From assembly GCA_018971485.1 (NCBI GenBank), contig JAGXAQ010000012.1, positions 1 to 50,350 of the forward strand: 50,350 nucleotides of DNA, in the 5' to 3' direction. The position numbers and the translations under genes were made by a program. Positions 1 to 50,350 of the stretch are shown here, piece by piece (the first letter of the stretch is position 1; each line of letters opens with the position of its first letter). The notes under the pieces were generated by a model. That model saw only the letters and a program-made list of their open reading frames with translations. It was not told the origin of the DNA and did no database searches. The DNA comes from Pseudomonadota bacterium. GTDB taxonomy: Bacteria; Pseudomonadota; Gammaproteobacteria; Burkholderiales; REEB80.

Positions 1-17
1 AGACGCCCCATACCTGA

Positions 18-364
18 CAACCACAGCGGGACCGATCCCTGATTCATCACGGCGACCGGGGATCACAATAGGTCAGCATCCGCCATACAGAACGGCTTGC
101 CGAAGCAGGCATCGAACCCTCTGTGGGAAGCAAGCAAGACAGCCTGACCATGCCCTTGCAGAAACCATCAATGGATTATAGAAGGCTGGATTAATCCATT
201 GTCGGGCGCCCTGGAAAACCAGGGCATCCCTGGAATTGGCAACCCTGGAATGGGTACATTGGCTTAAACATCACCGACTTCTGGAGCCCCTGGGTTATAT
301 CCCTCCGGCAGAAGCTGAGGCACAATACTGTCAGCACGAACGTCAGGCCGGTCAAGCGGCATGA
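18..364 (+). pseudogene. IS3-family transposase OrfB, decayed C-terminal remnant
   Basis: Conceptual translation in two frames recovers the C-terminal end of an IS3-family DDE transposase. One frame reads LIHHGDRGSQ, then VSIRHTERLAEAGIEPSVGS. After a one-base loss near 144 the second frame reads ALAETINGL, then PWKTRASLELATLEWV and LLEPLGYIPPAEAEA, ending at the TGA at 362-364. Stop codons at 69-71 and 179-181 replace expected tyrosines. The conserved Asp (DRGSQ) and Glu (ALAE) of the DDE triad can still be read. The N-terminal half lies outside the window or is lost. The element is certainly inactive. Family assignment rests on recognised motif order, not on a search. Confidence 0.88.
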
Positions 365-442
365 CCTACTTCAATCAGCCTCCACAATACCCAACTGGCC
401 TCCAAGAGTTGGACACATTCTTGGAGGTATCAGGAGGTCTAC
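365..442 (+). other. IS right-end remnant, overlapping hairpins and a ribosome binding site
   Basis: Sequence after the transposase stop resembles the short 3' tail of IS3-group elements but no clear terminal inverted repeat survives. Two mutually exclusive stems can form: CCAACT (391-396) with AGTTGG (407-412), and CCTCCAAGA (399-407) with TCTTGGAGG (419-427). A strong Shine-Dalgarno, AGGAGG, lies at 432-437, five bases before the GTG at 443. Whether the hairpins do anything is unknown. Confidence 0.4.
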
Positions 443-1008
443 GTGCTGGAACAGAAGTTCGATAGCGCGCCAAACACGTCAGCGGACTTGCAGGTTGTAG
501 TGATACGCCGTCTGTCAGATATTCAGCATGATTTGCTTTATGCCGATTTTGCACAGGGCAAGACTTTCAAGGCCCTTCCGAAGGAAGTGGGCGTGCAAAA
601 TTGGATCGCGAATGAGTTGTGCGGCCACCAGGGGCGAGCTTACTCGGTCGAACGCGAACCCCATGTGGTCGAGGAAAAGGAGACTGATATTCGCTTGCGG
701 GCACGATCGATCGACATTGCACTCCCGATTGAGGTAAAAGTTCCCGAAAGCTGGGCGCTGGCTAATTTCGAAGAAGCGCTGGTTGCGCAGCTTTGTGGCT
801 GTTACCTGCGGCCTCAGGATGGAAGGTATGATTGTTGTTGGCGCACCAAGATGCGCGTGTTCACGGCTGGGAAAAGCCGGATGGGGTTTTTTCACATCCG
901 GTAAACTTAGTCGCGCATCTGCAAGCAAGCGCAGACTCAATTGCCGCGAGCGATTCCGATGCACCGCAGGTCCGGATCGCCGTATTGAACGTTTCGGGTG
1001 TCTGTTAG
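443..1008 (+). pseudogene. PD-(D/E)XK nuclease-like protein, frameshifted
   Basis: A GTG at 443 follows a good Shine-Dalgarno and opens a frame that carries a restriction-endonuclease-fold signature: Asp82 in TDIRL and Glu97-Val-Lys99 in PIEVKV. After residue 129 (QDGRY) this frame turns to non-conserved sequence and stops at 904. Skipping to the next frame at 832 restores a sensible chain, LLLAHQDARVHGWEKPDG, then VRIAVLNVSGVC, to a TAG at 1006-1008. One lost base near 830 explains this, so the ancestral product was at least about 188 residues. The protein may itself be the C-terminal part of a larger one cut by the upstream IS. Function of the parent family is not recognised beyond the nuclease-like core. 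Confidence 0.68.
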
Positions 1009-1141
1009 ACACTCAGCCGATTTGAGCACTGAATATCTGGATTGAACGGGGCGTTCAGAATTTAACCTCTGCTTTCAAGGCGAAAGCAGCTGCCGTTCTC
1101 CTTGCCAGTTAGCGATTGCCTGTCTCTGCGTGGGGCGGCAC

Positions 1142-1279
1142 TATGCGTAATATATGATCCTATGCGCAGGATAATGCGTGTACGCACAGAATATGTCCTT
1201 TGTGCAGGTATATCTTGCGTATAAACCTTGAAAGTTGCGTATATGCATGATAAATTGCGCGTAGTAGTTTTACGCGCAA
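1142..1279 (+). promoter_or_regulatory. TGCGTA/TACGCA operator array upstream of the Fic gene
   Basis: Repeated half-sites fill this stretch: TGCGTA at 1144, TGCGCA at 1163, the palindrome TGCGTGTACGCA at 1175-1186, TTGCGTA at 1215 and 1235, and a perfect inverted repeat TTGCGCGTA (1255-1263) N7 TACGCGCAA (1271-1279). The last three TGCG cores start at 1216, 1236 and 1256, an exact 20-bp phase that would place bound proteins on one helix face. The downstream protein begins with a winged-helix domain, so autoregulation is the simplest reading. The repeats are seen directly; protein binding is inferred. Confidence 0.7.
1228..1256 (+). promoter_or_regulatory. Candidate sigma-70 promoter of the Fic gene
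   Basis: TTGAAA at 1228-1233 and TAAATT at 1251-1256 are separated by 17 bp, matching the sigma-70 consensus at five and four of six positions. The predicted transcript start near 1263 lies inside the perfect inverted repeat 1255-1279, and one repeat unit (1235-1241) sits in the spacer. Binding at these sites would block RNA polymerase. Confidence 0.45.
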
Positions 1280-1292
1280 TAATGGAGAGGCT

Positions 1293-2690
1293 GTGGCAAG
1301 GCGCATTCAAGAAGAGGATTTACGGGCGATTGAAGACGCTGTGCGCACCCACCCCGGGGAGGTGACAGCACAGCAGATTGCTGATGTGCTGGAATCCGCG
1401 CCGCCGCGCCGAACCTTGCAATACCGCCTTAAATCGCTTGTCGATGACGGGCGCCTCGCCATGGCAGGCGAGGGGCGCTGGGCGCGCTACCGGGTGTCGG
1501 GTGCCGTGGAAGCGGCAGGCGGAGCCGCAGGTAAGGCGGAAGCGTGGGCCGAGGGCGAGGCATTCTTGCCACTCTCCGCGGCCGGCCGTGAAATCCAGGC
1601 CTATGTCCGTAAGCGGCCGCAGGCGCGCAGGCCGGCTGGATACAACCGCGCTTTCCTTGATTCCTATCGGCCAAACGAAACCTTCTATCTCACCTCTGCC
1701 GAGTGGGCGCATCTGCACGAGGTTGGTACGCCGAAGATCGCGGTTCAGCCGGCTGGCACCTATGCGAAGCAGATACTGAACAAGCTGCTGGTCGACCTGT
1801 CATGGAACTCTAGTCGCCTTGAGGGCAACACCTATTCGCTGCTTGACACCAAGCGCCTGATCGACCTTGGTGAGGAGGCGGAAGGCAAACAGCGCCTTGA
1901 AGCACAGATGATCCTCAACCACAAGGACGCCATCGAGTTTTTGATCGGTGCAGCTGACGAGATCGGCTTCAACCGCTATACGATTCTCAATCTTCATGCA
2001 CTGCTGGCAAACAACCTGCTCACGGACCCGGAGGCGTCGGGCAGGCTGCGCCATATCGGTGTCGGTATCGAGCGCTCCGTCTTCCATCCGCTCGAAGTGC
2101 CGCAACTGATCGAAGAATGCTTCGATCAGATTCTCGCAACGGCCTCGGCTATCGCTGATCCGTTCGAGCAGGCTTTCTTCGTCATGGTGCAGATTCCATA
2201 TTTGCAGCCGTTCGATGATGTCAACAAGCGGGTATCGCGCTTGTCCGCGAATATCCCGCTGATCAAGGGCAATTTCTCGCCTCTTTCGTTCGAGGGCGTG
2301 CCGCGTGGCGCCTATACTGAAGCGGTGCTGGGAGTGTATGAACTCAACAGGATCGAATTGCTGAAGGACGTTTTTATCTGGGCCTATGAGCGCTCGGCAT
2401 ACCGCTATGCGGCGGTCCGGCAATCGCTCGGCGAACCGGACCCCTTCCGGTTGCGTTATCGTCAGGGCTTGCGCGAAGTCATCGCTGCGGTTGTGCGGGG
2501 ATGCATGGATAAAAAACAAGCCATAGCCTACGTGAATGACTGGATGCACGGGCATATCGACTCCGAAGACCGTGAACGCTTCCGCGAGACGGCCGAGGAT
2601 GAGTTGCTCGGCCTGCATGAGGGGAATTTCGCACGCTACCAGATCAGGCCGTCCGAGTTCACGGCATGGCGGGAGGTATGGAGCCGATGA
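1293..2690 (+). CDS. Winged-helix Fic-fold protein with degenerate Fic motif
   Basis: This 465-residue protein has an N-terminal winged-helix DNA-binding domain (about 1-70) and a Fic domain (about 160-390). The inhibitory-helix motif of class II Fic proteins is present (Ser173-x3-Glu177-Gly178 in SSRLEGN). The active-site loop reads LQPFDDVNKR (304-313), so the catalytic His of the canonical HPFxxGNGR is Gln305 and the glycines are replaced. AMPylation by the usual mechanism is therefore doubtful; other activities or a purely regulatory role are possible. The GTG start at 1293 follows GGAGAGG. The coding sequence looks more GC-rich than the core genes to the right, and the gene is intact among decayed neighbours, so it is likely acquired and still selected. 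The function of this subgroup is not known to me. Confidence 0.85.
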   Translation: MARRIQEEDLRAIEDAVRTHPGEVTAQQIADVLESAPPRRTLQYRLKSLVDDGRLAMAGEGRWARYRVSGAVEAAGGAAGKAEAWAEGEAFLPLSAAGREIQAYVRKRPQARRPAGYNRAFLDSYRPNETFYLTSAEWAHLHEVGTPKIAVQPAGTYAKQILNKLLVDLSWNSSRLEGNTYSLLDTKRLIDLGEEAEGKQRLEAQMILNHKDAIEFLIGAADEIGFNRYTILNLHALLANNLLTDPEASGRLRHIGVGIERSVFHPLEVPQLIEECFDQILATASAIADPFEQAFFVMVQIPYLQPFDDVNKRVSRLSANIPLIKGNFSPLSFEGVPRGAYTEAVLGVYELNRIELLKDVFIWAYERSAYRYAAVRQSLGEPDPFRLRYRQGLREVIAAVVRGCMDKKQAIAYVNDWMHGHIDSEDRERFRETAEDELLGLHEGNFARYQIRPSEFTAWREVWSR

Positions 2691-2731
2691 ACTGCCTGTG
2701 CCGTTTCGGCCGTTGCGATTGTCCCGTATGA
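2687..2731 (+). other. 14-codon cysteine-rich mini-ORF bridging two genes
   Basis: An ATG at 2687 overlaps the Fic stop (ATGA) and the frame ends at a TGA that overlaps the ATG of the next gene at 2728 (again ATGA). The peptide has four Cys in a CxC...CxC pattern. GGGAGG at 2671-2676 could serve as its ribosome binding site. The arrangement would couple translation of the next gene to Fic. It may equally be chance or decay. Confidence 0.25.
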
Positions 2732-2901
2732 GAGAAATTGACGAAAATCAATTTCTCGAGGTCCTTAGGAGCGGTCTAGCGCGCACCACGGATTTGGTCG
2801 CAAAGGCCACCGACTATCACGGCGGCCTTGTGATGACGGAGTACCTCCTGACCGCCAATATTGCGCAAGAATGCATCGAGAAGGGCTGGCCGGTCACATG
2901 A
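2728..2901 (+). pseudogene. N-terminal fragment of an unrecognised accessory gene
   Basis: The frame from the ATG at 2728 begins MREIDENQFLEVL and runs with sensible composition to ECIEKGWPVT, then stops at 2899-2901, only 57 residues. The stop falls exactly where sequence of opposite-strand coding character begins, so the 3' part has probably been deleted. It follows the Fic gene in the same direction and may have been its operon partner. I do not recognise a function. Confidence 0.5.
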
Positions 2902-3038
2902 TCTGCGGATTCCGGGCTTACTGCCAGAAGCTTGATAATATCCTCCCGCGCCACTTCACCACGCCCATACTCCGTCAGGGTAAGGACGACGCGGCTTTCC
3001 TGCGGCGAGAGAGAGCGGATGGGAAACGTTATGGTCAT
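2895..3038 (-). pseudogene. AbiEi-type antitoxin, N-terminal fragment
   Basis: Reading leftward from an ATG at 3038, preceded by GGCGGAAG, the product contains SLSPQESRVVLTL and EDIIKLLAVSPESADHV. This resembles the N-terminal winged-helix part of type IV toxin-antitoxin AbiEi antitoxins, which repress their own promoter. The match ends at about 2895, then the frame runs antisense through the neighbouring truncated gene. The rest of the antitoxin and any AbiEii toxin are missing. Family assignment is from remembered motif pattern only. Confidence 0.55.
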
Positions 3039-3155
3039 TCTTCCGCCCCCCGAATCAAGCCCCCCAAGGGGGTGATCCCTCTCGCCGCCGTCGCCCTTGA
3101 TCTCGCCGATGGGCAGGGGTTCAGAAGCGCGCTGCGCTGAACCCTGAAGCAAACC

Positions 3156-3489
3156 ATGGCCAGACCCCGCTTCATCACCATCAACGGCAGGCGCGCTCTG
3201 GCGGGACATCCTGACACTCCGCAGGGAGCAGACGTGGGCCGACGCTGTTCGACGGCGTCAGGTATTGGCGGTGAGCGGCCGACATCTTCATGGAACGGAC
3301 GGCAGCGCGCATTTCACGGCCGAAAAATCGAATCGCACGACCGGACGGGAAGTCATCGAATCCCAAAATACTTCTACACAATACCTGCACAGGCAAAAAT
3401 CTATGAAAAATAGCTATATATTACAGGACTTTACCAAAGTCCAAAAGAAAAGGACGGGTGAAAGCGATTTCAAGGATTTAATACCTTGA
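3156..3489 (+). pseudogene. Small accessory gene with a frameshift
   Basis: An ATG at 3156 opens MARPRFITINGRR. At about 3195 the sensible reading moves to another frame, continuing LWRDILTLRREQTWADAVRR and then less convincing sequence to a stop at 3487-3489. Short basic proteins with this style of N-terminus occur in mobile islands near recombinases, but I cannot name the family. It is divergent from the AbiEi fragment. Confidence 0.4.
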
Positions 3490-3588
3490 TTGTTTCTGGC
3501 AGGATTCATATAGGCATTGCAGTGATTAAAATCTTATGTTTTGTGTATTCTTAAATCATGTTAATAATTGATTGGTTTTACCGGGTTA
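3490..3588. other. AT-rich boundary between island and core genome
   Basis: No gene, terminator hairpin or direct repeat is evident. Base composition drops sharply to AT-rich from about 3,400, between the GC-rich island remnants and yicC, and marks the edge of the accessory region. No tRNA or attachment-site duplication was found inside the window. Confidence 0.5.
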
Positions 3589-4458
3589 TTACTCTATGTT
3601 CTGGATCTGTTCGCGCATTTGTTCGATTCGGACCTTGAGATCCATGGCCAGGGCGGTCAGTTGTGTGCTGACAGATTTTGAACCCAGTGTATTGGCTTCG
3701 CGGTTTAGCTCCTGCATTAAAAAGTCCAGTCGCTTACCTTGTTCGCCACCTGTTTCAAGTAGATGCCTTGTTTCAGAAACATGAGCATCTAGGCGGGATA
3801 TCTCTTCTTCTATATCAATTCGTTGCATGAAGATAGCCATTTCCTGGGCAATTCTTTCACTGTCAGCAGCCCCGATGGCTTCAATCAGCCTCAGATTTGT
3901 TTTTTCCTTCCAGGTTTTGATAATCGTAGGGAAGAGTAGACGTGCGGTTTCAATAAGGGAGTGCATGTTTTCCAGATGATGAAAGAGGATCCCCTTTAAT
4001 TTTTCTCCTTCCCGCCTGCGGCAGTCCTGTAATTCATTCAGAGCATCGGATAGTATTTTTAATACAGTAGTCTCGATGAGTTCCTGGTTTACAGGCTTAT
4101 CTTCAGCCATGATGTTAGGCCAGTGCAGAATATCTGCGATTCTGAGTGGAAGCAGGCTGCTGTCGAGGTTAAGCAGGTGCTGATTCAGGTTCAGCAAGGA
4201 TTGAACCATGGGGTGGTTTAACCGGATCGTGCTGTTTTGTTCGTGTGTGCGATGGAACGTAATGCGGCAATCTACTTTTCCTCGGCGAAGACAGGCTGAA
4301 ATTTTGTTCCGGATCTGACTTTCAAGTAAGCGCAGGGTTTCATCTAAACGGAAATTGATTTCGAGGAACCGATGGTTGACTGAGCGAAGCTCAATACCCA
4401 GGGTTCCTGCTGGAGTTTCGCAGCTTGCTGTAGCGAACCCCGTCATGCTGCATATCAT
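3589..4458 (-). CDS. yicC: YicC-family endoribonuclease
   Basis: The 289-residue product begins MICSMTGFA, the family hallmark, and ends with the conserved coiled C-terminal region (DLKVRIEQMREQIQNIE). YicC proteins are endoribonucleases linked in E. coli to small-RNA decay and stationary-phase fitness. The start at 4458 is chosen because an upstream in-frame start at 4509 would add 17 non-conserved residues. It is transcribed away from rph, with about 110 bp between the starts that must hold both promoters. Confidence 0.93.
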   Translation of the reverse strand: MICSMTGFATASCETPAGTLGIELRSVNHRFLEINFRLDETLRLLESQIRNKISACLRRGKVDCRITFHRTHEQNSTIRLNHPMVQSLLNLNQHLLNLDSSLLPLRIADILHWPNIMAEDKPVNQELIETTVLKILSDALNELQDCRRREGEKLKGILFHHLENMHSLIETARLLFPTIIKTWKEKTNLRLIEAIGAADSERIAQEMAIFMQRIDIEEEISRLDAHVSETRHLLETGGEQGKRLDFLMQELNREANTLGSKSVSTQLTALAMDLKVRIEQMREQIQNIE

Positions 4459-4568
4459 GATATATGGCCCGTGATGATAAAGTGGCAGTATAACATTGGC
4501 CCAGGCCACGCGCGATGTGTAAAGGCGCGTATAATGCTGCTATCAATATGTTGAAAGGTGAGTCTGAA

Positions 4569-5297
4569 ATGCGTGCAAATCAACGTGCCTGGTCCGAAAT
4601 GCGCCAAGTCACTTTTACCCGTAATTATACCCGTCATGCAGAAGGTTCGGTTCTGGCCTGTTTCGGGCAAACCTGGGTTTTGTGTACAGCAAGTGTTGAG
4701 GAGAAGGTTCCCCCGTTTCTGCGAGGCCGGGGTCAAGGGTGGATTACAGCTGAATATGGTATGTTGCCCCGTTCTACCCATACCCGCATGGCCAGGGAGG
4801 CGGCGAAGGGAAAGCAGTCGGGGCGGACCCAGGAAATCCAGCGCCTGATTGGACGCTCACTTAGAGCCTGCGTGGATTTGTCAAAACTTGGAGAGCGCAC
4901 TATTCATCTGGATTGTGATGTCATTCAAGCCGATGGTGGAACCCGGACTGCAGCTATCAGTGGCGCCTGCATTGCCCTTTTTGATGCCATTACAGGCCTT
5001 TATCAGAAAAAACTCCTGGCTGAGATGCCATGGAAACAGTTTGTTGGTGCAATTTCAGTTGGGCTGGTAGGGGGGCAACCCGCGCTGGACTTGGATTATC
5101 TTGAAGATTCAAGCTGTGATACCGATATGAATATAGTCATGACGGATAGCGGAAGTCTGATTGAGGTTCAGGGCACAGCTGAAAAAGGGGCATTTTCGCG
5201 CACGATGCTAAACGGGCTTCTGGATTTGGCTGAATCAGGCATCTGCAGCATTGTACTGATGCAGAAGGATAGCCTTGGGTTGAAAATGAATGCGTGA
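4569..5297 (+). CDS. rph: Ribonuclease PH
   Basis: RNase PH is a phosphorolytic 3'-5' exoribonuclease that trims tRNA 3' ends and rRNA. The 242-residue chain has the family landmarks: [12 protein letters not shown] near the N-terminus, [12 protein letters not shown], the phosphate-site stretch [30 protein letters not shown], and [12 protein letters not shown]. The ATG at 4569 matches the usual family N-terminus; an in-frame ATG at 4548 is possible. The stop overlaps the rdgB start by 8 bp, so rph, rdgB and hemW look co-transcribed. Confidence 0.96.
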
Positions 5298-5889
5298 ACT
5301 AGTGGTCGCTTCTGGCAACTCCGGTAAAATTCGCGAGATGTCTCATTATCTGGAGCCTTATGGGGTGAAGGTGATTCCCCAGGCCGTCTTGGGTGTTTCA
5401 GAACCTGAGGAGCCTGCTTTGACGTTTGTCGAGAATGCCCTGATCAAGGCTCGCCATGCTTCGACCCATACGGGTCGCCCGGCGCTTGCTGATGATTCAG
5501 GGTTATGTGTAGAGGCCCTGGCAGGGGAGCCAGGTGTCCAGTCTGCCCGTTTTGCAGGTGAACCTAAATCAGACGGGGCGAATAACCAGAAGTTACTCTT
5601 TGCCCTTCAGGGTTGTACTAACCGTAAAGCTCACTATTATTGTGTCATGGTTTATGTCAGGCATGCCCGGGATCCTGAACCGGTGATTGCTGAAGGCAGG
5701 TGGTATGGGGAAATAGCTATGCATCTGAAGGGTGATAAAGGATTCGGATATGATCCTTTGTTTTATTTGCCTGATTATGGTTTGACTGCAGCGCAGATTG
5801 ACCTGGACCAGAAGAACCGGATAAGTCACCGCGCAAAGGCCATGGCTAACCTGATTCAGTTTTTTCAGAATGAATGGAAGGATCGTTGA
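5290..5889 (+). CDS. rdgB: RdgB/HAM1 non-canonical purine NTP pyrophosphatase
   Basis: RdgB hydrolyses dITP, XTP and ITP to the monophosphates and keeps deaminated purines out of DNA and RNA. The 199-residue protein shows the triphosphate-binding start [22 protein letters not shown] with the metal-site acidic residues, the SARFAGE segment, and [12 protein letters not shown] near the C-terminus. Length is typical. It overlaps rph by 8 bp and hemW by 16 bp, so translation is probably coupled. Confidence 0.95.
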
Positions 5890-7073
5890 AGCCGTCCGTT
5901 GAATTTTTTTCCAGAAGGAAGCCAGGCTTCGGGGTATTACCTCCGCTCAGTTTGTACATTCATCTGCCCTGGTGTGAAAAGAAATGCCCTTACTGTGATT
6001 TTAATTCCCATGCAGTCATGGAATCTCTTCCTGAGAAGCGCTATATTGCCGCCTTGCTCGCAGACCTGGAGCAGGCTCTGCCCCAGATTTGGGGTAGAAC
6101 CGTGCAGTCAGTATTTATAGGCGGTGGTACACCGAGCTTGTTTAGTGCGGAAAGCCTGGATCTGCTCCTTTCTGGAATTCGTGCGCGGGTCCGGTTGAAT
6201 GATTTCGCCGAAGTGACTCTTGAAGCCAATCCGGGAAGCGTGGAATCAGACAAGTTCCGTGAGTTCAGATCCATTGGGATTAACCGGCTATCTATAGGCA
6301 TCCAAAGTTTTGATGGGGCTCACCTTGAGTGCCTGGGCCGGATTCATAATGGACCCCAGGCCTTGAATGCAGCGGCGGTGGCAGCGGCAGTCTTTGAAAA
6401 TTTCAATCTTGATTTCATGTTTGCCCTGCCTCAGCAGACACAGGATCAGGTCTTGTATGATCTGACAACTGCAATAGGGTTTTCTCCTCCCCATTTGTCT
6501 TTCTATCAATTGACGCTTGAACCTAATACGATGTTTTATCGCCACCCTCCTGTCTTGCCGGATGACGATGCTTCTTTTGATATGGAACAGCTGATCTGGT
6601 CCAAAACAGCTGACTCGGGTTATGATCATTATGAAACAAGTGCGTATGCAAAACCCGGGTTTGGATGTCGCCATAATCTTAATTACTGGATGTATGGAGA
6701 TTATCTGGGTCTTGGCGCAGGCGCTCATTCGAAGCTGAGCTTTACAGAAGAAATTGTTCGTGAGGTACGGCTCAAGCATCCCCAGGCCTACATGGATCAG
6801 ATGGAGAAGGCTGGAAGCGCTTTATCTTCAAAGCAGCCTGTTCAGGCAAATGATGTGGTGTTCGAGTTCATGATGAACGCGTTGCGTCTGACTGAAGGAT
6901 TTAAGAAGGCTCTTTTTAGTGAGCGGACTGGCTTACCCTTTTCGTGTGTGACTCATAAACTGGATGAAGCAGAGGAAAGGGGCTGGTTGAACTGTGAAGT
7001 CGATCATGTCTATCCTACTGCGCAGGGGCGATTATTCTTAAATGATTTGTTACAGCTTTTTCTTCCGGCCTGA
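5874..7073 (+). CDS. hemW: HemW-family radical-SAM heme chaperone
   Basis: The 399-residue protein belongs to the HemN-like radical SAM group. The 4Fe-4S cluster cysteines are Cys34, Cys38 and Cys41 (WCEKKCPYC), followed by FIGGGTPSLF and EANPGS of the SAM-binding barrel and a HemN C-terminal domain. HemW proteins bind and deliver heme rather than oxidise coproporphyrinogen. The position after rdgB is the common one for HemW. The ATG at 5874 overlaps rdgB; a TTG at 5886 is an alternative start. Confidence 0.93.
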   Translation: MEGSLKPSVEFFSRRKPGFGVLPPLSLYIHLPWCEKKCPYCDFNSHAVMESLPEKRYIAALLADLEQALPQIWGRTVQSVFIGGGTPSLFSAESLDLLLSGIRARVRLNDFAEVTLEANPGSVESDKFREFRSIGINRLSIGIQSFDGAHLECLGRIHNGPQALNAAAVAAAVFENFNLDFMFALPQQTQDQVLYDLTTAIGFSPPHLSFYQLTLEPNTMFYRHPPVLPDDDASFDMEQLIWSKTADSGYDHYETSAYAKPGFGCRHNLNYWMYGDYLGLGAGAHSKLSFTEEIVREVRLKHPQAYMDQMEKAGSALSSKQPVQANDVVFEFMMNALRLTEGFKKALFSERTGLPFSCVTHKLDEAEERGWLNCEVDHVYPTAQGRLFLNDLLQLFLPA

Positions 7074-7177
7074 ATCCATGCCTGGCCTGATATTGAGTAC
7101 GAGAAATGTTTCGGGAAGCTGGCCGAAGACGGTTTCCTTTGATTATGCAACGATGCTGTGATCGGGACGGTATCTTA

Positions 7178-8632
7178 ATGAATCATCGGCAGGTTTTGAT
7201 TGAAAAGCTAGAACAGGTGCTTGGAGCAGGAGCAGTGCTGTCCCAGGATGAGGCCATGCGGCCTTATGAGAGTGATGGGCTGACAGCCCTTAGGCAGATG
7301 CCATGGGTGGTGGTGCTGCCTTCAGATGAACAACAGGTCTGTGCTGTCTTGCGGGTTTGCCAGTCGCTATCGATCCCGGTTGTTGTTCGTGGCGCAGGGA
7401 CCGGACTATCTGGTGGGGCCTTGCCTCACGCAGAAGGGGTTCTTATGTCGATGGCAAAATTTACGCGTATTGTTTCTATTGATCCTGTCGCCAGAATTGC
7501 AAGGGTAGAGCCTGGAGTTAGAAACCTGGCCATTTCCCAGGCTGCATCTGTGTATGGACTTTTTTATGCGCCTGATCCATCTAGCCAGGTAGCTTGCACG
7601 ATTGGCGGCAATATTGCCGAGAATTCAGGCGGGGTTCATTGTCTGAAATATGGTTTGACTGTTCATAATGTGCTGCGACTTCGCGTAGCGACCATGGCGG
7701 GTGAAATCATTGAGCTTGGATCAGAAACGCTTGATACTGCAGGGTTCGATCTGATGGCATTAATGACTGGTTCAGAAGGCATGCTTGGAATTGTGACTCA
7801 GGCCAGCGTCAGGCTCTTACCAAGACCGGATGTGATTCATGTGCTCCTGGCCTCATTTGAACAGGTATCCTGTGCTGCCCAGGCTGTTGGGGATATTATC
7901 GCCTCAGGAATCATCCCTGCGGGACTTGAAATGATGGACAGGTTGTCCATTGAGGCAGTAGAGGCTTTTGTACAGGCCGGATATCCTTCTGTAGCCGCTA
8001 TCTTATTATGTGAACTGGATGGCACGAGGGGTACGGTTGAGGAACAGATAAGGATGGTTTCTATGTGCTGTGAACGCAATCATGTTCAGGAAATCCGTGT
8101 GGCCCGGGATGAAAAAACCTGCCAGCTGTTCTGGGCTGGGCGAAAAGCGGCCTTTCCTGCGATTGGCCGTTTATCACCAGATTATTACTGCATGGACGGG
8201 ACTATTCCCCGGCGTCATCTGGCTTCTGTTCTTGACAGTATTGATGAATTGTCCCGTATGTCTGGACTACGTATTGCCAATGTGTTTCATGCAGGAGATG
8301 GGAATCTCCATCCGCTTATCATGTACGATGCCAATCATGACGGAGAGCAGGAACTGGCTGAAAAAGTAGGGGCCCAGATCCTTGAGTCATGCCTTAAGGT
8401 CGGAGGGACAATTACAGGTGAACATGGCGTTGGGATGGAAAAGCTTGATCAAATGTGTTCGCAGTTTTCCCGTCCGGAACTGGATCGGTTCCTGGGGGTG
8501 AAGCGCTCCTTTGATCCTTCCGGTCTGCTTAATCCTGGCAAGGTCATTCCTACTCTTCACCGTTGCGCCGAGTATGGCGCCATGCACGTTCATGGAAGTG
8601 ATCTTTCTCATGACGGTCTGGAAAGGTTTTAG
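7178..8632 (+). CDS. glcD: Glycolate oxidase FAD-binding subunit GlcD
   Basis: GlcD is the FAD-linked catalytic subunit of glycolate oxidase, which converts glycolate to glyoxylate and passes electrons to the respiratory chain. The 484-residue chain has the PCMH-type FAD fold (VVVRGAGTGLSGGA at about 68-81; CTIGGNIAENSGG) and the C-terminal oxidase domain with GDGNLHP and TGEHGVGMEK, ending near LNPGKVIP. A related D-lactate dehydrogenase is the main alternative, but the following glcE and glcF settle it. The ATG at 7178 is preferred over one at 7106, which adds non-conserved residues. Confidence 0.94.
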   Translation: MNHRQVLIEKLEQVLGAGAVLSQDEAMRPYESDGLTALRQMPWVVVLPSDEQQVCAVLRVCQSLSIPVVVRGAGTGLSGGALPHAEGVLMSMAKFTRIVSIDPVARIARVEPGVRNLAISQAASVYGLFYAPDPSSQVACTIGGNIAENSGGVHCLKYGLTVHNVLRLRVATMAGEIIELGSETLDTAGFDLMALMTGSEGMLGIVTQASVRLLPRPDVIHVLLASFEQVSCAAQAVGDIIASGIIPAGLEMMDRLSIEAVEAFVQAGYPSVAAILLCELDGTRGTVEEQIRMVSMCCERNHVQEIRVARDEKTCQLFWAGRKAAFPAIGRLSPDYYCMDGTIPRRHLASVLDSIDELSRMSGLRIANVFHAGDGNLHPLIMYDANHDGEQELAEKVGAQILESCLKVGGTITGEHGVGMEKLDQMCSQFSRPELDRFLGVKRSFDPSGLLNPGKVIPTLHRCAEYGAMHVHGSDLSHDGLERF

Positions 8633-9698
8633 CACTATCGTGGACGAATTTATTGATGAGTGTGCGGAACGGGTCAGGCAAGCCAGAATAACCGGTGAGC
8701 CCTTGCTCGTGCAAGGCAGTGGAAGCAAGTCTTTTTATGGGCAGGCTTGTTCTGGATCATTGCTTGAGACGATGGGATTCCAGGGTGTAATTGATTATGA
8801 GCCTTCTGAACTGATATTGACTGCAAGGTGTGGTACACCCTTGTTTGAAATTGAGGCACTTCTGGCATCACAGGGCCAGTTTCTGGCTTTTGAGCCGCCT
8901 TCCTTTGGTGCATCGGCAACGTTGGGGGGTGCTGTAGCCTGCGGTCTGTCCGGCCCACGCCGGGCAACAGCCGGATCACTTCGGGATTATTTGCTGGGTG
9001 TGCGTATGATTGATGGCCAAGGCCAGGATTTGCGTTTTGGTGGCCAGGTCATGAAAAATGTTGCCGGTTATGATGTGTCAAGACTAATGGCAGGAGCAAT
9101 GGGAACATTGGGCCTGCTGGTTGAGATGACCTTGCGGGTCATGCCTAGGCCTGTTCATGAGCGTACGTTATCTTTTGACCTGTCTGTTACGGATGCGGTG
9201 CAGACAATGAATCGCCTGATGGCCTCATCTGTTCCGGTTTCGGCGACCTGTTATGTCAATCATCGCCTGTATTTGCGTTTAAGTGGATTACCCGATGAAC
9301 TTGAGAATCAAGGATCCAGCCTGGGAGGGGATTTGGTTTGTGAAGGAGAGCAGTTCTGGTCATCCCTTCGTGAGCAGACCCATGCTTTCTTTCAGGAAAG
9401 ACCATTGTTATGGCGATTGTCTGTGCCGTCCCCAGTTTCATTGGGAGCACTGGATGAACACTGCCTGATTGAATGGGCAGGGGCCCTTCGCTGGCTGGGA
9501 GGAGAATACACTGCGGGCCAGATAAGACAGGCTGTAGCGGCTGTGGGCGGGCATGCCACCCTGTTCAGGGGCAAACTGGAGGGTATTCCGGTTTTTCATC
9601 CACAACCCAAAGCAATTCATGAGATACAAAGACGATTGAAACGGGAGTTTGATCCCGATGGTATATTTAACCGGTTTCGGATGGCCCCCGACTTTTAG
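8610..9698 (+). CDS. glcE: Glycolate oxidase subunit GlcE
   Basis: GlcE is a second, shorter FAD-binding subunit of glycolate oxidase. The 362-residue product has a PCMH-type FAD domain (VQGSGSKSFYG; GASATLGGAVACGLSGPRR; GQVMKNVAGYDVSRL) and a short C-terminal part ending RLKREFDPDGIFNRFRM. It overlaps the end of glcD by 23 bp if the ATG at 8610 is used. A GTG at 8640, just after the glcD stop, is an alternative start. Confidence 0.92.
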   Translation: MTVWKGFSTIVDEFIDECAERVRQARITGEPLLVQGSGSKSFYGQACSGSLLETMGFQGVIDYEPSELILTARCGTPLFEIEALLASQGQFLAFEPPSFGASATLGGAVACGLSGPRRATAGSLRDYLLGVRMIDGQGQDLRFGGQVMKNVAGYDVSRLMAGAMGTLGLLVEMTLRVMPRPVHERTLSFDLSVTDAVQTMNRLMASSVPVSATCYVNHRLYLRLSGLPDELENQGSSLGGDLVCEGEQFWSSLREQTHAFFQERPLLWRLSVPSPVSLGALDEHCLIEWAGALRWLGGEYTAGQIRQAVAAVGGHATLFRGKLEGIPVFHPQPKAIHEIQRRLKREFDPDGIFNRFRMAPDF

Positions 9699-9704
9699 GC
9701 GATT

Positions 9705-10967
9705 ATGCAGACAAGACTATCTCCTTCAATGCTGGCCCAAGCAGAGGGGCCTGAAGCTGAGTCAATATTGCGCCAGTGTGTTCATTGTGGTTTTTGCCTG
9801 CCTGCCTGTCCAACCTATCAGGTGACGGGAAATGAACTGGATAGCCCGAGAGGGCGGATTTATTTAATCAAGCAGGTCATGGAAGGTGCCCCCGTCAGTG
9901 CTATTACACAGCATCATCTGGATCGGTGTTTGACCTGCCGTTCCTGTGAACGGGCCTGTCCAAGTCTTGTACAGTATGGCCGATTGCTGGAAATTGGCCG
10001 TGCGCAGATCAATCTGCACAGGATTCGTGGCTTTTCTGGTCGTTGTATACGTCAACTGTTCCGTTTAATTTTTCTTAGCCCGCCCAGATTAAGTATCTTG
10101 TTGGGTCTGGGCCGCTTTGTCCGCCCCTTATTGCCAGAAGGATGGAAGAAATGGGTGAATCCCGTTTCAGCAGGCAAAGGGTTTCAGGAAAGCCAGTCTT
10201 CCAGAAAAATGCTGGTTCTGGAAGGCTGTGTTCAGCCTGTTCTGGCTCCAGATATTAATCTGTCCTCCCGTCGTGTATTGGGACATTTGGGTATTACGCT
10301 GATTAGTGCGAAGCAGGCTGGATGCTGTGGCAGTCTTAGCCTTCATCTGGATGCTCATGATGAAGCAATAAATTTGATGAAACGCAATATTGATGCCTGG
10401 TGGCCTTATATAGAAACAGGGGTTGAGGCGATTGTAATGACTGCTTCAGGCTGTGGTGTGACTGTTCGGGATTATGGCAAGTATCTGGCCCATGATTTGG
10501 TTTATGCTGAAAAAGCGCGGCGGGTTTCTGAATTGACACGCGATATCTGTGAGATTCTTGAGCCTGAGTGGTCTGGGTTGCTTGCCCGTTATCCCCGGTT
10601 GATAAGAGGCAAAAAACTTGCCTTCCATGCTCCGTGCACGCTTCAGCACGGACAAGGCGTTCAAGGGGTGATAGAAGACCTGCTGATCCGTGCCGGGGCT
10701 TTGTTGACAGAGGTTCCTGATGGCCATATGTGCTGTGGTTCAGCTGGCACTTATTTCATTCTTCAGCCGGGCTTGTCGAATGAGTTGAGACGAAGACGTC
10801 TTGCTGCACTTGAATCGGGTTCGCCTGAAATGATTGTAACTGCCAATATGGGCTGCATGAGCCATCTTGCAGCCTGCTCAAAGGAGCCTGTACGACATTG
10901 GATCCAGTTAATCGATGATGCTATCAGCTCGTTTATGGAACAGGATGTCCCAAACACCATGTCCTAA
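9705..10967 (+). CDS. glcF: Glycolate oxidase iron-sulfur subunit GlcF
   Basis: GlcF carries electrons from the flavin subunits. Two 4Fe-4S motifs are visible, Cys25-28-31-35 and Cys75-78-81-85, followed by two CCG (cysteine-rich) domains containing CCGSLSLHL and CCGSAGTYF. The 420-residue length is normal for the family. It starts 6 bp after glcE. Its last 60 bp overlap the 3' end of trmB on the other strand. No glcC regulator or malate synthase gene is adjacent. Confidence 0.95.
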   Translation: MQTRLSPSMLAQAEGPEAESILRQCVHCGFCLPACPTYQVTGNELDSPRGRIYLIKQVMEGAPVSAITQHHLDRCLTCRSCERACPSLVQYGRLLEIGRAQINLHRIRGFSGRCIRQLFRLIFLSPPRLSILLGLGRFVRPLLPEGWKKWVNPVSAGKGFQESQSSRKMLVLEGCVQPVLAPDINLSSRRVLGHLGITLISAKQAGCCGSLSLHLDAHDEAINLMKRNIDAWWPYIETGVEAIVMTASGCGVTVRDYGKYLAHDLVYAEKARRVSELTRDICEILEPEWSGLLARYPRLIRGKKLAFHAPCTLQHGQGVQGVIEDLLIRAGALLTEVPDGHMCCGSAGTYFILQPGLSNELRRRRLAALESGSPEMIVTANMGCMSHLAACSKEPVRHWIQLIDDAISSFMEQDVPNTMS

Positions 10968-11618
10968 TTTTAGGCCGCGGTGTTCAAATTTAGTTTGAGG
11001 CCGCCAGGCTGGGCGTGTTGCAAAGGTTGATGAACTGTTGATAAGCCGGGGTGAACTGGAGAGGACGGCCAGGATATGCTCAGCGTAATCTTGCCAGTCA
11101 GTGGCGACATGGATGTAGCCACCAGGCTGAATCCGGGATGTCAGTTCCGTGACGAATCCGGCTTGAATAAGCCGCCGTTTATGATGACGTTTTTTGGGCC
11201 ACGGATCTGGAAAGTAGATATGTATCCCGGCCAGGCTGTTGGGGACAATCATATGTTCAATGACCTCAACAGCATCATGTTGAATGAGGCGAATGTTGGG
11301 AATATGGTCTTCATGAATCCTGCGAAGCAGGCTGCCTACCCCTGGCCCGTGAACTTCAATGGCAAGAAAATTATGCTGTGGATCCTGACGCGCGATCTGG
11401 GCTGTTGTTTCGCCCATCCCGGAGCCAATTTCCAGAATGACCGGTTCGCTGTTTCCAAAAACATCCGGAAAATGAATGGGATTCCTTGAAAAAGGGATAC
11501 CCCATTCGGGAGAGAGTTCTTTCAGGGCCCGTGCCTGGGCATCGGACAGGCGACCCTGACGCAGGACGAAACTCCTGATGGGTCGGGTAGGAGAAGAGTG
11601 AACAGGGTCTGATTTCAT
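10908..11618 (-). CDS. trmB: tRNA (guanine-N7-)-methyltransferase
   Basis: TrmB methylates G46 in the tRNA variable loop with S-adenosylmethionine. The 236-residue protein has the SAM-binding motif [15 protein letters not shown], the family signature [17 protein letters not shown], and the C-terminal TKFEHRG and GHGVWDILF. The C-terminus runs about 10 residues past this last motif, into antisense overlap with glcF. It overlaps thiG by 4 bp and is the last gene of the thiS-thiG-trmB unit. Confidence 0.95.
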
Positions 11619-12397
11619 GTGCCGAGCAGGCCGGTTGAAGGGGAGCTGGCAGAAGCAGAGTACAATTTTTTAGGCATGCGTCCGGCCAGATAGGCTTCGC
11701 GCCCCGCTTCTATGGCTTTTTTCATGGCAGAAGCCATGAGTATTGGATTTTTTGCAGCGGCAATGGCAGTATTCATAAGAACCCCATCGCACCCTAATTC
11801 CATAGCCTGTGCTGCTTCGGAAGCAGTGCCGACTCCTGCATCAACCAGGACAGGAACATGGGCGTTATCAAGGATGAGTTGAATGTTCCAGGGGTTAAGT
11901 ATGCCCATGCCTGATCCAATCAGTGAGGCAAGGGGCATGATAGCTACACAGCCAATTTCTTCCAGACGTTTGGCAATGATCGGATCGTCGGAAGTGTAAA
12001 CCATGACCTTAAAATCTTCCTTGACTAGGGTTTCAGCAGCTTTGAGTGTTTCTGTGACATTAGGAAACAGGGTGTGGGGATCACCGAGCACCTCAAGCTT
12101 GACCAGATTGTGGCCATCGAGTAGTTCACGGGCAAGCTTTAGCGTCCTGACAGCTTCTTCTGCGCTATAGCAACCGGCGGTGTTAGGCAGGATCGTATAG
12201 CGATCAGGGGGAAGGATATCAAGTAGATTAGGTTCACTCGGGTTCTGTCCGATATTGATGCGCCGGATGGCAACTGTAACGATTTGTGCGCCAGAAGCGT
12301 CTATGGCTTGCCGGGTCTCATTGAAGTCGCGGTATTTTCCGGTACCGATCAGCAGCCGAGAATGATAGGTTTTTCCTGCGAGATTGAATGTGTCCAT
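11615..12397 (-). CDS. thiG: Thiazole synthase ThiG
   Basis: ThiG forms the thiazole phosphate of thiamine from 1-deoxyxylulose 5-phosphate, dehydroglycine and ThiS-thiocarboxylate. The 260-residue TIM-barrel protein shows RLLIGTGKY, a Lys in [10 protein letters not shown] that fits the Schiff-base lysine, [13 protein letters not shown], and [17 protein letters not shown]. It follows thiS by 15 bp in the same direction. No thiE, thiO or thiC is adjacent. Confidence 0.96.
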
Positions 12398-12412
12398 GGT
12401 ATCCTGTACTGA

Positions 12413-12613
12413 TTAGCCACCGCCAACAGCAACAATAATTTCCAGGTGATCTCCTGCTCGAAGCCGGGTTGACTTGAATTGGCTTCGGCCCAGGATTTCC
12501 CCGTTCATTTCGAGAGCAAGACGCTTTCCAGAAAGATTCAGACGAGTCAGAAGCTGTTCGACTGACTCTTCTTCGTTTACTTCGAGTTGTTGGCCATTGA
12601 GTGTGATATGCAT
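12413..12613 (-). CDS. thiS: Sulfur carrier protein ThiS
   Basis: This 66-residue beta-grasp protein ends with the Gly-Gly tail (AVGGG) that is adenylated and thiocarboxylated to carry sulfur for thiazole formation. LALEMNGEILGRSQ and GDHLEIIVAVGGG match the family. It is immediately upstream of its partner thiG. Confidence 0.94.
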   Translation of the reverse strand: MHITLNGQQLEVNEEESVEQLLTRLNLSGKRLALEMNGEILGRSQFKSTRLRAGDHLEIIVAVGGG

Positions 12614-12656
12614 CTTTTCCTGCCTGCTAAGGTCATTATTCTAGCATGGACAGGCT

Positions 12657-13343
12657 TTAACTTGCAGAGCAGCGGTATCCTGCACCACGGACAGTCTGAA
12701 TAAGCTGTTCATGACCTGTTGTTTCAAGGGCAAGCCTTAACCGGCGAATGTGGACATCGACCGTGCGTTCCTCAACAACGATATGATCACCCCAGACCCT
12801 ATCGAGAAGCTGGGTCCGGGTATAAACCCGCTCCTGGTGGCTCATGAGGAAATGTAGAAGGCGAAATTCTGTTGGGCCCAGTTCGATTTCCGCCCCATTT
12901 CCATAAACCCGATAACTGGATGGATCGAGTTTCAGGCCCTGCAGCTCAATAATATCCTCTGTAGTCTGTGGGGCACGTCTTCTCAGTACGGCCTTGATCC
13001 GGGCCAGCACTTCACGAGGAGAGAAGGGTTTTGTGATATAGTCATCCGCTCCAATATCAAGTCCTGTTATTTTGTCTGATTCCTCGGTGCGTGCAGTCAG
13101 CATGATAATCGGAATGTCGCGGGTTCTTTTGTCATTGCGTAATTGCTGTGCAAACTCAATACCGTTTTTTCCGGGGAGCATCCAGTCCAAAAGAATGAGA
13201 TCAGGTAACTCGTTGCGGATGGCATGCCTTGCTTCTTCTACATTTAAGGCCTGCCAGACTGAATGGCCAGCCTGTCTGAGATTGAATTTCAGGAGTTCCT
13301 GTATACTGGATTCGTCTTCTACGACAAGAATGTTAGCAGCCAT
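12657..13343 (-). CDS. phoB: Phosphate regulon response regulator PhoB
   Basis: PhoB activates phosphate-starvation genes by binding Pho boxes. The 228-residue protein has a receiver domain with phospho-acceptor Asp53 (LLDWMLPG), Asp10 and the conserved Lys in ITKPFSPRE, then an OmpR-type winged helix with TRTQLLDRVWG and VDVHIRRLRLAL. Synteny with pstS and the Pho-box arrays supports PhoB over other OmpR-type regulators. The usual partner phoR is not next to it; thiS follows instead. Confidence 0.92.
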   Translation of the reverse strand: MAANILVVEDESSIQELLKFNLRQAGHSVWQALNVEEARHAIRNELPDLILLDWMLPGKNGIEFAQQLRNDKRTRDIPIIMLTARTEESDKITGLDIGADDYITKPFSPREVLARIKAVLRRRAPQTTEDIIELQGLKLDPSSYRVYGNGAEIELGPTEFRLLHFLMSHQERVYTRTQLLDRVWGDHIVVEERTVDVHIRRLRLALETTGHEQLIQTVRGAGYRCSAS

Positions 13344-13435
13344 GAATAGAATTCCTGTTATTGAGTTGTCAATAGAATAAGTGAATTTTTTGAAATTTTC
13401 ATGTTTGTCAGCAAAAATTTTATAATTTCACGATA

Positions 13436-13489
13436 CCGTCAATTTTCTGCAAAGAAACTGTCATTGTCTGGTCATAATTGCTGTATCAA
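13436..13489 (+). promoter_or_regulatory. Distal Pho-box array
   Basis: Four 7-mers at exact 11-bp spacing match the Pho-box unit CTGTCAT to varying degree: CCGTCAA (13436), CTGCAAA (13447), CTGTCAT (13458) and TGGTCAT (13469). A possible -10, TATCAA, lies at 13484-13489. The array points toward pstS but lies about 360 bp upstream of its start and about 90 bp from the phoB start. It could feed a long pstS leader or influence phoB. Confidence 0.5.
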
Positions 13490-13617
13490 TCGAGATGGCT
13501 TGGAGATTGTTTTTCAGCAAAGGGGATTCTTTCCGGACATCAACTCGGGAAAACCGGCGAGATTCATTTTTCTTCTGGTATGTCGGTGGTTTATAGCAGC
13601 AGGGTCGAAACGCCTTC

Positions 13618-13673
13618 TTGTCAAAAAATTGTCATCTAACAGTTACATTAGAGTCATATAGTATGGGTATGAT
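13618..13673 (+). promoter_or_regulatory. Proximal Pho-box promoter of pstS
   Basis: Four units recur every 11 bp: TTGTCAA (13618), TTGTCAT (13629), CAGTTAC (13640) and GAGTCAT (13651). After 10 bp comes TATGAT (13668-13673), a good -10. This is the geometry of PhoB-activated promoters, where the Pho box replaces the -35. The predicted transcript has a leader of about 170 nt before the pstS ATG at 13852. The rest of the 13344-13851 gap shows no convincing gene. Confidence 0.72.
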
Positions 13674-13851
13674 TCGTTCAGGCTTGAAGGGGATGGTTGA
13701 TTATTCTTCAGGTAGGTACAACATGCACTCTAATGCTTGAAACAGGAAAAATGAGTATCTGCGCATATCAGTTGACGTAGGATTTAACGCAGTTTAAGTG
13801 TAGCGGTAAGAGAGTAATTGCAGTGTGGTGTCCACAATTTATGGAGGAAGA

Positions 13852-14937
13852 ATGTTTAATCGCTTGAAACAGAATATGACTCACAACAGCAAGGGCATTG
13901 CCCTGATATCAACCTTAATCATTGGCTCGCTGACTGCATTTTCAGTCTCTGCAGCCCCGCTTCCAATCCTTGAGACTGGGTCGACCTTGCTTTATCCCCT
14001 GTTTAACCTTCAGGTTCCGGTTTATACCAAGAAGGTTCCCGGAGTTCAGATTACGACACAAGGGACCGGGAGCGGCACGGGTATTGCCGAAGCGATTTCC
14101 GGAGTTGCCCAGCTTGGAGCGTCGGATGCATACATGAGTGATGCCCAGATTCGGATGCATCCGGATATTCTCAATATTCCGGTCGCTGTTTCCATCCAGA
14201 TGATTAACTATAATCTGCCTGGTTTAAATCAGGATCACCTGAAATTGTCGGGACCTGTTCTTGCCGGAATCTATAATGGATCTATTACCAACTGGGATAG
14301 TCCTGCCATCGCCAAACTGAATCCTGGCATCAAGTTTCCGAATCACAGGATTATCCCCGTTCACCGTACAGATGGCTCAGGTGATACTTTCATTTTTAGC
14401 CAGTATCTGGCGTTTTCCACGCCTCAGTGGAGCCAGGGTGTTGGTTATGGCACAACAATAAGCTGGCCAGCTGTATCAGGTGGCATTGGTGCCGAAGGTA
14501 ACCCTGGAATGGTTCAGGCCCTCAAGGCAGAGCCTTATAGCATAGCCTATGTCGGAATTAGCTGGATGAAACCTATCGAGAAGGCCAGACTTGGTATAGC
14601 CATGCTGCAGAATCGTGATGGAAAATTTGTATTACCAACTATCATGAATGCTAAAGCAGCTTTGAGCCAAAGAATTAAGAACACCCCGGCTGATGAGCGG
14701 ATTAGCCTGGTATTTGCTCCTGGCGCGCATTCTTACCCCATTATCAATTTTGAGTATGTCATTGTGAGCAAGAACCAGCCTAATCCTCAGCTGGCTGCCG
14801 CAATTCGCAATTTCCTGAATTGGGAAGTGGATCCACATGGGGGAAGTGCCACGCACTTTATGAAGGCGGTCAGTTTCGTTCCTTTGCCCCAGAGCGCGGT
14901 GATGCTGTCTAAGAAGCAGATAGCTGAAATTCATTAA
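13852..14937 (+). CDS. pstS: Phosphate ABC transporter substrate-binding protein PstS
   Basis: This periplasmic phosphate-binding protein of 361 residues starts with a signal peptide (hydrophobic stretch, cleavage likely after SVSA near residue 36). Phosphate-binding features of the family are visible: ETGSTLLYP, QGTGSGTGI, GASDAYMSD and HRTDGSGDTFIFSQYL. The ATG at 13852 follows GGAGG at 13843-13847 and is preferred over a GTG at 13825. A strong terminator separates it from pstC, which would favour high PstS over permease levels. Confidence 0.94.
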   Translation: MFNRLKQNMTHNSKGIALISTLIIGSLTAFSVSAAPLPILETGSTLLYPLFNLQVPVYTKKVPGVQITTQGTGSGTGIAEAISGVAQLGASDAYMSDAQIRMHPDILNIPVAVSIQMINYNLPGLNQDHLKLSGPVLAGIYNGSITNWDSPAIAKLNPGIKFPNHRIIPVHRTDGSGDTFIFSQYLAFSTPQWSQGVGYGTTISWPAVSGGIGAEGNPGMVQALKAEPYSIAYVGISWMKPIEKARLGIAMLQNRDGKFVLPTIMNAKAALSQRIKNTPADERISLVFAPGAHSYPIINFEYVIVSKNQPNPQLAAAIRNFLNWEVDPHGGSATHFMKAVSFVPLPQSAVMLSKKQIAEIH

Positions 14938-14956
14938 ACCGGGGGGTGGTTCATGT

Positions 14957-14988
14957 GGGCAGAGTCTTAAAACTCTGCCCGTTTTTTT
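14957..14988 (+). terminator. Rho-independent terminator after pstS
   Basis: A perfect 9-bp stem, GGGCAGAGT (14957-14965) and ACTCTGCCC (14972-14980), with a 6-nt loop is followed by a run of seven T. It lies 20 bp after the pstS stop and 125 bp before pstC, so pstCA must rely on readthrough or on a promoter in the gap. Confidence 0.93.
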
Positions 14989-15112
14989 ACTCATTTTGAT
15001 GAAAAAGAAATGAGTGTTAAAATTTGTTTCCAAACTGGATCGGGGCAAGGAAAGCAGGTGTCAGTAAAGTAGCACAAGGTGTAACTTTAAACTCCCAACA
15101 ACAGGTTCTGGT

Positions 15113-16078
15113 ATGAGATTTTCCTTATTTCGCGTGCTCCTGATGATGATCGCCAGTTTACTTCCCCTGACCCTTATCATCATTATTGCCTTTTTAGCAG
15201 CTTATTCCTGGCCTGCGATTGAATTGAACGGCTTTCATTTTCTGTCGGCCAATAATTGGAATCTTGGCAACCTTTATGGGGATACAGTCAATTATCATGG
15301 CCTGCAGATCATGCAGGGCGCATATTATGGAATCTGGTTCTTAATTGTAGGAACCCTGGCCAGCTCATTTATTGCGATTTGCCTGGCCCTTCCTTTTGGG
15401 ATTGGTTCGGCCATATTCCTGTCTGAAGCAATGCCCAAGAATCTTGGGGGGCTGCTCTCCCTTTTTGTTGATCTTCTGGCAAGCATCCCGAGTGTGGTTT
15501 ATGGGTTGTGGGGCTATATCACCCTGGTGCCTTTTCTTAAAGAGCATGTTTTTCCAGTCCTGTCGCGATCTTTACCCTTTATCCCCTTTCTAGGAGGAGA
15601 GATTGGGTCTGGTTATGGCTTGCTGACTGCATCCATTGTTCTGGCCATCATGATGGTTCCTTTGGTGTCATCGACTGTACGCGAAGCGATGTACATGACA
15701 AACCCTGCGCTCAGGGAAGCCGGACGCAGTCTAGGCCTGAGCCGGTTTCAGGTTGTATGGCATATTATTTTGCCTAATCTTCGTTCGGTTATTATCGGTG
15801 TATCAATTCTGGCGCTAGGCCGGGCACTCGGAGAAACCATGGCTGTACTGATGGTAAGCGGGAATGCCCTGAATTATGTGCCTAATAATGTGTATTCCCC
15901 CATTTCGACCATGGCTTCTTTCATTGCCTCCCAACTGGATAGCGCTTTACAGGATCCGACAGGCATGGCTGTCAGGGCACTTTCTGAAATTGCCTTGGTA
16001 CTCCTGCTCATTACGGTTGTGGTCAATATCGTGGCTCGTTTGCTGTTATGGAAGCGCGGGTTATCCCATGGCCAATGA
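15113..16078 (+). CDS. pstC: Phosphate ABC transporter permease PstC
   Basis: PstC is one of the two inner-membrane permeases of the high-affinity phosphate importer. The 321-residue protein has about six hydrophobic segments and the coupling-helix EAA region (REAGRSLGLSRFQVVWHIILP), plus ASIPSVVYGLWG typical of PstC. It overlaps pstA by 11 bp. The ribosome binding site before 15113 is weak. Confidence 0.95.
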   Translation: MRFSLFRVLLMMIASLLPLTLIIIIAFLAAYSWPAIELNGFHFLSANNWNLGNLYGDTVNYHGLQIMQGAYYGIWFLIVGTLASSFIAICLALPFGIGSAIFLSEAMPKNLGGLLSLFVDLLASIPSVVYGLWGYITLVPFLKEHVFPVLSRSLPFIPFLGGEIGSGYGLLTASIVLAIMMVPLVSSTVREAMYMTNPALREAGRSLGLSRFQVVWHIILPNLRSVIIGVSILALGRALGETMAVLMVSGNALNYVPNNVYSPISTMASFIASQLDSALQDPTGMAVRALSEIALVLLLITVVVNIVARLLLWKRGLSHGQ

Positions 16079-16967
16079 TCTGATGAAATGGGAGCAGGCC
16101 AGTCGCCGTTTTCAGTCCTACTGGCGTTCCTTCTGGTTCCATGTCAGTGAAATGCTGGGCTGGGGGCTTAGTGCAGCAGTTTTTCTGATTTTGGTCATTA
16201 TTTTCTTTTCGATTGTGGGCAGTATTGTTGTTCGGGCATGGCCTGTATTGAACCTTCATCTTTTTACCGAAATCACCAATGGCATTGGCGGTGGATTAAA
16301 AGGTGCAATTGAGGGTACGGTATTGCTTTCGTTTGGCTCAATAGCAATTGCAGCGCCGGTTGGTATTGCGACTGGGGTTTATCTAAGCGAGCATGGCATG
16401 GGAAGGTGGGGCAGTTTATTGCGTTTTCTGTCTGATGTGCTCGTAGGGATCCCATCAATTGTCTTGGGTTATGTGGGGTATATTAGCCTGGTTATTTACC
16501 TGGGCTGGCAGTTTTCGGTTGCAGCAGGGGTGATTACCCTGTCTGTCATGTTGCTTCCCTATATTGCTCGAACGACAGAGCTGGCATTGCGTAGAATCCC
16601 GGATTCGTTGCGTGAGGCAGGGTATGCAATGGGGGCCGGGGAAGCGAGCATTGTTTTCAAGATTCTTCTGCCAAGTTCCCTGTCAGCGATCATTAGCGGG
16701 ATATTTTATGCATTGGCTTTATCCATGGGCGAAACGGCCCCCCTGCTTTATACTGCCGGCTGGTCAAATTACATGTGGAATGGTCATCTGGTCCGCGAAC
16801 CCGTTGGGTATCTGACCTATGTCGTCTGGACCTTTATTAACGAGCCATTCAAACAATCCCATATGTTGGCCTATGCAGCCGCATTCCTCATTATTCTGAG
16901 TGTATTGACCACGATTCTTTTGACCCGCTGGGTGTTGTTCAAGTCACAGCATCAACCCGGCAGATAA
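16068..16967 (+). CDS. pstA: Phosphate ABC transporter permease PstA
   Basis: PstA pairs with PstC. The 299-residue protein has a hydrophobic N-terminal anchor, five further membrane segments, VLVGIPSIVLGYVGY and the EAA loop REAGYAMGAGEASIVFKILLP. The ATG at 16068 overlaps the pstC stop; an upstream open stretch in this frame lies inside pstC and is not coding. The next gene is not pstB, so the ATPase of this importer must be encoded elsewhere. Confidence 0.95.
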   Translation: MANDLMKWEQASRRFQSYWRSFWFHVSEMLGWGLSAAVFLILVIIFFSIVGSIVVRAWPVLNLHLFTEITNGIGGGLKGAIEGTVLLSFGSIAIAAPVGIATGVYLSEHGMGRWGSLLRFLSDVLVGIPSIVLGYVGYISLVIYLGWQFSVAAGVITLSVMLLPYIARTTELALRRIPDSLREAGYAMGAGEASIVFKILLPSSLSAIISGIFYALALSMGETAPLLYTAGWSNYMWNGHLVREPVGYLTYVVWTFINEPFKQSHMLAYAAAFLIILSVLTTILLTRWVLFKSQHQPGR

Positions 16968-16979
16968 AGGCAACCATTT

Positions 16980-17006
16980 CTTTTTTTCTGATCATGCAGA
17001 AAAAAG
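16980..17006. other. AT-rich hairpin downstream of pstA
   Basis: CTTTTTTTCTG (16980-16990) can pair with CAGAAAAAAG (16997-17006) around a 6-nt loop. The stem is nearly all A-T and lacks a following T run on the plus strand, so termination would be weak. Nothing else is recognised in the 121-bp gap before the AsmA-like gene. Confidence 0.3.
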
Positions 17007-17088
17007 GGCTTGCTGGCCAGAGCAGGGGGCAAGGTCAGATGTGGGGGGTGGGTAGGCTTAATTTGGGTGGCGGGCAAAATATTGCGGT

Positions 17089-18471
17089 ATGCTGATGCCT
17101 ATGTGGAAACGTTGCTCTGCTTTATTAATCTTGGTCATAGGGTTCATTCTTATTGCTGGAGTGAGCCTTTGGCTGGATCCTTCCTTTTATTACCAGACTT
17201 TTTTGGAGAAGAGGATTGATGCTGCGCTTCACAGGAAACTTGTCATCCAGGGCCCTATTGTATTGAAATGGGGCAATCCTGTTCAGGTTGATCTTCATGA
17301 TGTTTATCTTGTCCGGAGTGAGGGGCATGGCGATTTATTTACGGCAAGAACCCTATCGGTAGGTATTGGTGTATGGCCGCTACTTCAAGGTCAGGTGGAA
17401 ATCAGACAGCTTGCTCTAGATGGGGCACGACTGAATGTGATTCGCCGATCTTCAGGAAAGCTGAATGTTCAGGACTTGTTTTCTGGACATTCAACTGCTT
17501 CTCCCATTCATTTTAGGCCCGACAGGTTTTCAGTTTTAGGTTCAGAACTGAACGTTCATGATGATCTGCGTCAAAAGACAGAGTCAGTTCAGATAGATCG
17601 GTTTGTAGTGAAGCAACCTGCGACAGACAAAGGATATCTTGTTGCTGCAGGCAGGTTCAGGATAGGCGGGCAGTCTTGTTCCTTCCATATGAGATCCGGG
17701 CTGAGGATGCGTTATCATTCAGGACAGCTGGCTTTTAAAGCAGTACAGGCCAGGATACATTCATCCTGGGGCCATTTTGATTTGATGCTCCCCTCAGCCG
17801 AGGTTTTTCTAGTGCGAAAGAGAGCAGTGCTGGATGGCTTTGACTTGAAGGGCAGGACCTCCAAAAATCAGCGGATGACCGTTATGGGAGGGAAGATGGT
17901 TTTGTCAGCCCATAAAATAAGGTATACCCCTGTCCAGATTGGCATCCATTCGGGAAGCCAGACTATTCAGTTGATGTTGGGCGCCTATTCTGGGGCATAT
18001 CCAGGTCCTTTCCCGGTCCATTTTGTTTTTCAGGCCCGACATGCTTCATTGAGGCAAATCAAGGGCCATGCGACTATCCATTTGTCCCGGATGAACAAGG
18101 CTGATGGGAAGATCAGTTTTTCCTTTGGCGCCGGGTTGCCATCAAGTGGTTTTCATGGTCATTTAAACGGGTCATTTGGACTGAACTCTGATGCAAAGAG
18201 TGTGAGCATGGCCTTGTCTGGGCAAATTGCAGGCAGTCCTGCCGAGTTGAAGAGCCGGGTAGACTGGCATCAGCCGCTGCATGTTTTCGTTGAAGGTAGA
18301 CTCCATGTGCTGGATTTTTCGAAATGGCCTCATGGGTCAGGAAAAGTAACGCCAACAGGGTGTTATTGGCTTTCAGGACAGCTGCAGGTAGACAGGTTAA
18401 TTTTGAACCAGGTTATTATTCGCCATGCCCTTGTGGCTTTTGACCCTGGGCAGTGTCTCTTCTTGCCATGA
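17089..18471 (+). CDS. AsmA-like membrane-anchored protein
   Basis: The 460-residue protein has one N-terminal transmembrane helix (about 8-27) followed by the AsmA N-terminal pattern: YYQTFLEKRIDAALHRKLVI, then VQVDLHDVYLV and a TLSVGIGVWPLLQGQVEI block. AsmA-family proteins sit at the inner membrane and project beta-rich grooves that move or organise phospholipids. It ends abruptly after a DRLILN repeat, so it is shorter than E. coli AsmA and may lack the usual C-terminal module. The stop overlaps the mutY start. An ATG at 17101 is an alternative start. Confidence 0.75.
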   Translation: MLMPMWKRCSALLILVIGFILIAGVSLWLDPSFYYQTFLEKRIDAALHRKLVIQGPIVLKWGNPVQVDLHDVYLVRSEGHGDLFTARTLSVGIGVWPLLQGQVEIRQLALDGARLNVIRRSSGKLNVQDLFSGHSTASPIHFRPDRFSVLGSELNVHDDLRQKTESVQIDRFVVKQPATDKGYLVAAGRFRIGGQSCSFHMRSGLRMRYHSGQLAFKAVQARIHSSWGHFDLMLPSAEVFLVRKRAVLDGFDLKGRTSKNQRMTVMGGKMVLSAHKIRYTPVQIGIHSGSQTIQLMLGAYSGAYPGPFPVHFVFQARHASLRQIKGHATIHLSRMNKADGKISFSFGAGLPSSGFHGHLNGSFGLNSDAKSVSMALSGQIAGSPAELKSRVDWHQPLHVFVEGRLHVLDFSKWPHGSGKVTPTGCYWLSGQLQVDRLILNQVIIRHALVAFDPGQCLFLP

Positions 18472-19508
18472 TTGCAGGGTTCTCAGAAAAAATTATTGAT
18501 TGGCAAAAATTGCAAGGGCGTCATGACCTGCCCTGGCAGTTGACATCTGATCCTTATCCGATCTGGGTGTCTGAAATCATGTTGCAGCAAACCCAGGTTA
18601 GTACGGTTATTCCCTATTTTAACCGGTTCCTTTCGGTTTTCCCGGACTTGAGAACGTTGGCCCATGCCCACATCGATTCAGTGCTGGCTCAGTGGAGCGG
18701 TTTGGGGTATTACACCCGGGCCAGGAAACTGCATTGTGCTGCAATTACGATTATGTCAGAGCATGCAGGGATTTTCCCCGAGTCTTCTGAAGCAATACAG
18801 CGTCTCCCAGGGATTGGCCGTACGACTGCTGCTGCTATCCGTGTTTTTGCGTTTGGGGCCAAGGATGCGATTCTGGATGGTAATGTCAGGCGGGTGCTGA
18901 TGAGGTATTTTGCCCTGGAGGGCCCCACATCTGGTAAGCGGGCAGAGAATACGCTATGGCCTCTGGCTGAAAGATTACTGCCTGATGAGGAGATTGTGGC
19001 TTATACGCAGGGGTTGATGGATTTAGGTGCGACCTGTTGTAGCCCTCGGCAGCCAGCCTGTTTTCGCTGTCCCTTGAGACAAGGGTGTAAAGCCTTCGAA
19101 CAAGGACGCGTACAGGATTTTCCTGCCCCGCCACCATCCCGTAAAGCTCTCCCGGAAAGACAGATTATTATGCTGCTGATAGGCAGGAATGAAAGGTTAT
19201 TGTTTCAGCGACAGCCTGAAAAGGGGTTATGGGGTGGATTGTATGTGCTTCCTTATCTGGCGGATATGGAAGAGGCCCAAAACTTCCTGTCCAGCCATTT
19301 TGGGGCGGATTTGTCATCAGGGCGATGGCTGGAATCAGTGAAACATGGCTTGACCCATTTTCGGCTGGTTATCCGGCCTTGGCAGATCGTCCTTAAGCCG
19401 AGTGATTTGTTTTTGGAACAGCAGGTTTGGTGGAAGCCGGACGAAGCCCTGGCTCAGGGGCTGCCAGTCCCCGTTAGACGGCTGGTCTCCACCTGGGTTC
19501 CTGGTTAA
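18468..19508 (+). CDS. mutY: A/G-specific adenine DNA glycosylase MutY
   Basis: MutY removes adenine mispaired with 8-oxoguanine. In this 346-residue product the catalytic Glu36 (SEIMLQQTQ) and Asp137 (LDGNVRRV) are present, as are the helix-hairpin-helix LPGIGRTTAAAI and the 4Fe-4S motif Cys-x6-Cys-x2-Cys-x5-Cys (CSPRQPACFRCPLRQGC). A NUDIX-like C-terminal domain that reads 8-oxoG follows. The ATG at 18468 overlaps the upstream stop (ATGA); a GTG at 18453 is possible. It converges on the SIMPL gene with a 4-bp overlap. Confidence 0.95.
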   Translation: MIAGFSEKIIDWQKLQGRHDLPWQLTSDPYPIWVSEIMLQQTQVSTVIPYFNRFLSVFPDLRTLAHAHIDSVLAQWSGLGYYTRARKLHCAAITIMSEHAGIFPESSEAIQRLPGIGRTTAAAIRVFAFGAKDAILDGNVRRVLMRYFALEGPTSGKRAENTLWPLAERLLPDEEIVAYTQGLMDLGATCCSPRQPACFRCPLRQGCKAFEQGRVQDFPAPPPSRKALPERQIIMLLIGRNERLLFQRQPEKGLWGGLYVLPYLADMEEAQNFLSSHFGADLSSGRWLESVKHGLTHFRLVIRPWQIVLKPSDLFLEQQVWWKPDEALAQGLPVPVRRLVSTWVPG

Positions 19509-20212
19509 GGGATATGGAGTGCTGGCATGCCGTTTAAGACTATGCTGCCTCTTACGGTAACGCTGACCCGATTCTGTCCTGGCCTGAAAAGAGGGCCTGT
19601 CGCACTCTTTTTTGCAAACATCATGCCAGAAACCGGCATGGGGTATTGTTCAACACCATTGTTAATAGTGAGTTGCCCGATGACGTAACCGTGGGCGTCA
19701 AAGGAGCGCGCAATCAATAGTGCACGATGACGGAACGCTTTGATGGCCGATTGGGTTACGCTGTCCGTTAAATGATGGCGCGTGGTTGGAGCCAGACCAA
19801 AATGAACCCAGCTCAGTGTAAGCAAAGGCTGAAGTTGACCCAGAAGTGTCTGCATGGCTTGAAAATCAGAGCTATGCAGAATCAAAGTCTGATGAAGCCG
19901 CCAACCCTGGAAGGATGGGGCCGAGCCTGCCGGCGGGGTCGAGTAAATGGGGTAGGTGTTATATACGCCGCTTGCTACATGAATCTTGGGGAAATGATTG
20001 ATTCGGGCCAGGGCTGAGTGGATAGCCCGGCTCGACTGGTCAACCAGCGTGGAAATTTTTGGGCCCTGTTTGTCAAAAGCAAGCTCAACTGTCATTTCGT
20101 CATTTGCAGTTGTTGCACTTGCTGTTGCTTGAAGATTGACCTGGTTAAGGGTTTTAGCCAGGCCCAGGACAGGGAAGCTCAACAGTAGCAGTGCAATCCA
20201 GATTTTATGCAT
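19505..20212 (-). CDS. SIMPL-domain (DUF541) periplasmic protein
   Basis: The 235-residue protein has a signal peptide (MHKIWIALLLL with cleavage likely after GLA, about residue 19) and a SIMPL/DUF541 domain: VNLQATASATTANDEMTVEL near the N-terminus and a C-terminal beta-rich end with VSVTVRGSIVL. Members are small secreted or periplasmic proteins, some oligomeric; no precise role is known. The ATG at 20212 places the signal peptide at the start; an in-frame ATG at 20302 would add 30 unlikely residues. It follows ubiX by 56 bp. Confidence 0.75.
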   Translation of the reverse strand: MHKIWIALLLLSFPVLGLAKTLNQVNLQATASATTANDEMTVELAFDKQGPKISTLVDQSSRAIHSALARINHFPKIHVASGVYNTYPIYSTPPAGSAPSFQGWRLHQTLILHSSDFQAMQTLLGQLQPLLTLSWVHFGLAPTTRHHLTDSVTQSAIKAFRHRALLIARSFDAHGYVIGQLTINNGVEQYPMPVSGMMFAKKSATGPLFRPGQNRVSVTVRGSIVLNGMPALHIP

Positions 20213-20268
20213 GGCTATTCCTCTTAATTGAGACTCAAGTGGTGTGTCGCACTTATCCTGGGGCATTC

Positions 20269-20898
20269 CTAATTCTCCGTTTGCGTTTTGTTTTCCCCCC
20301 ATCGAGGTGTTAGGGTATGAGATAACCCTAGATGATCCAGAATTCGCGCGACAATAAAGTCAATGATGTCGTTGATGGTTTGAGGGTGAGTATAAAAACC
20401 AGGGGCTGGGGGAAGAATGATGGCCTGCATGTTTGATAATCGAAGCATGTGTTCCAGGTGAATAGCAGATAGGGGCGTTTCACGAGGTACCAGAATCAGT
20501 TTTTTTCGTTCCTTGAGCATGACATCAGCCGCGCGTTCAATCAGATTGTCGCTAAGGCCTTGGCTGATGGCAGCAAGCGTTCCCATGCTGCACGGGCAGA
20601 TGACCATGGCATCAGCCGGATTTGAACCTGAGGCGGGCGGAGCCATATAATCCTCACGGCCATAGACTTCCAGTCTGTCTGGATTGAGGTTGAAGGTCTG
20701 AACCAGCATTTTTTTGGCATCAGAGGGCCTTCCTGGCAAAACCAGGTTGCTTTCCTGGTTGGCAACGAGTTGGGCTGCCTGGGAATAGAGCAGCTGAACA
20801 TTAGCCTCCAGGCTTACCAGGCATTGAAGGAGCCTTAATCCATAGGGCATGCCTGAGGCGCCGGTGAAGGCAAGTGTGATCGTCAAGGGTTTCATCAT
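20269..20898 (-). CDS. ubiX: Flavin prenyltransferase UbiX
   Basis: UbiX attaches a dimethylallyl group to FMN to make the prenylated flavin used by UbiD decarboxylase in ubiquinone synthesis. The 209-residue protein has the FMN-site start AFTGASGMPYG, the APPASGSNPADAMVICPCSM segment, NLIERAADVMLKE and LVPRETPLS. No ubiD lies in the window. Two adjacent ATGs (20898 and 20895) are equally possible starts. Confidence 0.93.
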   Translation of the reverse strand: MMKPLTITLAFTGASGMPYGLRLLQCLVSLEANVQLLYSQAAQLVANQESNLVLPGRPSDAKKMLVQTFNLNPDRLEVYGREDYMAPPASGSNPADAMVICPCSMGTLAAISQGLSDNLIERAADVMLKERKKLILVPRETPLSAIHLEHMLRLSNMQAIILPPAPGFYTHPQTINDIIDFIVARILDHLGLSHTLTPRWGENKTQTEN

Positions 20899-20963
20899 GG
20901 TAATAGTCTAGCGTATTTTTTTATGAAATGGGTTTTAGTGCTGAAAAAGTGAGGTGAATGGGA

Positions 20964-21824
20964 TCAGGTATCAGCATCACGTGGGGGTATGCTGAGTTCC
21001 CGGTGTCGCAGGATAACCTGGTAGCTTGCTGAAAAACTGGCTGCAAGTTGTTCAGCCAGATAGACGGATCGGTGCTGACCGCCTGTGCAGCCAATAGCAA
21101 TGGTCAGGTAGCTCCGGTTGTCCTTGATAAACTCGGGGAGCCAGTCATCAATGAAGGTTCGGATATCCTGGAACATTTTGCGCACCCCAGGCTGTTCTTC
21201 CAGGTATTGGATAATGCAGGCATCCTGTCCGGTATAGGGTCTAAGGGCCGGATCATAATGGGGATTAGGCAGGCATCGTACGTCGAAGACAAAGTCCGAG
21301 TCAAGTGGAAGGCCGTTCTTGAAGCCAAAAGATTGAAATAGCAGGGTAAGCTTTGAGATATCCAGCTTTACGAGATCACGGATCCATATCCTGAGTGTGG
21401 TAGGGCTTAAATTGGAGGTATCAATACGAAGCCCGAGATTGGCCACTTCAGCGAGCATGCCCCGTTCGATCTCTATGCATTCAGGTAATGTACGTGTGGC
21501 ATTATTGAGAGGGTGGGGGCGACGGGTTTCTGAAAACCGTTTGACCAGGGTAGTCGAGTTGGCCTCAAGGAAAAGCAAGCGTACATCGAATCGGGCAGCC
21601 TGGAGATCAAGTATGTGCCGGGGCAGCTGCATGAGCGAAGCCCCACTGCGAGAATCGACACTGATGGCTACACGGGGGTGGTTTGCCTTCTTAAAGGACA
21701 AGCAGGCTGCCTGAAGCATTTCTGCTGGAAGGTTATCCACACAGAAATAGCCGCTGTCTTCGAGTATCCTGAGTGCAACACTCTTGCCGGAGCCGGATAG
21801 GCCACTTATCAGGATGAGCTGCAT
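20964..21824 (-). CDS. rapZ: RNase adapter protein RapZ
   Basis: RapZ-family proteins bind nucleotides and, in E. coli, present the small RNA GlmZ to RNase E to tune glucosamine-6-phosphate synthesis. The 286-residue protein has the P-loop GLSGSGKS (8-15), VDNLPAEML, and the C-terminal [19 protein letters not shown]. It directly follows hprK (hprK stop at 21825), as usual in Proteobacteria. Whether a GlmZ-like RNA exists here cannot be judged. Confidence 0.94.
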
Positions 21825-22784
21825 CTAGTCATTCTCCTCATCTTCGATCCGTTCATTCCTGATAATCTCAAGTTGTTGCCGGCTGATGAACTCCTGGGTA
21901 CTGTTGATACCACGAAGGCGGAGAATATAGTTGCGCACAGCCACTTCAACCAGAACAGCCATATTGGCCCCTGCAGCAATGGGTATACTGACGCGCGGGA
22001 CGGCTACATCAAGAATAGACTCATCTGTTGCGGATATGTTTAATCGGTCGGTCATTACGTTTTCTGTGAACTTTTCGAGATGTACAATAAAGCGCAGGTT
22101 TTTTTGAGGGCGAACCGAGGTTTCTCCAAAGAGGGCACGTATGTTAAGGATGCCTAGTCCTCTTACCTCAAGAAAATCCTGAAGCAGGGGAGGGCATCGA
22201 CCTTCAAGTCGATCAGGAGCGACACGATAGATGTCAACGACATCGTCAGCGATGAGCCGGTGGCCCCGTGAAATAAGCTCCAGGGCCAGTTCACTTTTAC
22301 CAATTGCTGAATCGCCTGTTATCAGAACCCCCATCCCTTGAATATCCATGAATACGCCGTGAATGTTGGCCATTTCAGCCAGGGTCTGGACCAGATAATG
22401 GCGTAAGGCTTCAATCAGTTGAACAGAGATGTAAGGGGTATGAAATACGGGAGTATCAGTCAGGCGGGCCGTGCGGAGCAAAGGGCCGGGAATATCCTCA
22501 TTGTTGCTGACAATGATCGCCTTGAGGGTCGTGGATGCGCAGAGCACCTTGAGTGCCCTGCGCATGATGGGTTTGGGCAAACCTTCCAGATAGGCCATTT
22601 CAGCAGGTCCTAGAACCTGTATCTGGTTGGGGTTGACAAGATTCAGGTGGCCAATTATCGGGGCAATGTTTTCTTCCAGGGCGTTTTCAATTTCACGCTG
22701 CCCCAGCCCTTTCCCGGTAATCAGGGTGAGGGCCAGGCTATCCTTGTTGTCTTCAAACAGTTTTTCTATGCTTATCCGGGGCAT
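21825..22784 (-). CDS. hprK: HPr kinase/phosphorylase
   Basis: HprK phosphorylates and dephosphorylates a serine of HPr or HPr-like proteins, giving regulatory rather than sugar-transport PTS. The 319-residue protein has the Walker A GDSAIGKS (157-164), the signature EVRGLGILNIRALFG, and a family-typical N-terminal domain. The start at 22784 (MPRISIEKLF) lies within ptsN by 32 bp; longer readings would run antisense-like sequence. The gene block ptsN-hprK-rapZ is common in betaproteobacteria. ptsH and ptsI are not adjacent. Confidence 0.94.
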   Translation of the reverse strand: MPRISIEKLFEDNKDSLALTLITGKGLGQREIENALEENIAPIIGHLNLVNPNQIQVLGPAEMAYLEGLPKPIMRRALKVLCASTTLKAIIVSNNEDIPGPLLRTARLTDTPVFHTPYISVQLIEALRHYLVQTLAEMANIHGVFMDIQGMGVLITGDSAIGKSELALELISRGHRLIADDVVDIYRVAPDRLEGRCPPLLQDFLEVRGLGILNIRALFGETSVRPQKNLRFIVHLEKFTENVMTDRLNISATDESILDVAVPRVSIPIAAGANMAVLVEVAVRNYILRLRGINSTQEFISRQQLEIIRNERIEDEEND

Positions 22785-23238
22785 ACTTGGTTCCATTCGT
22801 GAGCAAGGTATGCAGGGTCTGGATGTCATCTGTCTCACGTAAGGCTGAACGCAAGGGAGGCTGGCTGAAAAGCTGGGCAAGCTCGGCAAGGAGTTTCAGA
22901 TGGACATCGTTCATGTGCTCGGGTACGAGCAGGGCAAAAAGCAAATCGACTGGAACTGAATCAGGGGCCTCGTAGGGGATAGGCTTGGCCAGCTTGACGA
23001 AAATACCTGACGGAGCGGTAAGACCCGGAATCCGGCCATGGGGGATGGCAATGCCATGGCCGATACCGGTCGAGCCCAGTTTTTCCCGTTCGAAAAGACA
23101 GCCATAAACAACGAGGCGGGCCAGATGGTGCTGACGCTCAACAAGCAACCCGATTTGCTCAAAAACACGTTTTTTGCTGGTCGCTACAGGATGGACCAGA
23201 ATATTCTGAGGTTGAATGATTTGCGCAATTCGGTTCAT
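22753..23238 (-). CDS. ptsN: Nitrogen-PTS EIIA protein PtsN
   Basis: PtsN is the terminal phosphoryl acceptor of the regulatory PTS-Ntr chain. The 161-residue protein has the EIIA fold with the phosphorylated His in GIGHGIAIPHGRIPG. The ATG at 23238 follows GGAAAGGGG and is preferred over a TTG three codons upstream. It lies between hpf and hprK and overlaps hprK by 32 bp. Confidence 0.93.
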   Translation of the reverse strand: MNRIAQIIQPQNILVHPVATSKKRVFEQIGLLVERQHHLARLVVYGCLFEREKLGSTGIGHGIAIPHGRIPGLTAPSGIFVKLAKPIPYEAPDSVPVDLLFALLVPEHMNDVHLKLLAELAQLFSQPPLRSALRETDDIQTLHTLLTNGTKYAPDKHRKTV

Positions 23239-23274
23239 GCTATGCAAGCCCCTTTCCAGGCCATGTCTTTCCAG

Positions 23275-23592
23275 TTATTGTGATAACTGGTTTTTGAGAT
23301 TGACACGGCGTTCATTAATCTTTTCCTTGTGCTGGAGAATTTTTCGGTCCAGCTTGTTTGCCAGTGAATCAATTGCTGCATACATATCAGCATCTTCGGT
23401 TTGCACGAACAGATCATTACCACTGATGTGGACTGTGGCTTCGGCGCGCTGTACCAGTTTTTCAACACTCAATACCACAGTGATAGCAATGACATGATCA
23501 AAATGTTTGTTTAACCGGCTCAGTTTGGTCGTGACGTATTCTCGTAGCGAAGGAGTGATGTCGAGATGGTGTCCAGTCAGGGTAAGGTTCAT
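23275..23592 (-). CDS. hpf: Short-form ribosome hibernation promoting factor
   Basis: Short HPF binds the 30S decoding region and promotes 100S ribosome dimers in stationary phase. The 105-residue protein shows the family's LTGHHLDITPSLREYVTTKL start and basic C-terminal helix. A clear AAGGAG precedes the ATG at 23592. Position between rpoN and ptsN is conserved. Confidence 0.93.
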   Translation of the reverse strand: MNLTLTGHHLDITPSLREYVTTKLSRLNKHFDHVIAITVVLSVEKLVQRAEATVHISGNDLFVQTEDADMYAAIDSLANKLDRKILQHKEKINERRVNLKNQLSQ

Positions 23593-23606
23593 GAGGTGAC
23601 TCCTTG

Positions 23607-25001
23607 TTAAATGGTTTTTCTGAGACTAACCGGGGGAATGTTAAGAGACTCCCGGTATTTGGCAATGGTACGTCTTGCAACGATGACACCTTGTTGTGTC
23701 AGCATTTCGGCAATTTGACCATCACTTAATGGTTTTTTCGGATTTTCAGAACCAACAATCTGTCTGATGAGTGCGCGTATTGCTGTAGATGAGAAAGCAC
23801 CTCCTGCGTCAGTGGGAACATGGCTGCCAAAAAAGTATTTGAGTTCAAAAATACCCCGTGGGGTCAGCATGTATTTTTGTGAGGTGACACGGGATACGGT
23901 TGATTCATGAAGATTCACTTCCTGGGCGATATCCCTTAGTACCAGGGGGCACATGGCGATTTCACCGTGCTCGAAGAAGTTTCTCTGATGATCAACAATG
24001 GCCTGGGATACTCTAAGAATGGTATCGAACCGTTGCTGAATGTTCTTGATGAACCAGCGGGCTTCCTGTAGCTGATTGTTAAACTGCGTGTAATTATCTC
24101 CTCGGTTATGGGAGAGCAGGTCGGCATAGAGTCGGTTGATACGTACACGGGGAATGGCAGCCTGATTCAGTATGGCACGCCATTGCCCGCGTATTTGCCG
24201 GATGATGACATCGGGCACCAGGTAACGGGTATCATTTTGCAAGAAGGCTGCACCAGGTTTTGGATTAAGCCCCATAATGATTTGATGGGTCTGTCGGAGC
24301 ACTGGCTCGTCACAGTGCAAGACCTTACGAAGCTTTGTCCAGTCATGGGCCGCGAGCAGGTCCAGATGGTTGGAGACCAGCTGCATGACGACTGATCGAT
24401 TGGGAATGTCTGCAGATAAGGCTTCGATCTGGAGGCGCAGGCATTCGGACAGGTTTCTTGCCCCAATGCCGGCTGGGTCCATATGCTGTAGATGCTTGAG
24501 CGCTGTAGCCAGTTCTATGGATTCGATTTCCTGCTCGGCGGGCAGGCTTTTTGCTATGTCTTCCAGACTGGTATCCAGGTAGCCTTCTTCAGTGAGGTTT
24601 TCAATTAATATGGCAACCAGTTGACGATCCCTGTCGCTTAAATTCAAAAGGTTCAGTTGCGAAAACAGATGTTGGACGAGGGTTAGCCCAAGGGCTGCCG
24701 GTTGGTTAAAATCGTGGTCTTCATCAGGATCCTGAGGCCGGTATTCATCTCCCCAACGTTCATTATCCTGTGTTGTTTCATCAAGGGAACCGGGTTCATC
24801 TGTGCTCTCGGATGACTCGGAGGATAGGTCTGTATCAGGTTCTGAGGGATCAGGAACTTCAAGCAGAGGATTATCCTGCAAAAGCTGTTCGACTTCCTGG
24901 GAGAGTTCAAGTGTCGACAGTTGCAGCAATCGAATGGATTGTTGTAGCTGTGGAGTCAGCGCCAGATGTTGAGATAGTTTGATTTGTAAGCTTTGTTTCA
25001 T
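23607..25001 (-). CDS. rpoN: RNA polymerase sigma-54 factor RpoN
   Basis: Sigma-54 directs polymerase to -24/-12 promoters that need AAA+ activators. The 464-residue protein has the glutamine-rich region I (LALTPQLQQSIRLLQLSTLEL), an acidic region II, the core-binding region III, and the RpoN box ARRTIAKYRESLNIP close to the C-terminus. It is downstream of lptB by 69 bp, the usual arrangement. Confidence 0.97.
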   Translation of the reverse strand: MKQSLQIKLSQHLALTPQLQQSIRLLQLSTLELSQEVEQLLQDNPLLEVPDPSEPDTDLSSESSESTDEPGSLDETTQDNERWGDEYRPQDPDEDHDFNQPAALGLTLVQHLFSQLNLLNLSDRDRQLVAILIENLTEEGYLDTSLEDIAKSLPAEQEIESIELATALKHLQHMDPAGIGARNLSECLRLQIEALSADIPNRSVVMQLVSNHLDLLAAHDWTKLRKVLHCDEPVLRQTHQIIMGLNPKPGAAFLQNDTRYLVPDVIIRQIRGQWRAILNQAAIPRVRINRLYADLLSHNRGDNYTQFNNQLQEARWFIKNIQQRFDTILRVSQAIVDHQRNFFEHGEIAMCPLVLRDIAQEVNLHESTVSRVTSQKYMLTPRGIFELKYFFGSHVPTDAGGAFSSTAIRALIRQIVGSENPKKPLSDGQIAEMLTQQGVIVARRTIAKYRESLNIPPVSLRKTI

Positions 25002-25070
25002 TGGTATCCCGGGTGTGAGCCCCCGTTCCGGTCTTGGAAAGGGTGAGTGTCCAGCCGACAGAAAATAGAG

Positions 25071-25793
25071 CTAGAGACGGAAATGCTCACCAAGATATAC
25101 TTTTCTGACATTCTCATTATAAATGATTTCTTCGGGTTTGCCGCTAGCTAAAACTTCGCCCTCGTTAATGATATAGGCCCGATGACAAATACCTAAGGTT
25201 TCCCTGACGTTATGATCAGTGATTAATACCCCGATGTCTTGAGAAGTAAGCAGGGCAATTATTTTCTGGATTTCCAGGACTGCGATGGGATCCACTCCGG
25301 CGAAAGGTTCATCAAGCAATACGAATTTCGGACTGGTTGCTAGTGCACGGGCGATTTCAACACGCCTGCGTTCTCCTCCTGACAGGCTGATGGCGGGTGC
25401 TTCACGTAACCGTGTAATGTGAAGTTCCGCGAGAAGTGAGTTTAGACGGCCCTCAATTTCATTCTTGTCCAGATCCTGCAGCTCCAGGATGGCACGAATG
25501 TTTTGTTCCACTGTCAGCTTGCGGAAAATCGAGGCTTCCTGTGGAAGATAGGACAGCCCCATTCTGGCCCTTCGGTAGATGGCCAGATGAGATAACTCAG
25601 TCCCGTCCAGCTCAATGGAACCACCATCGGGAGCAACAAGCCCAACCATCATGTAAAAACTTGTTGTTTTCCCGGCTCCGTTAGGCCCTAGAAGCCCAAT
25701 GACCTCTCCACTGTTGACCGTGAGGGAGACGTCACGGACTACTTGGCGTTTACGGTAATGTTTTTGAAGGTTACGAACCACTAAAGTACTCAT
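25071..25793 (-). CDS. lptB: LPS export ABC transporter ATPase LptB
   Basis: LptB powers extraction of lipopolysaccharide by LptFG. The 240-residue protein has Walker [13 protein letters not shown] signature [16 protein letters not shown], Walker [14 protein letters not shown] and the switch His in [11 protein letters not shown]. It overlaps lptA by 4 bp. lptF and lptG are not in the window, as expected since they usually lie elsewhere. Confidence 0.96.
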
Positions 25794-26344
25794 TTCCCCC
25801 CCGGTTGGGTTGGATGGCTGTCTTGGGGTTGAAATACAGCATGTACCCGGCCTCCTCCTCCCCCGCTAACCTGAAAGATTGTACTCTTGATATTGTAGGT
25901 AATAGTGTTGCCTTCAACTAAATCATTGTTTTTTAATAATTTAGCGTGGCCTATTAATGTTACCACATCGGTTTGCGTGTTGTATTGTGCCTGTTGGGCC
26001 TGTCCTTTGAGCAGGCCTTGATTATTATCGAGGGTTTCATGGAATGTGACAGGGTTGCCGTATGCAAAGGCTGTTCTGGTTTTGCCCTTTTGAATGACCA
26101 CCAGGCGATCTGCATGAATTGTCAGGCTTCCTTGTGTTAATACGACATTGCCCTGGTAGGTGCTGGTCTGTTTCAGGTCATTGACCATGAGATGGTCGGC
26201 ATTTAACACCAATGGCTGATTGCGATCGGTGCTCAGGGCCTGCGCTGCTTTGGCCAGCAAGAAGGGGCTTGCAGCCAGAAGGAGGATAAGGCTGCGTAGG
26301 ATATAGGATCTGGTTGTGTGCATTGGAGGGATATCCATGGTCAT
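25790..26344 (-). CDS. lptA: LPS transport periplasmic protein LptA
   Basis: LptA forms the periplasmic beta-jellyroll bridge that carries LPS from LptC to LptD. The protein has a signal peptide (hydrophobic [19 protein letters not shown]) and an OstA-type repeat core ([32 protein letters not shown]). The ATG at 26344 starts 3 bp after the lptC stop; a TTG at 26350 and an ATG at 26323 are alternatives. A glycine run (SGGGGGR) lies near the C-terminus. Confidence 0.9.
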
Positions 26345-26346
26345 GA

Positions 26347-26907
26347 TCAATGATAGGTGACTTGCACGTGCTGAAGCAAATGCGCAATACGTGTACGGGT
26401 ATTGATATTCATCCCGCCGGCTGTGATAAGCGTGTTCTGCCCTTTAATTTGTATCGGTTGATCGGTATCAGCATAATCCTGATGGGGATCAACATGAAGG
26501 AATTGGGTGGTAGCGACCCAGTTTTTTTCGGTGTTTGTATAAATTGCCTGAATCTTGACGCGATCCATGAAATAAATCTGCCGGGTATTGTTGAGCAGTT
26601 TGCCCCGCTTTGCCGTGATGGTCATGGTGGGCTTGTTCTGTTTGATTTGCGTGAAATCCGGTGCGGTCATCCAAAGGGTATTGTCGTCAGGATAATGGAT
26701 CATGGTCTGGGCAGAAAGGGTAGATTCAGGTTTGCCTTGGGCACTAAAAGAAGTTGCGTGCAAGCCATCAATGATGAAATCAATGTTGTGGCCTTTTGAA
26801 ACGGGCCGCAGCTGGGGCAACTTAACGGCGTAATCCAGCCAGAACGTGGAGAGGGCTAGCAGGAATACTAGTCCGAGGGTCATCCAGGACGCCGAACGGT
26901 CTTTCAT
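26347..26907 (-). CDS. lptC: LPS export protein LptC
   Basis: LptC anchors the LPS bridge to the LptB2FG complex. The 186-residue protein has one N-terminal membrane helix (about 10-28) and a periplasmic beta-jellyroll; sequence conservation in this family is low, so the call relies on topology, YPDDNTLWMTAPDF-like repeats and position between kdsC and lptA. It overlaps kdsC by 4 bp. Confidence 0.88.
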   Translation of the reverse strand: MKDRSASWMTLGLVFLLALSTFWLDYAVKLPQLRPVSKGHNIDFIIDGLHATSFSAQGKPESTLSAQTMIHYPDDNTLWMTAPDFTQIKQNKPTMTITAKRGKLLNNTRQIYFMDRVKIQAIYTNTEKNWVATTQFLHVDPHQDYADTDQPIQIKGQNTLITAGGMNINTRTRIAHLLQHVQVTYH

Positions 26908-27428
26908 GAAAAATAAGGAGCAAGAAGGGGTTCAAGCTTGCCCTGTGCGTTAAGGATAAGTTCACAGGCTTCCCTGACTGCTCCATGTCCTCCCGGGGTC
27001 TTTGTTACATAGTGGGCCTGTTCACGTACAATGGCAGGGGCATTAGGCACTGAAAGTGCAAATCCGACCCGGCGCAGGAGGGGAATGTCCATGACATCAT
27101 CCCCCATGTAGGACATGTCAGCCAGGCTCAGCCCAAGTTGGGCCTGAAGAGAGTATAAGACAGGCAGTTTGTCTGCGATACCCTGGTAGACAAAATCAAA
27201 GCCGAGATCTTTTGCACGCTGATTGACAGCCGTTGATGTTCGACCCGAAAGAAGGGCGAGCCGGATCCCTCCTGCCTTGAGAAGCTTGAGCCCATGTCCG
27301 TCCAGCGCATTAAAGATTTTAAGCTCTGCCCCGGTTTCGGTAAATAAGAGGCTGGCATCAGTCATGACACCATCTACATCAAAGATGGCCAGCTGGATGG
27401 TACTTGCTAAAGTGTCAACTGATGGCAT
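26904..27428 (-). CDS. kdsC: KDO 8-phosphate phosphatase KdsC
   Basis: KdsC dephosphorylates 3-deoxy-D-manno-octulosonate 8-phosphate for LPS core synthesis. This 174-residue HAD-family protein of the cap-less C0 type shows the nucleophile motif FDVDGVMTD (Asp17, Asp19), LSGRTSTAV, and GDDVMDIPLLRRVG. It lies 8 bp after kdsD. Confidence 0.95.
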   Translation of the reverse strand: MPSVDTLASTIQLAIFDVDGVMTDASLLFTETGAELKIFNALDGHGLKLLKAGGIRLALLSGRTSTAVNQRAKDLGFDFVYQGIADKLPVLYSLQAQLGLSLADMSYMGDDVMDIPLLRRVGFALSVPNAPAIVREQAHYVTKTPGGHGAVREACELILNAQGKLEPLLAPYFS

Positions 27429-27436
27429 AAAGATTC

Positions 27437-28453
27437 CTAGACTACACCGGCTCGCATCAGATCGTGCATGTTCAAGGCACCGAGCAATCGGTTCTGTTCA
27501 TCGGTAACGAGAAGCGCAGTGATTCGTTTTTCTTCCATCAGGGCTACAGCAGTAGCAGCTAGTTCATGGCTGCTGATGGTATGAGGCGAAGGTGTCATGA
27601 CTTCACCAATGGTTACACCGCGGATATCTTCTTCTTTGTCGAGGGTGCGCCTTAGATCCCCATCCGTATAAATTCCTTCAAGGGTTCCATCAGGTTGTGT
27701 AATAGCTGTAAGCCCCAGCCCTTTCCTGGACATTTCGAGAAGCGCTTCCCTTAATGGCGCTGTTCGCTGAACATGTGGCAGCGCATCGCCGTGGCGCATG
27801 ATGTCACTGACCCGAATCAGGAGCCGGCGTCCCAGTGCCCCCCCGGGATGGGTCCTGGCAAAGTCTTCGGCATTAAAGCCACGCAGGTCCAGCAGGGCAA
27901 GAGCCAAGGCATCCCCTAGTGCAAGAGTGGCTGTTGTACTTGCAGTGGGTGCGAGGCCAAGCGGACAGGCTTCCTTTTCTATTCTGACATGAAGATGGAC
28001 AGTGGCTTCCCGTGCAAGGGTTGAGGCAGGATTTCCGGTGATTGTAATGAGAGGGCTTCCATGCCGCTTGAGTAAAGGCACAATAGTAAGGAGCTCATGG
28101 CTTTCGCCTGAATGGGAGATAGCAATCATGACATCCTGGCGGGTCATCATTCCCAAATCGCCATGGGTGGCTTCAGCCGGATGCATGAAAAACGCCGGGG
28201 TTCCTGTCGAGGCAAGGGTGGCAGCAATTTTGCGGGCAATATGTCCGGATTTCCCGATACCGCTTACGACAACCCGGCCCTGAGTATGCAAGAGCAGGTT
28301 GAGTGCATCAATAAAGGTGTCGTTGAGCCATTTGGCCTGCATTCTGACAGCATCGGCTTCTATCTGAAGAACGGTACGGGCGAGTTCCATGACACGTTTG
28401 GCTTCCTCGCTCCTGAGTGGTTGGCTGTCTATCGGCTGGAGTGTATCAATCAT
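27437..28453 (-). CDS. kdsD: Arabinose-5-phosphate isomerase KdsD
   Basis: KdsD isomerises ribulose 5-phosphate to arabinose 5-phosphate, the first Kdo precursor. The 338-residue protein has a SIS domain (VSGIGKSGHIARKIAATLASTG split over 80-105; EATHGDLGM; ISHSGESHE) and a C-terminal pair of CBS domains. The ATG at 28453 is chosen since 27 upstream in-frame residues look non-coding. It is the first gene of the minus-strand kds-lpt-rpoN block. Confidence 0.94.
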   Translation of the reverse strand: MIDTLQPIDSQPLRSEEAKRVMELARTVLQIEADAVRMQAKWLNDTFIDALNLLLHTQGRVVVSGIGKSGHIARKIAATLASTGTPAFFMHPAEATHGDLGMMTRQDVMIAISHSGESHELLTIVPLLKRHGSPLITITGNPASTLAREATVHLHVRIEKEACPLGLAPTASTTATLALGDALALALLDLRGFNAEDFARTHPGGALGRRLLIRVSDIMRHGDALPHVQRTAPLREALLEMSRKGLGLTAITQPDGTLEGIYTDGDLRRTLDKEEDIRGVTIGEVMTPSPHTISSHELAATAVALMEEKRITALLVTDEQNRLLGALNMHDLMRAGVV

Positions 28454-28675
28454 TGAGCGTGGAATCGCCTTGCCTGGATGAAATTCATGTCCGGTATTAT
28501 ACCTAAATATCATCTGTCTTGACATCTGCTTCATGCTGATCTGTTGTATTTTTAGCCATTTAGGCTGCGGCTGCTGGAAATAGGTTAATCGATAGTGGCA
28601 AATGATCCTTCAATCAAGGTAGAATGCAACATTCTTGTGTTTTTTCACCTTATTTATCCTGTCACACTACTATAC
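28454..28675. other. Divergent promoter region between kdsD and mlaF
   Basis: This 222-bp gap separates two large divergent operons and must contain promoters for both. A TTGACA at 28519-28524 on the plus strand has no convincing -10 at normal spacing. No hairpin or repeat was recognised. Confidence 0.4.
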
Positions 28676-29485
28676 ATGTCAAGTGAAACACTGGTTGAGA
28701 TAACAAACCTGGACTTTTCCTACCCAAACCGGGCTATTCTGAAAGGGATCAACCTGTCCATTCCTAAAGGTCAGGTTGTGGCCATCATGGGGGGCAGCGG
28801 CTGTGGGAAAACCACGCTTTTGCGACTTATAGGCGGCATGATTCGGGCACAGTCCGGAAAGGTGTGCGTTGGGGGTGAGGATATCCAGGGGATGACCCGG
28901 GATCAGCTCTACGGCATGCGTCGGCGTATGGGGATGCTGTTTCAGTTTGGGGCCCTTTTTACGGATTTATCCGTTTTTGAGAATGTTGCTTTTCCATTGC
29001 GTGAGCATACTGATTTACCCGAAAGCATGATAGCGGATCTGGTTCTGCTCAAGCTTCATGTGGTTGGCCTGCGGGGTGCAGCCTATATGATGCCTTCTGA
29101 ATTATCGGGTGGAATGAGCCGTAGAGTAGCCCTTGCGCGGGCCATTGCACTTGATCCCATGTTAATGATGTATGATGAGCCGTTTACAGGACTTGATCCG
29201 ATTTCACTGGGCGTGATCGGAAAGTTGATTCGCGATTTGAACGATGCACTGGGCACAACGTCCATACTGGTTACCCATGACATTCATGAGTCTTTGAACA
29301 TGGTCGACTATGTTTATTTTATTTCCGAGGGCCAGGTTGTGGCGCAAGGCACACCCGATGAGGTGCGTCACTCTGCTTCTGCGTTTGTTGAGCAGTTTGT
29401 CAATGGTTATCCGGATGGCCCGGTTCCCTTTCATTATCCTGCACCGTCCCTTCAGGAGGACTTGAGAATGGGGACCAGAAAATGA
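28676..29485 (+). CDS. mlaF: Phospholipid transport ATPase MlaF
   Basis: MlaF is the ATPase of the MlaFEDB inner-membrane complex that keeps outer-membrane lipid asymmetry. The 269-residue protein has Walker A GGSGCGKTT (39-47), a Q-loop, the signature LSGGMSRRVALARA and Walker B MMYDEPFTGLDP. The ATG at 28676 is the family-like start (MSSETLVEI). It overlaps mlaE by 4 bp and leads a 16-kb run of co-oriented genes. Confidence 0.94.
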   Translation: MSSETLVEITNLDFSYPNRAILKGINLSIPKGQVVAIMGGSGCGKTTLLRLIGGMIRAQSGKVCVGGEDIQGMTRDQLYGMRRRMGMLFQFGALFTDLSVFENVAFPLREHTDLPESMIADLVLLKLHVVGLRGAAYMMPSELSGGMSRRVALARAIALDPMLMMYDEPFTGLDPISLGVIGKLIRDLNDALGTTSILVTHDIHESLNMVDYVYFISEGQVVAQGTPDEVRHSASAFVEQFVNGYPDGPVPFHYPAPSLQEDLRMGTRK

Positions 29486-30279
29486 TGGTTGACCAGTTCG
29501 TTGCCCAGATCCGCCGGCTTGGTCATGGTGTCATTGATGCCGTGATGCGGCTAGGATTTGCTGCCCGTTTTTTCATGGCCCTGATACTGGCCTCGGGTAC
29601 AGGGCTGCGCCGGTTTTCCCTTGTGGTTCGCGAGATCTATTTTGCAGGGTTCATGTCGCTTATCATCATCAGTGTGTCTGGCCTTTTTGTGGGCATGGTT
29701 CTTGGGTTACAAGGATATAATACCCTGCAGCGCTTCGGTTCTGAATCGGCTCTGGGGGTTCTGGTTGCCCTGTCCTTGCTACGTGAGCTGGGACCGGTTG
29801 TGGCTGCCCTTCTATTTGCCAGCCGGGCAGGCACGGCCATGACAGCGGAGATAGGATTGATGAAGTCAACGGAGCAGCTTGTAGCCATGGATATGATGGC
29901 CGTTAATCCGTTGGCCCGGGTTATTGCCCCCAAGTTCTGGGCAGGGGTCCTGTCCATGCCTTTGCTGGCTGCCATATTCAGTGCGGTAGGTATATTTGGG
30001 GGGTATTTGATTGGGGTCAGGTTCATTGGGGTGGATGCCGGTACTTTCTGGTCCCAGATGCAGGCGCAGGTGAGTGTGCGTACGGATATTCTTTATGGGG
30101 TATACAAAAGTTTTGTGTTTGGTGTTGTAGTGACGGCCATTGCCCTTTTTGAGGGGTTTGATGCTCCAGCAACAGCAGAAGGGGTATCGCGGGCTACGAC
30201 CCGAACGGTAGTCATATCCAGCCTGGCCATTCTGGTGCTGGATTTTGTATTGACCGCGTTCATGCTGGGAGGAAACTGA
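29482..30279 (+). CDS. mlaE: Phospholipid transport permease MlaE
   Basis: MlaE is the membrane subunit of the Mla ABC transporter. The 265-residue protein has five to six hydrophobic segments and the MlaE/YrbE signatures FVGMVLGLQGYNTLQRFG, LRELGPVVAALLFASRAGTA and AEIGLMKSTEQLVAM. The start abuts mlaF and the stop abuts mlaD with no gap. Confidence 0.95.
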   Translation: MMVDQFVAQIRRLGHGVIDAVMRLGFAARFFMALILASGTGLRRFSLVVREIYFAGFMSLIIISVSGLFVGMVLGLQGYNTLQRFGSESALGVLVALSLLRELGPVVAALLFASRAGTAMTAEIGLMKSTEQLVAMDMMAVNPLARVIAPKFWAGVLSMPLLAAIFSAVGIFGGYLIGVRFIGVDAGTFWSQMQAQVSVRTDILYGVYKSFVFGVVVTAIALFEGFDAPATAEGVSRATTRTVVISSLAILVLDFVLTAFMLGGN

Positions 30280-30780
30280 ATGGAGCGCTCCACATATGAT
30301 TTGTGGGTAGGACTTTTTGTAGTGGCTGGACTGGTTGCGTTGCTTGCCCTGGCATTCAAGGCAGGTAATCTCGGGGCATCAAGCATTGGGTCGAGCTATG
30401 TTGTGAAGGCCAATTTTGATGATGTCGGAGGATTAAAAGTGCGTGCTCCAGTCAAGGCTTCCGGGGTTGTTGTGGGCCGTGTGACGTCGATTCGTTTTGA
30501 TCCGGTCCGTTATCAGGCCCAGGTCACCATGAAGATTGGCGATGCATATCGTTTTCCCCGGGATACGACAGCCTCGATTCTGACCTCTGGACTGTTGGGT
30601 GATCAATATGTTGGCCTGGATGCCGGGGGTGATTCCGTCATGCTGAAGAATGGAGATACCATTCATCTGACCCAGTCAGCCATTGTCATAGAAAAGCTGA
30701 TTGGACAGTTTCTGTTTAATAAGGCAAGTGGCGGGGGGAAGAGCCCATCGTCTTCTACGGCCAAGGCGGGAGGGCTCTGA
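30280..30780 (+). CDS. mlaD: MCE-domain phospholipid-binding protein MlaD
   Basis: MlaD is the periplasmic hexameric MCE ring bound to MlaFE. The 166-residue protein has an N-terminal membrane helix (about 8-27) and one MCE domain containing VKANFDDVGGLKVRAPVKASG, split across 44-64, and ILTSGLLGDQYVGLDAGG. A short Ser/Gly-rich tail follows. The next gene begins 1 bp after its stop. Confidence 0.94.
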   Translation: MERSTYDLWVGLFVVAGLVALLALAFKAGNLGASSIGSSYVVKANFDDVGGLKVRAPVKASGVVVGRVTSIRFDPVRYQAQVTMKIGDAYRFPRDTTASILTSGLLGDQYVGLDAGGDSVMLKNGDTIHLTQSAIVIEKLIGQFLFNKASGGGKSPSSSTAKAGGL

Positions 30781-30781
30781 G

Positions 30782-32155
30782 ATGAAACTTAGGATATCCG
30801 GGATATTAATTGTATGTGCTTTGTCTTCGGGCTGGAGTCTTTCTGCTCAGGCAGTGACAGTTAATGTGAATGAGGCTGTTGCAATGAGCCTTAAGGCTGA
30901 CCCCCGCATCAAGGAGCAGCAGCAGGTGGTTGAAGAAGCCAGGGGGTTGCTCGACGAAGCAAAGGGCCATGGTGGGGTTATGTTTTCGGGTAACTCTTTC
31001 TTGGGCATTGCCCCTGCAGTTTCGGGAGGGATTTATTCCGGCGGAGCCCAGAGCGGTACGACACTGCGTTCTGACGAGTACCCGGTAAAACGCTATTCTG
31101 ACTGGGAATATCTGGAGTTTTCGATTATAAAACCCCTTTATACGTTCGGTAAGCTACATCATTACACTGCTGCTGCACGAAACAATATTCTGGTTAAAAA
31201 AGCCCAGGTTCAAGGCGTCAGGCTTCATACCGCATTTGATACCAGACGCGCCTATTATGGCTATTTGACAGCGCGGGATACGACATTGTTGCTGGAGGAT
31301 ATCCTTCAAAAGGTAAATTCTGCAATTGCTACGGTTAAGGATTCCCTCAAAAAACAGAGTGGGGATGTGACCCAGTCTGATTTATATGCCTTGCAGGCGG
31401 GTCGTGGTGAACTGCTTAAATATATCAGCCAGGCCAAAGCCATCAAGAAAATCAGTCTGGATGGCTTGAAAGTTCTGACAGGGGTGGGTTTGGAGGGTCA
31501 GCTTAAAGTGGCTGATGATAGTCTCGAGCCGGTTGCTTTCCCCAAGGGCACGGCACAAGACTATATCAATACCGCGATTGCCAATCGACCTGAATTTGCT
31601 GAACTCAAGGCAGGCCTTGAGGCGCAGCGACAGCTTGTTGCTGCCAAGCATGCCGGCAACTATCCGAATGTCTATGCAGGTCTTGTAGGAACCTTGTCGC
31701 ATGCCTCAAGGCGAAGCCGGTTGAATAATCCATATATCTATGATCCATTCAATAGTGCCGGTGTCACGCCGGTTATTGGCATTGAGTGGGATATGCAGCC
31801 AGGCGTGGTGAGTGGTCAGGTCAGGCGGGCGCAGGCACAGCTGAATGCCTTGAATGATGAAAACCGGTTTGCTGAAATGGGAATCCCGTTTCAGGTCAGT
31901 GAAGCTGTTGCGCATATGGATGCAGATTACAGGTCTGTTGAGGATTTGAGGCAGGCGGCCGAATCTGCCCGCAGATGGATGGTGTCCAGTTTTGCCGATT
32001 TCAGTGCAGGGTTGGGAAAGGCAGACAAGCTTGCTGATGCGGTGAAAACGTATGCCCTGACCTCAGCTGATTATTTAAAGACGGTGAATGATTATAATAT
32101 GGATGTTGCTAACCTTGATCTGATGACAGGCACCGGATTGTCGGCAGCAAATTAA
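30782..32155 (+). CDS. TolC-family outer-membrane protein in the mla operon
   Basis: The 457-residue protein has a signal peptide (cleavage likely after AQA, about residue 23) and TolC-type architecture: an N-terminal NVNEAVAMSLKADPRIKEQ block, long alpha-helical stretches and a repeated second half (YINTAIANRPEFAELKAGLE). Such proteins form trimeric outer-membrane channels for export. It lies between mlaD and mlaC, the slot where many betaproteobacteria carry the lipoprotein gene mlaA, and starts 1 bp after mlaD. It may work with the Mla system or with the ABC-2 exporter encoded four genes on; neither is proven. Confidence 0.82.
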   Translation: MKLRISGILIVCALSSGWSLSAQAVTVNVNEAVAMSLKADPRIKEQQQVVEEARGLLDEAKGHGGVMFSGNSFLGIAPAVSGGIYSGGAQSGTTLRSDEYPVKRYSDWEYLEFSIIKPLYTFGKLHHYTAAARNNILVKKAQVQGVRLHTAFDTRRAYYGYLTARDTTLLLEDILQKVNSAIATVKDSLKKQSGDVTQSDLYALQAGRGELLKYISQAKAIKKISLDGLKVLTGVGLEGQLKVADDSLEPVAFPKGTAQDYINTAIANRPEFAELKAGLEAQRQLVAAKHAGNYPNVYAGLVGTLSHASRRSRLNNPYIYDPFNSAGVTPVIGIEWDMQPGVVSGQVRRAQAQLNALNDENRFAEMGIPFQVSEAVAHMDADYRSVEDLRQAAESARRWMVSSFADFSAGLGKADKLADAVKTYALTSADYLKTVNDYNMDVANLDLMTGTGLSAAN

Positions 32156-32169
32156 ACGAGGATGCAAAG

Positions 32170-32766
32170 ATGAAGAGATTTCTTGCTGTAGTTGCCCTTT
32201 TTTCCATAATGAATGGTATCGCGTTTGCAAAGGCGCTTCCTCCTGATCAGTTGACACGCAATACGGCCCAGGAAGTGTTGTCGATTCTGCACGAGAACCA
32301 TGCCATTTTGAATAGCCAGGCGAAAATTCAGCAACTGGTTGAGGCAAAGGTCCTGCCTTATTTCGACTTCAGGCGCATGACTGAACTAGCCATGGGTATT
32401 AACTGGCGCCGTGCTTCACCTGCCCAGCAGGCAGAACTGGTCAAGCAGTTTCAGCAGCTTCTGGTTCGTACGTATTCTTCTGCTCTTCAATCCTATAGTG
32501 GCCAGACGATCACCTATTTGCCTTTTCATATGGCTCCAGGTGATACGGATGTAGTGGTGCGGACTCAAATTAACCAACCAGGGCAACAGCCTGTCCCAGT
32601 GAACTATAGCCTGGAGAAAAAAAGTGCAGGCTGGAAAGTGTATGACATTGCGGTCGATGGCGTCAGTCTTGTGACGAATTACCGTTCTTCATTCAATGCA
32701 GAGATTCAGCGTAATGGTATCCAGGGCCTGATCCAGGCCTTAACCAAGAAAAACCGGGCGAGTTAG
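32170..32766 (+). CDS. mlaC: Phospholipid-binding periplasmic protein MlaC
   Basis: MlaC shuttles phospholipids across the periplasm between MlaA in the outer membrane and MlaFEDB. The 198-residue protein has a signal peptide (cleavage likely after AFA, about residue 20) and the Tgt2/MlaC domain with VLPYFDFRRMTELAMGINWR, FQQLLVRTYSSAL and WKVYDIAVDGVSLVTNYR. No mlaA was seen in the window. Confidence 0.94.
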   Translation: MKRFLAVVALFSIMNGIAFAKALPPDQLTRNTAQEVLSILHENHAILNSQAKIQQLVEAKVLPYFDFRRMTELAMGINWRRASPAQQAELVKQFQQLLVRTYSSALQSYSGQTITYLPFHMAPGDTDVVVRTQINQPGQQPVPVNYSLEKKSAGWKVYDIAVDGVSLVTNYRSSFNAEIQRNGIQGLIQALTKKNRAS

Positions 32767-32771
32767 AATCC

Positions 32772-33059
32772 ATGACAGCCAGGTTTATTCCGGAAGGGCC
32801 GTTAAGTTTGGATACGGTGTCGCAACTACGTGAGGCTGGTGAAAAGGCGATGGCGGCTTCACCGGTCTGCTTTGATCTGGGTCGGATTACCCAGGTGGAT
32901 TCTTCTGCAATTTCTTTGATTCTGGAATGGAAGCGTATGGCCATGGACAAAGGTGTCGAGCTGGAATTTGCCACCTTTCCCGACCATCTGCTGACCCTTG
33001 CAGAACTCTATGGGGTTCATGAACTTATTATTCAAGTCCCGCATGACAACAGCCATTGA
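32772..33059 (+). CDS. mlaB: STAS-domain protein MlaB
   Basis: MlaB is the small cytoplasmic STAS protein that stabilises and activates MlaF. The 95-residue product shows FDLGRITQVDSSAISLILEW, the STAS loop with the conserved Asp-Ser-Ser. It overlaps the next ABC ATPase gene by 17 bp. Confidence 0.88.
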   Translation: MTARFIPEGPLSLDTVSQLREAGEKAMAASPVCFDLGRITQVDSSAISLILEWKRMAMDKGVELEFATFPDHLLTLAELYGVHELIIQVPHDNSH

Positions 33060-33951
33060 AATTTCCGGGGTGCACAAACATTTTGGTTCCCTGCATGCTC
33101 TAAGAGGGCTTGATTTGACCATTGAGCAGGGAGAATTTTTTGCCCTGCTTGGACCTAATGGTGCAGGCAAATCAACCCTGATTAGCCTTCTGGCCGGCCT
33201 GCTTCGACCAGACCAGGGTTATCTTCGGGTTCTAGGGCATGATGTAGTTCGAGATTATCGGCTGGCGCGGCGTTCTTTAGGGGTCGTTCCCCAGGAGATT
33301 GTGTATGATCCTTTTTTTACGGTTCGCGAAACACTCCTTATCCAGTCAGGTTATTATGGCTTAAGGCATAATGATGCCTGGATTAACACCTTGCTAGAGC
33401 GGCTCGATCTGTCAGATAAGGCTGATGTTAACATGCGAGCCTTATCAGGCGGGATGAAAAGGCGGGTACTGGTTGCCCAGGCACTGGTCCATCGGCCTGA
33501 AGTCATTGTTCTGGATGAACCAACGGCCGGAGTGGATGTGGAGTTACGGCAGACCTTGTGGGCGTTTATCCAGAATCTTAATAGCCAGGGGCATACGATA
33601 GTGCTAACGACGCATTATCTTGAAGAAGCCCAGGAATTTTGTCAGAGGATAGCCATGCTCAAACAAGGGCAGATTGTGGCACTTGATACGACACAAAACC
33701 TGCTGGCCAGTTTTGAGCGGCGGGAACTAAGACTGGCACTCGACTCGGCTGGACTTCCAGAGTCTTTACGTCCATTGCTCAGGAGGAGCATCGGCTCAAC
33801 CCATATTCTTGATTTGCCTTCGCTTGGATGCCTGGAAGAAATTCTGGGGATAATCCGTCAATCCGGCGCGCAAATTGAGGATTTGTCTTTGGTTGAGCCA
33901 GATCTGGAAGATATATTTGTCTCGATTATGAGCGAGCAGGCATCGGTATGA
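33043..33951 (+). CDS. ABC-2 type exporter ATPase (YadG-like)
   Basis: The 302-residue protein has Walker A GPNGAGKST (37-45), signature ALSGGMKRRVLVAQAL, Walker B VIVLDEPTAGVD and a C-terminal extension typical of drug or polysaccharide exporters. It forms a pair with the following permease, as in E. coli yadG-yadH. Position between mlaB and ibaG is common in betaproteobacteria. The substrate is unknown. The start at 33043 (MTTAIEISG) fits the family; an upstream start at 32998 lies inside mlaB. Confidence 0.9.
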   Translation: MTTAIEISGVHKHFGSLHALRGLDLTIEQGEFFALLGPNGAGKSTLISLLAGLLRPDQGYLRVLGHDVVRDYRLARRSLGVVPQEIVYDPFFTVRETLLIQSGYYGLRHNDAWINTLLERLDLSDKADVNMRALSGGMKRRVLVAQALVHRPEVIVLDEPTAGVDVELRQTLWAFIQNLNSQGHTIVLTTHYLEEAQEFCQRIAMLKQGQIVALDTTQNLLASFERRELRLALDSAGLPESLRPLLRRSIGSTHILDLPSLGCLEEILGIIRQSGAQIEDLSLVEPDLEDIFVSIMSEQASV

Positions 33952-34703
33952 TTGGTTTTTCAACCCTCTTTTACAAGGAACTGCTGCGCTTTTGGAAAGT
34001 CAGTTTCCAGACAGTTCTGGCCCCGGTTCTGACTACCCTTTTGTACTTGCTTATATTTTCTTATGTCCTGTCTAAACGAATCGAGGTCTATCCGGGCGTA
34101 TCTTATACCGCTTTCCTTATTCCTGGTCTTGTCATGATGAGCATGTTGCAGAATTCTTTTGCAAATAGCTCTTCCAGCCTGATCCAGTCCAAGGTTACAG
34201 GTAACATTGTTTTTGTTTTGCTTCCTCCGCTTTCTGCGATGGATTTTTTTGGTGCTTATCTTGCAGCATCTGTTGTTCGCGGCTTTATGGTTGGATTGGG
34301 GGTGCTGTTAGTGGCACAGATTTATGCACTTACACCGCCCGTTCATATCTTCTGGGCTATAGTGTTCGGACTGTTTGGCTGCGGTATACTTGGGTGTCTT
34401 GGGATTATTGCAGGAGTATGGGCTGAAAAGTTCGACCAGTTGGCTGCCTTCCAGAATTTTATTATTGTCCCCTTGTCTTTTTTAAGTGGCGTGTTTTATT
34501 CGATTCATTCCCTGCCGCCATTCTGGCGGCAAATGTCGCGCTTTAATCCGTTTTTCTATATGATTGATGGGTTTCGTTATGGATTTTTTGGTCTGTCGGA
34601 TGTGGCACCCCAGCAGAGCCTGCTGATTGTGGCCGCAAGCTTTCTGGGGTTGTCGGCCTTAACAATCGGGTTGATACACCGAGGCTACAAACTACGTGGA
34701 TAG
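33948..34703 (+). CDS. ABC-2 type exporter permease (YadH-like)
   Basis: The 251-residue membrane protein has six hydrophobic segments and the ABC-2 permease pattern, with FLSGVFYSIHSLPPFWRQ and NPFFYMIDGFRYGFFG near the C-terminus. It overlaps the ATPase gene by 4 bp. The pair could move lipid or envelope material given its setting, but the substrate cannot be read from sequence. Confidence 0.9.
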   Translation: MIGFSTLFYKELLRFWKVSFQTVLAPVLTTLLYLLIFSYVLSKRIEVYPGVSYTAFLIPGLVMMSMLQNSFANSSSSLIQSKVTGNIVFVLLPPLSAMDFFGAYLAASVVRGFMVGLGVLLVAQIYALTPPVHIFWAIVFGLFGCGILGCLGIIAGVWAEKFDQLAAFQNFIIVPLSFLSGVFYSIHSLPPFWRQMSRFNPFFYMIDGFRYGFFGLSDVAPQQSLLIVAASFLGLSALTIGLIHRGYKLRG

Positions 34704-34711
34704 GAGCATGA

Positions 34712-34963
34712 ATGGTAACGGCACAGGATATCTGTCGATATATTGAGGAGCAGATCCCCTGCACTTTTGTTGAGGTGCGTGGCGAAGACGGGCAGCATTT
34801 TGAGGCTGTGATTGTCAGTGAGTTGTTCAAGGATCTACCCATGGTTGCCCAACATCAGGCGGTGTACCGGGCATTGGGTGAGCGTATGCGTGCAGAAATC
34901 CATGCGCTCTCCATGCAGACCTATACTCCAGAGTCCTGGAGCGAGAGACAAAAAATCAACTGA
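34712..34963 (+). CDS. ibaG: BolA-family protein IbaG
   Basis: The 83-residue protein is of the BolA/IbaG type, with FVEVRGEDGQHFEAVIVSE and HQAVYRALGERMRAEIHALS. BolA proteins partner monothiol glutaredoxins in iron-sulfur handling. Position just before murA is that of IbaG in E. coli and most relatives. It starts 8 bp after the permease. Confidence 0.92.
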   Translation: MVTAQDICRYIEEQIPCTFVEVRGEDGQHFEAVIVSELFKDLPMVAQHQAVYRALGERMRAEIHALSMQTYTPESWSERQKIN

Positions 34964-35027
34964 AACGAAATCCGGGCAGGCTTTTGGGGCACACAGGTAT
35001 TTGATGGAATTAGGGAGCAGCGGTTGA

Positions 35028-36281
<1,254 letters not shown>

Positions 36282-36311
36282 CGCACTACAGTTTACAGAA
36301 TGGGATAAAAC

Positions 36312-36986
36312 TTGTCCGATCCTTTAACCATTGCTTTGTCCAAGGGACGAATTTTTGAGGAAACCATGCCGTTTTTAGCGGCAGCAGGAATAGTCCCTCT
36401 TGAACGTCCCGAGCATTCGAGAAAACTCGTTATCAAGACCAATCACCCTGATATCCGCTTCATTATTGTTCGTGCTTCAGATGTGCCAACTTATGTCCAG
36501 CATGGAGCAGCAGACCTGGGGGTGGCCGGACTGGATGTTCTGGTGGAGCATGGTGGGGAAGGGTTGTATCAGCCTCTTGATCTTCAGATTGCGCAGTGTC
36601 GCATGATGGTGGCGGCCCACAGGGATTTTGACTATGCAGGGGCGGTTAGGCAAGGAACCCGTCTGAGAGTGGCTACCAAGTATGTCAAGATAGCACGGGA
36701 GCATTTTGCCGCTAAACAGATGCATGTTGACTTGATTAAGCTGTATGGTTCCATGGAGCTTGCTCCGATTGTGGGTCTGGCTGATGTGATTGTCGATCTT
36801 GTTTCGACGGGAAGCACCTTGAAGGCCAATCACCTGGTTCCTGTTGAAGCAATAATGGAGGTGAGCTCCCGACTGATAGTCAATCAGGTTGCGTTTAAAT
36901 TGAAACGGGCCGAGATCATGCCTGTAATGGATATTTTCCGTCAGGCCGTCAGCAATGGGCTGAACATGAAAGGTCAAAACGGATGA
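36312..36986 (+). CDS. hisG: ATP phosphoribosyltransferase, short form HisG
   Basis: HisG starts histidine synthesis from ATP and PRPP. At 224 residues this is the short form, which lacks the C-terminal regulatory domain and needs HisZ for activity; hisZ is not in the window. Visible motifs are [25 protein letters not shown] and [12 protein letters not shown] of the PRPP site. Translation appears to begin with TTG at 36312, because the only nearby ATG upstream meets a stop at once. It overlaps hisD by 4 bp. Confidence 0.93.
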
Positions 36987-38302
36987 AGGCGATGATTTCC
37001 AGACTGGATACCCGGCAGGCTGATTTTGGTGCCTGCCTTAAAACGCTTCTGGCTTTTGATCTGGGGCAGGACAAGGCAATTACCCGGGTGGTGAACGGTA
37101 TTCTTGAGCAGGTTCAAACCAGGGGGGATGAAGCTGTACTGGAGTATACGCGTCAGTTTGATGGGCTTGAGGTAAAAGAGGCGGCTGAACTGGAGTTGCC
37201 CCGTTCCTGCCTGGATGAGGCACTGTCTGCATTGCCTGCTGTTGAACGTGATGCGTTGTTGCAGGCCGAGGCGCGGATAAGACGCTATCATGAGCGACAG
37301 ATGGCATCGTCCTGGAGTTATGAGGAAGAGGATGGGACGATACTGGGCCAGCAGATTACATCGCTGGATCGGGTGGGCCTTTATGTTCCTGGAGGGAAAG
37401 CAGCCTATCCTTCTTCAGTGCTGATGAATGCTGTTCCGGCCAGGGTGGCAGGAGTCCGTGAGCTGATTATGACAGTGCCTACCCCCCAGGGGGTTCATAA
37501 TCAGCTGGTGCTTGCTGCAGCAGCTGTCGCAGGTGTGAACCGGGTTTTTACGGTTGGCGGGGCTCAGGCGATTGGAGCTTTGGCCTATGGAACGGAAACG
37601 ATTCCGAAAGTTGACAAGATTGTTGGACCAGGAAATGCTTATGTGGCCGCTGCCAAACGGCTGGTGTTTGGCCGGGTAGGCATAGACATGGTTGCGGGCC
37701 CTTCAGAAATTCTCATTATATGCGATGGCCACACGCCCCCCGAATGGATAGCCATGGATCTTTTTTCCCAGGCTGAACATGATGAACTGGCGCAAGCTAT
37801 CTTGCTTTGCCCTGATGCACATTATATTGATGCTGTTGAAGCAGAAATGGCCCGTTTATTGCCGACTATGCCTCGACGCGAGGTAATCGCATCCTCTTTA
37901 TCGGGGCGGGGAGCGTTGATCAGGGTGCTTGATTTGGATGAGGCCTGCCGGCTGGCAAACACAATTGCACCCGAGCATCTGGAGCTCTCAGTTGCTGAAC
38001 CTATGGTGTATGCCAGGAAAATCCAGCACGCAGGGGCTATCTTTCTGGGGCGCTTTACGCCCGAAGCTCTGGGAGATTATTGTGCAGGGCCGAATCATGT
38101 GCTTCCGACTTCAGGAACAGCACGGTTTTCTTCTCCTCTGGGAGTGTATGATTTTCAAAAAAGGACGAGCCTGATTCAGGTATCTGTCAACGGCTCCCGC
38201 CAGTTGGCAGAGATTGCGGGCGTTCTGGCTGATGGAGAGGGTCTTTTTGCTCATGCCGCCTCGGCCAGGCTTCGTCTTCAGCAGGTTAGTCATGACAGTT
38301 GA
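36983..38302 (+). CDS. hisD: Histidinol dehydrogenase
   Basis: HisD oxidises histidinol to histidine in two NAD-dependent steps. The 439-residue zinc enzyme has [57 protein letters not shown] and [13 protein letters not shown], all family signatures. It overlaps hisG by 4 bp and hisC by 11 bp. Confidence 0.97.
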
Positions 38303-39359
38303 GTCGGTGATTCGGCCTGAGATTCGTGGTCTTAGTGCGTATCATGTTGCCGATGCGAAGGGCCTGGTCAAGCTTGATGCAATGGAAAATCCATGGCCGC
38401 TTCCGGAAGTGGTGGCCTTGGAAATGGCGCAAGCCTGTGCTCATGCTTCTGTGAACCGGTATCCGGATCCCCAGGCGATTGGTTTGGCAAACCGGTTGCG
38501 CCAGGTGATGGCTATCCCGGATGCGGCTGGATTACTTCTGGGAAATGGCTCGGATGAATTGATTCAAATGATTGCCATGGCATGTGCCCAGCCCGGAACC
38601 CTTATCCTGGGTATGGAACCTTCCTTTGTCATGTATCGCATGATCGCTGTTTTTTGCCGTATGCGATATGTCGGTGTGCCTTTAAATGATGATTTCTCTA
38701 TAAATGGGGATCGGGTTCTTGACATCATTCATGCTGAACAGCCCGCGCTTGTTTTTATCGCCTATCCAAACAATCCGACAGGTAATCTTTTTGAAGCCAG
38801 GGTGATTAGGGATGTTATTGCCGCTTCTCCTGGCCTGGTCGTAGTTGATGAAGCCTACCATGCTTTTGCCGGTGAATCAGCGATAAACTGGATAGAAGAG
38901 TTTGAGAACCTTCTGGTGATGAGAACGGTTTCCAAGTTAGGTTTAGCTGGGCTCCGCCTGGGGTATCTTGTCGGTCGAACCGCAATAATAAATGAGATAG
39001 ATAAGGTTAGACTGCCCTATAATATTAATGCCCTGACTCAGGCTGCCGGACAGGTTGCTCTGGCCCACCATGCAGTATTTGAGGCCCAGGCGAAAGAAAT
39101 TTGTGCGATGCGGGAGGCAATGCTTGAAGAGCTGGTGGCGATGGAAGAACTGGAAGTGTATCCCAGCCATGCAAATTTTATTTTGATTCGCCTTGCCCGA
39201 GCCTCTGAGGTTTTTGATGGATTGAAGAAAAAAGGCATTCTGGTAAAAAACCTGGATAAGGCTCATCCGCTGCTTGAGGGATGCTTACGGGTGACGATTG
39301 GTACGCAAAATGAAAATTCAATGTTCATTAACCACTTGAAAGATCTGGTACATCTGTGA
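38292..39359 (+). CDS. hisC: Histidinol-phosphate aminotransferase
   Basis: HisC transaminates imidazole acetol phosphate. The 355-residue fold-type I PLP enzyme shows [43 protein letters not shown] and the PLP-lysine motif [13 protein letters not shown]. The ATG at 38292 overlaps hisD; a start at 38214 would lie deep inside hisD. Confidence 0.95.
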
Positions 39360-39395
39360 CAGCATGAACAGGTGATATCCAAAAAGGCAAAATAA

Positions 39396-39983
39396 ATGCG
39401 ACAAGCTAAAGTAGAACGGAAAACACTGGAAACTTCCATTACAGTTTCGATTGCATTGGAAGGAACCGGAACATCCACCATGGATACGGGCGTGCCTTTT
39501 CTGGATCACATGTTAGACCAGATAGCACGTCATGGACTGATGGATTTGACTGTAGTGGCGAAAGGGGATTTGCACATTGATGCCCACCACACGGTGGAGG
39601 ATATTGGAATTACTCTTGGACAAGCCTTTTATAAGGCGGTCGGGGATAAATCCGGGATTAATCGCTATGGTCATGCCTATGTCCCTTTGGATGAAGCCCT
39701 GTCACGGGTTGTTGTGGATCTGTCGGGACGACCCGGGCTTGTTTTTAATGTTGAGTTTACCCGGGCGAGGATTGGCTCTTTTGATGTTGACCTGGTTCAC
39801 GAGTTTTTCCAGGGCTTTGTCAATCATGCCATGGTGACGTTGCATCTGGATAATCTGAGCGGGCAAAATGCCCACCATCAGTGTGAAACGATATTCAAGG
39901 CTTTTGGACGGGCCTTAAGACAGGCAGTGAGTTTTGATCCCGGATCAGGTGGACGTTTGCCTTCAACCAAAGGGGCGCTGTAA
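39396..39983 (+). CDS. hisB: Imidazoleglycerol-phosphate dehydratase
   Basis: The 195-residue monofunctional HisB dehydrates imidazole glycerol phosphate. The manganese-binding histidine motifs [11 protein letters not shown] and [17 protein letters not shown] are present, with [13 protein letters not shown]. The phosphatase domain found in the bifunctional E. coli enzyme is absent, as normal outside enterics, so histidinol-phosphatase must be encoded elsewhere. Confidence 0.96.
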
Positions 39984-40003
39984 GCGCAGGTTAAGATAAT
40001 AAG

Positions 40004-40648
40004 ATGATCGATATTGCGATTGTGGATTATGGCATGGGCAATCTTCGTTCTGTATCCCAAGCATTTAAAAAGGTAGCACCGGGCAGGGATATTCGGATTA
40101 CAGGGCAGGCAAAGGATTTGCTCAAGGCTGAACGTGTGGTGTTCCCCGGGGTCGGAGCTATGGGTGATGCCATGGGCGAATTAAATTCGCGTGGCCTGGT
40201 TGACGCCTTGAAACAGGTTGCCAGGACACGACCTTTTTTGGGGATTTGTTTAGGACTGCAGATGCTGTTTGAATTTTCCGAGGAGGGGAATACTCCGGGG
40301 CTCGGATTTTTTTCAGGACGGGTGCGTAAATTTACTGATGGGATGATGGATCCTGACGGAGGGAGGCTGAAAATCCCTCATATGGGGTGGAATGAGGTAG
40401 ATCAAGTCAAATCCCATTTTTTGTGGCAAGGTATTCAGGATCGAAGCCGTTTTTATTTTGTCCATAGTTATTACGCAGAGCCCTTGAAAGGTGAACTGAT
40501 TGCAGGCACTACAAGTTATCCCCGGCCTTTTGCCTGTGCAGTTTCCGACCAGAATCTTTTCGCAGTCCAGTTTCATCCAGAGAAAAGCCAGGCAGCCGGG
40601 CTGCGTCTATTACAGAACTTTGTCACCTGGGATGGGGTGGCCAAGTAA
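40004..40648 (+). CDS. hisH: Imidazole glycerol phosphate synthase, glutaminase subunit HisH
   Basis: HisH supplies ammonia to HisF. The 214-residue class I glutamine amidotransferase shows the nucleophile Cys82 in GICLGLQMLF and the His-Glu pair in VQFHPEKSQ, so the catalytic triad is complete. It follows hisB by 20 bp and precedes hisA. Confidence 0.96.
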   Translation: MIDIAIVDYGMGNLRSVSQAFKKVAPGRDIRITGQAKDLLKAERVVFPGVGAMGDAMGELNSRGLVDALKQVARTRPFLGICLGLQMLFEFSEEGNTPGLGFFSGRVRKFTDGMMDPDGGRLKIPHMGWNEVDQVKSHFLWQGIQDRSRFYFVHSYYAEPLKGELIAGTTSYPRPFACAVSDQNLFAVQFHPEKSQAAGLRLLQNFVTWDGVAK

Positions 40649-40676
40649 TATTTTCATTAACCACATTTGACAATAT

Positions 40677-41417
40677 ATGCTAATTATTCCCGCGATTGAT
40701 TTGAAAGACGGACGATGTGTCCGTTTGCGACAAGGCCTGATGAACGAGGCGACGGTTTTTTCGGATGAACCTGCTCAGATGGCTGATGTCTGGCTGAAGG
40801 CAGGGGCAAGAAGGTTACACCTGGTTGATCTGAATGGTGCCTTTTCCGGAAAGCCAGTAAATGAAGAAGTGATCCGGACTATTCTGGGTCAGGTTAAGGG
40901 GAAAATTCCTGTCCAGCTAGGAGGGGGGATCCGTGATCTGGATACGATAGAACGTTATCTTGACGATGGTGTGGATCAGGTTATTCTGGGTACAGCTGCA
41001 GTGAGGAACCCTGGGTTCTTGCATGATGCCTGCAACGCTTTTCCCGGGCATGTGATGGTTGGACTGGATGCAAGGGATGGCCGGGTGGCTGTAGATGGCT
41101 GGTCTAAACTGACTGGACATGATGTGGTTGATCTGGCCCGCAAGTTCGAGGGCTATGGTGTTGAGGCTATTATTTATACCGATATTGGGCGAGATGGCAT
41201 GTTGACTGGCGTAAACGTTGAAGCAACCAAAGCCCTGGCAAAAGAGCTGACCATCCCCGTGATAGCAAGTGGAGGTGTGACGGGTCTTGATGACATCAGG
41301 CAATTGTGTGCGATTGCCAGTGAGGGGGTCATGGGGGTTATTACAGGTCGGGCCATTTATGAGGGATCGATTGATTTTGTGCAGGCGCAAATGCTTGCTG
41401 ATGAGCTGGACGGATAA
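40677..41417 (+). CDS. hisA: ProFAR isomerase HisA
   Basis: HisA isomerises the N'-formimino ribonucleotide in histidine synthesis. The 246-residue beta/alpha barrel has the catalytic Asp8 (IPAIDLKDG) and a second Asp in [10 protein letters not shown], with phosphate-binding loops VQLGGGIRD and [12 protein letters not shown]. The sequence distinguishes it from HisF. Confidence 0.96.
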
Positions 41418-41422
41418 TTATC

Positions 41423-42196
41423 ATGTCATTGGCAAGACGTATTATTCCCTGTCTTGATGTGACTGGCGGGCGGGTTGTAAAAGGAGTTAATTTCGTTGGC
41501 CTGAAAGATGCGGGGGATCCGGTTGAGATTGCCAGACGCTATGATATTCAGGGAGCTGACGAGATCACCTTTCTGGATATTACGGCTACTTCTGATAACC
41601 GGGGATTGATACTGGAAATGATTGAAGCTGTGGCATCGCAGGTATTTATTCCCCTGACGGTGGGAGGGGGGGTGCGTCATATTGAGAATATCCGCGACCT
41701 GTTGAATGCCGGGGCTGATAAGGTGGGAATTAATTCTGCTGCGGTTGCCCACCCCGAATTTGTTCAGGCAGCGGCAGACCGTTTTGGATCACAGTGTATT
41801 GTCGTTGCGATTGATGCCCTGGCGGTGGATGCAACCAACTCGCGTTGGGAGGTAGTGACGCATGGCGGACGTAACCGGACTGGCCTGGATGTGATGGAAT
41901 GGGCTGACAGGATGGTCAGGATGGGTGCTGGCGAAATTCTGCTGACGAGTATTGACAGGGATGGAACCAAGGCTGGCTTCAATCTTCCATTGACCCGTGC
42001 CGTTGCAGATGGAGTGAGTGTGCCTGTAATTGCCAGTGGCGGGGTAGGAACATTAGATCATTTATTGGATGGGATCGTTAAGGGGCATGCTGATGCCGTT
42101 CTTGCAGCAAGCATTTTTCATTATGGAGAATATACTGTTGGGCAGGCCAAATCTTATTTGGCCAGTCGTGGTGTCATTGTTCGTGAGGTAGCGTGA
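41423..42196 (+). CDS. hisF: Imidazole glycerol phosphate synthase, cyclase subunit HisF
   Basis: HisF is the cyclase half of the HisFH synthase. The 257-residue barrel shows the catalytic Asp12 ([16 protein letters not shown]), the second Asp in [29 protein letters not shown] and [13 protein letters not shown]. It lies 5 bp after hisA. Confidence 0.97.
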
Positions 42197-42198
42197 AG

Positions 42199-42588
42199 AT
42201 GGAAACTGAAAATTGGCTCAACCGGATCAATTGGGCACATGATGGCCTTGTTCCTGCGATTGTTCAGGATGCTATCTCGGGACAGATTCTTATGATGGCC
42301 TGGATGAATCGTGAGGCATTGAAGCGTACGGTTTCGACCGGCCAGGCAGTATATTGGTCCCGTTCAAGAAAGAAATTATGGCACAAGGGCGAAGAAAGTG
42401 GCCATGTGCAGAACATTCGTGAAATTCGCCTGGATTGCGATGAAGATGTCCTGCTTTTGAGCGTGGAACAGGTGGGTGGGATTGCCTGTCATACAGGGCG
42501 TGCGTCCTGTTTTTTCAACAGGCTGGAAAATGGGCAATGGCTGGCTGTGGATCCGGTGCTCAAGGATCCTGAGGAGATTTATTCGTGA
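42199..42588 (+). CDS. hisI: Phosphoribosyl-AMP cyclohydrolase HisI
   Basis: HisI opens the purine ring of phosphoribosyl-AMP. The monofunctional protein of 129 residues has [28 protein letters not shown], and the metal-site pattern [10 protein letters not shown] and [13 protein letters not shown]. The ATG at 42199 has GAGGT at suitable spacing; a GTG at 42193 overlapping hisF is the alternative. HisE is a separate gene next door, unlike the fused enteric enzyme. Confidence 0.95.
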
Positions 42589-42905
42589 AGGACATCCTGA
42601 ATCATCTGTCAACGATCATTGAGGCCAGGAAAGGAACTGATCCATCTGCATCCTATGTTGCCAGGTTACTGGATAGAGGTGATGAAACCATAATGAAAAA
42701 GATTATGGAGGAAGCGACGGAAGTTGTTCTGGCCGGGAAAGATGGGGATAACCAGCACCTGATTCACGAGGTTGCGGATTTATGGTTTCACTGTCTGGTC
42801 CTGCTGGGGGCTCATGGCCTTCATGCAGACGAGGTACTCGCAGAGTTGGCTCGCAGGGAAGGTATTTCAGGGCTTGTTGAAAAAGCGTCACGGGGTTCTC
42901 ACTGA
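42585..42905 (+). CDS. hisE: Phosphoribosyl-ATP pyrophosphatase HisE
   Basis: HisE converts phosphoribosyl-ATP to phosphoribosyl-AMP. The 106-residue all-alpha MazG-like protein shows [20 protein letters not shown] and [13 protein letters not shown] with the metal-binding acidic residues. The GTG start at 42585 overlaps the hisI stop by 4 bp. Confidence 0.95.
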
Positions 42906-42926
42906 ATATTTCAATAAGGATGACTG

Positions 42927-43265
42927 ATGGATTGCATATTCTGCCGTATTGTTGAAGGAAGCCTGCCTTCCCGCAAGGTTTATGAAGACGAGGAGTTTCT
43001 GGTCTTTCATGACATTCATCCTTTTGCAGCCGTCCATGTGCTGATTATCCCCAAGCGGCATGTTGAAAGCCTGCAAAGTATTAAGGAAAGTGATGAGGCG
43101 ATGTTGGGAAGATTAATGGCCTTGGCCCCTAGAATTGCAGCTTCACTGGGGCTGGAGTCCGGATTTCGGACGCTCATTAACTCGGGGGTTGGAGGCGGCC
43201 AGGAAGTATTTCATCTTCATGCACATGTGTTTGGTGGAGAGGGCTCTGTAAGGATACCTACTTAA
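42927..43265 (+). CDS. HIT-family nucleotide-binding protein (HinT-like)
   Basis: The 112-residue protein has [10 protein letters not shown] near the start and the histidine triad HLHAH (His96, His98, His100), marking it as a HINT-type purine nucleoside phosphoramidase. Position after hisE and before tatA is common in betaproteobacteria. Physiological substrate is not evident. Confidence 0.93.
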
Positions 43266-43275
43266 GGAGAGATGT

Positions 43276-43500
43276 ATGGGCTTGGACAGTATCTGGCATT
43301 GGCTGATTGTTCTCCTGATTGTCCTGCTGGTTTTTGGGACCAAGAAGCTGCGGAATGCAGGTTCAGATTTAGGGCATGCAGTACGTAATTTTAAAGATGC
43401 CATGCATGAAGGGTCTGCAGAGTCAAAGGACGAGAAACCCGATTCGCCTGCAGAAACATCAGTTAAAGGCCCGCATGGATCCTCCGGGGATGGTGCCTGA
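43276..43500 (+). CDS. tatA: Twin-arginine translocase subunit TatA
   Basis: TatA builds the size-fitting pore of the Tat pathway. The 74-residue protein has one short membrane helix (about 6-20) followed by [20 protein letters not shown], the amphipathic helix, and an acidic, polar tail. GGAGA precedes the ATG at 43276. It leads tatABC. Confidence 0.95.
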
Positions 43501-43535
43501 GTTTTCCTTGCGCGTGAAATGAGCGGATAGTCATC

Positions 43536-43922
43536 ATGTTTGACATGAGTTTTTCTGAGATCCTCGTCATTGCTCTTGTGGCATTGGTCGTGATTGGGCC
43601 GGAAAAGTTACCCAAAGTAGCCCGAACACTGGGTTTTATGCTAGGCAGGGTGCAACGCTATCTGTCCGATGCCAGGGCTGATTTGGGTCGGGAGATGGAG
43701 CTTGACGAGCTAAGACGCATGCGCGAGGACTTTGAGATACGTGCCAGTGTTTTTGAAAGCGAGATGCGTCGCAAGATTGCACGCCCGGCCCAGGAGGGAC
43801 AGTTTGAGACCGACTTGGTTGCCCATGCTGTTTCTGATGAGGATTCATCTCAGTTAAGCCTGGATTTTTCTGCACCTGTCAGTGCAAATCAGTCTGCACG
43901 TGAATCGTCTTTCCATGAGTAG
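43536..43922 (+). CDS. tatB: Twin-arginine translocase subunit TatB
   Basis: TatB receives substrates together with TatC. The 128-residue protein has the short N-terminal membrane helix with the conserved Glu (FDMSFSEILVIALVALVVIG, split at 2-21), then PEKLPKVARTLG and a long charged helix. The longer helical tail distinguishes it from TatA. It overlaps tatC by 8 bp. Confidence 0.95.
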   Translation: MFDMSFSEILVIALVALVVIGPEKLPKVARTLGFMLGRVQRYLSDARADLGREMELDELRRMREDFEIRASVFESEMRRKIARPAQEGQFETDLVAHAVSDEDSSQLSLDFSAPVSANQSARESSFHE

Positions 43923-44673
43923 TAATGATTCGTTCCTATCTCATCTGCTAGAGCTCAGGAGCAGGCTGCTCCGTTCTGCCATAGCTTTTATCATTGTTTT
44001 TGCCTGTCTGTTCCCTTTCGCGAAAAAGCTCTATCAGTTGCTGGCGTTACCCATGATCCAGCAATTACCCCGTGGTTCTGAAATGATTGCAACCGAGGTG
44101 ACCACTCCATTCTTTGTTCCTCTCAAGGTGGCAATGCTGGCGGCATGGGTGATTTCACTGCCTTATATCCTTTTTCAGGTTTGGGGTTTTATTGCCCCGG
44201 GTCTTTACGCACGTGAAAAACGTTTGGTTGGCCCGCTGGTGGTTGCAAGCACTATCCTGTTTTACTGCGGGATGTCTTTTGCCTATTTTGCCGTTTTTCC
44301 GGTAATTTTTCATTTTCTGGCCAATGCAGCGCCTTCAGGGGTTGCAGTAATGACAGATATCGGTAAATATCTGGAGTTTGTGACTACCTTGTTTATGGCT
44401 TTCGGGATTACTTTTGAAGTGCCCATTGTAGTTGTTGTGCTGGTTCGGACTGGCCTGGTGAGCGTAGCCAGGTTAAGGCAGATAAGGCCTTATGCCATTG
44501 TCGCCGCTTTTGTGATTGGGGCGATTTTTACTCCACCGGATGTGTTGTCACAAAGCCTGCTTGCTGTTCCTTTATGGCTGTTGTTTGAGCTTGGAATTGT
44601 AGCGGCTGTGTTCTTTTCCCCGGGGACTAATAAAACGGAGGGGGTACAAGGGGAATTACCGCTGGATGAATGA
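43915..44673 (+). CDS. tatC: Twin-arginine translocase subunit TatC
   Basis: TatC recognises twin-arginine signal peptides. The 252-residue membrane protein has six hydrophobic segments, the start SFLSHLLELRSRLLR, FFVPLKVAMLAAW, and QVWGFIAPGLYAREKR, which includes the conserved Pro and Glu of the signal-binding face. It converges on the protease gene with a 3-bp gap. The Rieske protein encoded 2 kb to the right is a likely client. Confidence 0.96.
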   Translation: MSSNDSFLSHLLELRSRLLRSAIAFIIVFACLFPFAKKLYQLLALPMIQQLPRGSEMIATEVTTPFFVPLKVAMLAAWVISLPYILFQVWGFIAPGLYAREKRLVGPLVVASTILFYCGMSFAYFAVFPVIFHFLANAAPSGVAVMTDIGKYLEFVTTLFMAFGITFEVPIVVVVLVRTGLVSVARLRQIRPYAIVAAFVIGAIFTPPDVLSQSLLAVPLWLLFELGIVAAVFFSPGTNKTEGVQGELPLDE

Positions 44674-44676
44674 TGG

Positions 44677-45819
44677 TCAGTCATTCTGTTGAGGGGTCTT
44701 GGGCCGGGTTCCTACCCTGACGGCGTAGCTATAAGGCTGGCTTGCGCGGATAATGCCGATGATGGCTGTTTTTCCTGGTTTGAGGGCAGCGATAAGGTTG
44801 AGCATGGTCGACGAATTTCTAACGGGGCGGCCATTGATGGTGGATAGGATATCACCAGGTTTGATACCGGCTTTTTCTGCCGGGCTTCCATGCTTGACTG
44901 CTGCAATAAGCGCTCCGCTGGTGGTATGCCGGCTGAATGAGTCAGCCAGTTCTGGGGTCATGTCCTGGACTTCAACGCCAATCCAGCCCCGGGTAACATG
45001 GCCATACTGGATGAGCGCGTCCATGATGCGTCTGGCAGACGCTTCGGGAATGGCAAATCCGATGCCCATGGAGCCGCCATTGCGTGAATAGATGGCTGTA
45101 TTGATTCCGACCAGGTTGCCGCTGGCATCCACAAGAGCACCCCCGGAATTGCCAGGGTTGATGGCCGCATCAGTCTGGATGAAGTTTTCATAGGTATCAA
45201 TTCCAAGACGGCTGCGACCGAGTGCACTAACGATCCCGGATGTGACTGTTAATCCGACGCCGAAAGGATTTCCAATGGCGAGAACCTGATCCCCTATCCT
45301 GAGATGCTTGGATGAGCCAAAGGTAATGCTGGGCAGATCAGGAAGATTGATTTTGAGTACAGCTAAATCAGTGTCAGGATCGGAGCCTACAATGGTTGCT
45401 GAGGTGGTTCTTCCATCGGCCAGGCCTACCTCGATTTCAGTTGCACCTGCAACGACATGCTGATTGGTCAGGATATAGCCTTGTGGGCTGACAATTACCC
45501 CGGATCCCAGGCTATAGGTATCGCTGTTATTGGGATTTTCTTCAAGCGGGTCAGTTGGCATGTCCTTGCGTTTGCTACGATGGAGGGTGTCTGTACTGGT
45601 ATAGATGCTGACTACAGCAGGCATGGCCTGTCGAACCGCCGCATAGAAAGAGGCTGTACTGGTTCGCGGGGGGGGTGGAACAGCTTCCCTTAGGGTGATG
45701 ATCCCGGTCTTCCCGAACAGTACTTCGCCAAAATACATATGCAGTACCCAAGCAATAGCCAGGCTGACTGTTGCTACCTGGCAAAATAGAATCCAATATT
45801 TTTTGATGGAAGAGATCAT
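44677..45819 (-). CDS. DegS/DegQ-like HtrA serine protease with one PDZ domain
   Basis: The 380-residue protein has an N-terminal membrane anchor (about 8-30), a trypsin-like domain with the catalytic triad His121 (TNQHVV), Asp151 (DTDLAVLK) and Ser225 (GNSGGALV), and a single C-terminal PDZ domain. One PDZ plus a membrane anchor is the DegS-like layout, so it may sense envelope stress or act in periplasmic protein quality control. Its start codon (45817-45819) overlaps the start of the divergent NIF3-like gene by two bases, and it has no obvious ribosome binding site. Confidence 0.9.
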   Translation of the reverse strand: MISSIKKYWILFCQVATVSLAIAWVLHMYFGEVLFGKTGIITLREAVPPPPRTSTASFYAAVRQAMPAVVSIYTSTDTLHRSKRKDMPTDPLEENPNNSDTYSLGSGVIVSPQGYILTNQHVVAGATEIEVGLADGRTTSATIVGSDPDTDLAVLKINLPDLPSITFGSSKHLRIGDQVLAIGNPFGVGLTVTSGIVSALGRSRLGIDTYENFIQTDAAINPGNSGGALVDASGNLVGINTAIYSRNGGSMGIGFAIPEASARRIMDALIQYGHVTRGWIGVEVQDMTPELADSFSRHTTSGALIAAVKHGSPAEKAGIKPGDILSTINGRPVRNSSTMLNLIAALKPGKTAIIGIIRASQPYSYAVRVGTRPKTPQQND

Positions 45820-46564
45820 GTTAGCTAAAACGCTGGAAACCCATGTAAATGAAATATTGGCCTCGGCACGTTACAAAGATTACTGTCCTAATGGGTTGCA
45901 GGTTGAAGGACGTGCAAATGTTGAGCATATTGTAACAGGTGTCACGGCAAATATGGAGTTGTTGCAAAAGGCGGTTGATGTTCATGCTGATGCTGTTCTG
46001 GTGCACCATGGATATTTCTGGAAAGGCGAGCCAGGTAATATTACGGGAATGAAGCGATGCAGGATCGGTTATCTGATAGAGCATGATTTGAATCTGTTTG
46101 CCTGGCATTTACCCCTCGATGCCCATCCTGAGCTTGGAAACAATATTCAGTTGGCAAAACGGGCAGGATGGATTCCGGAAGGACAGTTCGGAGATCAGGA
46201 TCTGGGGTGGTATGGACACATTGGCTCAATCATGAACGCTCAGGATTTTGCCCGTTTTCTTGAGCATCTGTTAGAGAGGCCTCCATTATTGATTGGAGAT
46301 GCCGGGCGCAGGATTAGTCGTATTGCCTGGTGTAGTGGCGCAGCACAAAGTTATTTTCTGCAGGCAGTCTCTTTGGGGGTAGATGCGTTTGTCAGTGGCG
46401 AGATCTCGGAACAGACAGTCCATATTGCCAATGAAACCGGTGTAGTCTATCTTGCAGCAGGGCATCATGCGACAGAGCGATATGGAATCAGGGCGTTAGG
46501 CGACTATTTATCCAGGACATTTGGGTTAAGTCATACCCATATTGATGTTCCGAATCCAGTTTGA
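45818..46564 (+). CDS. NIF3-like dinuclear metal-binding protein
   Basis: The 248-residue protein is of the NIF3/YbgI type: YCPNGLQVEG, DAVLVHHGYFWKG (metal-site His pair), LPLDAHPELGNN, and the C-terminal LAAGHHATERYG. These proteins form metal-binding toroids and may act as GTP cyclohydrolase I type or hydrolases; the role is uncertain. The ATG at 45818 has a GGAAGAG just upstream. Its neighbour on the minus strand starts on the overlapping codon, so its promoter lies within that gene. Confidence 0.9.
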   Translation: MLAKTLETHVNEILASARYKDYCPNGLQVEGRANVEHIVTGVTANMELLQKAVDVHADAVLVHHGYFWKGEPGNITGMKRCRIGYLIEHDLNLFAWHLPLDAHPELGNNIQLAKRAGWIPEGQFGDQDLGWYGHIGSIMNAQDFARFLEHLLERPPLLIGDAGRRISRIAWCSGAAQSYFLQAVSLGVDAFVSGEISEQTVHIANETGVVYLAAGHHATERYGIRALGDYLSRTFGLSHTHIDVPNPV

Positions 46565-46698
46565 GCCGGATCAGGAAATGACATGGGTCAAAATCTTTTC
46601 AGGTTTTTATGAAATGAATGCCCAGTCCGATTAAGATCTTCCGTGTCGCCAATAAAAAATGGCCTATGTATGGTTTGGCAGTCACGGGAATTGAAAAG

Positions 46699-47292
46699 AT
46701 GAATACTGATGGAGTAGATAAAGGAAAGAGACGCTTTTTGCTCGCAGCATCCTCAGTTGCAGGTGGAATAGCTGTGGCGGGAACCGCCACACCTTTTGTA
46801 TTGAGTATGCTGCCGAGCCAGAGAGCGCTTGCGGCAGGGGCACCGGTTGAGGTGGATATTTCCAAGATCGAGCCTGGTTCTTATGTTACTGTTGCCTGGA
46901 GAGGAAAGCCTGTTTGGGTGACTTATCGAACCCAGGCAATGCTGGAACAATTGCCCAAAAATGATCCTCTGTTGCGTGATCCCAACTCGAATGAGTCCAC
47001 TCAACCGGATTATTGCAAGAATGAATATCGATCCATCAAGCCACAGTATCTGGTTCATGTAAACATCTGTACTCATCTAGGCTGTGCCCCCCTTCTTAAA
47101 AAGCAAGTAGGTGACCCGAGCCTTGGCGCAAGTTGGCCTGGAGGATTTTTTTGTCCCTGTCATGGTTCAAGGTATGACATGTCGGTCCGGGTATTCAAGG
47201 ATGTTCCCGCTCCGCTTAACATGGTGATCCCGCCTTATGTATACAAGACGGACAGTCGCATCATCATTGGTCAGGATAATATTCATTCATAG
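46699..47292 (+). CDS. petA: Ubiquinol-cytochrome c reductase Rieske subunit
   Basis: The 197-residue Rieske protein carries a twin-arginine signal-anchor (KRRFLLAA, Arg11-Arg12) and the 2Fe-2S motifs CTHLGC (Cys124, His126) and CPCHGS (Cys152, His155), with Cys129 and Cys154 forming the stabilising disulfide. It accepts electrons from ubiquinol in the bc1 complex. Export through Tat fits the tatABC genes nearby. The ATG at 46699 puts the twin arginine near the N-terminus; an upstream start at 46618 is less likely. Confidence 0.95.
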   Translation: MNTDGVDKGKRRFLLAASSVAGGIAVAGTATPFVLSMLPSQRALAAGAPVEVDISKIEPGSYVTVAWRGKPVWVTYRTQAMLEQLPKNDPLLRDPNSNESTQPDYCKNEYRSIKPQYLVHVNICTHLGCAPLLKKQVGDPSLGASWPGGFFCPCHGSRYDMSVRVFKDVPAPLNMVIPPYVYKTDSRIIIGQDNIHS

Positions 47293-47305
47293 TGGAGAAT
47301 CAGGA

Positions 47306-48523
47306 ATGAAACGGTTGATGAACTGGATTGACGCACGCTTTCCACTGACCTCGACGTGGAAATCGCAGGTCACTGAATACTATGCCCCCAAGAATTTTAA
47401 TTTCTGGTATTTTTTTGGCTCGCTTGCCTTGCTGGTTCTGGTTATCCAGATTGTGAGCGGGATTTTTTTGACCATGAACTATAAACCGGATTCTGCCCTG
47501 GCTTTCAATTCGGTTGAGTACATCATGAGAGATGTCAAGTGGGGTTGGCTTATCCGTTACATTCATTCAACTGGCGCATCCATGTTTTTTGTGGTGGTTT
47601 ATTTGCATATGTTTCGGGGCATTATCTATGGATCGTACAAAAAACCAAGGGAGCTTATCTGGATTTTTGGCATGTTGATCTTTCTGGTTCTCATGGCGGA
47701 GGCATTTATGGGCTACCTTCTTCCTTGGGGTCAGATGTCTTATTGGGGCGCACAGGTCATTATTTCGCTGTTTGGTGCAATCCCGGTAGTAGGCGGGGCT
47801 ATATCCACCTGGATACGAGGGGATTTTGTTGTCTCTGATGCGACGTTGAACCGTTTTTTCGCGTTTCATGTCATTGCACTACCTCTTATTTTGCTCGGTT
47901 TGGTTGTGGCTCACCTTGTTGCGTTGCATGAGGTGGGATCGAACAATCCGGATGGCATCGAAATTAAGGAACATCTTGATCCTGAAACAGGGATTCCGCT
48001 AGATGGAATCCCATTTCATCCGTATTACACGATCAAGGATCTGGTGGGTGTGGTGGCTTTCTTGTTTATTTTTTCAGCCATTGTCTTTTTTGCGCCGACT
48101 TTTGGCGGGCATTTTCTTGAGGCCAATAATTTTTTGCCGGCAAATCCGATGAAAACACCTCCTACGATAGAACCGGTCTGGTATTTCACTCCGTATTACG
48201 CGATCTTGCGGGCTGTACCCAATAAGCTGGTCGGTGTGATATTAATGGGATTGTCAGTAGTGATTTATTTCTTTGTTCCCTGGCTAGACAGAAGTCCGGT
48301 CAAATCGGTGCGCTATCGCGGGGTAATTTATAAAACGGCGTTGACGTTGTTCGTCATCAGTTTTCTGGCACTGGGTTTTCTTGGAACATGTCCTCCAACT
48401 CCAACCTATGTCATGATTACACGGTTTTTTGGCACCTTGTATTTCGGGTTTTTTCTCTTGATGCCCTGGTATACCCGGATTGATAAGACCAAACCTGTTC
48501 CAGAAAGGGTGACAAACCGATGA
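47306..48523 (+). CDS. petB: Cytochrome b subunit of the bc1 complex
   Basis: The 405-residue membrane protein has eight or so hydrophobic segments. Heme-ligand histidines lie in IRYIHSTGAS, VVYLHMFRG, FAFHVIALP and VVAHLVALHE. The quinol-site PEWY motif appears as IEPVWYFTP, with Val replacing the usual Glu-adjacent Glu position (PVWY rather than PEWY), a variant seen in some Proteobacteria. It is preceded by CAGGA and overlaps petC by 4 bp. Confidence 0.94.
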   Translation: MKRLMNWIDARFPLTSTWKSQVTEYYAPKNFNFWYFFGSLALLVLVIQIVSGIFLTMNYKPDSALAFNSVEYIMRDVKWGWLIRYIHSTGASMFFVVVYLHMFRGIIYGSYKKPRELIWIFGMLIFLVLMAEAFMGYLLPWGQMSYWGAQVIISLFGAIPVVGGAISTWIRGDFVVSDATLNRFFAFHVIALPLILLGLVVAHLVALHEVGSNNPDGIEIKEHLDPETGIPLDGIPFHPYYTIKDLVGVVAFLFIFSAIVFFAPTFGGHFLEANNFLPANPMKTPPTIEPVWYFTPYYAILRAVPNKLVGVILMGLSVVIYFFVPWLDRSPVKSVRYRGVIYKTALTLFVISFLALGFLGTCPPTPTYVMITRFFGTLYFGFFLLMPWYTRIDKTKPVPERVTNR

Positions 48524-49245
48524 AAAAACTTATTATCCTGTTTTTGCTCGCGCCTCTTGCTGTCTTTGCTGCACAGAATGGCCCGCATCTGGACAAGGCC
48601 CCGATCAATTTTCATGATGAGGCTTCCTTGCAGCGCGGGGCAAGGGATTTTACGAATTACTGTTTATCCTGCCATAGCGCACAGAATGTCCGGTATGAGC
48701 TGTTGAATCATATCGGCCTGTCCAACCAGCAGATTGAGAAGAACCTGATGGCGGCTGGTGGCAAGGTTGGCGATAAGATGAAAGTCGCGATGCGGCCACA
48801 AGATGCCAAGAAATGGTTCGGAATAGCTCCTCCCGATTTGGGGTTGATGGCCCGGGTGAAGGGGCCGGATTGGCTCTATGCTTATCTTCGTGATTTTTAT
48901 CGCGATGATTCGACTCAAACTGGTTGGAATAATACGGTTTATCCAAAGGTGGCAATGCCTGATGTGCTATGGGCACTCCAGGGTACGCAGGTGCTTCAGT
49001 CCGGTACAAAGATAATCGATGGCCGTACTGTTACAATACACAAGCTTGTTTTGGCAAAACCGGGTAAAATGACCCCCGCGCAGTATAATGCGTTTGTTGG
49101 CGACTTGGTGAATTTCATGACTTACATGGGACAACCCTATCATAACAAGCAGATAGACGTTGGTATCGTGGTTTTGCTTTTCTTGGGGGTATTGTTTGTG
49201 TTAGTTTATATGCTCAAGAAAGAGTATTGGAAAGATATTCACTGA
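48520..49245 (+). CDS. petC: Cytochrome c1 subunit of the bc1 complex
   Basis: The 241-residue protein has a signal peptide (cleavage likely after VFA, about residue 17), one c-type heme site CLSCH (Cys48, Cys51, His52), and a C-terminal membrane anchor (VGIVVLLFLGVLFVLVYML, about 214-232). It passes electrons from the Rieske centre to soluble cytochrome c. petABC is a complete bc1 operon. Confidence 0.95.
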   Translation: MKKLIILFLLAPLAVFAAQNGPHLDKAPINFHDEASLQRGARDFTNYCLSCHSAQNVRYELLNHIGLSNQQIEKNLMAAGGKVGDKMKVAMRPQDAKKWFGIAPPDLGLMARVKGPDWLYAYLRDFYRDDSTQTGWNNTVYPKVAMPDVLWALQGTQVLQSGTKIIDGRTVTIHKLVLAKPGKMTPAQYNAFVGDLVNFMTYMGQPYHNKQIDVGIVVLLFLGVLFVLVYMLKKEYWKDIH

Positions 49246-49319
49246 AGCGCATGAATCCGGTTTTCTAGTTGAGCGAACCGGTATTGTTGAAGCTTCGTTT
49301 GTTGAGATGTAACCACCCT

Positions 49320-49943
49320 ATGTCTACTTCTAGCAATAAGAAACCTATGATGACTTTATATTCGGGCATAAATTGCCCATTCAGCCATCGTTGTCGTATC
49401 GTCCTTCATGAAAAGGGGATGGATTTTCAGGTTATCGATGTGGATGAACAGGATAAATCTGAAGATTTGGCTGCAATGACCCCTTATAATGAGGTGCCGG
49501 TTCTGATTGAACGGGATCTGATTTTATACAATGCAAATATTATCAATGAGTACGTTGATGAACGTTTTCCTCATCCCCAGTTGATGCCAGCAGATCCGGT
49601 GATGCGGGGGCGTGCCAGATTGTTTCTCTATAGTTTTGAAGAGGAACTTTATAATCATGTCGGGGAAGTCGAAAACGGAGGGAAGCATGTTGACCGGGCC
49701 CGTGCTCAGATACGGGACGCGCTGACTCAGATAGCCCCTATGTTTGTGAAACAGAAATACATGATTGGTGATGAATTTTCCATGGTGGATGTGGCTATTG
49801 CCCCCCTGCTTTGGCGTCTTGACTATTATGATGTCCAGTTGCCTAAACCTGCAGCACCTTTGCTGAAATATGCTGAGAGAATCTTTAGCCGGCAGGGTTT
49901 TATTGATGCCTTGACTCCCCAAGAAAAAAGTATGCGCAATTGA
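49320..49943 (+). CDS. sspA: Stringent starvation protein A
   Basis: SspA is a glutathione-S-transferase-fold protein that binds RNA polymerase in E. coli. The 207-residue product has the GST N-terminal domain (LYSGINCPFSHRCRIVLHEKG, split across 12-32; NEVPVLIERDLILYNANII) and a helical C-terminal domain with the SMVDVAIAPLLWRLDYY stretch. The ATG at 49320 is favoured; MMTLYSG at residue 10 is another possible start. It is upstream of sspB, as in most Proteobacteria. Confidence 0.93.
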   Translation: MSTSSNKKPMMTLYSGINCPFSHRCRIVLHEKGMDFQVIDVDEQDKSEDLAAMTPYNEVPVLIERDLILYNANIINEYVDERFPHPQLMPADPVMRGRARLFLYSFEEELYNHVGEVENGGKHVDRARAQIRDALTQIAPMFVKQKYMIGDEFSMVDVAIAPLLWRLDYYDVQLPKPAAPLLKYAERIFSRQGFIDALTPQEKSMRN

Positions 49944-49989
49944 TTGATGGTATTCGGGCCGGTTTTTCTTCACGTATGAGGTTTGGATT

Positions 49990-50350
49990 ATGCAGGGTCT
50001 GTCTACCCGCCCCTATTTGATGCGTGCCATTTACGATTGGTGTCGTGATTGTGGATTGACTCCACACATGCTGGTTCGGGTTGATGCTCAGACCCAGGTT
50101 CCATCCGAATATGTTCGGGATGGGCAGATAGTGCTTAATATCAGTGAGTCAGCCTGCCGGAATCTCGTAATGGATAATCAGGCCGTATCCTTTTCGGCTC
50201 GTTTTGGTGGCGTGCCGCGGGATATCTGGGTACCTGTTTCCCATGTTATGGGAGTTTTTGCTCAGGAAAGTGGCCAAGGCCTGATGTTTGGGGAAGATGG
50301 GTCTGAACCGCCAGATGATCATCATCCGCAGTCAGGTCCATCAGGAAGCG
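49990..50350 (+). CDS. sspB: ClpXP protease specificity-enhancing factor SspB (3' end outside window)
   Basis: The frame from the ATG at 49990 runs open to the window edge (120 residues seen). STRPYLMRAIYDWCRDCGLTPHMLV matches the SspB N-terminus over residues 5-29, followed by VLNISESACRNLVMDN, FSARFGGVPRDIWVPV and ALYAxEx-like AQESGQG. SspB delivers ssrA-tagged proteins to ClpXP. The variable tail and the ClpX-binding C-terminus lie beyond the window. Confidence 0.92.
   Translation, partial: MQGLSTRPYLMRAIYDWCRDCGLTPHMLVRVDAQTQVPSEYVRDGQIVLNISESACRNLVMDNQAVSFSARFGGVPRDIWVPVSHVMGVFAQESGQGLMFGEDGSEPPDDHHPQSGPSGS

Follow-up and report, generated by a model that had tools for sequence, protein, structure and literature searches.

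A phased array of TGCGTA-type half-sites lies directly in front of a gene that joins a winged helix to a Fic domain, and the locus raises two questions: which protein reads the array, and what a Fic domain may contribute to its reader. The relevant features of the window (the whole stretch of DNA analysed, 50,350 nucleotides) are as follows.

1141 to 1150, minus strand: half-site TTACGCATAG, 9/10 to TTGCG[C/T]ATAG
1160 to 1169, minus strand: half-site CTGCGCATAG, 9/10, at a position kept in one homologue (L002)
1174 to 1185, no strand assigned: TGCGTGTACGCA, an extra palindrome-like (half-palindromic) element, by direct reading
1215 to 1224, plus strand: direct half-site 1, TTGCGTATAA, by direct reading and consensus match
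1228 to 1256, plus strand: predicted sigma-70-like promoter, TTGAAA-17-TAAATT, with TG ahead of the -10
1235 to 1244, plus strand: direct half-site 2, TTGCGTATAT, 20 bp downstream of site 1 and within the -35/-10 spacer
1255 to 1264, plus strand: direct half-site 3, TTGCGCGTAG, overlapping the end of the -10 and the probable transcript start
1270 to 1279, minus strand: inverted half-site TTGCGCGTAA, closing partner of direct half-site 3
1284 to 1290, plus strand: ribosome-binding site GGAGAGG, by direct reading
1293 to 2690, plus strand: winged-helix-Fic gene, 465 aa, GTG start (Pfam Fic, 39.1 bits, cut-off 24)
1311 to 1496, plus strand: predicted N-terminal winged helix, residues 7-68 (AlphaFold2, block pLDDT mostly 79-89)
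1422 to 1424, plus strand: codon of Y44, putative specificity residue for half-site base 1, from covariation
1479 to 1481, plus strand: codon of W63 in the wing, covarying with half-site base 7
1809 to 1829, plus strand: SSRLEGN, class-II-type inhibitory motif, residues 173-179, with S173, S174, E177, G178 and N179 in 115/115 aligning members
2205 to 2240, plus strand: degenerate Fic motif QPFDDVNKRVSR, residues 305-316, with Gln in place of the catalytic His

When agreement with TTGCG[C/T]ATAG at a minimum of 8 positions out of 10 is taken to define a half-site, the at least six half-sites claimed in a preliminary description of this locus are recovered as six at 1141-1279, each matching 8-9 positions, with the joint consensus TTGCG[C/T]NTAG; position 1202 holds only a weak half-site remnant. 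The exact 20-bp spacing described for three cores is borne out by the direct sites, which start at 1215, 1235 and 1255, as is the placement of the array over the likely promoter and transcript start, the predicted -35 and -10 elements being interleaved with half-sites at 1228-1256. The inverted repeat given as perfect, with 9-bp arms and a 7-bp spacer, is indeed perfect and has that spacer, and its arms are 10 bp long (1254-1263/1271-1280). TGCGYA/TACGCA occurs five times in 1142-1292 against a mean of 0.63 and a maximum of 5 in 5000 dinucleotide shuffles, and the self-identity of the upstream region at lag 20 is 0.39 against 0.26 (p = 0.0015); count and 20-bp phase are therefore both beyond chance.

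The encoded protein belongs to the Fic/Fido superfamily (PF02661, 39.1 bits against a cut-off of 24), its best Foldseek matches are to FICD (E 2.5e-5), and its best PADLOC family is the candidate PDC-S04 (E 5e-15). The N-terminal winged helix named in the preliminary description is also predicted by the AlphaFold2 model at residues 7-68, with helices 7-18, 26-32 and 39-51 and strands 55-58 and 65-68, residues 39-51 forming the putative recognition helix and 59-64 the wing. Overall confidence of the model is moderate (pLDDT 77, pTM 0.60), and the Pfam match to HTH_20 is weak.

Canonical Fic enzymes carry the motif HxFx(D/E)GNGRxxR, in which the catalytic His acts as general base. The family analysed here lacks the His that marks a catalytic AMPylase motif: Q305 occupies its position in 116/116 members, the most divergent of them at 35% identity. 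The link drawn in the preliminary description between a Fic active-site state and DNA binding therefore needs rewording, since a classical AMPylation state is probably absent. The Phe, the Asn and both Arg of the motif are invariant, the conserved glycines are V/K, and a helix with the (S/T)xxxE(G/N) motif N-terminal to the Fic core assigns the protein to class II. Such strict conservation of the site argues against decay and indicates that it is kept for something, most simply for nucleotide or partner binding. Judged from its sequence, the protein should not be an ordinary AMPylase and looks like a pseudo-Fic regulator.

Fic proteins that bind DNA have been described. CccR of Yersinia pseudotuberculosis is a Fic-HTH autorepressor which, like the protein in the window, unites a Fic fold and an HTH in one chain, and it represses its own promoter via sites near the -35 and -10 (PMC9755527). 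It differs in that its HTH is C-terminal whereas the predicted winged helix is N-terminal here (residues 7-68), its catalytic Fic motif is intact and confers toxicity, which mutation of His192 removes, and its operator is a palindrome in place of a 20-bp-phased multi-half-site array; no conserved residue-site code is described for it in the accessible part of that report. CbFic2 of Coxiella burnetii shares the class II inhibitory motif and a winged helix (PMC10628234; CbFic2/SoFic PDB 8cil, 3eqx), and its DNA binding is coupled to dimerisation. CbFic2/SoFic differ in having a C-terminal wHTH, in being active (de)AMPylases and in binding random DNA, and the available sections of the same source report no operator (PMC10628234).

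The genomic context was examined in 80 relatives (60-88% identity) obtained by one scan of genome contigs with six peptide patterns that lie outside the Fic motif, the inhibitory motif and the recognition helix; the share of W63 in this set may be somewhat inflated because one pattern, AMAGEGRW, ends at that residue. The relatives come from records of Alpha-, Beta-, Gamma- and Deltaproteobacteria, Acidobacteria, Verrucomicrobia, Planctomycetes and Rhodothermales. The majority of copies look solitary and frequently lie close to integrases, on islands or on plasmids, and the copy in the window looks solitary as well. By ORF calling and HMMs, defence genes stand directly behind fic in 9/80 loci. 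In six of these (L026, L027, L032, L038, L049, L076) fic overlaps a GajA-like gene, which is followed by GajB, and a Fic-led Gabija subtype is possible in Bradyrhizobium, Sphingobium, Reyranella, an Acetobacteraceae MAG and a Verrucomicrobia record; in two (L030, L081) fic overlaps a SIR2/pAgo-like gene, and an nSTAND NTPase gene lies closely downstream in L057. No neighbour family is common to more than six loci, and those that reach this number are GajA/GajB. No adjacent small antitoxin gene of the Doc/Phd or FicT/FicA type was found among ORFs of at least 80 aa, and phage records gave no match to the Fic protein.

Several hundred bp behind fic, a SIR2 family gene is present on a plasmid of Sagittula sp. 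P11 (L114), and an ATP-binding protein and S8 peptidase pair on Mesorhizobium plasmid pOM4 (L105). In the window, a 153-aa ORF at 443-904 (plus strand) resembles positions 1243-1371 of the NACHT antiphage HyoA model with E 1.6e-35, far under the family cut-off, and by this resemblance it is taken for what is left of the C-terminal part of a defence gene, immediately upstream of the array. For the ORF at 2536-2901, a PADLOC 'Tin' match was disbelieved as weak (E 0.0027).

The protein could be a CccR-like self-regulated toxin or active modifier, with a Fic domain that modifies some target and an HTH that merely limits the protein's own level. CccR provides the precedent (PMC9755527), the inhibitory motif SSxLEGN is retained, the solitary copies sit on plasmids and islands as toxin or defence genes do, and the relatives correspond to PDC-S04, a PADLOC profile for a candidate defence gene without assigned function or operator in the PADLOC library. 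However, all 116 members carry Gln for the catalytic His, while mutation of this His abolishes the toxicity of CccR; the change of the conserved glycines to V/K also speaks against an enzyme, and the operon-leading position suits a regulator. This alternative is therefore considered unlikely, though it keeps more weight than any of those discussed below.

For the preferred reading, that the Fic protein itself reads the array, the homologues are the main source of evidence. The refuting observation named in the preliminary description, that homologues lack such repeats, was not borne out: the array, with a spacing of 19/20/21 bp, is present in most of the 80, and in most of them a 200-bp stretch contains several TGCGYA cores compared with about 0.1 per 200 bp in gene or downstream DNA; most of the remaining ones have variant arrays as judged by eye. 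The homologues share the layout: about 8 bp separate an inverted CTATGCGCAA from TTGCGCATAGAcTTGATtTTGCGCATA, after which come a third TTGCG and, ahead of the ribosome-binding site, a closing site in inverted orientation; a TTGATT-like element between repeats recurs. Sites are spaced by 19, 20 or 21 bp, (19,21) and (19,20) being the commonest triplets. Mean self-identity over 81 upstream regions peaks at lags 19, 20, 21 and 40 (z 10.8, 4.8, 7.2 and 6.5 against shuffles), and coding DNA has no peak at lags 19-21 or 40. In distant and held-out members, de novo repeat detection found a significantly repeated 8-mer, of differing sequence, in 25/34 against 2/30 coding controls. The arrays of remoter members include ATCGTTTC (L119, L120), AATCTTGTCA (L122), TTGTCCATTA (L101) and TTGGCCGTAT (L082, L083); in L080, L099 and L110 an array was not clear or not significant.

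Differences between these arrays follow residues of the winged helix. Wing residue 63 and half-site base 7 agree in 70/73 scored rows, base 7 being T in all 57 scored rows with W63 and A in 13/16 scored rows with another residue, typically as TTGCGCGATT. With the winged helix excluded from the tree, a dependent-evolution (Pagel-type) model beats independence (LR 34, p = 7e-7), and the correlation was reached by 0/3000 simulations; these two approaches were used in place of an independent-pair sign test, for which 3 pairs were too few. At residue 44 of the recognition helix, which relates to base 1, TTGCG is favoured with Y (71/72), H (5/5) and F (2/2), and R44 occurs with TGGCG in 10/11, the exception (L091) having another motif. 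The actual site of L082/L083 (R44) is TGGCC, and D44 goes with TCGCG in one case (L060). Within a close clade, L040 has gained both R44 and TGGCG, its sister L037 having His44 and TTGCG. In a held-out set of later-added copies from plasmids and distant genomes, Y44 copies have TTGCG in 7/7 and Q43-R44 copies (43-56% identity) have mainly TGGCG in 7/7. At the level of sequence, the site is shown to co-evolve with the DNA-reading residues of the encoded winged helix. Upstream of fic in L060, where Tyr44 is changed to Asp, several tandem TCGCGCATAGAG-like sites with a phase of about 20 bp were also observed.

The location of the array points in the same direction. The tandem-pair pattern TTGCGYNTA-N8-13-TTGCGYNTA, scanned in 21 whole genomes, gave 30 matches in 15 of them, all directly upstream of a fic gene by coordinate comparison, against 1 match of the reversed pattern as a control; a looser scan, for TTGCGY pairs irrespective of the bases around them, was discarded as too unspecific. 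The window's genome contains 86 single TTGCGYNTA matches, four of them in the array, and no second cluster. With tandem pairs only before fic and no other cluster, the array therefore marks no regulon. Two genomes, G013 (L058 + L082) and G014 (L061 + L083), each encode two Q-Fic paralogues of about 37% identity with the arrays TTGCGCATAG and TTGGCCGTAT, as expected if coexisting paralogues avoid cross-talk.

It is very unlikely that another regulator, a host or phage protein, binds the array and that the winged helix of the Fic protein serves at some other place. Isolated half-sites do occur genome-wide, but the array travels with fic across phyla and plasmids and is found nowhere else in the genomes searched, no neighbour regulator is conserved, and the site sequence follows residues 44 and 63 of the fic-encoded winged helix. 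An action of the repeats in RNA, as a leader hairpin, is still less probable: the perfect 10-bp arms (1254-1263/1271-1280) span -39 to -13 relative to the start codon, immediately ahead of the ribosome-binding site, but the predicted -10 ends at 1256, so that transcription would start within the left arm or beyond it, the majority of half-sites precede the start point, and changes in their bases go along with changes in DNA-binding residues. Chance or a simple sequence repeat, with which the chance-level frequency of TGCGYA over the whole window (49 vs 44.5) would agree, is refuted by the local excess, the phasing and the conservation across phyla.

The suggestion of the preliminary description that the array is probably the operator of the Fic gene's own product is thus strongly supported by its conserved phasing, its private location and the base-residue covariation; because it is conserved, private and matched in sequence to the winged helix, it is best read as the private operator of the encoded wHTH. 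We consider it highly probable that the protein acts there by promoter-covering autorepression, and less certain that the Fic domain is a sensing or oligomerisation module that releases the repressor. On comparative grounds, control of its own gene by the Fic protein is very likely, and in some loci this control would extend to the defence operon behind it.

Twenty bp correspond to about two helix turns. Several subunits or dimers would line up next to each other along the same face of the DNA, each reading one half-site, and the inverted end half-sites would seat head-to-head partners. The bound array would cover the -35, the -10 and the start point, blocking RNA polymerase and repressing the gene and those cotranscribed with it; repression is the direction inferred because the array overlaps the promoter. 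With less confidence, the His-less Fic domain, which keeps the other nucleotide-site residues and the inhibitory helix, may sense a ligand or partner and drive oligomerisation; stress such as phage infection might then release the repressor and allow the Fic protein to be made, and Gabija, SIR2/pAgo-like or nSTAND operons, where present, might be under the same switch.

Regulators of other kinds are also known at defence loci. BrxR/CapW combine a wHTH with a sensor domain, have their own operator and occur beside diverse defence systems (PMC9122601, PMC9122588); their sensor is WYL and not Fic (the window's Fic protein has no WYL match in Pfam or NCBIfam), their sites are inverted repeats instead of tandem phased half-sites, and their sequences are unrelated. 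RptR represses its own defence-island promoter via three direct repeats over the -10, but it is a 9-kDa protein without a sensor domain, and its repeats have a 6-bp palindromic core and a different phase (PMC12255303). Fic-HTH autorepression (CccR), DNA-coupled Fic proteins (CbFic2) and wHTH-sensor or small repressors that head defence operons (BrxR, RptR, CapK/CapS) are therefore already known; what distinguishes the present family is a winged helix at the N-terminus, a Gln that does not vary, an array of multiple sites in 20-bp phase, and the residue code. By titles and abstracts, no His-to-Gln Fic regulator or Gabija-heading Fic was found in the open-access literature.

More tentatively, these proteins may represent a large family of Fic regulators that have lost catalysis, each with its own operator array, in which the Fic fold would be a sensor of nucleotide state or of a phage product that opens the adjacent defence operon, and whose operators diversify against cross-talk. 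The family, which is widespread, provides a directly testable protein-DNA code (residue 44/base 1, residue 63/base 7) and hints at what a Fic fold that lacks the catalytic His may do. Co-evolution is demonstrated and the mechanism is proposed from it; the array may offer an extra layer of control for Gabija and other defence operons.
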